The notes under the pieces are model-generated. The model saw nothing but the letters and a program-made list of their open reading frames with translations. It was not told the origin of the DNA and ran no database searches. The translations under genes were made by a program, and so were the position numbers. This document shows, piece after piece, positions 1-64,000 of a stretch of DNA of 64,000 nt. This stretch comes from Sabellastarte sp. h YS-2021 (Eukaryota; Annelida; Polychaeta; Sabellida; Sabellidae), in assembly GCA_964017235.1 (NCBI GenBank), contig OZ024927.1:58223293-58287292 (forward strand). Reading direction: 5' to 3'. Position 1 is the first letter of the stretch. Each line of letters opens with the position of its first letter.

Positions 1-209
1 TACCAGTCCCAGACTGACACAAGATTCTTGCACGTGCCATGTTCAAGACTGTAGCCGGTTACTGGCTGGTTACTGAGAATGTTGATTGTGTTTAACAGGG
101 TTTTTATTTAGGGGATTTTAGTTATTATTTGAATATATGAGTTGAGTTTAGGACAAGTTTTACAGATAGACACACATTTTACTTTTTAAACTTTTTTTAT
201 TGATATACG

Positions 210-730
210 ATGTATAAGAGGAAAAGAAAGAGCAAGCAGCAGGAGGAGAGGAGAGAAGAGGCTACAGGGGAGGAAACAGCTACTGACTCCAACACTGACA
301 CAATTGTATAGCCTTCAGTACTCCACTCTCCACCTAGTGATGAGATACTGCCTACTACTGAGGCAGCCATTGATGATGAGGAGGAGGAGCAAGAGCAAGG
401 GAGTGCAGCACCTGTAACTTCCAATAACCAACACCACTGCCAAAAAGAACAGCTACTATAACTTCAGATTCACAGACATTGGGGATTTTACCAAAAGCAC
501 CCACGACAACAGCGACAGCTTCAGGTTCAAGCAGCAGCCTGGTTTACTACACACCATCGCAAGTGGGATTTGTACAGGACGAGAGTAGCCATCACAACTT
601 GTCAGGATTTTTTAGTTTCCCCGACATGACAGGAGTTTCAGATGTTAACGTGCCACAAGTATTCATTGCATCACCAGCAATACCTTCAACTTCCCAGCAA
701 CCTCAGCAGCAGCAACAGCCGCCTCGGTAG
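210..730 (+). pseudogene. Harbinger MADF partner protein, internally deleted remnant (copy 1)
   Basis: From the ATG at 210 the frame gives a basic then acidic N-terminus (MYKRKRKSKQQEERRE...) with a TAG at 309-311, then continues acidic in the same frame to about 455. From about 470 a different frame encodes a C-terminus with SLVYYTPSQVGF and SSHHNLSGF, ending in a Gln-rich tail and TAG at 728-730. This C-terminus matches that of the intact 405-residue partner in copy 2 (SFVYYTPSPIGF, SRHNLSG, poly-Gln tail). The whole central MADF DNA-binding domain is missing, so an internal deletion plus a nonsense change have destroyed the gene. In Harbinger elements such a protein normally escorts the transposase to the nucleus and the DNA ends. 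Confidence 0.8.
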
Positions 731-759
731 CCAGCCAGAAACCCAGCCTACCTTACATC

Positions 760-775
760 AGCCCTTTTCAGTGCC
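760..775 (+). promoter_or_regulatory. histone-type 3' stem-loop after partner remnant (degraded)
   Basis: AGCCCT-TTTC-AGTGCC followed by ACCAA starts 29 nt after the stop at 730. It keeps the UUUC loop and the 3' ACCA flank of histone mRNA stem-loops. The stem has two mismatches compared with the perfect version in copy 2 (32175-32190). The A-rich block TTTTAAAAACAAATATTAAGCTG follows about 8 nt after ACCAA and matches the block behind the other three gene ends. Confidence 0.6.
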
Positions 776-1279
776 ACCAATGCTTTTAAAAACAAATATT
801 AAGCTGTGTTGTTAATACTCATCCCTCCCCAAAAACAAGCTCAGTACAAATACTTACAAAAAAAAGTCCAACACTCACACTGACCCCTCAATACACAAAA
901 GTATTACTACATATTTATAACAAAGGCCACATACATAACTTAAAGTAATTTCCCCTATCAAATATGGCTATAGAAATACTAGTTCAATTGCCCCTAGATA
1001 AATAAAAAAAGTTAAAGTTTTAAAGAGCAATAAATCTTTAACAGAAAAAAACCTTAAACAAAATATTAGAAAAAGGGCCCGTTGAGGTCTCCATTTATAA
1101 AGATATATTCAAAATTAGAATGAATATTTGGCTATTATATTTCGGCTATTCTAAATATTCTGAAATTCTTCCAAATTAATTGTGTTGAAGAAATAAATAT
1201 TTGGCTATTTCAAAATTATCTATGTTATTTATTTTTACAATTATTTCCAAAGTCTTTTGGATTACTAAAGGCATTATTA

Positions 1280-1282
1280 TTT

Positions 1283-1313
<31 letters not shown>

Positions 1314-1319
1314 GGGGGG
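1280..1319. repeat. poly-T/poly-G homopolymer junction
   Basis: Thirteen T are followed directly by 27 G. It lies between the convergent genes of Harbinger copy 1. A run of 27 G is a strong quadruplex former and also a classic place for sequencing or assembly error, so the length should not be trusted. Confidence 0.9.
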
Positions 1320-1385
1320 CTTTAAAGTTTTTTTAATGATATGGGTAAACAACAGCAGCTATTAATTGTTTTTGGAAGATTTGGT

Positions 1386-1401
1386 AGTCCTGAAAAGGAC
1401 C
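1386..1401 (-). promoter_or_regulatory. histone-type 3' stem-loop, distal, after transposase remnant
   Basis: On the - strand it reads GGTCCT-TTTC-AGGACT followed by ACCAAAT. That is a six-base-pair stem with one G-U pair, a UUUC loop and an ACCA flank. It starts 52 nt past the transposase stop. The A-rich block CTTCCAAAAACAATTAATAG follows. Confidence 0.65.
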
Positions 1402-1408
1402 AATTTGT

Positions 1409-1424
1409 AGTCCTGAAAAGGACT
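1409..1424 (-). promoter_or_regulatory. histone-type 3' stem-loop, proximal, after transposase remnant
   Basis: On the - strand it reads AGTCCT-TTTC-AGGACT, a perfect six-base-pair stem with a UUUC loop, starting 29 nt past the transposase stop at 1454. It is followed by ACAAA rather than ACCA. Copy 2 also has two stem-loops behind the transposase, so the doubling predates the split between the copies. Confidence 0.65.
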
Positions 1425-1453
1425 GATGTAGGTATGTTGGTATCTGTCTGGAC

Positions 1454-2743
1454 TCAAATCCGGTCATCTTGCCATGGCACAGCACCAGCATTGTTGAAGT
1501 ACTCTTTCATGTAGTCCCTCTGTCTTTTGGCTTCCCTGGATGGATTCCTCTCTGCACCAAGATTTTCACCACCACCAACCAGCTGTCCACCACCAGAGTC
1601 TGGGTCCTCGTAATCCCCTTGTTGCTGTGGACCATGGTTCTGGTACCGGCTCCTCAGTATGTTGTGCAACACTACACATGTCATGACAACGTCTCTCACA
1701 GTCTCTGGTGGAAGTTCTATGGTAGTCAACAGCACCCTGAACCTGTCTGCCAGTATCCCAAATGCATTTTCCACCACTTTTCTTGCCCTTGAAATTCTGT
1801 AGTTTGTAATCATTTCCTGTCTAGTAAGCCCTCTTCTACTGTAGGGTTTGAGCCACTTCAAGGCGCATCATCTGCAAGGATGAAATAACTGACATCCCTC
1901 TGACCTTGGATAATCGGGAAGGCTTGAGGCAACCCCAGGGTCTCGTCTTCAATCATTTCCTTCAGTTGGGAGGCATTAAAAATTTGAGCATCAGAGCATG
2001 ATCAGGCTGTCCCAATGTCCTCCCATCTGAACTTATATTTACCGTCAACTAGTGCCAGCATCATTATGGAGAAGAAGTCCTTGTACTTATGGTAGAGAGT
2101 CCCTGAAATCTTCGGTTTCTTGATGGCTATGTGTTTCCCATCCAAGGCACCAATGGCATGTGGTACGTGCCACCTGACTCTAAATTCTCTTTCGACTTCT
2201 TTCCAGGCATCTGGGGTGGTTGGACATCTCACATATTCACGTAGAAATTCATCTTGGATAGCCCTGCACACTTCCGCCAAATTTAGATATTGAAGACCTG
2301 CCAACCAGAAATTGGTATGATAATAATGACTGGTATGACTCCCCAGTGGCCAAAAGACGTAGAGTAATGGCTAATTTCACTCCAACACTGAGTGGCCCTC
2401 TGTAGTTCATTGCTTGCCTAACCAGGTGTGGGTGGACTCGTGCCTTGATCATTAAAATAATTCTGGGGTCGTCCTTATAAAGTTTGTGAATCCTGGCACA
2501 TCAAAGGCATAAAATTCTGCAAGTAGGTTGTGATATGCCCCGTTTTCTTCACGATGTGTTATGTAAGGCCGGACCCAACATGTGTGCCTCCTTTTGGGCC
2601 TTGCTGGTGCTGGTGGTGGTGGTGGTTGAGGTGGTGGTGTTGGTGGTGATTGCTGCTGGGGTCGAACCCTGATTAGATGCAATCTGGATCTGAATAAAAA
2701 CTGAAAAAGCCCTAACTTGCATCTGAAAATGACGTGGTGGCAT
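1454..2743 (-). pseudogene. PIF/Harbinger DDE transposase, multiply frameshifted (copy 1)
   Basis: It reads right to left from the ATG at 2743 (MPPRHFQMQVRAFSVFIQIQI). The coding sequence can be followed through at least four frame changes and one in-frame stop near 2002. Recognisable blocks are a proline-rich linker, the helix-turn-helix region (LAITLRLLATGESYQSL, VGRSSISKF), the first catalytic Asp in GALDGKHIAIKKP, the second in YFILADDA, and the catalytic Glu in RKVVENAFGI, ending WQDDRI. The order and spacing match copy 2 and the DDE_Tnp_4 family of Harbinger transposases and the domesticated HARBI1. It cannot make a functional enzyme. Confidence 0.88.
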
Positions 2744-2791
2744 CTTGATTTGAGTCCAGACTGTGTAAAACGGTTACAGCTTCAACTGCAG

Positions 2792-2800
2792 CTTTTATAT
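2792..2800 (-). promoter_or_regulatory. TATA box of transposase (copy 1)
   Basis: CTTTTATAT on + reads ATATAAAAG on -, about 49 nt upstream of the transposase ATG. The position suits a short 5' leader. TATA boxes are also found before both genes of copy 2. Confidence 0.5.
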
Positions 2801-2928
2801 CAAAAATTTTGGTAAAAATTTGGTCAAATGTCAAAACAAAAATCGCCATTGCTGCCTGGGGACCCCTGGGGTCATCCTGCGGCTAGTCCCAGGCTGCCTG
2901 GGATGGCCACAGACAGTCTACGGGAGTC

Positions 2929-3008
2929 TTACACCTGTCTTGGGGCAATCGCCGATGAATCATTGGTCTGGTCGCAGGCTGCCTGCGATTGCCCCAAGAC
3001 AGGTGTAA
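2929..3008. repeat. perfect 24-bp inverted repeat in Harbinger subterminal region
   Basis: The arms 2929-2952 and 2985-3008 are exact reverse complements (TTACACCTGTCTTGGGGCAA...). They flank a 32-bp loop rich in CTGCCTGCG. The region lies between the transposase promoter and the right terminus. It may be a protein-binding or fold-back structure, or a by-product of local inverted duplication. Confidence 0.8.
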
Positions 3009-4266
3009 ACCCTGGGTTTGCCTGCGGTTGCCTGCGACAAGTTTGCGACAAATCTTGGTCAGTCGTGGATGATTCCAGGCTTAATCTTGGCTCAGTCTGG
3101 GACTAGTTGTGAGTTAATCAGCAGCAATCTGAGGCAACCACAGGCAGCCTGGGATAAATCTTGAGGCCTGCCCAAGACCAGCAACCGACTACTTGCTCCA
3201 CCCATTTTTGTCAAGAATGTCCAAGATTATACAGCAATAAGGGTCGCAGACTGAGTCGCCAGCCGATTGCTCGGTGGAATGGGGGCATAAGATATAATCA
3301 AGATATTCTCGTGTGTCAGTATTAACATCACAGCAAGCATCATTTCATTATTATGTAAGAATTGCTTTCAGAGGAAAAACCAAAATTTGCCCAATATTAT
3401 GTATCCTGTCCTGTTTTGATAATAACTAGAAGTAAAAATGTTAAATTTTAAGGAGATGAAAGAGAGTTTGCAATGATATCTGAGAAATTTCCGAAGACAA
3501 CAAAAAGAGTTATTTGAAATTTGTCTTAATTTTCTCTTCTAAAATTTCTGGTGGTTTCTAGAATACAGATTATCATTGCAAATGCATGGGACTTTTTGTC
3601 ACGTCAGAATGACGATTCCTGAAATTTATCATCATTTCAATAAACAATAAGTTTTATGAAGGGTGTGGTACAGGAAAAAAGCCCACCATTAAATGTTTTG
3701 GTTGCAAGCAATATCCTGTTACCTTTTCAATTAACGTTTATTTGTGTTTCTTTGAACCAGTAAATATTATTCAGTTGAACCAATAACTTAAGTTAACTTA
3801 ATGATGTTTTCATAACACAAGGATATGTTTCACAGTGTAAACAACATGTGTAATCTTTATTGACCCCAACAAAGCATTTTACAGTGAACAAAATTTATGT
3901 TTTCAAAAACTGAAGGGGTTGTGTATGTCAGCTTATTTTCCTCTTTCCCAAATTACCAGTAAACAAAAAGGGGGCATTATTTTAACCCTTGCCTGCCTGA
4001 GAAAATGATTGGACCCACCTTGAAGAAACAGGCCAATGTTCAATTTAGCGTACTCCTCTGATGTAATCTTCAGGTGGACAAGTCTGAAATGGAATGTACT
4101 GAATAAATCTTTTGCTAAGTTAATAACATTGATTATAAAGATAACAAATCAATGTTTACGAAGTTACCAAGTTCATTATCTTCCAATCTTAGCAAGACTA
4201 AGCCCAAATATATCATTTTACCCCCGTGACTGACTCAGATTAGGACTAATAGGGGTGAGAAGTCAT

Positions 4267-4576
4267 GTGTATTGATACCTAGTTGCGCCATTTTGAATTG
4301 ATTGGATTCTGCTTCCTGCGGGAAGTTGTATGTGTTTATTTCTAGTTGTGCTGCTTAAATGTATTGGATTCTGCTAAGTATGGCAACTTGTATGTATTTA
4401 TGCCCAGTTGTGCCAGCCATTTTAGACCAGTTGAACTTTACCTTGTATGGTAAGTTGTATGTATTAATGTTTAGTTGTGTCATTCTAAACTTATTGGATT
4501 CTGTTTCCTATGAGACGTAATATGTATTGATGCCTAGTTGTGCCATTTTAAATTGATTGGATTCTGCTTCCTATAA
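4267..4576. repeat. five-unit degenerate tandem repeat, about 63 bp
   Basis: Units begin near 4267, 4330, 4392, 4458 and 4521. They share TGTATT(G/T)ATGCCTAGTTGTG, then CCATTTTAAATTGATTGGAT and TCTGCTTCCTAT. Divergence between units is considerable, so the array is old. It has no coding content. Confidence 0.75.
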
Positions 4577-5789
4577 GTAAAAACAATATCCCCTAATTTC
4601 TGACAACTATTCACAAATTCATAAACCCTCCACATTTTTACAGAGATTTATACATCTATTGGGAGTAGAAAGGTCAAACTATTTAACAGTAGTTAAAGTA
4701 TTACTAAGTACATCTTCTTCACTTTATAAAGAGTTGATTGTCTGCAAAGAAGTTTTGTGACAAGTCGTGCGGCCACTAGTAACAAAGTGACAGATAAAGA
4801 ACATTTTATTTTATCCACTTTATAGCAGATTTGTAGATATTGTCATCATTTCATATTTACATAAGATCCTTATTTCTTCACTGATTTTATATTTTTCCCA
4901 CCAATGTCTTTGACTTTAAGACTGCTAGCATCTGACATAATCATATCAAATCATATCTATTTGGTTCATACAGAGCTTAAGAATGAACGATAATTACTAA
5001 TATCTTTTAATAAAGAGACTCATACAGTGTTAGTGCAGTTATAGTTTTTAAAGGGTTAAGTGAGTGCATCTGTTTTTTTATATATATTACATTGTGAGGT
5101 GCAAGGAGCTTTCCTTCCCATTTCAAGCAAAGATCCCTGGATAGGGTTTGGTTGTTCCTGTACATCAACTCATTAAAATTTAAGTATTTGAAAAAAGTGA
5201 AACAATTTAGTTTAAAAGTAGGCCTGGAGATTTTAAAAGGCGTTAAAAGGAAATAGCTAAAAACAGAATAGATTTTGAAGCATGCTTTAAAAATTCCTGA
5301 TGAAACTGGAGCACTATCTTTTATCAAGAAAGGAAATACAGATAAGGCTGTAGGATAATTAGTTTATCTGGGCTTTACAGGTTGGTATGGCAGGACTCGC
5401 CCATTGGTGTGTGTATGTAGGCCACATGTCGTCTTTTTGTGTCCTATGTTGCATAGTTTATGGGCTGTGTCTATAATTTATCCGTCACATCTTTATCAGA
5501 TTTTATTGAAATTTTTGTTCGTTATTCTATACCATATCATGTTATCATCATACGCTTCGACAGTTTCAAAACAAAACAAAAATGATAAAACTTATAAGGC
5601 CCAAAAATTCCTTCACATAACGTTGAAATCAGAAATCTTAAACACCTTAGTGACTCATCCCACTGTAACTTCAACTATGTTTGTGATATTAGTAAAATAA
5701 TAATCAAATATTTTAACATTTAATATTTTATATAGATATTACATATATATGACAAACATGCATATTGACAATATTTTGAGAATGCTATT

Positions 5790-5805
5790 TTTTTTTACAT
5801 TTCAG
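5790..5805 (+). promoter_or_regulatory. 3' splice acceptor before GPCR coding exon
   Basis: A polypyrimidine tract (TTTTTTTTTACATTTCAG) ends one base before the ATG. This implies an upstream, unidentified 5' UTR exon with the coding region held in one exon. Confidence 0.6.
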
Positions 5806-5806
5806 A

Positions 5807-6991
5807 ATGTCCCCAAGATCTTTGATATTCTTCTGCTGCCTACTTCAGACTGGTTTCACACAGTCTGACCAGGATGAGCCACACACTAAAACAACACAGA
5901 GGCAAATGGACATAATAACCACAACTGCCACCAGAAACATTTCAGCTAAGATTGAAGCGGACATTATGTATGAGGAAGCAGATTTCAGCTTCACTTGTCA
6001 TGAAGGATTGGATCTCCTCCGCTTTACATCAACTGGAGTTATTGCTATTATCCTGGCTGCTGTTGGACTAGTCAGCAACTCGTTATTGTTTGTGGTGGTA
6101 TATAAACAGAAGTACAACCAAAGTACCAATCTGATTATCCGTGTTCTGGCCGTAGTGGATTCTTTCATACTCATTATCTGTGTAGTTGCCCATTCCATTA
6201 GGATCATCACCTCCTGTGGAATGAAATGGCACTTCTACCAGAGGAATCACCAGTTGATCTTCGCAGTGTTCTACCCGATTGCATATTGTACACGTACCTT
6301 GAGTATTTGGTTGACAACCTTGCTTGCAATTGATCGCTGGCAGGCAATGAGTCACTGTCCATCTGGAGAAAGCAGAAAAGCAAAGCTCAGTTTCATCTCT
6401 AAGCTAATTTGTGTTATCTGTGGCGCAGTCATTGTTTCTTTGCCAAGGTTCTTCGAATACCGTTTGGAACAAGGGAGATACTTAGAAGAAGCCAGAATGA
6501 CAAACAACCAACTGTACACCATCATGTACAAGATCATACTTTTCTTCCTGTCCACATATCTGATCCCAATGATTCTGATGATACTTTTTAACATCAAACT
6601 CATCCTGATCCTGAGGCATGGTCAAACTGACACAAAGAAAAGCAGAAGCATCACCTTGACTGTTGTAGTGATTGTGTTGATATTCATAGCTTGCAACATC
6701 CCACCCATGATATCCCATCTCATATGGTCCCTAGAAACTGCCTTCCCGTCTATGGCCCATCTGGAGAAACACAGGCGCCCAATGACAAACATCACTAATA
6801 TTCTGGTGGCATTCTATTGTGTGGTCAACTTCTTTGTATACTTCTTCTGTAGTAAGAGTTTCAGAAGCTCGACTGCCAATCTCTGTGGCTGCAAAAATGA
6901 AGCAAGGTCAATGGGAAACTCACAGTCCAGTATGACTAATCTCTCCAGAAGTGCATCATCTGAAAAACTGAATCAGGATACTAAGATATGA
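5807..6991 (+). CDS. class A (rhodopsin-like) GPCR, FMRFamide-receptor-like
   Basis: The product is 394 residues with seven hydrophobic segments. Residues 1-19 look like a signal peptide, followed by a Thr-rich N-terminus with a glycosylation site at N44. TM1 carries N91 (LVSNSLLF), TM2 D118 (LAVVDSF), and C137 lies at the TM3 mouth. The TM3 end is DRW at 176-178. TM5 has P254 and TM6 ends in CNIPP (P299). TM7 has NFFVY at 341-345 instead of NPxxY. C360 and C362 are likely palmitoylated, and a Ser-rich tail follows. The PRFFEY string at 213-218 opening the second extracellular loop resembles FMRFamide-type receptors of protostomes. That loop contains no cysteine, so the usual disulphide to C137 cannot form with it. 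The ligand is unknown. It presumably signals from the plasma membrane through G proteins. An AATAAA lies 345 nt downstream. Confidence 0.88.
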   Translation: MSPRSLIFFCCLLQTGFTQSDQDEPHTKTTQRQMDIITTTATRNISAKIEADIMYEEADFSFTCHEGLDLLRFTSTGVIAIILAAVGLVSNSLLFVVVYKQKYNQSTNLIIRVLAVVDSFILIICVVAHSIRIITSCGMKWHFYQRNHQLIFAVFYPIAYCTRTLSIWLTTLLAIDRWQAMSHCPSGESRKAKLSFISKLICVICGAVIVSLPRFFEYRLEQGRYLEEARMTNNQLYTIMYKIILFFLSTYLIPMILMILFNIKLILILRHGQTDTKKSRSITLTVVVIVLIFIACNIPPMISHLIWSLETAFPSMAHLEKHRRPMTNITNILVAFYCVVNFFVYFFCSKSFRSSTANLCGCKNEARSMGNSQSSMTNLSRSASSEKLNQDTKI

Positions 6992-7335
6992 CTGAAGGCG
7001 ACGGCCATATATGATTTCTTATTCATTTTATCTATGTCAAATTAATTTGATGAACAGTTACGTTTGGTATATGTATTTGAAAACTTTTTTTTTTTAATTT
7101 ATACACTCAATCATTCTGGTAGACCCGAATAGAAAATGTATTGTACTACACGTAGTTTTTTGTAGTGAATAAGCTGAACTTATATATTTGATATTAATAG
7201 ATATGAATTGTATTACACATGCACAAGAAATTGTATTTAAAGACTGCCATATGTAAAACTTTAGATTATTTTATCGTTTTTCACTTTATAAATTCAATTT
7301 TGTTACTTGGGAGTTGTATATAACATATATAAACA

Positions 7336-7341
7336 AATAAA
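7336..7341 (+). terminator. polyadenylation signal AATAAA of GPCR gene
   Basis: Canonical hexamer 345 nt past the TGA, in an AT-rich 3' UTR and followed by a T-rich stretch. It is the first good AATAAA after the stop that I see. Confidence 0.55.
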
Positions 7342-8913
7342 ACAAACCTTTGCATGTATTGAGCTGAAATTTATTTAGTTTAACATACGATGGCACAGAT
7401 GCAGAATCAAGAACTGTAAAAATGGTTTGGGTTTTAATCCCACATGTCTGCTTGAAATTCTTAAAACTTAATGCAATATTTCAAAACTAATTTGGTCTAC
7501 CATAAGGAATACATCTGTTTTAATGATATACAAATTAGGTGACAAACTTGTCTCCTACTCTCACAATCAAACTTGGAACCGTGTCCAAGAAATACATGTG
7601 GCAATTATTGTGTGAACTTGCAGAAGATTGGTGATATACAAAGCAAAAGTACTTCAGCTATTTTTATGCTTAATTTTTACACAATCTTAAACCACATGAC
7701 ATCATATGATTTTGTAACGTGTTTACAGTGACATTAACCCTCAGATATAAATAAATTTTGCCTTACCTTTCAAGTAATCTGTTCTACGAAGATGTTGCTT
7801 AGATCTTGAATTAAGTTTGAACTTTCTTTCACATAATTAGGTTTGTAACATGATCTGAAGACGAGGAAGATGAAAATTATGAAGTTGAAGATACCAAATA
7901 CGCAAAGATAAATAATAGTTATCAAAACCACTTCCACTTACAAAATTAAAACTTGGATCCATAAGTAACAATCTTCCACCCCTCTTGCCAAACAAACATT
8001 ACTTTACAAGGTATTCATCAGGTTAAAGTTTACATCACTTGCTGCAGCCAAGGTCATACCACAATTACTTCTTCCTACATGTTTCCATGCTCTGGATTTG
8101 AAACTACACACCCGTTTCACACTACAGGCGGTATCACCCGTGGTAACCAGCGTTTGGTGAAACATTCCTGTCTTTACATCACAGCTGAATGCGACCTTGC
8201 GAGTCAGTGGTGAACCGTCCATTACCTTGTGAGTTCTACAGAAGTTTTAAACTGTTTAAAATTTCTCCCTCTGAATTTGATATCGTGGACATGCACAGAT
8301 GATTTCGTGCATGCACGTATGAATTTCTTACTACATTAACCGAAGGTGTGGTCCACGGTCTACATAAGGTTGTGGTTTGGTCACCTTTCAGTGTAATGCG
8401 GTGACACAAGGTGAGTAAAGGTATTGGTTGGTTCGCCACCTGTTTGTCCGATGGCTACCCAAGGTGAGTTGAGGTTGCTTCTCGGTGATCAACGTTTGTA
8501 GTACTGTCTTATAGAAATATGGCCAAAATAAAAGTATTCAGTCAATACTTGTCACCACTCTTGCCATTCCTAGAGGTGTACTGTACCAGTTTTGTATAAG
8601 CTGTACTCGATGTACTGGCTGTTCTTTTATCTATTTGTCATTGGAACAACACCTAGACAGAATGGATTGGGCTTCATTGGGACTGGATAAACCAGGCCCA
8701 GTTAGAAAAAAAGTGGTTTTGAAATTAAATGCTACTGTGGTATTTCCTAATAATATTCCTTGCTATAATTATTCCCGTGAGAGCCCAGATAACCCAGATA
8801 GATGAAGCTGGATTTCAATATTTACTTCTGGAAATCTATTTTTTGTTTGTTTGGGAAGACATTGTACATCTATTTGGTACATTGCATGAGAGCTTTATGA
8901 CACTCACAAACAA

Positions 8914-9134
8914 TTTATTTATTTATTTCGGGTTTTACGTCGCTTTCAACACTGTACAGGTCATATCACAACGGGTAGTTGGAAGGGCAGAGGAAACCAG
9001 TACATAGAGTTTGTTAGGGTTCTGTACTGTAAACTGCCGACAAGTGGCAAGCAACTACCAGCTTTCCCACTTGAGGCCGTGCTGGGGATCGAACCCCGGC
9101 CTCAGAGGGGTTACCACTCTGCCACCGTGGCCCC
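8914..9134 (-). mobile_element. tRNA-derived SINE with perfect 16-bp target duplication
   Basis: On - it has a tRNA-like head with box B (GGTTCGATCCCC), a central part with CTACCCGTTGTGATATGACC and GAAAGCGACGTAAAA, and an (AAAT)n tail. It is flanked on both sides by TGACACTCACAAACAA (8898-8913 and 9135-9150), an exact target-site duplication. That proves insertion by retrotransposition. Three more copies lie at 14132, 44902 and 56487. Confidence 0.92.
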
Positions 9135-12100
9135 TGACACTCACAAACAAGTCACAATAAAATAACGCATAACACATGCTGGCAGTTAGTAATAAAATAT
9201 TATAGATACTTTATTCTGGTATAACTAATAAATACCTTAACTCGGATGTGTCAAATATAGTTTATAGTTATTAAGATACGAGTTAGTAACCAGTTTCAGT
9301 ATTATCAACTCCTGAAGTAATTTAGTTTTAGTCTTACCAAAGCACAAGCATGATAGAATATTAAATTCCACATTCAGTTGAAAGTGTTTGTTGAAACACA
9401 GTAAAAGTCCGAAATCAAACATAAACTGGATACTTATTTATTATTGAATTATTTATCTGTGTTTATCACACGATGCCCTGATCATACTACACAAGTGACC
9501 ATGGACAACAGGAAAAACAAAGGTGCAATGCTGTACCTCTTCTGAAACCTTTCTGCACACCTCTAGTAACAGTTATGCTACAGAAGAGAATTGGAGAGGA
9601 CAATAGCAACAGCTTGACACACAAAAATGCAGAAAAGATACCATAAATATACAGTAACGTTACGACAAGTATTTAGCTTCGCTGGAGAGACAGAAAGAGG
9701 CAGAATTAATAATATAGAATTAGCAGTTAATGTTGGAAAACATCCACAGAAATAATATGTCATATTGCAGTTGCTTGCGGTTATGGGAGGTGACCTTGAT
9801 GTCCCCTATAATAGGCTGATATTTTGTACATTTCAAAACTTCAGTTGGGGTTGCCATTAAAAGCTGGAAATGACATGATGTGCAAACTTTATTACTGACA
9901 GAAATGCTAAAATTTTCAAAGATAAGGAGGGTAAGGTCAGTAAACTGTCAACAATAGGAATATAAATAAAGATAAAAATTAATGATTTAAATATATTCAA
10001 ATACAAAAGTATCATCTTTGTTCACACAGGTAATGTGATCAACAACAGACGTGTTTTTGGTAAAGGGACATTTGGAATATTAACACACATGTAAAAAACC
10101 TATAAAATAAAAGCCAAGCTAAAGTTTACAAAACTAACAATCTAGAAGTTTTATTATACAATATTCTACAAACTAAAGTGAAGAATTAAAGATTTATAGT
10201 GTCAAAACCATCTCTTACTTAAAAAGTACTCGGAGAGAGCTCCTCCAAGGCTCAATAACTCCACTATGGCTTATGAGTTCAATGATACAAAATCCTTTAA
10301 ATATTTCCTAAAAATTTCATCAAAATAGGTCAACAAACTTTAGCATTATTATGTACACTGGCAAACTCACATAAACAATTACATATAGCTTCTTGTTAGA
10401 AGAAATAACCAGCTCAGCACCATCAGCCCTGGAAATTAAAAAAGAGGAAAAGAGGGCTCCGGAGTGCTAATTTAATCCATTTACAATGTGGTCTAGCAAT
10501 AGACTCAAGCTAGGAAAAAAGAATAGAGGACGCCCTAAAGAAATCTGGAGATTTGTAGAAGGCAGTTGAAGCATGCCATTTAGAAGCAAGCAGGTGCAAC
10601 ACTTGGTCAATAATGGGAAGCACTGGCATTCACCATCTGTCACTTAACATGCAACTTTGAATGAAAGTTATTATAAATAAGTAACCTATTAGACCACAGA
10701 GTAGAGTGATCAGATATCGGATGGCACTTTCATTAGCTTCTTGTCAACAACAACAATGAGAGATTTGATATCGACAATGATCAGCAATTTGGTCTCTTGT
10801 TCACACAAAAATATGTAATATATTCCCATTGGGCAATTGACATGGTTATAAGTGACCAAGTAAAACATTTTGATTTTTACAAATGTTTGAAAGGATGCGT
10901 TTGGCAAAGGTTAAAAATTGATGGGTAAAAACATTTTAATATACATATATATTTTTCAAAATATTTCATGTATATCCATTTTTTATTTCATGACAAATAT
11001 TAGACACATTTTCGCACTTATAACTAAAACCTGTAGCATCAATCAAGCTCAAATTTGGTGGGCAGATACTTCATGGGGTACACACAAATTCCTCCAAATT
11101 CGGTGAAATTTGAGTGAAAATAAAGTCAGGACAGGTGATAATACTTTACAACATTCGCGAGTCAGGCCACAATGAGTGAAGCGTTTTACACTCTCTGAGT
11201 GCATCTTGTTGTTTTTTGCCTTACCTCACATTTGTAGTGGTAAAAATGTCAAACAGTAGCGTGACAAGAAAGTTATATCAGGATATTGTACTAATAATTC
11301 TGCTAACAAAATGTTCGGTAGTCTGATAAGGATGAAAGTCTGGCATCATTTGTGCTATGTTTGTCATAGCTAGAGAATTTGTGTACACTTTAGAGAATTC
11401 ACAAAATCCCTAAATGGACCAGGGAATTTGCCAATTAACTTAAAGCTCTATTGAGTTTATGAAATCCCTAAAACATTCAGTGAATTAGTGAAATTATAAT
11501 TATTGTGCATAAGTTAATTATTGTGCATTTCAGTTAAGTTAAACTTGTGTATAAAGACCACCACAGGGAAATGCTAAAAACAGTGTTTAGTAGAGGTCAG
11601 TCTTTATACAAAACCATTGCATGAAACCATTGTAAGAATTCGTTTCACTGGATTTCTCTCTCTATTCATGTAGCATTGCAGTCCATGATCTTTTTGACAT
11701 TTGCATGTTAGAGATCAACAATGATGAAGGAAACAAGAGAGTAATGGAAAATTTACTTAATGTCTTTGCGGAATCATGTTAATTGGTTAAAAATTATTAT
11801 TTATCAAAACACAAAATGTACACAAGTACATTCAGGTGGCAGACATTTTGGATAAACAAGGCTGAAAGGGGTTTTGGTCTACTAACGGGAGCCACAAAGC
11901 CATGAAAGACATGAGTAGTGCACCGAAGTGATCACCCATGCCAGAATTAACATAGCCCATTGCCGCTTAATTTTAGTGAACAGACAGACACTCGGCATGC
12001 TGCGTCACAAGTCATGAAATTCTGGAGACAGAAAAAGCCCCACAAAAGGGTGATCTCTAGAAACTTACCTTTACTAATTCTGCTTTAATATCTCCTTCAT

Positions 12101-12179
12101 TTTTGATACCCATTTAAAGCTGGTTTGTTTTCTTTCTTTTTTTTTCCACAGACCATATGGCCGAGAAATTAATGATTAA

Positions 12180-12765
12180 TTAATCATTACGATTTTTTTC
12201 TGAATAAGGAAAACACAAAAATGCTTATATCTTGAAAACCGTGCTAAATAGAGTGATTTCGACGAAATTTTTGAGTTGCAGGGTATCCTTGCAGAGTAGC
12301 CATGCCAAATTTTTTTTTGTTTTGCCAAATATGGTGACCATTTTGTATTTTTGACTTTTTCCTGCAAAAATTGTAAAACACAAAAATGCTTATATCTCGA
12401 AAACTGTGCTAGATAGAGCGATTTTGACGAAATTTTTGACCCACAGGGTATCTCTCCAGAGTTGCTGTGCCAGTTTTTTTTAAATTTGTCTCGCCAAAAA
12501 TGGCAGTAATTTTCAATTTTCAAATTTTTCGCAAAAATTGCAAAACACAAAAATTCTTATATCTCAAAAACCGTGCTAGATACAGCGATTTTGACGAAAT
12601 TTTTTACCAACATGGTATCTCTGCAGAGTCGCTATGCCAGTTTTTAAAAAAAATTTGTTTCACCAAAAATGGCGGCCATTTTGAATTTTCGAATTTTTTG
12701 CAAAAATTGCAAAACACAAAAATGCTTATATTTTGAAAACTGTGCTAGATAGAGCAGGCTACGCT
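12180..12765. repeat. HINE family D remnant: about 169-bp minisatellite
   Basis: Four units begin near 12206, 12376, 12545 and 12713. Each contains AAAACACAAAAATGCTTATA, CTCGAAAACCGTGCTAGATA, TTTTGACGAAATTTTTGA and CATGGTATCTCTGCAGAG. The lead-in, TTAATGATTAATTAATCATTAC, is shared with 52075-52100, which ties it to family D. No terminal structure is preserved. Short ORFs on both strands here are repeat products. Confidence 0.75.
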
Positions 12766-13125
12766 GACTTTGGTTGCCACAACAGTATAAGCACTCACCT
12801 TTATATCCTTTTCAGGACGCTTTGTTTTTGCTGCGCAAAAACATTATCTTTTTTTGCAAGCGATCCTCTAGTTAATGATTTCCCTTTTATTAAGGTAACT
12901 TATGAAATAATAATTTTGAAAATTATAATTTTTTTAGTTACTTTCGATTTTGTATAGACTAGTAGTATTTTGTAACTGCTCTATTTAGACTATTACAATA
13001 TTTTTTGTGTAGTATACACAATAATTCATACCATAATAATCATTGATTTTTGTTTAAGTCTAAATGGAATAGATTTGCTTTATTCTCTTTAAAATTTAGC
13101 TATGAGATTGAAAATATTTTTATAG

Positions 13126-13725
13126 TAGAAGCGTGAATCAGTTTATGGGTCTAAATTTGGTTAATTTTTGACTTTGAACCTGAATAACACAAAGAAGAGT
13201 ATTTCATATATTTTCAATGTTAATATCTCAAATAATAGGTGTATTATCCCTTTATTACTGTTCCAAATATTAATTCCCTAATATTTATACAAATATTAAA
13301 AATATTGCTTTTTCTGTCTCTAATTTACCAAAACCTTTGAATCAGTTCCTGGGTCTATTTTGAAAAAAGGTAAACATTGAATGTATACTTCAACTATATG
13401 AAGTGTGCCATATATGGGCGTGGTTTACCAATTTCAAATGTGAAGTAGTGTGCCTGCATGTTTATATTTCTAGAATATGAAGTGTTTTTTGGTAGAAGTA
13501 ATGATCAGTTCATGGGTCTAATTTTTGTATCTTTTTTAGTTCAAACCTTAATAACACATCCAGTATTTCATTTGTTTTCATGGTGATAGCTCAGATGTTA
13601 TCCCTTTTTCATTGTGCTAGATATCATTTTCTAAATATTTGTAGAAATATTACACATTATCTTTTTTGTCTCTTATTGCTGAAAACCCTTTGATCAGTGT
13701 ATGGGTCTATTCTAGAAAAAAAATG
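13126..13725. repeat. diverged direct duplication, period about 366 bp
   Basis: Two blocks (about 13126-13370 and 13491-13725) share TAGAAG..TGAATCAGTTTATGGGTCTA, AACCT.AATAACACA, GTATTTCAT.T.TTTTCA and CAGT..ATGGGTCTATT in the same order. They are clearly related and clearly old. Their origin is unknown. Confidence 0.55.
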
Positions 13726-14098
13726 TTACACTTGACTTATCACTTCAGAGATTTACAATATCTGTAGTTCTGTACTGTTACCTGTGGTCACTTAAGACTG
13801 ACCAAATCATGATTTCAAATTGTCCAAATGCAGGTATTGTTTTCACCCATGGCATCTAGCTATGCTGACAAGTGAACAGCTGGGTGGGCACATGGGCAGG
13901 TGTAAATATCTTGTCTGGTCTGTATCTCACAATCTGTTAGATGTTACCAAGGATGTTGATACTTGGTAGAGGTATAGGTTAGGGGTTAAAGATGTGCAAT
14001 GTCATACTGTGACCTTAGTCTGACCTTTGACCTTTCTACAGTAATATTTTAAACATATTTCTCTCATGACAATGATATATAGATTGCTGCAACTGATT

Positions 14099-14572
14099 AT
14101 TACCTCCGCCAAGGAGGTATCATTTTTATAATGGGGGCCATAGAGGCGCAGTGGTAACACACTCACCTCCAACCTCTGAGAACAGAGTTCGAATCCTGGC
14201 CTGACCTCAAGTAGGAAAGTGGCTTGTCCTTGGCCTGCAGTTTACAGAACCTTGACTAACATTATGTACTGGTTTTCTCTTCCCTTCCAACTACCCGTCA
14301 TGATATGACCTGTGCAGTGTTGAAAGCGACATAAAAACCTAAATAAATAAATATTTTCATAACTGTCTGCTTGTCTCTTTGTTTGCTTGTGTGCTAGCAG
14401 GATATAGAAAATAATACTAGTTGGATCTTCCTGAAAAGAAGTCAGAAGATGTGTCCACTGTACATCCTGTTAAATTTTTATTTATCATCTGGATACAAAA
14501 AAATAACTTGGATTTATCTATTTACTTATTATTACATGCATTAGTAGAGGTATGGACTCTCCAAGTGCTCTG
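14099..14572 (+). mobile_element. HINE family F inserted in A4
   Basis: The 5' end is the palindrome ACCTCC-GCCA-AGGAGGT. The 3' end has the related GTAGAGGTATG followed by the hairpin-like GACTCTCCAAGTGCTCTGGT. The body (TGTCTGCTTGTCTCTTTGTT, GTGTGCTAGCAGGATATAG) is typical of a repeat widespread in marine invertebrates, as I recall it. A SINE sits inside. Confidence 0.6.
14132..14352 (+). mobile_element. tRNA-derived SINE inside family F element
   Basis: The head GGCGCAGTGGTAACACACTC and box B GTTCGAATCC (14187-14196) are followed by the same body and (AAAT)n tail as the copy at 8914. The flanks ATTTTTATAA (14122-14131) and ATTTTCATAA (14353-14362) look like a target duplication with one change. 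Confidence 0.85.
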
Positions 14573-16234
14573 GTTATAGGTAATTCTACCTAATTCTGTT
14601 ATTTCCATTGACAGCAATACTTCAATTGATAAATTTTAAAGCTTCACAACTTTTAGTTTACCAATTAATGATTTGATATTGCCTTGTTTTGATACTTTGT
14701 ATACATTTTATCCCTCTTAGTTGTTATTTGTCTTGCACCTTAGTATAGCTTACAATGCAAGTTCTTTATGTAATGCTGTCCAATACTTTTCCCCAGACTG
14801 TTCCAGACTGTTAAATTTTATTAAGAGTGATGAACAGAAAAATGAAAATGTAATAAAATAACCCAAAAATAACTAAAACAGATGTACATGAAAAAGTATT
14901 TTTAAAAACTCAAACATTTAAAAACAAAAATGTCAAAAATGTCTAGCAATATTTAAATGGAATCTATGCATAAAAAGAATGACAAATAAGATCCTAGCAA
15001 TTGACTAGAATATACAACATCAAACTGTACAGAAACAAATACAATGAAACAGATCCAAACCATATATAGGATAGAATTCTCGAAAAGAGTGAAATATGCA
15101 ACCAAAACAAAAAATAAAATAACAATATCCTTGTGACATGCAGGAAGACACGTTAGGCCAATTCTACTTCCCCGGACCCATGGGGGACAGATCACAGAGG
15201 TAGTCTGTTGTCAATCTATTTTGAAAGTAAAATGTAGAATTTTAATTTCAATTCTCTGTTTCATTGGCATCCAAATGAGACATCTTACTATTGGTAAAGC
15301 GTGGGATTTATTGTCCATTCTTACAACAGTGCTGGCTGCTACATTCTGGCTCCTCCTAATTTCTAGATATAAAGGTCTAAAACACAGTGAAGTTGAGAGG
15401 TATTGCTAGCTAGGGCTTTACAAAAGTAATTTATAACACTAGCAAGATTCCAAGTCCCTTTTATTGAAAAGTCCAAGTAATACTTTTTTTGGATACTTAA
15501 TGAAAAACCTGCAGTGTTTAGATTTTCTTCCAGATCACATGTGGATAAACACACGGGATAATGTCTCTTGCAATTTGTTGCAGAAGCAATACAAGTTATT
15601 GTCTGTTTCATCTTATGCAAGAGACGTTTTGTTCTGAGTGCATGATTTACAATCCTATATTGCAACCAAATTGTTTCATTGTCCTGTGTCAGTTTAATTT
15701 CACTATTATTAACTTTGATTTCATTTACTAAGGCATTATCAGATATCATCACACTGTATAATCTGTCAACAAGGATAATCAGACAGGACAAGATATAGGG
15801 TGCCAATGTCTACAACCTCTGCTATGTCATTCTATTCTAGACTTTCATAGCACTTATTCTCTGCCCAAGGCAGACTCTGTCACGCAACACCAGAAACCAA
15901 TTCAATAATAGGTATTCCATTGACATAACCAAGTTGATACCTTGGAAATGCCAAGTAGTTTGGAGTGGTGATTTTTTAACAATTCGCTTGAGAACTTATT
16001 CAATTGAGACTGGCTCAAGTATGTGAAGATGTTTATTTGTATGTTTGTTCTAGGCTCTAGGATTGAAGTTAAGTCCACCTGAAAATTACATTCTGTTAAG
16101 CTATCTGAAAGTTTTCATATAGATACAAAATTTTCCATTACAAAAGAGCTTTTTTCCTGTATCAAAAAAGGACATATGTCACCAGTAGAATATTTTGAGC
16201 AGGACTAAAGAGTCACTTCCCAGCAGGCACGCAA

Positions 16235-16610
16235 CTTTGAAATCAAGTTGAATCCAATGGTGAAATATGGTTGAAATACATGTAGATTTTATAAACCTTT
16301 TTTAGTTGGATCCAACAGGTGAAATCATATTGAAGCTAAAGGGTGAAATCTGGTTGAAATATGTATGTATTTTGCAAACCGTTTTTAGTTGGATTCAACC
16401 GGTGAAATCATGTTGAAATCAACGGGTGAAATCTGGTTGAAATACATGTAGATTTTGCAAACCGGTTTTAGTTTGTTCGAATGGGTGAAATCATGTTGAA
16501 ATCAATGGGTGAAATCTGGTTGAAATACATGTAGATTTTGTAAACCGTTTTTAGTTGGATCCAGCCACTGAAATCAGGTTGAATCTAATGGGGGAGATAA
16601 TGTTTGAGTA
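16235..16610. repeat. about 83-bp tandem repeat, four to five units
   Basis: The unit contains GGTGAAATCTGGTTGAAATA, CATGTAGATTTTGCAAACCG, TTTTTAGTTGGATCCAAC and GGTGAAATCATGTTGAA. GGTTGAAATA recurs near 16269, 16352, 16436 and 16518. The last unit degrades at about 16610. No coding capacity. Confidence 0.8.
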
Positions 16611-18046
16611 TGTTTTGATTTTGAAAATAATTATTAGTTAGATCCAATGTTTTGATATATGTTACTCCAACACAGATTTAGTTTTTATGGAATCATGGCA
16701 TTTAAATTTTTTCTCAAACTATTGGTTTTCATGTGCCTAGCTGAATTCTCATATGTTATATGTAAAATTTTAATTTTCCATTTAATCCATGCAAATGTGA
16801 TAACTTAATTGCTCATTGGAGCTGGTTGATGCATTGTATCTGTTCATAATATTACATGAGCAATCAAACTTCATCACTCAGTGTATAGTTATATCTTATG
16901 ATTTTTTTGTATTTTCCACCTAGATATCCATTATTTTATATTCATACAATAGGATAATCCAATTTCAATAATCCGATGAATTATTGGTAAAAATTTAAAC
17001 AAATTAAATATTTGTTAAGTGACATTCTCTGTGTCTAATTATTTTATCCAGTCACACTTTAGAAACTCTCAAGTAAAATCACAATGCCTTAAAAACAACA
17101 CAACCAATTAAGCTAAATGTGTACAACTTCATTGCATTCCTGTCCCAGCTTAATTAGTTTTCAACTTTAATTACAAAAGAGTGGACTTACCTAGACAATC
17201 CCACACTATACTATTGATAAACAGCAAACACTTCCTATTATGTGGTTCTGTCAGTAATTATTTTAGTCACAGACCTAGGAGTAGATACAGCAAGCAGTAC
17301 TGATAAGATAACTATTTGAACTCCATGACACCACTGAGCTATTGTGTCCTCGGAATGAAAAAACTGTTATTACTGAAGAACTTAGGTTCATGCTGCTTTT
17401 GACAAGTGATTTTCCTTTTCTATTTAAACACATTTGTCTTGTACATATAAATGACTGTAGCATATAGATTTAAGAAATATGTATGTATTCATTACATATT
17501 GATTATTTTGATGATCTACCACTGTGCTACGTTTTTACTGTAGATGAAGTGTCAGGATTCAATTTTCATTGCTAAACCACCAGGATTTCATGTCTAAAAT
17601 ACGACTACTTTTTCATGTCAGGAAATTGACTAAGATTGACTAAATCGGCATGTTTTCAAAGGCTGTGCGTGTTGTGTTGACAGAGAAAACCACTATGTAT
17701 TAAATCAGTCTAATCTTGGTCTTAGTAATCCTTTATGAAATCCCTTTATAAAATCCATTGAAGTTCAAGACTCTACTATTACACAAGGCTGGGATTTAAG
17801 TCCCTGACTTAGTCTAAGACTGGTTAAGTCGAAGACCCTTTGTGAACCCCTACTCCGGGGTGCAATTTTATAACATTTCTAACAGTTGTGAGATTATCTT
17901 TTATAAGTGGCATCATATTTTGTATACAATGGGTTCATAATTACACAATTACGTACTACTTTGCCAAAGAAATGTGGTAAACAGTGGTATCATTAGTCAA
18001 AATTGGTGTTTTATGTCCAGTTCGAAAGCCAGGCTCATATTGGAGC

Positions 18047-18684
18047 AGGGCCCGTATTCACTAACATGGATCAAGCTGAGTGAAAAATCAGCTCAAGATC
18101 AAGATCAAGGAAAATGGCGCAGCTGATCTTTGGCTCAAGTTTGTATTCACAAAGGAAGGATCAGCTGAGCCAAACATTTTGAAAAATTTCATATAGCAGC
18201 ACATAATTTAATTACTTTTATATGTTTTAAACAGCCTTTTTATGCTGAATTTCCACAAAATATTTTTCACAGAAGAATTTTTAAATATATGATATTTAAT
18301 CCAAAAATTTAGGCTCCACCCACTTTTGATCCAAAAAAAAACAACAACATCTGCATGACCTATTTTATACCTCAATATTTGCATACTTAAAACAGGAAAA
18401 AAGTATTAAAAACTTATTAATTAACAATATAAAGGATTGAAGATTATTTACCAATGATTTATTTTTATATATTTGCCATTTTAGTTAATTATAAAGCTAC
18501 AAACTTAAATTTGATCCAAAACTTAATCCATCAACATAGGTGGATCAAAGTTCAGCCAAAAGTTGAGCCAAATATTAGCTCAACTTCTTTATGAATACTA
18601 ACTTGATCCTGATCCATTTTTTAGCTTAACTTGAGCCAAAAATCAGCTTAACTTGAGCTTGATCCCTTTTGTGAATACGGCCCT
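18047..18684. mobile_element. MITE with long imperfect inverted repeats, just upstream of parvin
   Basis: The left end reads AGGGCCCGTATTCACTAAC then GGATCAAGCT. The reverse complement of the right end reads AGGGCCGTATTCACAAAAG then GGATCAAGCTCAAG. Similarity continues through repeated CAGCTCAAG/TTGAGCCAAA motifs. GC or GCA flanks both sides, but I cannot fix a convincing target duplication. The length is 638 bp and there is no ORF. It ends 213 bp before the parvin start codon, so it may influence the promoter or 5' UTR. Confidence 0.75.
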
Positions 18685-18896
18685 GCAGGTCTTCAGGATT
18701 TCGGGAACATTACCATTAGAAAAAGATTTACATAATTTTAACTAATAACTTGGAATAAAAAATGGCCCTCGTATTTCTTCATTTTAGACCTGTTGAGAAA
18801 GTTCCACTACACAGTGAAGTTTATGCTGGCATTTTCGGGATATTTTCAGTTTCCGGATACTGTGAACTGCAAAGCAAACACAACCATCCATCAAAC

Positions 18897-19002
18897 ATGG
18901 CCTCTTCACCAACTGTTGGAAGTTCGAGAAAAGACAAAAAAGATGAATCATTCTTCGATAAACTTGGTGGAACACTTGCAAGAAAAAAGAAGGGAAAGGA
19001 TG
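18897..19002 (+). CDS. parvin: parvin coding exon 1
   Basis: Encodes MASSPTVGSSRKDKKDESFF then DKLGGTLARKKKGKD. It ends phase 1 at the donor GTAGTT. Vertebrate alpha-parvin has a very similar basic LGGTLARRKK motif here. The exon is 9.6 kb from exon 2. Confidence 0.9.
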
Positions 19003-22000
19003 GTAGTTATTTTAACAGATATCGTATTTTTTTTTCAAATGTACATGAAAACTTGGTCCTGTAAATTTGTCCTGTCCTACACCCCCCGCACACACACACA
19101 CACACACAGTACGTACATCGTTGCGTACGGTTGGGATCCCTACGGTTGATTCGCCGATCTAAGATTTAAATATAAGAAATGCGTTACACCGCATATACAG
19201 TAATGACACTATAAAATCCTACAATTACTAAGAAAAATTGAATTTGTTATCTACAGCGGGGGTCACGTTAGCGAACGTAAAATCGTTTGTTTTGACGTAT
19301 TTATACAAAATTATTGGGCCACATACCTTAAAAGCAGCTTAAATGTGGAGGAGAATATTCGAACTAAATATATTGATACTTTTGAAAAATTAATCTGTCA
19401 CTCCATTAAATATTTAACATAAACAATACAATGTGTGTCTCTGTTCTATTTTGGAACAAGTGGACAGCCATAGCGAACACAAACAAAGTCACATGACTAG
19501 CTTTCTGGGGGTCATGTAGTATTTCAAAAAGTTAAGGTGCACAAAAATTATTTCCTTCTCTAATCAAATTAATAGAGATTTATTACCATGGGACAAGTTC
19601 TATGGTTGTATTAGTACTTATCACAAAATATATTTTATGATGCTACTGTCATTTTACAGTTTGAGGAACCTCTTTTCATTCTGATAACTTTTATAAAACT
19701 ACACTGCATATTTGTTCTCAAGAAACTTCATTTTGCTGTTTTTATGGGCGAATCGCTGTCCCCCCCTGTACTAAATATGTTTAAAGCAGCCATTTTAAAA
19801 AAGAAAGAAATGTATACTTACTATGGATTTCCATGTTACAGTCCAGAAACATGTCAATAGAAAAGTCATTAGAATAAGTGGTTTTACATAATATATTCAG
19901 CTGTTTATTTAATGTAAGATTGGCAATCAATATTTCTACAGTTATTGTATGGAAACAAATTGAAATATATCTATTTGCACATAACAAATTACATATTTCA
20001 TATACAAATATTTATAAATGATGTAATGTAAAAATAACGATAAATGAAGGTACACAATAATTGAAATATATATCCAGTTTTTGCTAATTAGAGACATTTT
20101 TGAGAAGACGTGTATAAACTTATAAAGAAATAATATACAGTAATTTAATAACATAACTGACACTTAGCAGAATGAATAATAATAATAATACATATTTACA
20201 TATTTCTACATATGTAGTGAACTCTTCATTAAGAATTCATTGTCATATTACATTATAAGTAGGAATAGAAGAGTAAGTTATAGTGTGCATGATGCTAATA
20301 AACATTTTTTAACTGTGCATCTTTTAAATAATGGTAAAACAAGTGAAATATCTGTAAACGTAATGAACATATTTCAGCATGACTTTCAATAAAAAAATTA
20401 GAGTGACACATTTTTGGGGCAAGTCATCTTTGAATAAATTAAATCAAATTCCAATAACCCACTGATAAGACCCAGTAGTTGATGTTTGTAAAACAGTATA
20501 ACGACTATGCTTATAAATAAATAAGTATCAGATCACTAGCTTGCCCATGTAGAAATGTCAATCTTTATTGAAATTAGTTTTCTATATCGCATTTGAAGCA
20601 AAACCATTTTGCCCCAGACTGTGAATATGCAAGATATTCCACTAAATGATTTTTGGGCAAGCATGATTTGTGATAGATAGCACAGCAATTGTCACAAATT
20701 GCAAAAATATCTCTTTCAGCATTTGTTGTAAAGCATACTTCACAAAGAAGCATCTCTGGGCAAGCTGGGCATCTGAAAATTGTAGCCTTATCAATACAAG
20801 ATAAATCCGCAAGTGTTTGTGCATCAGATGGTAAGCAATGTCTGTGCCACCACCTCTCACAGATATCACACCCATACCAAATGACCTCTAAGAGAGAATC
20901 ATCTGGAATGTGGCATTTGGGACACTGAATGCTAGGAATGGAGGCAATGCAGTCATTGTCAAAGCCTTGGATGTCTAATGTAGCATAGTTGATGCGACTG
21001 GAGCTTCTTCTACTTTGTCTCTTTGTGGTTAGTATTATTTTGTGGTTACAACCCAAAGTGCACTGATGTCGTAACTAGGTCAGAAAGTCATGTGACAAAA
21101 GTGGGTCATTATTGGGAAAAACCCAAACAGATAATGGAGGGAAAAAATATGTGGTGGTGATGAATAGACGTTAATAAGGATATATATAGACTAATTTGTT
21201 TCTGTTACATCTAATGAATGTAAGTAGTATATGTTTATATATGTTTTCATGTTTAATGCGTTCAAAAACGACCACTTTATCAGTTGTGATAGTGTATGTT
21301 CGCTATGGCGGTCCCGTTCGCTAACGTGACCCCCGCTGTATTCAACAAAATAAACTATGATTTTTACTGCTCAGCCAGTGAAGTTCGTCACCCCAGTGAA
21401 GTTCGTCACCTATATTTTATGACCATACTAACGAGTTTTTACTGTCCAGTTACGGCATATATGTATACCTTGACGTTGAAAGAAGCTATTCCATTTATTT
21501 AAATGTGAATATTGCCTGTCCTTGAGTGTTTTTATGGCAGGTGACGAACTTCACTGGGGTGACGAAATTCACTGGCTGACCAGTAGTAGTGCTGGGACAA
21601 CATTCGCAAATTTTGGTATTATCGCTCACTGGAACATTGCCAAACAATGACTGGTAAAATTTAATTAGAACCAATAGTTGCTAAACTCATTTCTTTGTAG
21701 CCTTTTTGACGTAAGAAATTAATATTTTGCAATAATTTTGTACATTCACCAAGTTAAAATCACAAAATTTGACGTAAATGCAAAATTATAAAGTAAACGA
21801 AAATAACTTGAGGGATTTCCCACTATTGTCAAGGTGATCATAAAATTAGCCAATCGCAAGTGAGGACACAAAAAGCATGATATGGAGTGAGGGAGATGTT
21901 TGTGAAAAGCTTTTAGGTTATATTTTGGTTATATTTAACCCTTTCACTACCAAAGCATTTTAATAGCCACTGACCAAGGAAAATAGATGTCAAACAATAC

Positions 22001-25000
22001 AGGAAAAAGTGATCCCACTACCTTATATACTTTATTTTGTGGTAGTTTTAGGTATATTTCGCCTAGAACTGTTGAACTGTCGAATAAAAATAACTTGGGG
22101 ATTCCCCCATTACAAAAATAACCACGAGAATCAATATTTCCTTATATATTAGATTTGCGGTATTTGAGACTATTTAACTACAAAATAATGATGAAAACCA
22201 ATAAAAATGGGGTTATTTATCGAAATTAGAGCACATATTACATACATTTTATTTTAAACAATCGTTTTAATACTGATATACCACAGAAAGTGTATAGTAG
22301 ATGACTGAAGGGAAAAACAAATATATTTAACGGCCGTCGACACTGCTCGACAGGCATGGTATATTATAATAGATATTACTGTCGACTGCAGTCGACACAC
22401 ATGGTAGTGATAGGGTTAAGGTGACTTATGTCCATTTCTTTGTTTTATTTAATATTTGATAAGATGTTTTTAAAATCTTATCAATAATTATTTAAGATTA
22501 TAAAACGCCTTCCATACGTGCGTCCATCTGTGTGTCCGTTCATCACGTTTTTGCATAAACCTTAATATCTCATTCATTTATAAAGATATCTTCACCAAAT
22601 TTGCAGGGAATGTTTATCGCTATAAAAACCTGTCTCTGCAAAATTTTTTTAGCCTCATTTTGAAAAACAAAATGGCTGCCATAGCTAATTGTTTGAAAAT
22701 CGTAAAGGTGCTTTAAATCTTGAAATATTCCAGCTAGCTTCATCAGTTTGCACAAAAGCTATATGGCTAGAAAAGCTAGCCTGATAGTAGTGGTAAAGAC
22801 GGCAAACCAGATAGTTGGTTTCTATTCAATTCATATAAACGAAATCCGGTGACAAAAGTCCAAGAACCGGTTCCCGAAATGTCACATATTTCACCTCAAA
22901 TGTATAAAATATTGCACAAAAACGCTGAAAAACATTTACTTGTGTAATATTTTGCCAATATACAGTGAAATAATATCCAAAATATAAGATTTTATCAAAA
23001 AATAAACCACATTTTAGTTGAAGTAATTGTTCAAGTACGCGTGCAGAAAATTTTACAGTGTGACTACAGTTTGGTGTATACTAATTCAAACGAATCCGGT
23101 TTCCGCCAAATTTTTGTTTTCGGGACCCGGTTTCCATATTTACTTTCGATCGTAACACTACCTGATAGTAATTTTGGCCTAGTTCAAAAAACAAAATGGC
23201 CACCATATCACATGTTTAATGTCAAACAGGGTTATCCTATTAAAAAGGCCTTATATCTCCCCAAATATTAATCTTTTCCAGGTGTTGAATTTGACCTTTG
23301 ACCCCTGCTTCCAGGTTAAATGAGGTCATCACACTAAAACATCCTTATTTCTCCCTTATTATTGGTGCTATGGCTTCAGAATATAAAGACAGACAATCAA
23401 AAGTCCTGGCTTTCAAATGATTTGCCTGAGAAAAATTTTGGCCTTATTTTGAAAAACAAAATGGCTGCCATAGCCTATTATTTAAAAATCATTAAGATGC
23501 TCTAAAACTTGAAATATTGCAGCTAGGTTCATCAAATATGCGCAACATATATATGGATAGGAAAGTTAGCCTGATAGTAATTTAGCCTAGTTTAAAAAAC
23601 AAAATGGCCGTCATATCACATGTTAAATGGGATTATCCTATTAAAAAGGCCTTATATCCCTTATCATTGCTACTAGGGTTTCCAAATGTGAAAATGACTA
23701 AGGCTATTTTCCAATTGCTGATGTTTACCTTTGACCCCTTCTTCAATGTCAAGTGGGGTTATCTTACTACAAAGGCCTTATATCTTCTTTAGTTCTCAAT
23801 TATTACTGATTCTAAGGCGGGTGATAACCGCTGCGGCAGTGGCCTTGTTTGTCTGGTGTACACTTTTGATTCCATGATCGGCGATGATCGATCTTTGTTC
23901 ACATTTTTCCGATACGAACATCGACAAGTAAAATAGTAGCGATCTCCCAGCCCTAATTTTTAGTATATTTATTGATATTTTATTGATTAAATCTCAATAT
24001 GCTTTTGTTTACATTTTGAAGGAAATGTCCTGTGGGTTCGACCAGTCAGATCCACTTTTGCAATGGTGAATAATGGGGTATACTAAAATGCTAAATAGAA
24101 GTTTTTAAGATACAAAAACACTAGCAAACAATTTTAAAACTGTGTATATCACAAAGGAATGTAAATAATGACAAATATTAAGACATTTTAAAGTGACTAT
24201 TACTAAGTTGAAAAAAAAAAAAATGTGGGATTTCAAGAAGTGCTCATCTTTTATAAATATTTTACACACTTTACCCATAGATATTTAATATGTCATTGGA
24301 AAACTTATTTACCCTGTTATATAAAATTTATACCACTGGAAAGGCATTTTAAATATGCATCTGTTTGTTTTCCTTGCATTAAAACTGCACATAAACAAGC
24401 AAGAAAAATATATTGAAAGTAATGTATATTTTTACAAATAATTCCTTTCCTCTGGTACTCGCAACACTTCTTCAAATATCTTAGACCAACTTTCCTTAAA
24501 TTTAAAAAACAACAGTAATTTAGCGTAACCTGAAATGAATATCATATCTGTAGCTTAGATGAAACAAACACTTGAGTGGATTTTTAACCAAATTTGAATA
24601 AGATAGTGGATCTTAATAGGTGTAATCTTTTCGCAATATTTTAGAAATTGCATTACCTACACATACATTTTATGTATCATTGAAAAGGCAATGGAACAGT
24701 TTTTTTGCTTGATTTTATTGCATTAAAATCCACCAAGAAACCAGAGAGAAGGAAATTATTGAAGACTGACTTTTTTTACAAGTGAACATAACACTTTTCA
24801 GATATCGTATCAAATGTGCAATAAACTGCAATAAAATTCCTTCAATGTGGGAAAATATCATATTTCTAGCTTCCATAATTGTTATACATATGAACATTTA
24901 AAATATACAATTAAATTTCAAAGATTCAAAATTAAAGTAAGATGGAAGGTACCCACATTTATTGCATATATTTTAAAAAGTAATTTGCCCTTTCCCTTGG

Positions 25001-28000
25001 ATCCATAATACAAGTATAAATTTTTGGAAAGATATTTGAACAGATTATAGTTTCCATTTATTTACAAACCATGGAGAAATAATGGGGAAAACATTATTGA
25101 AAATTTAATACACAGTATTTCTTACTTTTATAACATATTTTTGCGAAGTATGTGATAACAAAATGTCAGTTTTCCGACATTAAATAAGTACCGTTGAACC
25201 CACCGTAACGTCGAATCCACAATACATAGCGATAGTAATTTATACGAAGTGGCTGGAGTATGGTACACCACACTCGAGAAGAACTTCTACAGTACGGTAG
25301 CATTCATTTGCCGTATTCCAATCCTGAAATAGATTAACTATAGTGCGGTTGTAGCTGGTTACCTGAAGGAAATATGAGGCCATGATGGGGGTTTCTATAT
25401 TTTAGAACTAGAAAGAAGATTTCTAGCAATATTTTATAAATAGAATATCAAATTCTAGTATTTGCACACACAGACTTCAGGAAATATGAGACCACAATGG
25501 GGTTTTCAGCCATATTTTACAAACAGAAGATCCAGCCAACCAGTCTACTTTTCGTCTGCAAATGCGATTAATGTATTTAACCAATGAAAACATTTATTAC
25601 TGAAACCTCACTCGATACAAAGTTCTGGAGTATGTCAATCCGTACTGTAACATATTTTCTACAGAACGGTTTTACCGTACCGCAACCACGCCCTAATTTA
25701 TAATGGAAGTTTCTGACAGAATACGTCATGGTAACTGCTTGGCCTAGTAACATGGCACAAACTGCCAGATAAAGATCTAACAACTGCTGTATTTTATCTC
25801 CCACAATGGCGCATTTCCACATACCATAGTGGCTTTCTACCAGTAAACGCCATTCTTAATATTTTAAATTATCCTTGAACCTAGACATGGTTACCTCAGC
25901 TCTACTTGCATGTAAAGCCGTGGCACAACCCCACATAAAACTGAAACAAAAAATATAAACATGAACAAAAGTTACATAAAACAAGCATTTTATGCTTTTG
26001 TGTATACTAGCTGTCAGGTTTTGTGTCTCTTCCATGAAACAGGAAATAGGTCACTGACAATGTAAACAAAGTTAGTGCCTGTTTTGTTTCAGTTGAAACT
26101 GTGCCTTTTAAAGATTTTATACGATAAATATTTGTTTAAGCAGTAAAATTACCAGGTTTTCTTATTTTTGTCTGTTTGGTGTATGTTATTTTGATATTGA
26201 AATGCTGGTACTATGTGTCGATATCGGCAGTTCTGTGGGATTATTGATATTGGAAGATCGAGGACCAATCCCTATACTAGACAATATAAGTGCTGTCGCG
26301 ACACTCGCTACTTCCGATACTATTGTGTGCTAGGTCTGTTATGAACAACAATCGGTTGTATTTTTACAAATCCAATTACAAAGATGTTAACATATTTATA
26401 TAATAATGATAGAATATCTTTTAAAAGTGAAGGGTTATTCAGCATTTTGAAATAAATTTTCAGTGTTTTGACAACCTACTTAGTCCATAAAAATGGAGTC
26501 ACATGACCTATCAGTAAAACATTGAACCATTGCTCAAATGCAGTTTCGGAATTGCATCTTTGTTTTCTTTTACAAGTTGGCAAGTCAATTAAATGTTGTA
26601 TATATAGCCATATATACAACATTTTATATTGTCGAAAATAGAGAAATCTTTTAATTTACTGACGATTTTCAAACGGTCCGTATATTTAACAATGCATAAA
26701 CAAGTAAAACAACCAAAATAAAAATATAAATATGATTGACATTGTAAATGGTGTATATAGGTAAGAAGACAATATTACTGTACATATTAAGTTAATAGTT
26801 TCGTTTTGAAGTGAGTTTATGAAGTCGACACATGTTGGTACTCGGTCGGCCAACGTGGACGATATTCGATGTTCATTTGCAGTGGTGAGTGACAGCACTA
26901 CCCTATACTAACCCAAGGATTTCCACAGCAATTCTGTTGTATTCTCCTTCAACATGCAAACATAGCTGAGTGGAAATAAATGGTATTTAGTACTATTTAC
27001 CCATTTTCAACATTTTGAAGATTTTTCCATAATATTAAATATGTTGTTTTATTGTAAAAGTTGTCTGAAATGGCTTATATATCATAGTCTTGGTATCCTT
27101 ACATCAAAATCAATTGATTTCAATTGTATGAAGTCAAAATTAATCATTTGTCTAGTTTAATGTATCAGGAAAGTCTTTTGTGCAAATCTCCAGTTTTATG
27201 TGGGGTCGTGCCATGGCTGTACATGCAAGTAAAGTAGAGCCGAGGTAACCACATCTGCCTCGAACCACCAGGTACTGTGCACCTAAGGCAAAATACAGTA
27301 TTCAGCAAAGAATTGACCTTGCACAGTGCCGTTTGCCTCAGTATCACAAAATATCCATAAATCTCTTTAAAGACCTTGAAAAGTTTGAATAAATAAGAAA
27401 CTATTTCAGTTATTTTTAACATAGTAAAAATTAACCATAACTGTTTTCACTGGAGAAGGCACTTCCTATTACCATGCACAAGAGAAGTGTTTCGATAATT
27501 AATTTATGGTAGCCCTAAAGCCCAACTTCAAACCAAATATTAAAGGTGTTCGTATAACAAATTTTGGATTATTGCAAAATATAGCAAATTGGCAGTGAAA
27601 GATTGGTGACAAATTGTTACAAAAACTGGTTCATTAAAACACAGGAAACAATGATTAGACTGGTGCACGATAATAAGAAGCCAATGATAATAGGAAGTTT
27701 TATATTACCAAAATCATTCGCAGGTCCCCACGGAACCTTCACTGGAAAGACTGGAAAAGTTGGGGATGGGCGATAATGCGAGCATAGTTGATACTGGAGA
27801 ATAGGCGACAGGTTATATGTGAGGCAAATAAACAACATTCCCCAAAATTACAAAATATTGCCTTTAAATTAAATAACCAACATCTGACATCCCAGTATTT
27901 GTCTTTATAAAATAAATACTTAGTACATGATCTCATGTACCAACAACCAAACAAATGCATTATACCTGCCACAGCTCGGCTAATCAAAACCCTTGAAACT

Positions 28001-31000
28001 TCTCTGAGTGGGGAATACGCACTTTTATTACGTGGTTATAATTGCGATTTTACCATGCTTAAAATTTTGCATGTTTTGTAAATTTAAGCAGATGAAAATA
28101 AGGTATAAGATATCTATGAAAACTCTAAAAAATCTGAACTCAAGAATTTGTTGGAAAGGGTGTTGAAAAGGTATGTGAGTTTTAACATAAATATAGTTTA
28201 ATATAAATTTGAGTTATTTCATTTTCAGTTACCTTCTGTGGAATATAATTAATTAAAGAAGCGTTCACATCCAAAATATTCAACTTTGACCAATTACTGG
28301 CAATTAGACATTTGCAATACACCAAAGAGACAAACAATAATAACTAAAGTGCAAAGAACTCGTAAGTATTTTTGTGTATTTTTGGGTCATTGCTTTGACT
28401 CGGTGCACCCAGCTTTACAACAGCATCATATATTCTTGAGTATGTTGTTAAGTCGTGCTCACTGTGGCTTTTGTAACATTTTTAATGTAATAGAATTTCT
28501 TTTCTTTGTCTGAATTGTCATTATAGTTGTTGAATAGCTTAAAAATTGAAAACATTTCACCTGCTTGTGCAGCTCAAGAGATTCAAGAAGAGGGCCGTCA
28601 TGCTATAGAATCTCCAACCAGTCCAACTATTGCTGATGTTGGTCCAGAAGGCTTCTTGTTAGGTTTGTATTCATATAAATATAAACAGTTGTAATGAGCA
28701 AATGAAATAAAATATTGATGAAATATGTTTCACTGAGGAAATACTGTTATTGACAAGTTACTGTATCCCCCAGATGTGTATATTTTCTTCACAAAATGCC
28801 CTATGTTTTGGTTTCAAATAAATAGATAGATGTAAAAACATTTGGAGCAGTATGTTTATGATTAGCATTTAAACTCACATTAAAAAATGTTTGTTGTAGT
28901 TCTGTTATCTTTCTGGTGAAGTTTATAACATTGTAACACATCATTGACAATGACAACAATGCCCTTTTTCCTTTCAGAGGAAAATGAAGAGAGAGATATG
29001 TTGGACCCAACAGCAAAGTCTGATCCAAAAGTTGAAGAACTGAAAAAGGTTGGCAGACTCATTTAAGTCAGAAAGTTAAAAAAGTTGATGCTTAATGCCC
29101 CTGTTCCACCAAAGGATTAAGCCCCGATCCTGTCGGCGACCCTTAATCGTGCACAGTCGGTTGAAAAAAGACAAAAATGGGCGGGAATACTGGGTCGGTA
29201 CTGAAGTCTGGGATTAAGAACAGATCGTCCCCAGGACGCCTCAGGACACCTCAGGACGCCTCAGGCGGCCGCAGACAGTCCCCGACTGGTCTGGGACTAA
29301 GAACCGACTAAGCCAGTTTTCGGGTCGGTTTCAACCACGATCCTGTCGGACACAAACCGACTGGGTCCCAGGACGCCTCAGGCCTCCTGGGACTAAGAGC
29401 CGACTAACACACGATTAACTACCGGCGTCCTCAGGCCTCCTCAGGCCTCCCCAGACCACGATCCCCGATTATTGTTTTGCAAAGTTGCTGGATTTTCTGG
29501 GTATATATATATAAAATTTGCGATCTAATCATCATTGCTTTTCTAGGAACACACCAGGATGCCACCTTTTAATGGAAGACAGATTCAACAACAACTTAGG
29601 GCTTTCTTGGTTTTTATTCAGTTACAAATAATCATGTATTTCCATTTTTTACGTCAAGCACAGCAACAGCAACCACCACCACCACCACCAGCACCACCAG
29701 CACCCATACAGAGACCTAGAAGAAGGCACAACATGTGGGTCAGGCCATGGCTTCTGCAGAGAGAGGAGAGGGGGGCCTACCACAACATTATGGCTGATCT
29801 GTATGCCACAGACATTCCAGGATTCACCAACTACATGAGGATGACCCCAGAATTCTTTGAAATGATGAAGACCAGACTGGAACCACGTCTAGCCAGGCAG
29901 GCCACCAACTACAGAGCTCCTATCAGTGTTGGGGAGAAGTTAGCCCTCACCATCAGATATCTGGCCACCGGAGAGTCCTACACATCACTATCCTGTCAGT
30001 TCAGGGTTGGAAGATCCACCATTTCCAAGTTTTTACCAGAGGTCTGCAGGGCCTGAGTTCACCAGAGAGTACCTCAAATGTCCTACTACTCCAGATGAGT
30101 GGAAAGAACTGGAAAGGGAATTCAGGATCAGGTGGAATGTTCCACATGCCCTGGGAGCCCTGGATGGAAAGCATGTGGCCCTGAAGAAACCCAAGAACTC
30201 TGGAGCCCTCTACCACAACTACAAGGGGTTCTTTTCCATTGTCATGTTGGCCTTGGTAGATGGGCAGTACAAATTCAGATGGGTGGATGTGGGTACAGAA
30301 GGGTCTTGCTCAGATGCCCAGATATTTAATGCCTCTCAGCTGAAGAGGAGGATTGAAGATGGCAGGATAGGCTTCCCTGACCCAGCTCCTATAACACAGG
30401 GTGGTAGAGATGTCCCCTACTTCATTTTGGCAGATGATGCCTTTGCCCTGAAGACCTGGCTCATGAAACCCTATGGCAGAAGGCTGTTAACAAGGGAGGA
30501 AAGGATTGCCAACTACAGAATATCAAGGGGCAGGAGAGTTGTGGAGAACGCTTTTGGCATCCTTGTGTCAAGATTTAGAGTCATGAGGACCACCATTGAA
30601 CTACCCCCAGAAACAGTTAGAGAAGTGGTCATGACCTGTGTGGTTCTGCACAATATACTCAGAAGCCAGTATCAAGGTCAACCTGCTGGTCAGCAGCCTG
30701 GGGGGGATGATGATGATGTGCCTGGTGATTGTGGATTGATTGGTGGTGCTGCTGGTGGTGGCCAAGACAGAAACCCTGCTAGAGAGGCCAAAAGACAGAG
30801 GGATTACCTGAAGGACTACTTCAATAATGAGGGAGCAGTGGCCTGGCAAGATGGCAGAATATAAGTCCTGTTGCAGTAAACAGTCCTTTTCAGGACTAAC
30901 TATAACAGTCCTTTTCAGGACTACCAAATATTCCAAAAAACAATTAATCAGCTATGTGGACAAACAGACAAACCCCATGCCAAACATAACTTGTACAGAC

Positions 31001-34000
31001 GGACAAACAGACAAACCCCATGCCAAACATAACTTGTTCAGACAGACAAACAGACAAACCCCATGCCAAACATAACTTGTACAGACGGACAAACAGACAA
31101 ACCCCATGCCAAACATAACTTGTTCAGACAGACAAACAGACAAACCCCATGCCAAACATAACTTGTACAGACGGACAAACAGACAAACCCCATGCCAAAC
31201 ATAACTTGTTCAGACAGACAAACAGACAAACCCCATGCCAAACATAACTTGTACAGACGGACAAACAGACAAACCCCATGCCAAACATAACTTGTTCAGA
31301 CAGACAAACAGACAAACCCCATGCCAAACATAACTTGTTCAGACAGACAAACAGACAAACCCCATGCCAAACATAACTTGTTCAGACAGACAAACAGACA
31401 AACACAACTTACTCACCCAACAAACAGACAAACCCACTGTTAAACAAAAGCGAAACACAAAGTGACACATAATATCCTAAATTGAATAATTATTTTATAT
31501 ATTTTCAAATCCACATCATAATTTAAACATTTTTCTTTTTTCATGGCTGGGAAACTTATTTGTAGCAGAAATTATTTTATGGAAATATTCAATTTTAAAT
31601 ATTCATTTGTAATCACAAAAATTTGGAAAATATAACCATGGAACTAGTTTTGCTTTCAATAATGGGGGATTGTGTTTGCTAAATAGTTTGTCAGTTCGTT
31701 GGCATGGGTTCTATCTACTTTTGGGTTTGGGTGTTTGTTGGTTGGTGGTTACTGGGGTTGGTTTTTTTTGGGGTAGTTGGGTATTAGGTTTGGTACTGGG
31801 TTTGTTATTTGGGGGTTATGTTTGGTATTGGGTTTGTCTGTTTGTGGGTTGGTAAGTATGTAATTATGCCTTTTAACTCTAGGGAAGGTGCAAGTGTTGG
31901 ACTTTTCAATTACAGATTTTAAACTATCCCATGGATTTTAATCTAAAAATGGGCTGATTAATGGCCATATTGGGAGTTACTTTTAATATTTTTTTTATGT
32001 GGCCTTTTTGGTTATGTGTAGTACCATGGGTTATTTGTTTCATGTTTGGGGTGGTGTAAGTGTTGGACTTTAATTTTTTTTTTTCTTGTGATAAGTATTT
32101 GTACTGAACTTTTTTGTTTTGGGAGGGGAATTGGAAGAACACGTAGCTGAATAATTGTTTTTGGAAGAATTGGTGGCCCTGAAAAGGGCCTGGCAGGTCA
32201 AAGACCCGCCCTGACTGGATGGCTACTGAGGAGGCTGCTGCTGCTGTTGAGGCGGTGCTGAAGTGGTGATAGTAAAGAGCTGCTGCTGCGGTTGTTGCTG
32301 CTGCTGCTGAGGCTGCTCGACGATCTGTGTTGATGTCAGATCTGGTAGCTGGCTTAAGATTCCACTCAGATTGTGTCTGCTCCCTTCGTCCTGTACAGTT
32401 AGGACAGATGTAGGGTTGCTGAAGCCAATGGGGCTTGGTGTATAGTACACAAAACTGCTGCTAGGTGCTGCTTGAGTGGAACTTGATGCCTGTGGAGTGG
32501 TTGTTGGCAGTAGGCCGACCCTCTGGGACTCCGTGGTAACAGTGGCTGATCTTCTGGGCAATGGCTGACGTCTGCGGTTACTCTTAATATTTTCGATATC
32601 TCTGAATATCTTGCCCTTTAATTCTTCAAATTCTTCTTGAGTCATCTTTTCGGCCTCTGATGCCACGTAGTCAAAGAAGGGCTGCCTGTCTGACTTCTGA
32701 TGCAGAAAACCTGAGATAAGTGTCCTCATCTGCTCAAAGTGTTCGAGAATCTTGGAGTCTGTAGTTGAAACGGGTGTTGATGTAATGATGGACTGACTCC
32801 TCTCCCTCAGGACACTGGACTCGAGGTGTTCTGTGTCAGTAGTTGACCCACGTGATTCGTCCTGCTTGCTGGTATTTGGACTGGCCTCAAAACCTGAACT
32901 TCTATTGGCCCCCTTTCTTCTGATGTGGGTTTTAAGAAAACCCATCTGTTGGTAGACCCAGGACTGTCTCTTGGTCATCTCCCTCGGGGCTTGGCCAGAT
33001 TGGAGCTTAGACAGCTTTTCATAACGGGTTCGCTGGGACTCAAACCACCTTCTCACATCAAAGGGCTGGAGCTTAAGTTCTGCAGATATTTCTGCCCAGA
33101 GAGCCTCTCTTCTATTCCTGTCGTGGAAACGTGAATGTTCCTTGTCATACAGTTCAGGGTGCAGCTTGACGAATTCTACAATGGAAACTTCATCACTGTC
33201 TGTAAAAGTGGCACACACCCTGGCTCTCTTGGCTGAAGAATGGCACTCCGGATCTTCCTCACACCTCTCTTCTTCTTCTGCCACAGCTTCCCCAATAGCT
33301 GGATCTTCCTGAATCTCCTCCTCCTCTCTCCTCTCACTTCCTTCTTCTGTAATAACTTCACTCCTCTCCTCTACTTGACTTTCCTTCTCCCTCTCATCCA
33401 TCTTTTTCCTTCCTCTCTTCCCTCCTTTCTCTTTTCTCATGATCCAGTCGACAAAATAATAAAAAAATAGTAAAATGTGTCTCCTAACTGTGAAATTTGC
33501 CTTAAGCTCAAGTATATAAAATGTAAAATAAAAATTGAAAACCCCTACAAATCAGTGACACACGTCTCTCAGTAGCCAAACAGTCAGTAACAATGACAAA
33601 GTGTGCGCGGTCGCTTATATAGTCCCAGACCTGCTCATTGCCTCGTTTTAATTTCCAACGCGCGGAAAACAGTCGGTTCTTAATCGGTTGTTAGTCCCAG
33701 GCCGCCTGGGGCGTCCTCAGGCCGCCGCAGACTGAAAATGCGTGGTCCCAGGCGTCCTGGGGAGGCCGGTTTGGATCGGTTAGGGTCGGTTACCCTTAGT
33801 CGGTTCTTAGTCCCAGACCTTGATTTTTGGGTCGCAGGACACCGCAGACGGTCTGAGGCTTCCGGGGACTAATGAAACCGACTCACTTTCAGACGCATGA
33901 AATTCATACGCATCATATTTGAGTCTGGGATTAAGAACCGGCCGCCTGGGACTAAGCTACGGAGGTCTGGGACTAAGGGTCGCAGGACGCCTGGGACAAC

Positions 34001-37000
34001 AACCGACTCTGTAAATTTGGGTCTGAGGAGGCCTGAGGACGCCTGGGACTGGACATTTTGTTGACGGCGGGAAATAGGAATCGGTTGTAGTCGTGTGAAA
34101 TATCAAACATGTTTGATTTTTCACACGGCCCCAACCGACCACAACCGACCCTTACAGAAGGTCTGGGACTAAGCAAATATTTCAAACCGACCCCCAAAAA
34201 CCCTTAATCGGGAGCCTTAGTCGTGTGGTGGAACACCCACATTAACATTAATGTAACATTTAATACTTGTATGTGTAGTTCAGTTGACAATCTTTCCAGT
34301 CTCACATTTGAGCCAGACATTTTTACTGTAGGTATTTAAATGTTTTATATTAAATTTTATTTGATGAAGTGAACCTTACTGACATAGAATTATTTATGGT
34401 ATTTCTGGACTTCATGATGAGAAATTGTGTAATTCCATATTTATTAAATTCCATTGATTTAAAAACAGATATTCAGATTAGGACATGAAGACACTGTTTC
34501 ATAAAGTAGCACAAAAATGACAACATAAAGTGCTTAATCTTAATATGGAATAATTCTGTTACATTTAACAACCTTGTAAGTTGTAAATAAGTTCTAATTT
34601 GTCATTGAGAAATATAAATTATCTCATAGTTTCTTTCATTAAATGGTCACACTTGAGCTGTTTCTTCTAGTACACAATCATATGACTGTTTTTAAAAAGT
34701 TTGTCAGTGATTAGCTGCTTTTTCTTTGAAACAATATATCCTTTGTTTTGTAGAGTCTGACAGATTGGATTAATGATGTTCTTGCTGATCACCGCATCAT
34801 TGTCAAAGATTTACAGGAAGATCTCTTTGATGGTCTCATCCTTCAAAAACTGATTGGTAAATCTAATCTTGAGCATATAAAATCAGTGTAAAAGCTTGTG
34901 TTTATTATTAATGTCGCCATCGCCTTCCCGTGATTCTGGGAGGATCACAAGACGATGAGTTCAAGATCATGAGATGCAGTGAGAGGCTTGATTAAAACTT
35001 AACTAGTTTATTAACTATATGTGGTCATACCGTGGCAAAGTTCCAGAACATCAATGACACCTTCACAACCTGTTGGTTTACTCCACACAAAACACCTGGA
35101 AAACACCAGAGTCAGTATCAAATCCACAGTAGTATGAAATCACCTTTGTACGATTCATAATTCAAACTAACTACTTATTATGTCCACCCACTGGGGGGTG
35201 GACATATTATTTTTGCTTTTTCCGCCGTCCGGCGTCACACTTGGTTTCCAGACATTTTAGGCAACAGTTCTTATCCTATCTTTACCAAATTTGGCATGCA
35301 GGTTTATTGGGTTAATAGCTTGTATGGGATTGCTTTTGGTGATGATAGCTCTATAGCTAACTGAGTAATAGCTACTTTGCTACTTTTGAGTATCTCTTTG
35401 GTTTCCAGACATTTTAAGGAATGCTATTAAGCCTATCTTTCTGAAATTTGGTATGGAGGTTCATTGGGTTAATAGCTTGTAGGGGATTGCTTTTGGGGGT
35501 AATTGCTTCATAGATGAGTGAGTAATTAATTAAATAAATGAGTAATTGGCTATTTTGAGTACTGAAAAAGGCAAATGTGCTCATATCTCCTAAACCGTGC
35601 GAGATAGAGCGATTTTGTCGAAATTTTCGACCCACAGGGTATCTAAGGAATGTAATCTTTGCAATTTTCAAAAAATTTTCCCCTCCCCAAAAATGGCGGC
35701 CATTTTGAATTTTCGAATTTTTGCCAAAATTAGGAAAACACAAATTTGCTTCTATCTCCTTAACCGTGTGAGATAGAGCGATTTCGTTGAAATTTTCGAC
35801 CCATAGGGTATCTAAGAAATGTACTCTTGGCAATTTTCAAAAAATTTTCCTCTTCCCAAAAATGGCGGCCATTTTGAATTTTCGAATTTTTGCCAAAAAT
35901 AGAAAAACAAAAATTTGCTTCTATCTTCTTAACCGTGCAAGACAGAGTGACTTCGTCGAAATTTTCGACCCAGCCAATGCAAAAAGGCATGAAGCTGAAA
36001 TAATTTACATGTACACTAATAAATATTTAAGCATCATTGATATATTTTACAAATGAAACAGGGTCTTGTAAGACTACTGTACAATTTTGGCAAAAGGTTC
36101 ATGGGGTGGACATTACATATGATAATGTGTATTCTTCTATGCTATCCTGTTTCTATTCATATGTCGCAGCTACTATCAACAGGGCGTCCTATTTCTAGTT
36201 TACATTAATTTACAGTTATACCAGATAGCGCAGAGTAAAAGGCTTTACCACCATAGAAAATAGAACTAGAAAATAAGACCTTACAATAAAATAAGTTATC
36301 TAAACTTCTAAAACTACAATGTCAACATGTAACTGATAAATAACTGACAACTACAAACCCATTCCGAAATGTATACATTCAGGACTATCCCAGTTAAATT
36401 CTTACTTTGAAATGAATGACTAAAATATCGGAAATTTTTTTTCCCAAGTCAACAAGTCTTGCAAACATATTTTTGTTACTGTTCCTGTGTATCTAGTATC
36501 TACTACCTTGTTAAATAAGGGATTGGTCGGTACCAAAAATGTGAAGATTGGGAGGCCACAAATACTAAATCGTTCTAATTCCAGGATTTTGGAGTTTAGT
36601 ACACCCCAATCAGTTAGGCCCCTGACAGTGAAACACGTGATACTAAATTATTGCAGTTTCCTCTCATCAAAATCAGTGAGCAATAATACTGAAGTTTACA
36701 AACATCGTCCCAGCTCTAGTTAACAAGCGAGAAAGGCAGTTGTAAAATTTCATCATGGTATTTCAGTAAAATTCTCTTGGTACTGAGATACCTTGTTAAG
36801 TGTGAAATTTCCAAGGGTTTTTAACTCCTCTAAACCAATGCACAAATTTTTTTTTTTTCGAAAGTAAAGGGAAATTTACTGAACAGAGTTCTCTTAGTAC
36901 TAGAAAAATGCATACAAACTAGAGTATACATAACAAGACATTTCAGTTCAATGATTTGTAATAAGGATTAAATGAAATCACTATCTGATACATTAATTAA

Positions 37001-40000
37001 AATAACTTTTTAATATCAATAATGAAAGTGTCAGTTTCCCTATTGTTAACAATAAATGGCATGTTAGTTCCATTTGCACTGGCTTGTATGTTATAGAGAA
37101 GCTAGCTGGTGTGGAGATCAAAGAGATGCCAGAAGTGATCCAGTCAGAGATGGGACAGAAGCAGAAGCTGCAGCGAGTGCTGGACATGATCAACCGTATC
37201 TTACAGCTACCACCCAACTGGCACAATACCAAGTGGAGTGTGGACAGTAAGCAACAGATCATTTTATCAGTGCTGGATTAGAGTAAGATATGTGCAAAAT
37301 TCATCACAGAAGGTGAAAATATTTGCCACTTGGGGCACCCTGTAAACTGAAATAAAGTAATCAAAATTTGTACTGATTTTGTAACAAATGAAATCAAAAG
37401 CCTCATGTAGTCATAAATATGTATGTGTTTTGTGACCTCATTTAACTGCTGATGTATTCTGTTGCAAAATTTTCATGAATTGTCATTGTTGTTTCTTTAG
37501 GATGTGCTGCCCAGTGGCAATTTTGTATTATGACATGGAGCTATCATAAGTAATAATTTATTGATGAATATTACTGAGACTGGTAGGCACCTTCCTTCTG
37601 TCAGTATCTGATACTTGTTTAGAATTTGTAATGTAATAAATTTGTCAGTAGTTATGTGGTATACATTAAAATAGTCTTGTTCCACTGTACTCAATGTTGT
37701 AAAGGTTATGTTAAATAATGAATGGAATAAACATATTTTCATGTTCATACTGTTGATGCTGGTGTAATAGCAAAATTTGTTTGCAGAGATCCACTGCAAG
37801 AACTTGGTGGCAATGCTGCACCTGCTAGTGGCTTTAGCCCGCTTCTTCAGAGCACCCATAAGAATGCCAGAAAATGTCACCATACCTGTCATTGTTGTTC
37901 AGGTAATAAAGCCTATACATTTGAACACTGTTATAATAGTTTATCATGAGAAAGGTACTTACAGAGCAGTTCGACTCTAGATTGGTGTATCTGAATATGT
38001 AGTAACATTATTATATCCCCAGACGAAAGTCGGGGATATATTGGATTCAGGTCCGTCGCGCCGCCGCCGTAGAAATTTCCTTGTGGACGCGATAACTCAA
38101 AAACGGATTAATATTTTTTTTTCAAACTTGGTACACATGTTAAGGATGCCCAAAGGAAGATCCCTATTTTAAGGTGACCTTAAACTCCCAATAATAAAGA
38201 ACTTATGGCCACCTTAAGGTCAGAAATTGCACTTTTGGCCATTTAGAGCCCTCTAGGTCACAAACTATGAGGCTTATCTGCCTCAAATTTTACCTGAGAA
38301 CACATTAATATATTCTTAGTACATGTGCCGAAAATCAAGACTTTAAGTTGAGGAGAAAATTGTCTTTGAGGCCCATAAAGACCCCAATTAGGACTTTTTT
38401 CCTATATTTTTAACTTATTTTGCCCTATAATTTGGAAGTGGTAATTCTGATGAGTCTCAAACTGCACTAGATGTAACTCTTATATGTAATCCTTGTCTGT
38501 GAAAAATTTAAAGGCTGTAGGTTTACCTGTTAGGCCGACTTAAGATCTCAAAATTGCCCACAGAGACCCAATTTAGGGACTTTTTGCCATCTTCAAGCAC
38601 TGTAGCTTTCAAACTATGTCTCTCATCTGAGTGAAATATCATCTGAGAATATATCAATATGTTTTTCTTGTATGTACTCCAAAATTTAGGCCTTTAATAG
38701 ACATTTAACCCATGTATGAGGACCATAAACACCCACCCGAGTGACCCTTTTAAGACATTTTTCACATATTTTGCTCTGTAACTTGGAAATGGTAAGTCTG
38801 AGAAGTTTCAAACTGTATTAGATATATATTCTATGTGTAATGTTAGTATGTAACAGATTTTAAGTCTGAAGCTTTAATTTGAAGGTCAAATTGAGGTCTC
38901 TGACGGGCTCCCAAAGACCCAATATATGGACTTTTTGCCACCTTTAAGCCCTGTGACTGTTAACTATGTTATTGATGGAGCTGAAATCCCATCTGGGAAT
39001 GCATTATTATGTCCTTTTTACATGTGCCGAAAATCAAGGCTTTAAGTAGACATTTAACCTGTGTTTGAGGACCATAAATCCCCACCCGAGTGACCCTTTT
39101 TAGACATTTTTCACATATTTTGCCCTGTAACTTGAAAATGGTAAGTCTGAGAAGTTTCAAACTGTATTAGATACATATTCTATGTGTAATCTTAGTATGT
39201 GACAAATTTTAAGTCTGAAGCTTTAATTTGAAGGCCACATTGAGGTCTCTAAAAGGCCCCATAGAGACCCACTATTTGGACTTTTTGCCAGTTTTAAGGC
39301 CCATGACTGTTAAACTATGGGACTGATGGAGCTGAAATCTCATCTGGGAATACATTATTATGTTCTTTTTACATGTGCCAAAAATCAAGGCTTCAAGTAG
39401 ACATTTAAACTGTGTATGAGGACCATTAACACCCACCCGAGTGACCGTTTTAAGACATTTTTCACATATTTTGCTCTGTAACTTGGAAATGGTGAGTCTG
39501 AGAAGTTGCAAACTTTATTATTAGATACATATTCTATGTGTAGTCTTAGTATGTAGCAAATTTTAAGTCTGATGCTTTAATTTGAAGGCCACATCGAGAT
39601 CTCTAAAAGGCCCACAGAGACCCAATATTTGGACTTTTTGCCACCTTTAAGCCCTGTGACTGTTAAACTATGTGATTGATTGAGCTGAAATCCCATCTGG
39701 GAATGCATTATTATGTCCTTTTCACATGTGCCGAAAATCAAGGCTTTTAGTAGACATTTAACCTGTGTATGAGGGCCATAGACACTTGCCCAAGTGACCT
39801 TTTTTGACATTTTTTTGTGTATTTTGCCCTGTTATGTGGAAATGCTTAGTGTGACAAGTCTTAAACTGTATTATATATAATTTTTGTTTGTTGTGTATGT
39901 CCCCCAAAAAGTTTCAGTTCTGTAGTTTAATTGCTAAGGTCTCTTTAACAATTGTAAAATGCCCACAGAGACCCAATTTATGGATATTATGCCACTTTAA

Positions 40001-43000
40001 AGCCCTGTAACTGTCAAACTATGTGGCTCATAGAGCTGAAATCTTTGAATTTTTCAAAGGAAGTGCCTGTCTATTTAAATTTTGAATATTAATAATGTTA
40101 TGGCTATCTTAGTCTTTTAAGAACTTATTTTTGTGTGTTATCTCTCTGCTTGCTGAGTTTTTAACTTTTTAATATGAAACTGGTTAAACATATTCAAGTA
40201 GGCAAAATGGACACTGTTATTTTCTGGTGAGCTTTAAGTCCCAAATATTAATGAAATTATAGCCTTATGTAGTAAAAATAGGGGATTTTTAACCCTCAAC
40301 TAGCCCAGTTTTATTCAACTTGCCTTAATTTTGACACAGCTCCTACAGTTACGAACTCATTTCAATTGATAATCACATACTTAAAATTCTCAATTCTGAA
40401 TTATTATTATAAATCTGTTCTTGTCATTTGATAATTATATCCCCAGACGAAAGTCGGGGATATATTGGATTCAGGTCCGTCGCGCCGCCGCCGCCGCCGC
40501 CGCCGTAGAAATTTCCTTGTGGACGCGATAACTCAAAAACAAATTAATATTTTTTTTTCAAACTTGGTACACATGTTAAGGGTGCCCAAAGGAAGATCCC
40601 TATTTTAAGGTGACCTTAAACTCCCAGTAAAAAAGAACTTATGGCCACCTTAAGGTCAGAAATTGCACTTTTGGCCACTTAGAGCCCTGTAGGTCACAAA
40701 CTATGATGCTCAGCTGGCTGAAATTTTACCTGACAACACATTAATATGTTCTTAGTACATGTGCCGAAAATCAAGACTTTAAGTTGAGGAGAAAATTGTG
40801 TTTGAGGCCCATAAATACCCCCACTTAGGGATTTTTTGCTATACTTTACACATATTTTGCCCTATAATTTGGAAGTGATAATTCTGATGAGTCTCAAACT
40901 GCGCTAGGTATAACTTTGATATGTAATCCTTGTCTGTAGAAAATTTTAGGGCTGTAGGTTTACCCAAAGGGGTCGACTTAAGGTCTCAAAAGTGCCCACA
41001 GAGACCCAATTTATGCACTTTTTGCCACTTTCAAGCACTGTAGCTTTCAAACTATGTCTCTCATCTAAGTTAAATATCATCTGGGAATATATCTATGTGT
41101 TTTCTTATATGTGCCCCAACATTTAGGCCTTTAATAGACAGTTAACCTGTGTATCAGGACCATAAACACCCACCCGAGTGACCCTTATAAGACATTTTTC
41201 ACATCTTTTTCCCTGTAACTTGGAAATGGTAAGTCTGAGAAGTTTCAAACTGTATTAGATATATATTCTGTGTCTAATCTTAGTATGTAACAGATTTTAA
41301 GTCTGAAGCTTTAATTTTGAAGGTCAAATTGAGGTCTCTAAAAGGCTCCCAAAGACCCAATATTTGGACTTTTTGCTACTTTTAAGCCCTGTGACTGTCA
41401 AACTATGTGACTGATAGAGCTCAAATCCTATCTGAGAAGATATTAGTATGTTATTTTTATATGTGCCAAAAATTAAGGCTTTAAGAAGACATTTAACCTG
41501 TGTATGAGGACCATAAATCCCCACCCGAGTGACCATTTTTAGACATTTTTCACATATTTTTCCCTGTAACTTGGAAATGGTAAGTCTAAGAAGTTTCAAA
41601 CTGTATTAGATGCATATTCTATGTGTAATCTTAGTATGTGACAAATTTTAAGTCTGAAGCTTTAATTTGAAGGCCACATTTAGGTCTCTAGAAGGCCCCA
41701 TAAAGACCCAGTATTTGGACTTTTTGCCAGTTTTAAGGCCTGTGACTGTTAAACTATGTGACTGATAGAGCTGAAATCTCATCTGGGAATACATTATTAT
41801 GTTCTTTTTACATATGCCAAAAATCAAGGCTTCAAGTAGACATTTAACCTGTGTATGAGGACCTTAAACACCCACCTGAGTGACCCTTTTAAGACATTTT
41901 TCACATATTTTGCTCTGTAACTTGGAAATGGTAAGTCTGAGAAGTTTCAAACTTTATTAGATACATATTCTATGTGTAATCTTAGTATGTAACAAATTTT
42001 AAGTCTGAAGCTTTAATTTGAAAGCCACATCGAGATCTCTAAAAGGCCCACAATGACCCAATATTTGGACTTTTTACCACCTTTAAGCCCTGTAACTGTT
42101 AAACTATGTGATTGATGGAGCTGAAATCCCATCTGGGAATGCATTATTATGTCCTTTTTACATATGCCGAAAATCAAGGTTTTTAGTAGACATTTAACCT
42201 GTGTATGAGGGCCATAGACACTCGCCCAAGTGCCTTTTTTGACATTTTTTCCGTATTTTGCCCTGTTATTTGGAAATGCTTAGTGTGACAAGTCTTAAAC
42301 TGTATTATATATAATTTTTGTTTGTTATGTATGTCCCCCAAAAAGTTTCAGATCTGTAGTTTAATTGCTAAGGTCTCTTTAACAATTGTAAAATGCCCAC
42401 AGAAACCCAATTTATGGATATTATGCCACTTTAAAGCCCAGTAACTGTCAAACTATGTGGGTTATAGAGCTGAAATCTTTGAATTTTTAAAAGGAAATGC
42501 CTGTCTATTTAAATTTTGAATATTAATAATGTTATGGCTATCTTAGTCTTTTAAGAACTTATTTTTGTGTGTTATACCTCTGCTTGCTGAGTTTTTCACT
42601 TTTTAAAATGAAACTGGTTAAACATATTCAAGTAGACAAAATGGACACTTTAAGTGAGCTTTAAGTCCCAATATTAATGAAATTATATCCTTATGTAGTA
42701 AAACTAGGGGATTTTTAACCCTCAACTAGCCCAGTTTTATTCAGCTTGCCTCAGTTAATTTTGGCACAGCTCCTACAGTTATGAACTCATTTCAGTTGAT
42801 AATCACATACTTAAAATTCTCAATTCTTTTTGTATTTGAGTACCCCTTTTATATAGATTGTTTGTTTACCATTTATGCTCAACCCACATCCCCCACCCGG
42901 ATTCCCCCCACCCACCTCTGGGACCTCCAGCTATATTGAGTGACACTAAATAAACAAAGGTATTTAATGATATCAGATGAGAAACAAAGAACTCAATGGG

Positions 43001-46000
43001 GTTGCAGATCTTGTGTAATAGTGAGAGAGGTGTGGAGAAGGGGAGAGGGGTGGGGGTGGGAGGTGGTGGGCTTCATTACATATAACACAAAGGGGAGTCA
43101 GAACTGAGATTGTGTCACATATTTAGGTTGCATATATATGGACCACATATATAGGTATAGAGGAAATGAATAACTGAAAACAATTTGCAAATTCTAAAAA
43201 TAATATAATAAAATAATAATATAAATAATTTTTTTTTAAATAATATTTTATTTGTGAACAAATATAGAAACAGATATGCGCTTTTGGGATTATGAATTTT
43301 AGAATGGACATTGAATCATCAATCATTTAAATACTTTGAAGGAAGATTGAAAAATATGATGAGTTGAGTTAAAAATAATATTTTATTTGTCAACAAATAT
43401 AGAAACAGATATGCTCTTTTGGGATTATTATTTTAGAATGGACATTCAATCATCAATCATTTAAATACTTGGAAAATAGGTTTAGAGTTATCATTGCAGG
43501 AAGATTGAAAATATAATTTGAGTTATGTATTCGGCGTCTGGGGATACACCATCTTCCTTGGGGAGATATAAACAGAGTAGATTGATGTGCTGAAGTTCAT
43601 ATAATAATGGGTAATTATGTTTTAAAAAATTCCCGATCAAAACCTGTGGCGTGAGTGATGACCTGTCTGGGGATATGTTGGCGCCGAGTTGGCTCAATCT
43701 AGTTTATATTTAATTCTGGAGGTATATAATCTTCCTGTTGGACATTCCTTATTTATATATTTGATTTGATTTTAGTGATAAGATTAACTGAGCTTTTTGT
43801 ATTTGATTACCCCTTTTATATTATAAGTGTTTGTTTACCATTTGTGCTGCAGCACTCCATCTCTTTGTAGTCCCACCCCCCATCCCCCACCCACCTCTGG
43901 GACCTCCAGCTATTGAGTGACACTAAATAAACAAAGGTATACAGATCTTCTGTAATAGTGAGAGGTGGGGTGGGGGTGGGAGGTGGTGTTTGCTTCATTA
44001 TCTAATTATCTAAGACAAAGGGAGTCAGAACTGAGATTGTGTCACATATTTAGGTTGCATATATATGGACCACATGTATAGGAATTGAGGAAATGAATAA
44101 CTGAAAAACAATGCAAATTCTAAAAATAATATAATAAAATAATAATATAAATAATATATGATTTTTAAATAATATTTTATTTGTGAACAAATATAGAAAC
44201 AGAGATACGCTTTTGGAATTATGAATTTAGAATGGACATTCAATCATCAATCATTTAAATACTTTGAAAATAGGTTCAGAGTTACCCTTTGCAGGAAGAT
44301 TGAAAAGTATGATGAGTTGAGTTAAAAATAATATTTTATTTGTCAACAAATATAGAAACAGATATGCTCTTTTGAGATTATTAATTTAGAATGGACATTC
44401 AATCATCAATCATTTAAATACTTTGAAAATAGGTTCAGAGTTATCATTGCAGGAAGATTGAAAATATGATCTGTTGAGTTATGTATTTGACGTCTGGGGA
44501 TACACCATCTTCCTTGGGAAGATATAAACTTAGTAGATTGATGTGCTGAAGTTCATATAACTTTTCCCAATATTTATGGCATACAACAAATGGATTAAAT
44601 AAAAAATTCCCGATCAAAACCTGTGGCGTGAGTGATGACCTGTCTGGGGATATGTTGGCGCCGAGTTGGCCCAATCTAGTTTTATTATATCTTTAAAGTG
44701 AAATATGGCTATGCTATAAGCTATACCGTAAGTGTCAAGAAATAAGCCTGAAAACGCTTTTGTAGTTTTGCAAGTTATCTTAAAATATGATATAAAATAT
44801 AATTCTTGTAGCTCCTTTCTTCAGTGAATTTGTAAATGGAATCTTAGCTTTAGACATTGGAGATAAAGTCATTATATTTTCTAAGCTTTAACATGCATTG
44901 TAGTGGGCCACGGTGACAAGGTGGTAACACTCTCGCCTCCCACCTCTGAGATCGGGGTTCACTTCCTGGCCCGAACTCAAGTGGGAAAACTGGTACTGAC
45001 TTACCATTGGTCGGTAGTTTACAGAACCTTGACCAACTGTATGTACTGATTTCCTTTGCCCTCCCAACTACCCGTCGTGATATGACCTGTACAGTGTTGA
45101 AAGCGACATAAAACCCCAAATAAATAATTAAATAAATTAACATGCATTGTTTTCACATGTATTAAGACCAAGACTTAAGAAGATTGATTTGTTCCCTTGG
45201 AATTGCTTTTGTGAAATTTATCATCTCTCAGAGGTAGATAATATAAGATGTATCATCACCAATACAACAGTAAGCATGAAAAATGTTATTTTGTTGCAGA
45301 AATTACAAGGTACCTTGCAAACACGGAAAGTAGTTGAGGAAATAACAACAAGTCAAGAGTAAGTACTTGAAAACTCTTTTTTAGGTATAACTGCTATCTT
45401 TTCCTGTCAAAGACAGTACTAATTTTCAACTTTTTATCTCGGATGTTGGTAGCTGATTTTTTTCCCTGGAGGTTCATTGAACCAGATATTCTTAAAGCTA
45501 AAATGGCTTATGACACTGTAATGATTTGGCAATGCTACACCAGCATTCTCTTTAAACTTAGGTTTCCATTAATTGTACAGTTTTTTACCCCACCGCCACT
45601 ATGGGCTGTCGGGGTATTGTTTTCAACCATGGTGTCCGGATGGGTGGGTGGGCGGGCGGGAAGAAGTTTGTCCGGGCTGTATCTCAGAAACCATAAGGTG
45701 TAGGAAGTTGATACCTGGTAGGGACATTGGTTAGGAGGTGTAGGGTTGCAATGTCATGGTATGAACTTGATTTGACCTTTGACCTTGTCGTAGTGACTTT
45801 GAGTTTGAATATCTTGCCCAGGCTATATCTCGGAGACCGTAAGGTGTAGGAAGTTGATACTTGGTAGGGACATTTGTTAGGGGGTGTAGGTGTGCAATGT
45901 CATGGTCTGACCTTGATTTGACCTTTGACTTTGCCGTAGTGACCTTGACCTATAAAATCTTGTCCGGGCTATATCTCGGAAACCGTAAGGTGTAGGAAGT

Positions 46001-48466
46001 TGATACTTGGTAGGGACATTGGTTGGGGGTGTAGGTGTGCAACGTCACGGTGTGACCTTGATTTGACCTGGCCGTAATGACCTTGACCTATAAAATCTTG
46101 TCGGGGCTATATCTCGGAAACTGTAAGGTGTAGAAAGTTGATACTTGGTAGGGACATTGGTTAGGGGGTGTAGGTGTGCAGTGTCATGGTCTGACCTTGA
46201 TTTGACCTTTGACCTTGCCATAGTGACCTTGGCCTAGAAAAGCTTGTCCAAACTATATCTTAGAAACTGTAAAGTGTAGGAACAGAGTTGCTTCTAGGAT
46301 GCGTTTTCTGCGATATCTCGCATTAATTTGCTTTTGCTCGCGGATTTCATCGAAGTATGCGGGGACAAGATTGTAAAAGAACGCATTCAGCACAAGGCAA
46401 TGCGGGATATATATACGAAGCGAAAAGACGAGAGATCAAAGAAATCGAAACGATGCGTGGAGCGAGGGTTTGTTGAGGTTTTGATTTTTCCGTCGAAACG
46501 TTCTTCGAATAATGCCTGTAGACGATTTTGGTTTCGTGATCGTTTACAAACTCAAATATATTATGAGGTACAGACAGTATTTGGACATATTATACCCAAA
46601 AATATAAAATTAAGCTGAAAGTGGATGATTATATAAAAAATGGCTGCAAGAAAAACGATACTTACAGTAGACTGGATTGTTACCACAACAGGAGAGGCAA
46701 GCCGGTGCTGACCCTACGTATCTGTGGGGTTTCCCAACAATGTATGTCTAGAAAATATTTTACTTGAAGATCAAAATTCATGGACAGCTTATTAATATTA
46801 ATGAGGTATTAATGAGGTTTCTTAACAATATTTTCTGCTTTAAGATAAAATACTAGATGGACCACAAAGCTCAGCTCAGATTCGTAGAAAATATTGACAA
46901 TTTCATGGGATTTTTTAACAATATTTTACTAGAAAAATTTGTGGACTACTCATTAATATTCATGAGGTCACATTATTCTGTGAGGTTTTCCAACATATTC
47001 GTACAAATTGATGGTATACAGATTTTCGTGGTGGTTTTAATTCTTAATATTTTCTGATTTAAGATCAAATACTAGAAGGACTACAGAGCTCATGTATGCG
47101 TAAAAAATATTTGACGATTCCATTGGATTTTTTAGCAATATTTTACTTGAAGAATTTGTGGACTACTCATTACTATTCATGAGGTCATGGTATTCTGTGG
47201 GGTTTTCCAACATATTTGTATGAATTGATGGTGTAATGACTGAATTTGTGATGCCATGACTTCAGATGAAAACTTAAAACCATAATGCCATGACAGGAGC
47301 CACTTTGATGTAAATAACCATTTTCAGTATTTTTTTTAAAATTCTATCACTAGCCTTGAAGTTTATTTTTATTGGGCAAGACAATAAAAATTGACCACTA
47401 ATTAATAGAAGTTCACTGTTAAAAATGCCTAAATAAACTGAAAATGTATTTTTTATTAGTTTAAACTTATCATAAAGTTGTCCCCCAGAATTTTTAGCCC
47501 CTCCCCCACATTTTGTGTAGTGGTGGGGGATCGCCCCCACTTTTTGAAATTCCTAGAATCAACACTGTAGGAAGTTGATATTGGTAGGGTCATTGGTTAG
47601 GGGGTGTAGGTGTGCAACATCATAGTATGACCTTGATTTGACCTTTGAGCTTGCCGTAGTGACCTTAACCTATAAAATCTTGTCTGGGCTATAACTCAGA
47701 AACTGTAAAGTGTAGGAAGTTGATACTTGGTAGCCACATTGGTTAGGGGGTTTAGGTGTGCAACATCATGGTGTGACCTTGATTTGACCTTTAACCTTGC
47801 TGTAATGACCTTGTCCTACAAAATCTTGCCCGGGCTATATCTTGGAAGCTGTAAGGTGTAGGAAGTTGATATTTGGTAGGGATATTGGTTGGGGATTGTA
47901 GCTGTGTGACCTTGATTTGAACTTTGACCTTGCTGTAGTGACCTTGACCTATAAATTCTTGTCTGGGCTATATCTGAGAAACTCTAAGGTATAGGAAGTT
48001 GATACTTGGTAGGGACATTGGTTGGGGGTTGTAGGTGTGCATCGTCATGGTGTAGTCCATGACTACTTCTATACTTAATGGTGTTGAAAATTATTTCCCC
48101 AGGCTGTGGGGTACGGGCATCTCTGATGCTATTATTCTACAGATTAAGAATCTGATCAGCTTGTAAAATATTTATGTGAAGTCTTTGTAGCTTTCAGTAT
48201 AGCGAAATGATCTGCATTAGTTTGTATAATATTTATAGTTCTAGTTTTACTTTAATCTTTCTTTTCGAATTTGTTGCATATTTTACTTAAGACATTAAAC
48301 AGTGACTAATTTCTGTTTATTCAATTTCAGTGATGTGGGAGCAAGATTTGGTAAGTTTATCCTTTGAAATTTGAAAGTTTTCTTGAACTCATATTCTCTC
48401 ATAAACATTTAAGGAATAATTATATCCCCAGACGAAAGTCGGGGATATATTGGATTCAGGTCCGTC

Positions 48467-48500
<34 letters not shown>

Positions 48501-51500
48501 AGAAATTTCCTTGTGGACGCGATAACTCAAAAACAAATTAATATTTTTTTTTCAAACTTGGTACACATGTTAAGGGTGCCCAAAGGAAGATCCCTATTTT
48601 AAGGTGACCTTAAACTCCCAGTAAAAAAGAACTTATGGCCACCTTAAGGTCAGAAATTGCACTTTTGGCCACTTAGAGCCCTGTAGGTCACAAACTATGA
48701 TGCTCAGCTGGCTGAAATTTTACCTGACAACACATTAATATGTTCTTAGTACATGTGCCGAAAATCATGACTTTAAGTTGAGGAGAAAATTGTGTTTGAG
48801 GCCCATAAATACCCCCACTTAGGGATTTTTTGCTATACTTTACACATATTTTGCCCTATAATTTGGAAGTGATAATTCTGATGAGTCTCAAACTGTGCTA
48901 GGTATAACTTTGATATGTAATCCTTGTCTGTAGAAAATTTTAGGGCTGTAGGTTTACCCAAAGGGGTCGACTTAAGGTCTCAAAAGTGCCCACAGAGACC
49001 CAATTTATGCACTTTTTGCCACTTTCAAGCACTGTAGCTTTCAAACTATGTCTCTCATCTAAGTTAAATATCATCTGGGAATGTATCTATGTGTTTTCTT
49101 ATATGTGCCCCAACATTTAGGCCTTTAATAGACAGTTAACGTGTGTATCAGGACCATAAACACCCACCCGAGTGACCCTTATAAGACATTTTTCACATCT
49201 TTTTCCCTGTAACTTGGAAATGGTAAGTCTGAGAAGTTTCAAACTGTATTAGATATATATTCTGTGTGTAATCTTAGTATGTAACAGATTTTAAGTCTGA
49301 AGCTTTAATTTTGTAGGTCAAATTGAGGTCTCTAAAGGGCTCCCAAAGACCCAATATTTGGACTTTTTGCTACTTTTAAGCCCTGTGACTGTCAAACTAT
49401 GTGACTGATAGAGCTCAAATCCTATCTGAGAATATATTAGTATGTTATTTTTATATGTGCCAAAAATTAAGGCTTTAAGAAGACATTTAACGTGTGTATG
49501 AGGACCATAAATCCCCACCCGAGTGACCATTTTTAGACATTTTTCACATATTTTTCCCTGTAACTTGGAAATGGTAAGTCTAAGAAGTTTCAAACTGTAT
49601 TAGATGCATATTCTATGTGTAATCTTAGTATGTGACAAATTTTAAGTCTGAAGCTTTAATTTGAAGGCCACATTTAGGTCTCTAGAAGGCCCCATAAAGA
49701 CCCAGTATTTGGACTTTTTGCCAATTTTAAGGCCTGTGACTGTTAAACTATGTGACTGATAGAGCTGAAATCTCATCTGGGAATACATTATTATGTTCTT
49801 TTTACATGTGCCAAAAATCAAGGCTTCAAGTAGACATTTAACCTGTGTATGAGGACCTTAAACACCCACCTGAGTGACCCTTTTAAGACATTTTTCACAT
49901 ATTTTGCTCTGTAACTTGGAAATGGTAAGTCTGAGAAGTTTCAAACTTTATTAGATACATATTCTATGTGTAATCTTAGTATGTAACAAATTTTAAGTCT
50001 GAAGCTTTAATTTGAAAGCCACATCGAGATCTCTAAAAGGCCCACAATGACCCAATATTTGGACTTTTTACCACCTTTAAGCCCTGTAACTGTTAAACTA
50101 TGTGATTGATGGAGCTGAAATCCCATCTGGGAATGCATTATTATGTCCTTTTTACATATGCCGAAAATCAAGGTTTTTAGTAGACATTTAACCTGTGTAT
50201 GAGAGCCATAGACACTCGCCCAAGTGCCTTTTTTGACATTTTTTCCGTATTTTGCCCTGTTATTTGGAAATGCTTAGTGTGACAAGTCTTAAACTGTATT
50301 ATATATAATTTTTGTTTGTTATGTATGTCCCCCAAAAAGTTTCAGATCTGTAGTTTAATTGCTAAGGTCTCTTTAACAATTGTAAAATGCCCACAGAAAC
50401 CCAATTTATGGATATTATGCCACTTTAAAGCCCAGTAACTGTCAAACTATGTGGGTTATAGAGCTGAAATCTTTGAATTTTTAAAAGGAAATGCCTGTCT
50501 ATTTAAATTTTGAATATTAATAATGTTATGGCTATCTTAGTCTTTTAAGAACTTATTTTTGTGTGTTATACCTCTGCTTGCTGAGTTTTTCACTTTTTAA
50601 AATGAAACTGGTTAAACATATTCAAGTAGACAAAATGGACACTTTAAGTGAGCTTTAAGTCCCAATATTAATGAAATTATATCCTTATGTAGTAAAACTA
50701 GGGGATTTTTAACCCTCAACTAGCCCAGTTTTATTCAACTTGCCTCAGTTAATTTTGGCACAGCTCCTACAGTTATGAACTCATTTCACTTGATAATCAC
50801 ATACTTAAAATTCTCAATTCTTTTTGTATTTGAGTACCCCTTTTATATAGATTGTTTACCATTTATGCTCAACCCACATCCCCCACCCGGATTCCCCCCA
50901 CCCACCTCTGGGACCTCCAGCTATATTGAGTGACACTAAATAAACAAAGGTATTTAATGATATCAGATGAGAAACAAAGAACTCAATGGGGTTGCAGATC
51001 TTGTGTAATAGTGAGAGAGGTGTGGAGAAGGGGAGAGGGGTGGGGTGGGAGGTGGTGGGCTTCATTACATATAACACAAAGGGGAGTCAGAACTGAGATT
51101 GTGTCACATATTTAGGTTGCATATATATGGACCACATATATAGGTATAGAGGAAATGAATAACTGAAAACAATTTGCAAATTCTAAAAATAATATAATAC
51201 CGGTAAAATAATAATATAAATAATTTTTTTTTAAATAATATTTTATTTGTGAACAAATATAGAAACAGATATGCGCTTTTGGGATTATGAATTTTAGAAT
51301 GGACATTGAATCATCAATCATTTAAATACTTTGAAGGAAGATTGAAAAATATGATGAGTTGAGTTAAAAATAATATTTTATTTGTCAACAAATATAGAAA
51401 CAGATATGCTCTTTTGGGATTATTATTTTAGAATGGACATTCAATCATCAATCATTTAAATACTTTGAAAATAGGTTTAGAGTTATCATTGCAGGAAGAT

Positions 51501-54500
51501 TGAAAATATAATTTGAGTTATGTATTCGGCGTCTGGGGATACACCATCTTCCTTGGGGAGATATAAACAGAGTAGATTGATGTGCTGAAGTTCATATAAT
51601 AATGGGTAATTATGTTTTAAAAAATTCCCGATCAAAACCTGTGGCGTGAGTGATGACCTGTCTGGGGATATGTTGGCGCCGAGTTGGCCCAATCTAGTTT
51701 CTTGCATATTATTTGCTTGGGTAAATTATTTCACATATTTAAGCGTCCCGCAAGGGACACTTGTTTGTGTATAGGAGAAAATCAGGCTCCGCATTTGTTT
51801 TGCCTATAACCCTGTGACCGTTAGGCGGATTCTTTTTAAATTTGGCAGGTATATGCAGTAGCCCTGGGGAATTTTTTGGAATATGCTGCAGTGACGTTTC
51901 GACCAATCAGCGAGGTCACTTGACCAAAAATGTCTTTTTTGATGGGTAAGCTTGTCCGGATGATAACTTGAAAGGGATTTTATCTATTCACCTGAAACTT
52001 GGCAAATACATTCATTCTATTAAAATCCGGAAATCATTAGATTTTGACATTGATTGGTTTAAAAATGGTCGAGTAATTAATGATTAATTAATCATTACAT
52101 ATTTTCCAAATAAGGAAAACAAAAAACCTTGCTTGATAGAGCAATTTCAACAAAATTTTTTACCCATAGGGTATCACTTCAGATTAACTAATGTATTTTT
52201 TTAAAAATTTTTGTCTCGCCAAACATGGCGGCAATTTTGAATTTTTGCTTTTTAAAATATTTTCAAAATTGATTTATTGACGGGTGCATATTATTTATCA
52301 GTAGAAAGGAAATTGAACAGTGAAATAAAGGAGAAAAAATAAAGAAATAAAGGAGAAAAAATATTATTTGTACCCCATTTTCACACAATGGTACCCAACT
52401 TTTAATGTGCCATAAGGTACAAGGTACCCACCATTTCATAACCCTAATGCAAACACTGGACTCAGAAAAAAATTATTGGGACTCCATTTTTTGGACGTCA
52501 TGTAGTCTGTTGGACTCCATATTTTAGAGGTACTTCGCCAACCCTGTTATTGAATTGTCTTGTTTAATACTTCATCTTTACATGCATTATCTTTCTCTTA
52601 GACATTATTTTCTCTATTTAAACATTGTTTGGACCTTTATATAACTGACAGTGCTCTGCAAAAAAGTACTTCCTGCAGTTTGTACTGATACACTACTTCA
52701 ATATCTCATGGTGTTAAAAATATTTCCCTAGGCTGTGGGGTACGGGCAACTCTGATGCTATTTTGCAATATATCCTGGAATTTCCATCCCACCTTAAAGT
52801 GGACAAGTTGAGAGGTGCTTAATGAGGATAGGTTATTTTCTGGGTAGAAGTTTTAATAAGTACAGGTTTTCCTCCACCTGTTTAAACAACTACCATAATA
52901 TGGCCTATAAAGTGTGTTGGGTGAAGTGTGGAGTACAAATTAATTTGAATGCTGAAGCCTTATCTTAAGCAGTTTATTTTGAAAGTGACTTGTGCATATC
53001 ATTTTACATCAGCCATTCTATTCTCTTTACCAACCAGTGCTTACTGGTAGTTACTACGGAAGTTCCAGTTACTTGGATTTTTAGCTGGTCAGTTTTTCAC
53101 AGAACTCAGTTGAAGTGCTTTAGGCCAGTCTCTCCTCAGATTTGAAGCTTTTTTTTATAAAGTTTCTTGTAAAGGTCCTTTTGTATAGGTCATCTTATTG
53201 TTAAATTGGCCTTTGAAAAAGTTTTCATGAATCATAGACATATGACTAACTCAGACTAAGTAGCCTGGTGGTTAACAGGTTTGGCATGTTAGCACTTGGT
53301 ACAAATCCAACTCTTCATAAAATGTGGGCCTTTCCATATACGTTGTGTGACCATAGCCTTTTATCTATAAAAGTATTACAAATAGGCAATTTCTTCTAAA
53401 TAAATCCTTCACCTACTTTTGGGTGATCTACTACATAGTAAAGTTGCAGAATTATAGCTCTTTGCATGCAGAGTAATAGCTAGTAAAATGAATAAATGCT
53501 TTTTATCATTAAAAGTAATGCAGTCAAGCATTAAAGTGCCTCTTGCTTATTGTCACTTCTTCATGTGCCTCCATCTCGCAAGAAAATGTATATTTCACCA
53601 TCTAATTTATACGGTGGGAGATAATTGCATGCGTCTGAATGCTTGTTGGTCCTAGGGCTTGAAAATGTCGAAGCAGTCCATGGAATGTCCTGGATTGCAA
53701 ATGTTTTGCCTCTGGAAAATTTTGGCTTTATTTTGAGTAACAAAATAGCCACTATAGGTGATCGTTTTAAATCATTAGTATGTTCTAAAAGTTTAAATAT
53801 TGAAGCTAGCTTCATCAAATTTGAACAAAATGTTTATGGCTGGGAAAGTTTGCCTCAGAGTAATTTTGACCTCATTTTGACCAAAATGGCTACTGTATCA
53901 CATCTTTAAGGTCAAGTCGGGGTCATCATATTAAAAAGGCCTTATATCTCCCTTATTATTGATCCTAGAGATTTGAAATTGGGAAAACAACCCACAGAAA
54001 ACAAGGCCACTGCCGCATCGGTTATCTCCCACCTTATAATTGGTAATAATGGAGAACTAAAGGAGATATAAGGCCTTTCTAGTAAGATAACCCCACTTAA
54101 CATTGAAGAAGGGACAAAGGTAAAGTCAGCAATTGGAAAAGAGTCTCGGGCCATGACTTCCTTTAAGTTGTTTTCACATTTGGAACCTCTAGTAGCAATG
54201 ATAAGGGAGATAAAGGCCTTTTTAATAGGATAATCCCATTTGACATTAAACATGTGATATGGCAGCCATTTTGTTTTTAAAACTAGGCCAAAATTACTAT
54301 CATGCTAGCTTTTCTAGCCATATATCTTTTGTACAAATTTGATGAAGCTAGCTGGAATATTTGAAGATTTAGAACACCTTTATAATTTCAAATATTTGGC
54401 TACGGCAGCTATTTTGTTTTTCAAAGTGAGGCCAAAATTTGGCACAAAAGGTTTTCATAGCTATAAACATTCCCTGTAAATTTGGTGAAAATATCATTAT

Positions 54501-57500
54501 AAATGAATGAGATGTTAAGGTTTGTGTAAAAACGGACGCACGGACGGACACACGAATGGACACATGTACGGAAAGCATTTTATAATCTCCCGACAAACGC
54601 GTTTGCTTTTCACGGTGTGTCTTTGCATTCTGAAGCCATAGCACCAATGATAAGGGAGAAATAAGGGTGTTTTAGTGTAATGACCCCATTTAACCTTGAA
54701 GTGGTGTCAACGGTCAAAATCAACCCCTGGAGAAGATTCCCAGGCCATGACTTCCTACAAGTTGTTTTCACATTCTGAACCTCTAGGAGCAATATTAAGG
54801 GAGATTTTTTAATAGGATAACCCTGTTTAACATTAAACGTGATATAGCGGCCATTTTGCTTTTTGAACTAGGCCAAAATTACTATCAGGCTAGCTTTTCT
54901 AGCCCTATAATTTTTGTGCAAATTTGAAGAATCTAGCTGGAATATTTCAAGAATTAGAGCACCTTTATGATTTTCAAACAATTAGCTATGGCAGGAATTT
55001 TGTTTTTCAAAATGAGGCCAAAATTTGGCACAGACAGGTTTTCATAGCCATAAACATTCCCTGCAAATTTGGTGAATATATCTTCATAAATGAATGAGAT
55101 ATTAAGGTTTATGTAAAAATGTGACGAACGGACGCACGCACGTACGGAGGGCGTTTTATAATCTCCAGACCATGGCCTTTGGCTGCAGGTGGGAGACAAT
55201 AATGTCCTGGGATAAATTTGCAAGTGCCAAGTTTAACTTTTAACCATTGGTTCAAGGTGAAGTGAGGACATCATACTAAAGAGGTCTTATATCTCCCTTA
55301 TGATTGATTCTATAGCTTAGAAATGTGAAAACAACCAGGAAGAAATAATGTCCTGCAAATCTTTTGCAAGTGTAGAATTTGACCTTTCATCCCCTGCTTG
55401 GTAGTGGGGTCAACATACTACAAGGACCTCATAACTCCATTATTATTGGTTTTAGGGCTTTGAAATGTGAAAACAACCTATAGGAAATCATAATCTGTGA
55501 ATCTTTTGGAAGTGCCAAATTTGACCTTCAGCATCTGCTGCAAGGCCAAGTGGGGTCAATATACTGAAAAGGCCTTATATTTCCCTTATTATTGGTTTTA
55601 CAACATTGAAATGTGAAAAAAACCTATACAAAATCATAACTTGCGAAACTTTGCAAGTTTGAATTTGACCATTGACCCCTGCGTCAAGATCTAGTGGGAT
55701 TATCATACTAAACAGGCCTTATGTCTCCCTTATTATTGGTTCTAGAGCTTCAAAATGTGAAAACAACCTATAAGAAATCATGTCCTGCAAGTCTTTTGCA
55801 AGTGTGGAAATTGATCTTTGACCAGTGCATCATGGATCAGTTGGGTCATCATATTGATCGGGCCTTTTTTCTCCCTTATTATTGTACCTTGGGCTCTGGA
55901 CACTGTTTCATGGTCAGACTTCCCCCAATTTTGCTTAATTCCTGGTGGGAGATAAACACCGCAGCAGTGGTCACTAGATATTTATTCTTAATGAATATGA
56001 CAAACATGAGAAAACTATCAATATTATTTAAAGTTAATAATCTAACTTTATTTATCATTGACTTTGTTATTGTAGCTGTGTTTAACATATTTGGTAAGAG
56101 ATAAAACTTTATAGTTTACATGTAATTTTTTATATTTAAACATATTATATGTGCAAATATACAGTATGTGCTCTTATTTATGATACTTGTATATAGTTTT
56201 ACCAATTATTGACTAATGTTAGGTTGTGTAACTTTGTTAAAACTATTATGCTACATGTATATGTAATGGTTTAAAACTGCATAGCCAGTCTTCATAGTCT
56301 CTGTATAGAAAGTGTAACATTATAAAGTAGCACCATTAGTGCCATGCATAACTCATTTCTTACTTTTGTATTAGATTTATACTCTGTTGTTTTTTTATAT
56401 GTCACTGAGTATGTGTAACAAATGTATTGTGTCTTAAATATGGCCAAGAATAGAGATAGAAATGTCTGCTTGATTTGTAAAAGGGGGCTTACTGCTATGG
56501 TGGGGAGCCCACTTGCCTCACACCTCTGAGGTCTGTGGTTCAAACCCTGAACCCTGTTTGGGAAAGTTGGTGGTTGCTTACTGATGCCTGGCATTTTACA
56601 GTGCAGAATGTTGGCCAACTAGTATGTACTGGTTTTTAATGTACCCTAAACTACCCATCGTGATATTACCTACAGTGTGTTGATAGCATTGTGTAAAATT
56701 AAATAAATAATTGTGCAAGTAAATATCGTGGTCAATTTTATTTTACTGGTACGGGATCCGCCATATTTGCTAATTGCAGGACAATTTTGTCAAGGAAATA
56801 TGAAATTAAATTAACAGAGTTATTAATGGGGGCAAGCCCCCAACCCCCATATATAGTATTCCTGTGTATTACAATAAAAACAAGGCCACTGCCGCAGCAT
56901 TTATCTCCCGCCTGGAATCAGTAATAATGGAGAACTAAATGAGATAAGGGCTTTATAGTAAGATAACCCCACTTGACATTGAAGAATGGGTCAAAGGTAA
57001 AAGTCAGCAGTCTCAGGCCTTTACTTCCTTTAAGTTGTTTTCACATTTGGAACCCCTATTAGCAATGATAAGGGAGATGATATAAGGCCTTTTTAATAGG
57101 ATAATCCCATTTAACATGTGATAAGACAGCCATTTTGGCTTCGAAACTAGGTCAAATTACTATCAGCTTAACTTTCCTGGCCATATATATTTTGCGCATA
57201 TTTGATGAACCTAGCTGCAATATTTCACGTTTTAGAGCATCTTAATGAATTTTAAATAATTGGATATGGTTGCCATTTTGTTTTTCAAAATAAGGCCAAA
57301 ATTTTTCTCAGACAAAACATTTTTTAAGGCCAAGAGTTTTAATGGTCTGAACCTGTAAGAGCAATATTAGGGGAGATAGAAGGCCTCTTAAAATGTAAAT
57401 TTGATGAAGCTAGCTGGAATTTTCGACATTTAGAAACTGTATGATTTTTAAGCAATTGGCTATGGCGGCCATTTTGTTTTTCAAAATGAGGCCAAAATTT

Positions 57501-60500
57501 TGCATAAACATTCCTTGCAAATTTGATGAAGATGTCTTTATAAAGGAATAAGATATTAAGGTTTATGCTGAAACCTGACAAATGGATGCACAGACGGATG
57601 CACAAACAGATGCACACACGCATGGAAGCTGTTTACAATTTTAGACCACAGCCTTTGCTTTTCATGGTCTGTCTTTACAATCTGAAGCCACAGCACCAAT
57701 AATATGGGAGAAATAAGGACGTTTTAGTGTGACGACCTTGAAGCAGGGGTCAAAGGTCAAATTCAACACATGGAAAAGATTACCAGGCCATGACTTCGTA
57801 CAAGTTGTTTTCACATTCCGAACCTCTAGGAGCAATATTTGGGGAGATATAAGGCCTTTTTAATAGGATAATCCCATTTGACATTAAACATGCGATATGG
57901 CGGCCATTTTGTTTTTGAACTAGGTCAAATTTATTATCAGGCTAGCTTTTCTAGCCATATAGCTTTTGTACAAATTTGATGAAGCTAGCTGGAATATTTC
58001 AAGATTTAGAGCACCTTTACAATTTTCAAGCAATGAGCTATGGCGGCCATTTTGTTTTTCAAAATGAGGCTAAAATTTTTCAGAGACAGGTTTTCATAGC
58101 CATAAACATTCCCTGCAAATTTGGTGAAGATATGCAATATTTGGGGAGATATAAGGCCTTTTTAATAGGATAACCCTGTTTGACATTAAACATGTGATAT
58201 GGCGGCCATTTTGTTTTTTGAACTAGGTCAAATTTATTATCAGGCTAGCTTTTCTAGCCATATAGCTTTTGTGCGAATTTGATGAAGCTAGGTGGAATAT
58301 TTCAAGATTTAGAGCACCTTTAGGATTTTCAAACAATTAGCTATGGCGGCCATTTTGTTTTTCAAAGTGAGGCTAAAATTTTTCAGAGACAGGTTTTTAT
58401 AGCCATAAACATTCCCTGCAAATTTGGTGAAGATATGTTCATAAATGAATGAGATATTAAGGTTTGTGCAAAAACGTGACAAACGGACGGACGGACGGAA
58501 GGCGTTTTATAATCTCCCGACCACGGCCTTCGGCCGGCGGGAGATAATAAAAGGATGGAATCGCTAAAAACGTTATATTATCGCCCAAATCTCGTACCGG
58601 TAATGTAAAAACTAGCCAAATATGGTCCAAATTTGAATCCAGTGAAGTTAAATGAATCCCAAGGGGGAGTCCAATGAATTCAAAATGGCCACCAAGATAA
58701 TGCACAACTACCAGTGATAAATTAAATATCATTTGAAGTAAGTATATGAATCTAAGGTTGTTGGTTGATAACAGTTTACATTGCATTTTACATCCTCAAG
58801 GATACATTTTGGGTAAATATCTCATTATGGAGCAGAATAAGAGTAGGCTTAAACCAGAAATTCAATCACAAATATATATTTATTTCAAACTTATACAGTA
58901 ACCTTTGAAAAATCACCGTTTGTAGAAAATTCTTCAGAAATGAATAAAAATGAATGTGTTTGATTTCTGAAGAATTAATGTTTGTTTAGATTGTAATTTT
59001 CAGTTGCACAAGTTCTTTTTTCTTTATCTGAAAAAGTGAGAAATTAAAATGTTGTCCTGTCAGCATGGAAAATTGTTGCACTGCTAGACGCTAGAGTTAG
59101 AGAAGATTTGAGAATGTCAAAAAAAAAAATGCATAGAAGTCATATTTTAAAAGCATGCCACTCCTCAAATTGGACAAGCTGTATTAAAACAGTTGTAAAT
59201 CCACAATTTAACATTTACTTGTTGCACTTTTATTTTAAATTTTGCGCTATGTATATTGTTGCAAAATTACAAAAGACAGAAAACTACTCTTGTTACAGTA
59301 GAACCTCTGTTATCTGACTCTGTTTGAGGAGCAATCTTTTAGTCAGGTTGTAGAAGAGTTGTGAAAAAGAAGAGGTACTAGTTTAGTATAAAACAATAGG
59401 GAAATACAAATGCAGGAGAGTGTCACTGAGGTCAATAAAATGTAATATTTGGCTAGTAGTAGGTCAGAAAATACAGGTTTTATTACCCAACAGCCCTTAA
59501 GGGCCGTTGGGGTATTGTTTTCACCCATGGTGTCCTGATGGGCGGGCAAGCGGCTGGAAAAAGTTTGTCTTGTCCTGTATCTCGGAAACCGTAAGTTGAT
59601 ACTTGCTAGGGACATTGGTTGGGGGTGTAGGTGTGCAACATCATGGTGTGACCTTGATTTGACCCTTGACCTTTCTGTGGTGACCTTGACCTATAAAATC
59701 TTGTCCGGCCTATATCTCAGAAACTGTAAGGTGTAGGAAGTTGATACTTGGTAGGGACATTGGTTAGGGGGTTTAGGTGTGCAACATCATGGTGTGACCT
59801 TGATTTTCGACGTTTGACCTTACTGTAGTGACCTTGACCTATAAAATCTTGTCCCAACTGTATCTCGGAAACCGTAAGATGTAGGAAGTTAATACTTGGT
59901 AGGGATATTGGTTAGGGAGTGTATGTGTTCAACGTCATGATGTTACCTTGATTTGACCTTTGACCTTGCTGTAGTGACCTTGACCTATAAAAAAAAATTT
60001 CCAGGCTATATCTCGGAAACCGTATGCTGTAGGAAGTTGGTATGTGGTAGGGACATTGGTCAGGGGTTGTAGGTGTGCAACGTCATGGTGTGACCTTAAT
60101 TTGACCTTTGACCTTGCTGTAGTGACCTTGACCTATAAAATCTTGTGCGGGCTATATCTCGGCAATCATAAGGTGTAGGAAGTTGATACTTGGTAGGGAC
60201 ATTGGTTAGGAGGTGTAGGTGTGCAACGTCATGGTCTGACCTTGATTTGACCTTTGACCTTGCCATAGTGACCTTGACCTATGAAATCTTGTCCAGAGTA
60301 TATCTCGAAAACTGCAAGGTGTAGGAAGTTAATACTGGGTCGGGACATTGGCTGGGGTGTGTAGATGTAAAACGTCATGGTGTGACCTTGATATGACCTT
60401 GCCATAGTGACCTTGACCTATAATGCATTGTCTGGGCTATATTTCAGAAACCATAAGGTGTAGGAAGTTGATACTTAATAGGGACATTAGTCTGGGGTTA

Positions 60501-63500
60501 TAGGTGTGCAACGTGATGGGGTGACCTGGATTTGACCTTTGATCTTGCATATCTGATGCTATTTTATCTCTTTACGGGAATATATGATACTATTTTATCT
60601 CTCTTATATTTTTTTACTTGAATCTTGGTTGTTGCACCTTTGGGTGCCTTTTCATCTAGATTAATCACTGTTAAAGTCCTATCAGAATTCATTAACCATT
60701 TTATTTTTACAACTTCCCATTGTAACGGATGGTATTGCATCAAGTGACCCACAGGTTTTGCCCCAACTCCACATAAAAGCATGTATTGCCATATCTGTAT
60801 GTATGGGTAATATTCAAAACATTCAAACCATAATTCGACCATACAAATGAATATCAAAGTGGGAGGAGTGTTAAAGCTTCTTAATTTTTAGTTTACTGAA
60901 TTTTCTTGTTTTTATACTTTATCTTTACATGCAGTTTCTTTCTCTTAGATGTTATTTTCTCTACTTAAACATTATTTGGACACTGCTCTGAAAGTATCCC
61001 AATCTATGTATTGTTTCACTACTTCTATATCTTATGGTGTTGAAAACTATTTCCCCAGGCTGTGGGGTACGGGCATCTCTGATGCTATTTTATTATTTGG
61101 ATTAAGCTGGAAACTGTTCTGTTAGCAGAATTATAGTGTCAACTTAATCACTGTTATCATGTATCTCATTTGATTATTTACCTTTAAAAATGGTACTTTG
61201 ATAATGAGGTTGATTGTTACTATATTATGGAATTATTGGTAAGTGCTCTTATGGGAAAGAAATTTGTGATGATATATCTTATGTGTAAGTATTCCTACTT
61301 TTATGGCTGTATTTGGTGTGATGACATCTACTATTACATAAATTTGCTTGTTAAATTTCCTATTATAATGTTACAAAACAGAGTGAAAGAAACTGTTGCT
61401 TAATTTTGAAGAAAGATAAAGGGTGAAATATGAAAGTCATGTCTTTAAAAAATTCAGTGAGACACAGTGTCATTATTATTTTTTTTTGTTTTTTTTTATG
61501 CAAATTATGTAGATTTGCCATCCGTTATTACTAGCATTGTACCTTCTTTTCCAGAGCGTGATGCATTCGACACTTTGTTTGATCATGCACCTGACAAACT
61601 AAATGTTGTGAAGAGGGTAAGTTTTATGCTTTGTCATTGCAATGCCAATCCCCCTTGGTGTTAAGTTTAGCAAATACAATGATCATTTTGCCCCCCTCCC
61701 ACCTTTTTAAAACTGGGTTTTAGCAGACTGTTAAAAGAAGGATGTAAAAGTCAGCTTTAGCATCATTCTGTTACTGTAAAAAATTATATTTATCCAAGGT
61801 TTCTCTTACAATATTTAAAAACATTCGGCTGTGCCTTATAAACAGAAATTTGTACCATAGTTCTGGTGGACAGTCATGTACTAGTGTTGGTATTGAATAA
61901 TAATATGTATATCGATATCAAACTATATTTTTGCTTCTGTATCGATCGATATTGAAATATCGGGTCATGGGCGTTTTCCGAGAAAGAGCTTCCAAACCCT
62001 TTCACGAGTTTTAGAAGTTTCCCGAAACGAAAACAAATATGGCGCTTCTGGTTTAGCGGTAAGTGAAATTTGACAAAAAGTGATAGGAAAACCAATATAT
62101 TTCTTAACTTTTATATTTTATTTACATGGAAAACAGCCATTTAGTAGTATGTTCTGATATTGATATTGTACCCTACATTATCAATATCAGTATATTTAGC
62201 ATGGATCGATAAATATTTCAATATCGATAAACAATACCAGCACTATCATGTACAATCTTTGAAGTAGTGGACATTTATACATTTTTACCCCACAGCCTTT
62301 AAAGGCTTGCATTGGTATTATTTTCAACCATGGCGTCTAGATGGGTGGGTGGGTTGCGGTATAATAGTTTGTTTAGGCTGTATCTCAGAAACTATAAGGT
62401 ATAGGAAGGTGATACTTGGTAGGGACATTGTTTAGGGGGTGTAACTGTGCTGTGTCATAATGTGACCTTGATTTGACCTTGACATAGTGACCTTTACCTT
62501 TAAATTTTTGTCTGTGCTATATCTTAGAAACTGTAAGGTGGGGGAAGGTGATACGTAGTAGGGACATTGGTTAGGGAGTGTAGGTTTGCAGCATCATGGT
62601 GTGACCTTGATTTGATCTTTGACCTTGCCATATTGACCTTTACCTTTGAAATTTTGTCTGGGCCATATTTCAGAAATTGTAAGGTGTAGGAAGTTGATTT
62701 TTGGACAGGTCATTGATTGGAGAGTGTAGGTGTGCTAAATCATGGTGTGGCCTTTAACCTTGGCTCTCCTAAAGTGTGTTCATCCACCATATTGAGACAT
62801 ATTTCTCTTATGACAAAGACATATGGATTACTGTAACTTATTATAATGTATTCTTTTGCCTAATTGTGTTATTCTGTCGACAGCTATACTTCAATTAAGA
62901 AGTCTTCCAGCTTCATGATTTTTAGTTTACTGAATAATGCCATCATCTTGCTATTGAATTATCTTGTTTTAATACTTTATCTTTACATACATTTCCTCTT
63001 TGATGTTATTTTCTCTACTTAAACATTATTTTTATCATGTATAACTAACACTTTTTCCTGTGAAAGTCTCCTGTTCTTTTTCTGTTTTACTTCTTTTGTA
63101 TCTCTTTCAGTGTCAAAAATTGTTTCCCTGGGCTGTGGTGTACAGGCATCTCCGATGCTATTTTTAAATCCTGCTATTTTTGCTACTCAACTGATCATAT
63201 TTGCTGACACAAGTGTGTCATGATAGAATAAAACTTTTACTTTCACCACATGATTAAATGCATGTTAATGTATTGGATTTTAAAAGGACAAGCAAACTTA
63301 ATTCCAACTGTGGCATGACTTTGATTGACAGATTTATAATTAATTTTATCAGCTGTTGTAAGTAATTTAATCCAATCAGATTTTGACTTTTATAGCACTT
63401 ATCTCTATATCAGCTGATTCCAAGGTGCATAAGACAGAAACATTGTTTCAAAACCAGTCATTGTCTGACAAGCATTTGAGGGTTAAAACATGGATGGATA

Positions 63501-63913
63501 ATTGAGAAATTTGTGTGAGCTTCACGGGCTTGTGATTGATGTTTAGCAGTGTGGATCTTTCAAAGAATTTGAATTGTTAATAAAGATCATTATATGAACA
63601 GAATTTAACACAGACTCAAATCCACAGTGAATCACAAAGTATTTGTATCAGAACAAAGCATATTTAAATTGTTTATTTTTTGTCGAAAGTTACTATTTAT
63701 ATTTTTATCTATTTTATGTTTTTCAGTCAATTATTAACTTTGTCAAAAAACATTTGATCAAATTTTATTTAAAACTGAATCATTATTAATTTGTATATCT
63801 TAAGTTACAATTAATATTTTGATCTTTTTTTTAATGTTTTTCAGTCACTGATTAACTTTGTCAACAAACATTTAAACAAAATAAACTTAGAAGTGACAGA
63901 TCTGGATTCACAG
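18897..63913 (+). CDS. parvin: parvin (alpha-parvin-like), ten of its exons, 3' end beyond window
   Basis: Parvin links integrin-linked kinase to actin at focal adhesions (ILK-PINCH-parvin complex). The coding exons are 18897-19002, 28573-28662, 28978-29048, 34754-34856, 37097-37246, 37787-37902, 45300-45358, 48331-48350, 61555-61616 and 63845-63913. They sum to 846 nt and splice phases agree throughout, giving 282 residues. The N-terminus has FFDKLGGTLARKKKGKD. CH1 starts about residue 91 (LTDWINDVLADHRIIVKDL) and includes LVAMLHLLVALARFFRAPIR. The linker leads to ERDAFDTLFDHAPDKLNVVK and the start of CH2 (LINFVNKHLNKINLEVTDL). Vertebrate alpha-parvin is 372 residues, so roughly 90 residues lie to the right. 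The ATG at 18897 matches the family start, although the frame stays open to an ATG at 18762. Confidence 0.93.
20564..20569 (-). terminator. AATAAA for PHD-finger gene
   Basis: TTTATT on + is AATAAA on -, 5 nt beyond the stop codon of the PHD-finger frame. No other hexamer in the immediate vicinity competes. Confidence 0.5.
20574..21056 (-). CDS. tandem PHD-finger protein carried by TIR element
   Basis: About 160 residues with two Cys4-His-Cys3 modules. The first is CPKC...CDIC...HRHC...CPAC, the second CEVC...CDNC...HKSC...CFKC. PHD fingers usually bind histone H3 tails, so a chromatin-targeting role is a family-based inference. The stop at 20574 is followed 5 nt later by AATAAA on - (20564-20569), giving a very compact 3' end. 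There is no ATG at the N-terminus: the open frame runs back to a stop at 21075 with CTLGCNH in it, so an upstream exon is likely (a possible acceptor, ACATCAG, lies near 21064). It may be the accessory protein of an autonomous relative. Confidence 0.75.
   Translation of the reverse strand: MGCNHKIILTTKRQSRRSSSRINYATLDIQGFDNDCIASIPSIQCPKCHIPDDSLLEVIWYGCDICERWWHRHCLPSDAQTLADLSCIDKATIFRCPACPEMLLCEVCFTTNAERDIFAICDNCCAIYHKSCLPKNHLVEYLAYSQSGAKWFCFKCDIEN
21371..21579. mobile_element. 209-bp MITE with 40-bp TIRs that are themselves duplicated
   Basis: The left arm is TCAGCCAGTGAAGTTCGTCA followed by a direct repeat of the CAGTGAAGTTCGTCACC core. The right arm is the inverted copy with one or two changes (GAAATTC). 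The central 130 bp is AT-rich and non-coding. No clear target duplication is visible. It lies 30 bp from the end of the PHD-finger element. Confidence 0.8.
21939..22415. mobile_element. piggyBac-like MITE with TTAA target sites
   Basis: TTAA at 21935-21938 and 22416-22419 brackets ends CCCTTTCACTACCA and (reverse complement) CCCTATCACTACCA. TTAA duplication with CCC-starting termini is characteristic of piggyBac. The 477-bp interior is non-coding. Its right part has nested GTCGAC palindromes (GTCGACTGCAGTCGAC near 22381). Confidence 0.8.
22497..23852 (+). mobile_element. HINE family E copy E1
   Basis: The right terminus is GGCGGGTGATAA then the hairpin CCGCTG-CGG-CAGTGG then CCTTGTTT, as in copies ending at 53998 and 56877 on the other strand. 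The body repeats AAAACAAAATGGC(T/C)GCCAT, CTAGCTTCATCA, GGTTATCCTATTAAAAAGGC and CCTTATATCTCCC. The 5' palindrome is not preserved; the start is taken where ATTATAAAACGCCTTCC begins. Small ORFs in this region are repeat products. Confidence 0.7.
25889..27257. repeat. widely spaced inverted repeat pair
   Basis: GGTTACCTCAGCTCTACTTG through CCCCACATAAAACTG at 25889-25943 is repeated inverted at 27188-27257 with several changes and a small insertion (about 55-65 bp arms). The arms could be the TIRs of a decayed 1.4-kb element or two opposed copies of a short repeat. Nothing coding is recognised between them. Confidence 0.6.
28573..28662 (+). CDS. parvin: parvin coding exon 2
   Basis: Follows the acceptor TTGTGCAG and ends at donor GTTTGT, phase 1 to phase 1. 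It encodes AQEIQEEGRHAIESPTSPTI then ADVGPEGFLL. The QEEG..AI...SP pattern is the parvin N-terminal linker. Confidence 0.88.
28978..29048 (+). CDS. parvin: parvin coding exon 3
   Basis: Follows CTTTCAG and ends AAAAAG|GTTGGC, phase 1 to 0. It encodes EENEERDMLDPTAKSDPKVE then ELKK, matching the parvin MVDPNSRSDPKLQEL segment. The donor is weak (GTTGGC), and a Harbinger transposon starts 47 bp after it. Confidence 0.88.
29502..29516 (+). promoter_or_regulatory. TATA box of transposase (copy 2)
   Basis: TATATATATATAAAA about 43 nt upstream of the ATG at 29559, matching the TATA placement in copy 1. Confidence 0.5.
29559..30864 (+). pseudogene. PIF/Harbinger DDE transposase with one frameshift (copy 2)
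   Basis: The ATG at 29559 opens MPPFNGRQIQQQLRAFLVFI, a poly-Gln/Pro linker, then the HTH region (LALTIRYLATGESYTSL, FRVGRSTISKFLPEV). At about 30050 the frame breaks: copy 1 has about 8 more bases between VCRA and EF, so a small deletion in copy 2 is the likely cause. The second frame carries the DDE triad: Asp in GALDGKHVALKKP (codon at 30163), Asp in FILADDAF (30433/30436) and Glu in RRVVENAFGIL (30544), ending WQDGRI with TAA at 30862. Only this one defect is seen, so inactivation is recent. In this family the enzyme cuts and rejoins the element at TWA sites. Confidence 0.92.
30882..30897 (+). promoter_or_regulatory. histone-type 3' stem-loop, proximal, after transposase
   Basis: AGTCCT-TTTC-AGGACT is a perfect six-base-pair stem with a UUUC loop, 17 nt after the TAA. 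The flanks are AAAC before and AACTA after. Confidence 0.7.
30907..30922 (+). promoter_or_regulatory. histone-type 3' stem-loop, distal, with ACCA flank
   Basis: AGTCCT-TTTC-AGGACT is preceded by AAC and followed directly by ACCA (30923-30926), the cleavage flank seen in histone mRNAs. An A-rich block (TTCCAAAAAACAATTAATCA, 30931-30950) follows at the distance where a histone downstream element would sit. The same arrangement occurs on the opposite strand behind the partner gene. Confidence 0.75.
30959..31405. repeat. 43-bp tandem array with 86-bp higher-order period
   Basis: Ten full units start every 43 bp from 30959 to 31346, plus a partial unit. The unit is GACAAACAGACAAACCCCAT, then GCCAAACATAACTTGT, then ACAGACG or TCAGACA. 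The two end variants alternate for the first eight units, then the last units are all TCAGACA. The - strand frames reading MAWGLSVCLSEQVMFG are products of the array. It sits between the two convergent gene ends. Confidence 0.95.
31680..31860. repeat. GT-rich low-complexity tract with inverted copy of the array core
   Basis: The + strand is almost all G and T (GGGTTTGGGTGTTTGTTGGT and similar) with several G-runs able to form quadruplexes. GGGTTTGTCTGTTTGTGGG near 31829 is the reverse complement of the CAAACAGACAAACCC core of the array at 30959-31405, so the two can base-pair. Confidence 0.65.
32175..32190 (-). promoter_or_regulatory. histone-type 3' stem-loop after MADF partner
   Basis: On - it reads GGCCCT-TTTC-AGGGCC then ACCAA, a perfect match to the histone mRNA 3' stem-loop consensus (GGYYCU-UUUC-ARRRCC with an ACC(C)A flank). 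It starts 32 nt past the stop codon at 32223. The stem differs from the transposase stem by paired changes (A-U to G-C, U-A to C-G), so base pairing has been conserved. The A-rich block TTCTTCCAAAAACAATTATT follows. Confidence 0.8.
32223..33440 (-). CDS. MADF (Myb/SANT-like) partner protein of Harbinger transposon, intact
   Basis: An uninterrupted 405-residue frame from ATG at 33440 to TGA. Residues 1-13 are a basic KGGKRGRKK stretch, then about 50 acidic residues, then KRAR (71-74). Residues about 84-180 are a MADF domain: SIVEFVKLHPELYDKEHSRF, ALWAEI, RRWFESQRTRYEKL and WVYQQMGFLK, with the family's spaced tryptophans at about 115, 132 and 161. The rest is a Ser/Thr-rich linker and a C-terminal SSFVYYTPSPIGF-RHNLSG segment with poly-Gln. 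In Harbinger systems a Myb/SANT-like protein imports the transposase and helps it bind the ends. It remains intact although the adjacent transposase is frameshifted. Confidence 0.88.
   Translation of the reverse strand: MRKEKGGKRGRKKMDEREKESQVEERSEVITEEGSERREEEEIQEDPAIGEAVAEEEERCEEDPECHSSAKRARVCATFTDSDEVSIVEFVKLHPELYDKEHSRFHDRNRREALWAEISAELKLQPFDVRRWFESQRTRYEKLSKLQSGQAPREMTKRQSWVYQQMGFLKTHIRRKGANRSSGFEASPNTSKQDESRGSTTDTEHLESSVLRERSQSIITSTPVSTTDSKILEHFEQMRTLISGFLHQKSDRQPFFDYVASEAEKMTQEEFEELKGKIFRDIENIKSNRRRQPLPRRSATVTTESQRVGLLPTTTPQASSSTQAAPSSSFVYYTPSPIGFSNPTSVLTVQDEGSRHNLSGILSQLPDLTSTQIVEQPQQQQQQPQQQLFTITTSAPPQQQQQPPQ
33614..33622 (-). promoter_or_regulatory. TATA box of MADF partner
   Basis: CTTATATAG on + reads CTATATAAG on -, about 175 nt upstream of the partner ATG, next to the GC-rich subterminal motifs. 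It implies a leader of about 145 nt. Confidence 0.5.
34754..34856 (+). CDS. parvin: parvin coding exon 4 (start of CH1)
   Basis: Follows the acceptor TTTTGTAG and ends at donor GTAAAT, phase 0 to 1. It encodes SLTDWINDVLADHRIIVKDL then QEDLFDGLILQKLI, the first helices of the first calponin-homology domain. Confidence 0.93.
35178..36135 (+). mobile_element. HINE family C element in parvin intron 4
   Basis: The 5' end is the palindrome GTCCACCC-ACTGG-GGGGTGGAC. The 3' end has GGGGTGGACAT (36103-36113) overlapping a terminal hairpin ACATTA-CATATGA-TAATGT. The interior holds about 145-150-bp units with AACCGTG.GAGATAGAGCGAT, TCGAAATTTTCGACCCA and AAAATGGCGGCCATTTTGAA, related to the family D minisatellite although the ends differ. 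Confidence 0.75.
37097..37246 (+). CDS. parvin: parvin coding exon 5 (CH1)
   Basis: Acceptor TGTTATAG, donor GTAAGC, phase 1 to 1. It encodes EKLAGVEIKEMPEVIQSEMG, QKQKLQRVLDMINRILQL and PPNWHNTKWSVD, matching the parvin QSEIAQKQKLQTVLEKIN region. Confidence 0.94.
37787..37902 (+). CDS. parvin: parvin coding exon 6 (end of CH1)
   Basis: Acceptor GTTTGCAG, donor GTAATA, phase 1 to 0. It encodes IHCKNLVAMLHLLVALARFF and RAPIRMPENVTIPVIVVQ, nearly identical in pattern to vertebrate LVAILHLLVALSQYFRAPIR. Confidence 0.95.
38016..44679 (+). mobile_element. HINE family B copy B1, split by nested B2
   Basis: The 5' end is the palindrome ATATCCCCAGAC-GAAA-GTCGGGGATAT. The interior has about 304-bp units (ACTTTTTGCCACCTTTAAGC, CATCTGGGAATGCATTATTA, AACCTGTGTATGAGGACCAT, GTAACTTGGAAATGGTAAGT). 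B1 runs 38016-40439, is interrupted by B2 (40440-43702), and resumes at 43703 to finish at 44679. It has the subterminal CCTGTCTGGGGATATG, the hairpin TTGGCGCCGAGTTGGCCCAA and TCTAG. The layout is Helitron/Helentron-like: TC start, CTAG end, A before and T after. Short - strand ORFs (for example near 38969, 39272, 39577) are repeat products. Confidence 0.85.
40440..43702 (+). mobile_element. HINE family B copy B2, nested in B1
   Basis: Same termini as B1 (TCCCCAGACGAAAGTCGGGG start; TTGGCGCCGAGTTGGCTCAA then TCTAG end), 3.26 kb. The GCC run near the 5' end is longer than in B1. By eye its sequence is almost identical to B3 (48425-51697) and clearly more different from B1, so B2 and B3 are recent relatives. 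Confidence 0.88.
44902..45136 (+). mobile_element. tRNA-derived SINE with 14-bp target duplication
   Basis: TTAACATGCATTGT flanks both sides (44888-44901, 45137-45150). The head carries GGTGGTAACACTCTCGCCTC and a weakened box B (GGTTCACTTCC), with the same CTACCCGTCGTGATATGACC body and (AAAT)n tail as other copies. It ends 163 bp before parvin exon 7. Confidence 0.92.
45300..45358 (+). CDS. parvin: parvin coding exon 7 (inter-CH linker)
   Basis: Acceptor TTGTTGCAG, donor GTAAGT, phase 0 to 2. It encodes KLQGTLQTRKVVEEITTSQ, matching the KREGILQSRQIQEEITG linker of vertebrate parvin. Confidence 0.9.
45586..48132 (+). mobile_element. HINE family A copy A1, interrupted by hAT-like insert
   Basis: The 5' palindrome TACCCCACCGCC...GGGCTGTCGGGGTA opens the element. 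Internal units of about 145 bp read GGCTATATCTCGGAAACCGT, AAGGTGTAGGAAGTTGATAC, TTGGTAGGGACATTGGTTAG and TGACCTTGATTTGACCTTTG. The 3' end has GGCTGTGGGGTA (48102-48113), the reverse complement of the 5' end, then a perfect hairpin GCATC-TCT-GATGC (48117-48129). The segment 46283-47565 is a later insertion. Confidence 0.82.
46283..47565. mobile_element. hAT-like non-autonomous element inside A1
   Basis: The termini CAGAGTTGCTTCTAGGA and (reverse complement) CAGTGTTGATTCTAGGAA match. TGTAGGAA occurs directly on both sides (46275-46282, 47566-47573), and the uninterrupted family A unit has it once, so this is an 8-bp duplication as in hAT. The interior contains two copies of a roughly 240-bp repeat (ATTTTACTTGAAGA, GTGGACTACTCATTA, GGTTTTCCAACATATT). 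No transposase is seen. A 96-codon frame at 46328 is unidentified. Confidence 0.75.
48331..48350 (+). CDS. parvin: parvin coding exon 8, 20-nt microexon
   Basis: TGATGTGGGAGCAAGATTTG lies between acceptor CAATTTCAG and donor GTAAGTTT. It takes phase 2 from exon 7 and gives phase 1 to exon 9, adding DDVGARFE before RDAFDTLFDH. Skipping it would shift the frame (20 nt), so it must be included for a full protein. It is followed by a 13.2-kb intron. Confidence 0.85.
48425..51697 (+). mobile_element. HINE family B copy B3 in parvin intron 8
   Basis: Complete element of 3.27 kb: start TCCCCAGACGAAAGTCGGGG, the longest GCC run of the three copies, several 304-bp units, then CTGTCTGGGGATATG, hairpin and TCTAG end. 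The flanks are A before and T after. It begins only 74 bp after the microexon. Confidence 0.9.
51741..52268 (+). mobile_element. HINE family D, 5' part
   Basis: Opens with the palindrome GTCCC-GCAA-GGGAC. It continues with AACCCTGTGACCGTTAGGCG, TTAATGATTAATTAATCATT and one minisatellite unit (GATAGAGCAATTTCAACAAA, CATAGGGTATC). No 3' hairpin is found, so it is truncated. It starts 44 bp after B3. Confidence 0.6.
52545..52768 (+). mobile_element. HINE family A 3' fragment
   Basis: Contains TTGAATTGTCTTG, CATTATCTTTCTCTTAGACA, ATATCTCATGGTGTTAAAAA, GGCTGTGGGGTACGGGCAAC and TCTGATGCTATTTT. This is the 3' end of family A with one change breaking the terminal hairpin (GCAAC/GATGC). The 5' part is missing. 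Confidence 0.7.
53590..55975 (+). mobile_element. HINE family E copy E4, split by nested E2
   Basis: Starts near CACCATC...CGGTGGGAGATAATTGC and reads + until about 53997 (GAAATTGGGAAAACAACCC). It resumes at about 55200 (ATAATGTCCTGGGATAAATT) and ends with GTGGGAGATAA then CACCGCAGCAGTGG (about 55944-55970). Joining the two halves restores the usual unit order, which shows that E2 landed inside. Family E units: CCTTATATCTCCCTTATTAT, GTGAAAACAACCTATA, TTTTGCAAGTG. Confidence 0.65.
53998..55200 (-). mobile_element. HINE family E copy E2, nested in E4
   Basis: On - the 3' end is at the left: AAAACAAGGCCACTGCCGCA then GGTTATCTCCCACC (terminal hairpin and subterminal repeat). The 5' palindrome is at the right (ATAATCTCCAGACCATGGCC...GGTGGGAGACAAT, 55160-55200). 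The body holds ATGGCGGCCATTTTG and GCTAGCTGGAATATTT units. Confidence 0.72.
56487..56712 (+). mobile_element. diverged tRNA-derived SINE
   Basis: Has TGGTGGGGAGCCCACTTGCC, box-B-like GGTTCAAACCC, CTACCCATCGTGATATTACC and an AAATAAAT tail. It is the most diverged of the four SINE copies, with no clear target duplication. Confidence 0.75.
56877..58549 (-). mobile_element. HINE family E copy E3, complete
   Basis: The 3' end at the left is AAAACAAGGCCACTGCCGCA then GCATTTATCTCCCGCC. The 5' end at the right is a long palindrome, ATAATCTCCCGACCACGGCC-TT-CGGCCGGCGGGAGATAAT. It contains repeated units of about 300 bp, two of them highly similar near 57930-58130 and 58180-58440. Length 1.67 kb. It is the best reference copy of family E here. 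Confidence 0.8.
59484..61090 (+). mobile_element. HINE family A copy A2
   Basis: The 5' palindrome TACCCAACAGCCC-TTAA-GGGCCGTTGGGGTA is nearly perfect. About seven internal units follow (CTATATCTCGGAAACCGTAA, GGTAGGGACATTGGTT, CCTTGATTTGACCTTTGACC). It closes with CCCCAGGCTGTGGGGTAC and hairpin GCATC-TCT-GATGC (61073-61085). Confidence 0.85.
61555..61616 (+). CDS. parvin: parvin coding exon 9
   Basis: Acceptor CTTTTCCAG, donor GTAAGT, phase 1 to 0. It encodes (E)RDAFDTLFDHAPDKLNVVKR, identical to vertebrate alpha-parvin in almost every position. Confidence 0.95.
61882..62245. mobile_element. hAT-like MITE with exact 8-bp target duplication
   Basis: TCATGTAC flanks both sides (61874-61881, 62246-62253). 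The termini TAGTGTTGGTATTG and (reverse complement) TAGTGCTGGTATTG match. The interior is full of ATCGATAT motifs and has no coding capacity. The 8-bp duplication and TIR type indicate hAT mobilisation. It lies in parvin intron 9. Confidence 0.88.
62286..63163 (+). mobile_element. HINE family A copy A3, short
   Basis: The 5' end is TACCCCACAGCCTTTAAAGG. It has three internal units, then GGGCTGTGGTGTACAG and hairpin GCATC-TCC-GATGC (63146-63158). Fewer units than A1 and A2 explain its 0.88-kb length. Confidence 0.82.
63727..63789 (+). pseudogene. parvin: decayed tandem copy of parvin exon 10
   Basis: Behind its own TTTTTCAG acceptor the sequence reads SIINFVKKHLIK against SLINFVNKHLNK in exon 10, 31 of 36 bases identical. 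It then diverges and hits TAA at 63787. No donor precedes the stop. The intron sequence before both copies is also similar (AAGTTAC...ATGTTTTTCAG), with an offset of 118 bp. It arose by tandem duplication and is no longer usable as an exon. Confidence 0.75.
63845..63913 (+). CDS. parvin: parvin coding exon 10 (start of CH2)
   Basis: Acceptor TTTTTCAG, donor GTACTA, phase 0 to 0. It encodes SLINFVNKHLNKINLEVTDL then DSQ, the beginning of the second CH domain that binds ILK and paxillin in the known family. The next exon is beyond the window. Confidence 0.93.
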
Positions 63914-64000
63914 GTACTAGTCTTTTTATTCTTTTTACTTGTGTCCCCTGGCTACTTGTATTTTCCTAAAAGATCTTTACAGTATGCTGTTTTGTGAAAT

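Follow-up and report, generated by a model that had tools for sequence, protein, structure and literature searches.

The window analysed here, a 64,000-nucleotide stretch of contig OZ024927.1 from the annelid Sabellastarte sp. h YS-2021, harbors a PIF/Harbinger element (copy 2) with convergent transposase and partner genes and, farther upstream, the remains of a related family (copy 1; Table 1). PIF/Harbinger transposons are defined by a 3-bp TWA target-site duplication and by terminal inverted repeats. Both traits were found here, together with a DDE_Tnp_4-type transposase and, as second gene, one for a MADF (Myb/SANT-like) protein, as in PIF/Harbinger transposons. By-eye inspection of six elements whose two ends were both visible revealed matching TTA or TAA duplications in L032, L051, L054 and L057; L049 showed no match, and the window copy is flanked by TTAA at either end. 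Copy 2 is not intact, because its transposase is split across two reading frames. Among the matches listed for its relatives, 133 of 136 contain no stop codon inside the match, and the open frames are mostly of about 440 amino acids. Neighbours of the partner protein numbered 439 at E ≤ 0.001, and a scan with the transposase found no relatives in viral contigs.

Table 1. Features of the two Harbinger copies in the window, with positions counted from its first nucleotide.
Feature	Position	Strand	Remarks
PIF/Harbinger element, copy 2	about 29096..34241	.	imperfect terminal inverted repeats TGCCCCTGTTCCACCA... / TGTGGGTGTTCCACCA..., read by eye; TTAA at either flank
Transposase, N-terminal part with helix-turn-helix region	29559..30056	+	Pfam matches below cut-off only; frame differs from that of the catalytic part
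Transposase, catalytic part, DDE_Tnp_4	30007..30864	+	PF13359, 113.3 bits (cut-off 24.8)
First transposase-side hairpin, AGTCCT-TTTC-AGGACT	30882..30897	+	upstream tandem copy without ACC and without downstream element; 17 nt past stop
Second transposase-side hairpin, AGTCCT-TTTC-AGGACT, then ACCA	30907..30922	+	RF00032, 33.2 bits (30902-30948; cut-off 34); 42 nt past stop
Histone-downstream-element-like stretch, transposase side, TTCCAAAAAACAATTAATCAGCT	30931..30953	+	match to host histone genes
Histone-downstream-element-like stretch, 3' of partner hairpin, TTCCAAAAACAATTATTCAGCT	32145..32166	-	match to host histone genes
Partner-side hairpin, GGCCCT-TTTC-AGGGCC, then ACCA	32175..32190	-	RF00032, 36.5 bits (32150-32195); 32 nt past stop
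Partner gene, MADF (Myb/SANT-like) DNA-binding domain	32223..33440	-	405 aa, one frame; PF10545, 44 bits (cut-off 22)
Copy 1 (decayed, related family), two tandem transposase-side hairpins	1386..1424	-	second with ACC and downstream element

When both window strands were scanned for perfect 6-bp stems closed by a YT[TA]Y loop, five places were returned, namely the three hairpins of copy 2, the transposase end of copy 1 (1424, -) and one unrelated place (13650, -). When all Rfam families were searched against the whole window at gathering thresholds, the partner-side hairpin was the sole match (RF00032, E 5.4e-7). With the Rfam histone model, which a preliminary description of this DNA had proposed as a check, the partner-side hairpin scores above the cut-off (36.5 versus 34 bits), whereas the transposase hairpin remained 0.8 bits short of it. 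That description had stated that histone-type hairpins close both genes of copy 2 at 17-45 nt past the stop codons, which is right for the distances (17, 42 and 32 nt), the stems and the TTTC loops, but the first transposase hairpin lacks the ACC. Its view that the partner stem matches the histone consensus exactly had to be corrected, as the fourth pair, which is U-A in the Rfam consensus and in host histones, is replaced by C-G in a compensated change. The partner-side hairpin of copy 1, at about 760-775 (+), has lost base pairs. Tandem hairpins are frequent on the transposase side.

The arrangement is like that of replication-dependent histone genes (RF00032), with genes read in one frame that are followed soon after the stop by a 6-bp stem, a 4-nt UUUC loop, ACC and a downstream element. 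Similarly, the distance from stop to hairpin amounts to 31-47 nt in the host histones and to 17-42 nt in the Harbinger genes of the window. In contrast to histone genes, the Harbinger genes code for a transposase and a MADF protein and for no histone, and their stems, AGTCCT for the transposase and GGCCCT for the partner, differ from the host histone stem GGCTCT by compensated pairs. PIF/Harbinger DNA transposons are two-gene elements (PMC2836001, in part), and the copy 2 lineage departs from those described by 3' ends that are predicted from the DNA to be of the histone type. The preliminary description was aware of no DNA transposon with such ends, and searches of the open-access literature brought up no report of one.

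Genomic counts and comparisons cover one genome. Exact 19-mers of stem plus ACC were found 39 times for the histone stem GGCTCT, 1966 times for the partner stem GGCCCT and 3196 times for the transposase stem AGTCCT, and reversed-pattern controls gave 0 genome-wide, by which a chance origin of the hairpins is rejected. Exact stems of the transposon types thereby outnumber exact host-histone stems in the assembly by more than 100 to 1. Of 75 RF00032 matches scored genome-wide, 37 lie inside two histone clusters (25 in fetched loci and 12 assigned by their position in a 1932-bp array), and 36 of the remaining 38 lie in loci with homology to Harbinger transposase or partner (E ≤ 1e-4). As the loci L001-L061 were all picked by an RF00032 match, conservation of the hairpin among them is partly built in. 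Weight was placed on tests in which the gene end had not been picked by its own hairpin, on the genome-wide counts with reversed controls and on a negative control.

In a sample drawn without regard to the hairpin, it is present at 20 of 20 transposase ends, the copies being near-identical relatives and not independent. Among loci that had been picked by the hairpin of the other side, it was present on 19 of 22 transposase ends. Also, all eight listed transposase relatives that lie on C1 at up to 83.1 Mb, among them the window copy, have the exact partner hairpin 1.05-1.31 kb downstream on the opposite strand. A convergent transposase-type mate was found for 46 of 58 partner-type places, at a median of 1041 bp, and divergent and same-strand mates numbered 0 each. 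The negative control consisted of eight further DDE_Tnp_4 transposons in this genome, which resemble the copy 2 lineage in their catalytic domain; unlike that lineage, none of the eight has the hairpin, and six of them have AATAAA or ATTAAA at most 161 nt from the stop. According to the preliminary description, related intact Harbingers without the hairpin would refute its reading. This was encountered in part, in a divergent Harbinger family (L001, L055, L056) whose transposase gene lacks the hairpin and has AATAAA 0-15 nt past its stop, but whose partner gene keeps the hairpin.

Alignment of 31 distinct hairpins revealed that 98.9% of the stem cells are paired and that 17 cells are changed on both sides, as compared to a mean of 4.8 after shuffling, a value that 0 of 500 shuffles reached. 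Such double changes affect three of the six stem pairs; the number of pairs with double changes, which 323 of 500 shuffles reached, and the number of pair types were not above shuffles. The second stem base is G in 31 of 31 aligned hairpins, and this base is contacted by Arg181 of SLBP (PMC10388802, in part). When the 44 nt 3' of the stem were compared to the best host histone, 10 of 11 transposon ends showed 77-86% identity (shuffled maxima 66-73%), and the flanks of the transposon ends were mostly at shuffle level. Host histone genes display a similar pattern when compared with one another. The partner-side element of L034 reached 66%, no better than shuffled sequence, and the transposase-side element of L002 is weak. 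The pattern of the downstream element, CAAAAACAATTAWT.AGCT, is a candidate for pairing with U7. Hairpin and downstream element are kept in several families, and because the gene-specific stems recur in families that share only about 27-60% partner-protein identity with the window copy, the putative histone-type signal looks old in the Harbinger lineage.

With regard to the processing machinery of the host, the SLBP domain PF15247 was found above cut-off in two stretches 11 kb apart (C6:90.39-90.40 Mb), which we read as two exons; the 5' stretch has a TAG inside the match. Neither RF00066 nor pattern searches returned a convincing U7 gene. Among the 20 RF00066 matches listed, the best scored 31 bits (cut-off 34); of the seven inspected, L082-L084 and L099 seem to be copies of a single repeat, and by eye nothing convincing was seen in L100-L102. 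Two pattern searches for the complement of the downstream element plus an Sm-like site returned 29 places each, versus 16 and 18 in reversed controls. Ten of these 58 places were inspected and no U7-like gene was among them; one of the ten, L105, resembles a decayed transposon 3' end in complement.

The hairpins might be functional while the main mRNAs are polyadenylated further downstream, so that histone-type ends would be minor or tissue-specific, and both kinds of 3' end have been reported for one histone gene, H2A.X (PMC7807067, in part). The preliminary description saw no convincing AATAAA behind either gene, and indeed the + strand has none at 30865-33000 and the nearest on the - strand lies about 2.6 kb beyond the partner stop, but ATTAAA is seen roughly 150, 235 and 280 nt after that stop. 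One or the other motif is also present within 170 nt in copy 1 and in three (L038, L040, L051) of the 19 transposase ends that bear the hairpin, and the divergent family has AATAAA directly behind its transposase stop. However, a poly(A) motif by itself says little, because the host H3 gene also carries one near its hairpin. In the 20 sampled transposase ends neither AATAAA nor ATTAAA was found within 300 nt, and several families retain hairpin and downstream element together. We consider predominant polyadenylation improbable.

It is very improbable that a histone 3' end was acquired once by an ancestral element and persists as sequence that now has no role. This would account for the close likeness to host histone 3' ends, for example between the H1-like array and the partner end of L038, but the stems differ from those of host histones through compensated changes, the signal is present on both genes of the element, and across families that share about 27-60% partner identity with the window copy, most flanks are down at shuffle level, unlike stem and downstream element. 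Slightly less probable still is convergence on a histone-like form by element-specific hairpins that are bound by transposase or partner, terminate transcription between the convergent genes or guard against double-stranded RNA. The hairpins do face each other between convergent genes and are often in tandem on the transposase side, but such roles leave the ACC, the spacing and the downstream element common to host histones unexplained, and the eight other DDE_Tnp_4 transposons lack the hairpin.

The reading of the Harbinger gene ends in the window as predicted histone-type 3'-end signals is supported, and it is favoured because of the Rfam matches, the shared downstream element, the stem covariation, the retention in 20 of 20 sampled ends, the histone-like spacing, the one-frame coding in most copies and the SLBP domain of the host. 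Anatomy, match to host histone genes, covariation and retention across copies and families were read directly from the DNA. Very probably, the two genes of this PIF/Harbinger lineage are both equipped with working replication-dependent histone 3'-end signals of the host type, at which SLBP and U7 would form poly(A)-less mRNA ends linked to S phase. SLBP would bind the transposon hairpin, the U7 snRNP would pair with the downstream element, and CPSF73 would cleave between the two. The products would be intronless mRNAs without poly(A) that may share the export, translation and degradation of histone mRNA. In that case, most transposase and partner protein would be synthesized in S phase or from maternally stored mRNAs, and moves from replicated to unreplicated DNA during S phase could raise the copy number.

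We incline, by a narrow preference, to the wider view that a whole lineage of DNA transposons took over the replication-dependent histone mRNA pathway, with thousands of stem-loops recruiting SLBP and U7, with poly(A)-less transposase and partner mRNAs only during replication and with transposition coupled to S phase, which would make these the first such non-histone class of animal genes known. If true, this would be a simple route for a DNA transposon to time itself to S phase. Histone-type ends might also explain the export and the storage in eggs of intronless transposon mRNAs, and the natural variation of hairpins among thousands of copies would constitute a ready-made mutational series for the tolerance of SLBP and U7. 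As poly(A)-selected RNA-seq would miss such 3' ends, the activity of these elements may be under-counted.

The element under study (copy 2) lies in a genome of 1.79 Gb, probably an animal's to judge from its histone, SLBP and transposon genes, and carries two convergent genes separated by a spacer of 1.36 kb, a transposase gene on the + strand (DDE_Tnp_4, 113.3 bits), whose coding sequence is split between two frames in this copy, and a partner gene on the - strand for 405 aa with a MADF domain (44 bits). The terminal repeats, which contain GTTCCACCA, together with TTA/TAA duplications in four of the six elements whose two ends were both covered, assign the element to PIF/Harbinger. As the preliminary description had claimed, both genes end in a histone-type hairpin, with stem, TTTC loop and ACC following each stop codon; a downstream element comes after each. 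Behind the transposase stop AGTCCT-TTTC-AGGACT occurs twice, the second copy being followed by ACC and TTCCAAAAAACAATTAATCAGCT, and behind the partner stop GGCCCT-TTTC-AGGGCC is followed by ACC and TTCCAAAAACAATTATTCAGCT. The Rfam histone3 model (RF00032; cut-off 34), proposed there as a check, recognized the partner end with 36.5 bits; the transposase end, with 33.2 bits, fell under the cut-off.

Features of the window and sequences following the stem and ACC of host histone genes
Feature	Window position	Description
Two-gene element (copy 2)	~29096-34241	Convergent genes
43-bp minisatellite	30959-31403	10.3 copies, 96% matches; just 3' of the transposase-side hairpin, in the spacer
Copy 1	1-3290	Decayed relative of copy 2
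Copy 1, transposase end	1386-1424	Minus strand; two hairpins and downstream element kept
Copy 1, partner-side stem	~760-775	Pairs lost
Open frame of 394 aa	5807-6991	Seven-helix receptor look by eye
Host H4		TTTCAAAAACAATTATTCAGCTG
Host H3		TTCCAAAAACAATTAATAAGCTG
Host H2B, H2A		TTTCAAGAACTTTTATTT(A/G)AGCTA
Host H1-like		TTCCAAAAACAATTAATAGCTA

A protein search with 20,011 candidates gave, among the matches listed, 136 close transposase copies; in 133 of them no stop interrupts the match, and most lie in open frames of ~440 aa. Twenty of these, near-identical and not independent of each other, were read for 300 nt after the match without regard to the hairpin, and all 20 had at least one perfect hairpin, tandemly duplicated to 2-3 copies of a 23-25 nt unit, and lacked AATAAA/ATTAAA within the 300 nt. 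In 18 cases the last hairpin had all pairs intact and a TTTC loop (L077 has a TTTT loop and L062 one broken pair), and ACC and the downstream element come after this last one alone. Loci L039, L040, L051 and L057 have a single transposase-side hairpin. On contig C1 up to 83.1 Mb, all eight listed close copies, the window copy included, have an exact partner-type hairpin on the opposite strand, 1.05-1.31 kb further downstream, and such a hairpin was nearby in six of nine PF13359 matches and in none of the three others, which belong to other score groups.

In loci chosen by the hairpin of the other gene and with a findable transposase tail, 19 of 22 transposase ends carry the hairpin, counting L036 with five of six pairs. 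The stop codon is lost in L038 and L036, and AATAAA or ATTAAA occurs within 170 nt in three of the 19 (L038, L040, L051) and in copy 1. L001, L055 and L056 have no transposase-side hairpin and an AATAAA 0-15 nt 3' of the transposase stop; they represent one divergent, mosaic Harbinger family with a histone-type hairpin on the partner side. Related intact Harbingers lacking the hairpin, named beforehand as evidence against the claim, were thus encountered in part, for the transposase gene of this one family among the loci read, and with AATAAA in its place there, the hairpin arrangement is not obligatory. Nested in the transposase coding region of another hairpin-bearing Harbinger copy lies a short Harbinger-like element whose ends have GTTCCACCA (L035:3850-4800). 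As a negative control, eight high-scoring DDE_Tnp_4 copies of different score groups, not clustered into families, were read over 561 nt each, with the stop assigned to where the longest open frame ended. None showed such a hairpin, and AATAAA/ATTAAA was found within 161 nt of the stop in six, further off in one and not at all in one.

Genome-wide, exact stems with ACC numbered 1027 + 939 for the partner type, 1574 + 1622 for the transposase type and 38 + 1 for the host histone type, with 0 for each reversed control; the histone-type count would miss histone genes with other stems and arrays collapsed in the assembly. The two histone clusters hold 38 of the 39 histone-type places, and the 39th is a lone stem GGCTCTTTTCAGAGCCACC outside both (C8:62488613). 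On C1 up to 51.6 Mb, the part covered by the listed places of both stem types, a convergent transposase-type mate lay within 2.5 kb of 46 of the 58 partner-type places, a divergent or same-strand one of none, and 54 of 100 transposase-type places were without an exact partner-type mate. Six partner-type stem-loops at an exact spacing of 1460 bp (C1:64935297-64942615) are apparently a tandem array from part of the element. The 75 RF00032 matches scored, out of 382,297 first-look candidates, form an incomplete list, because the window's own 36.5-bit match is missing from it; 37 lie in the histone clusters, and Harbinger homology was detected in the loci of 36 of the 38 outside them, L009 and L058 showing no detected transposon homology.

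By tblastn, H2A, H2B, H3 and H4 genes were located at C2:27.6-27.7 Mb, and repeated 1932-bp units at C4:31.4-31.5 Mb were recognized as an H1-like array, with 38% identity to the H1 probe. In nine of ten histone gene matches GGCTCT-TTTC-AGAGCC begins 31-47 nt 3' of the stop, the tenth being cut by the locus end. Host H3 genes also have AATAAA/ATTAAA 26 and 88 nt 3' of the stop, so that such a motif by a hairpin does not exclude histone-type processing. Conservation figures here and below come mostly from RF00032-chosen loci. Over the 44 nt 3' of the stem, 10 of 11 transposon ends matched the best host histone at 77-86% (shuffled maxima 66-73%), and the L034 partner end at just 66%. The 60 nt 5' of the stem slightly exceeded the shuffle maximum in three of the 11 (winT, L055P, L045; up to 70%), the 100 nt beyond the 44-nt stretch in one (67% vs 66%), and the remaining flanks were at shuffle level. 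A comparison among the histone genes gave the same pattern, with 66-93% 3' of the stem and 52-62% further on. Among 14 non-histone ends, including those of L009 and L058, conservation covers the stem and next 40 nt and, apart from comparisons of close relatives, mostly does not reach into the flanks; the downstream part is weak in the L002 transposase end and the L034 partner end.

For 31 distinct hairpins (five host histone and 26 others), 28 of them from RF00032-chosen loci, though often at the end of the other gene, 98.9% of cells pair, and stem pairs 1, 3 and 4 vary on both sides. Double changes affected 17 cells compared to a shuffled mean of 4.8, and 0 of 500 shuffles were as high, which is not a probability because the hairpin sequences are related; the numbers of double-changed pairs (3 vs 2.6) and of pair types (8 vs 7.6) were not above shuffles (323/500). 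With partner columns slid, at best 60% paired. Departures from the main stem types are GGCTCT/AGGGCC at some partner ends and GGCCCT/AGGACC in L058. All 31 aligned hairpins have G as their second stem base; according to PMC10388802, this base (G7) is contacted by Arg181 of SLBP.

The RNA-binding domain of SLBP was matched in two stretches at C6:90.39-90.40 Mb, and RF00066 and pattern searches of the host genome did not identify a U7 gene. U7 is described as pairing with the downstream element and CPSF73 as cleaving between stem and element (PMC7026596), and replication-dependent histone mRNAs as unique among known metazoan mRNAs in lacking poly(A) (PMC10388802). Among the matches listed for open-access literature on histone 3'-end signals and transposons, there was no report of transposon genes with histone-type 3' ends. 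Both transposon stem types recur in loci with partner proteins ~27-60% identical to that of the window (L002, L006, L034, L035; in L034 the gene at the transposase-type stem was not identified), which suggests that the arrangement predates these families. Judging from the DNA sequence of this one genome, SLBP and U7 snRNP would process the transposon transcripts, transposase and partner would be made mainly in S phase, and, as in other DNA transposons, such timing would favour movement out of replicated and into not yet replicated DNA.
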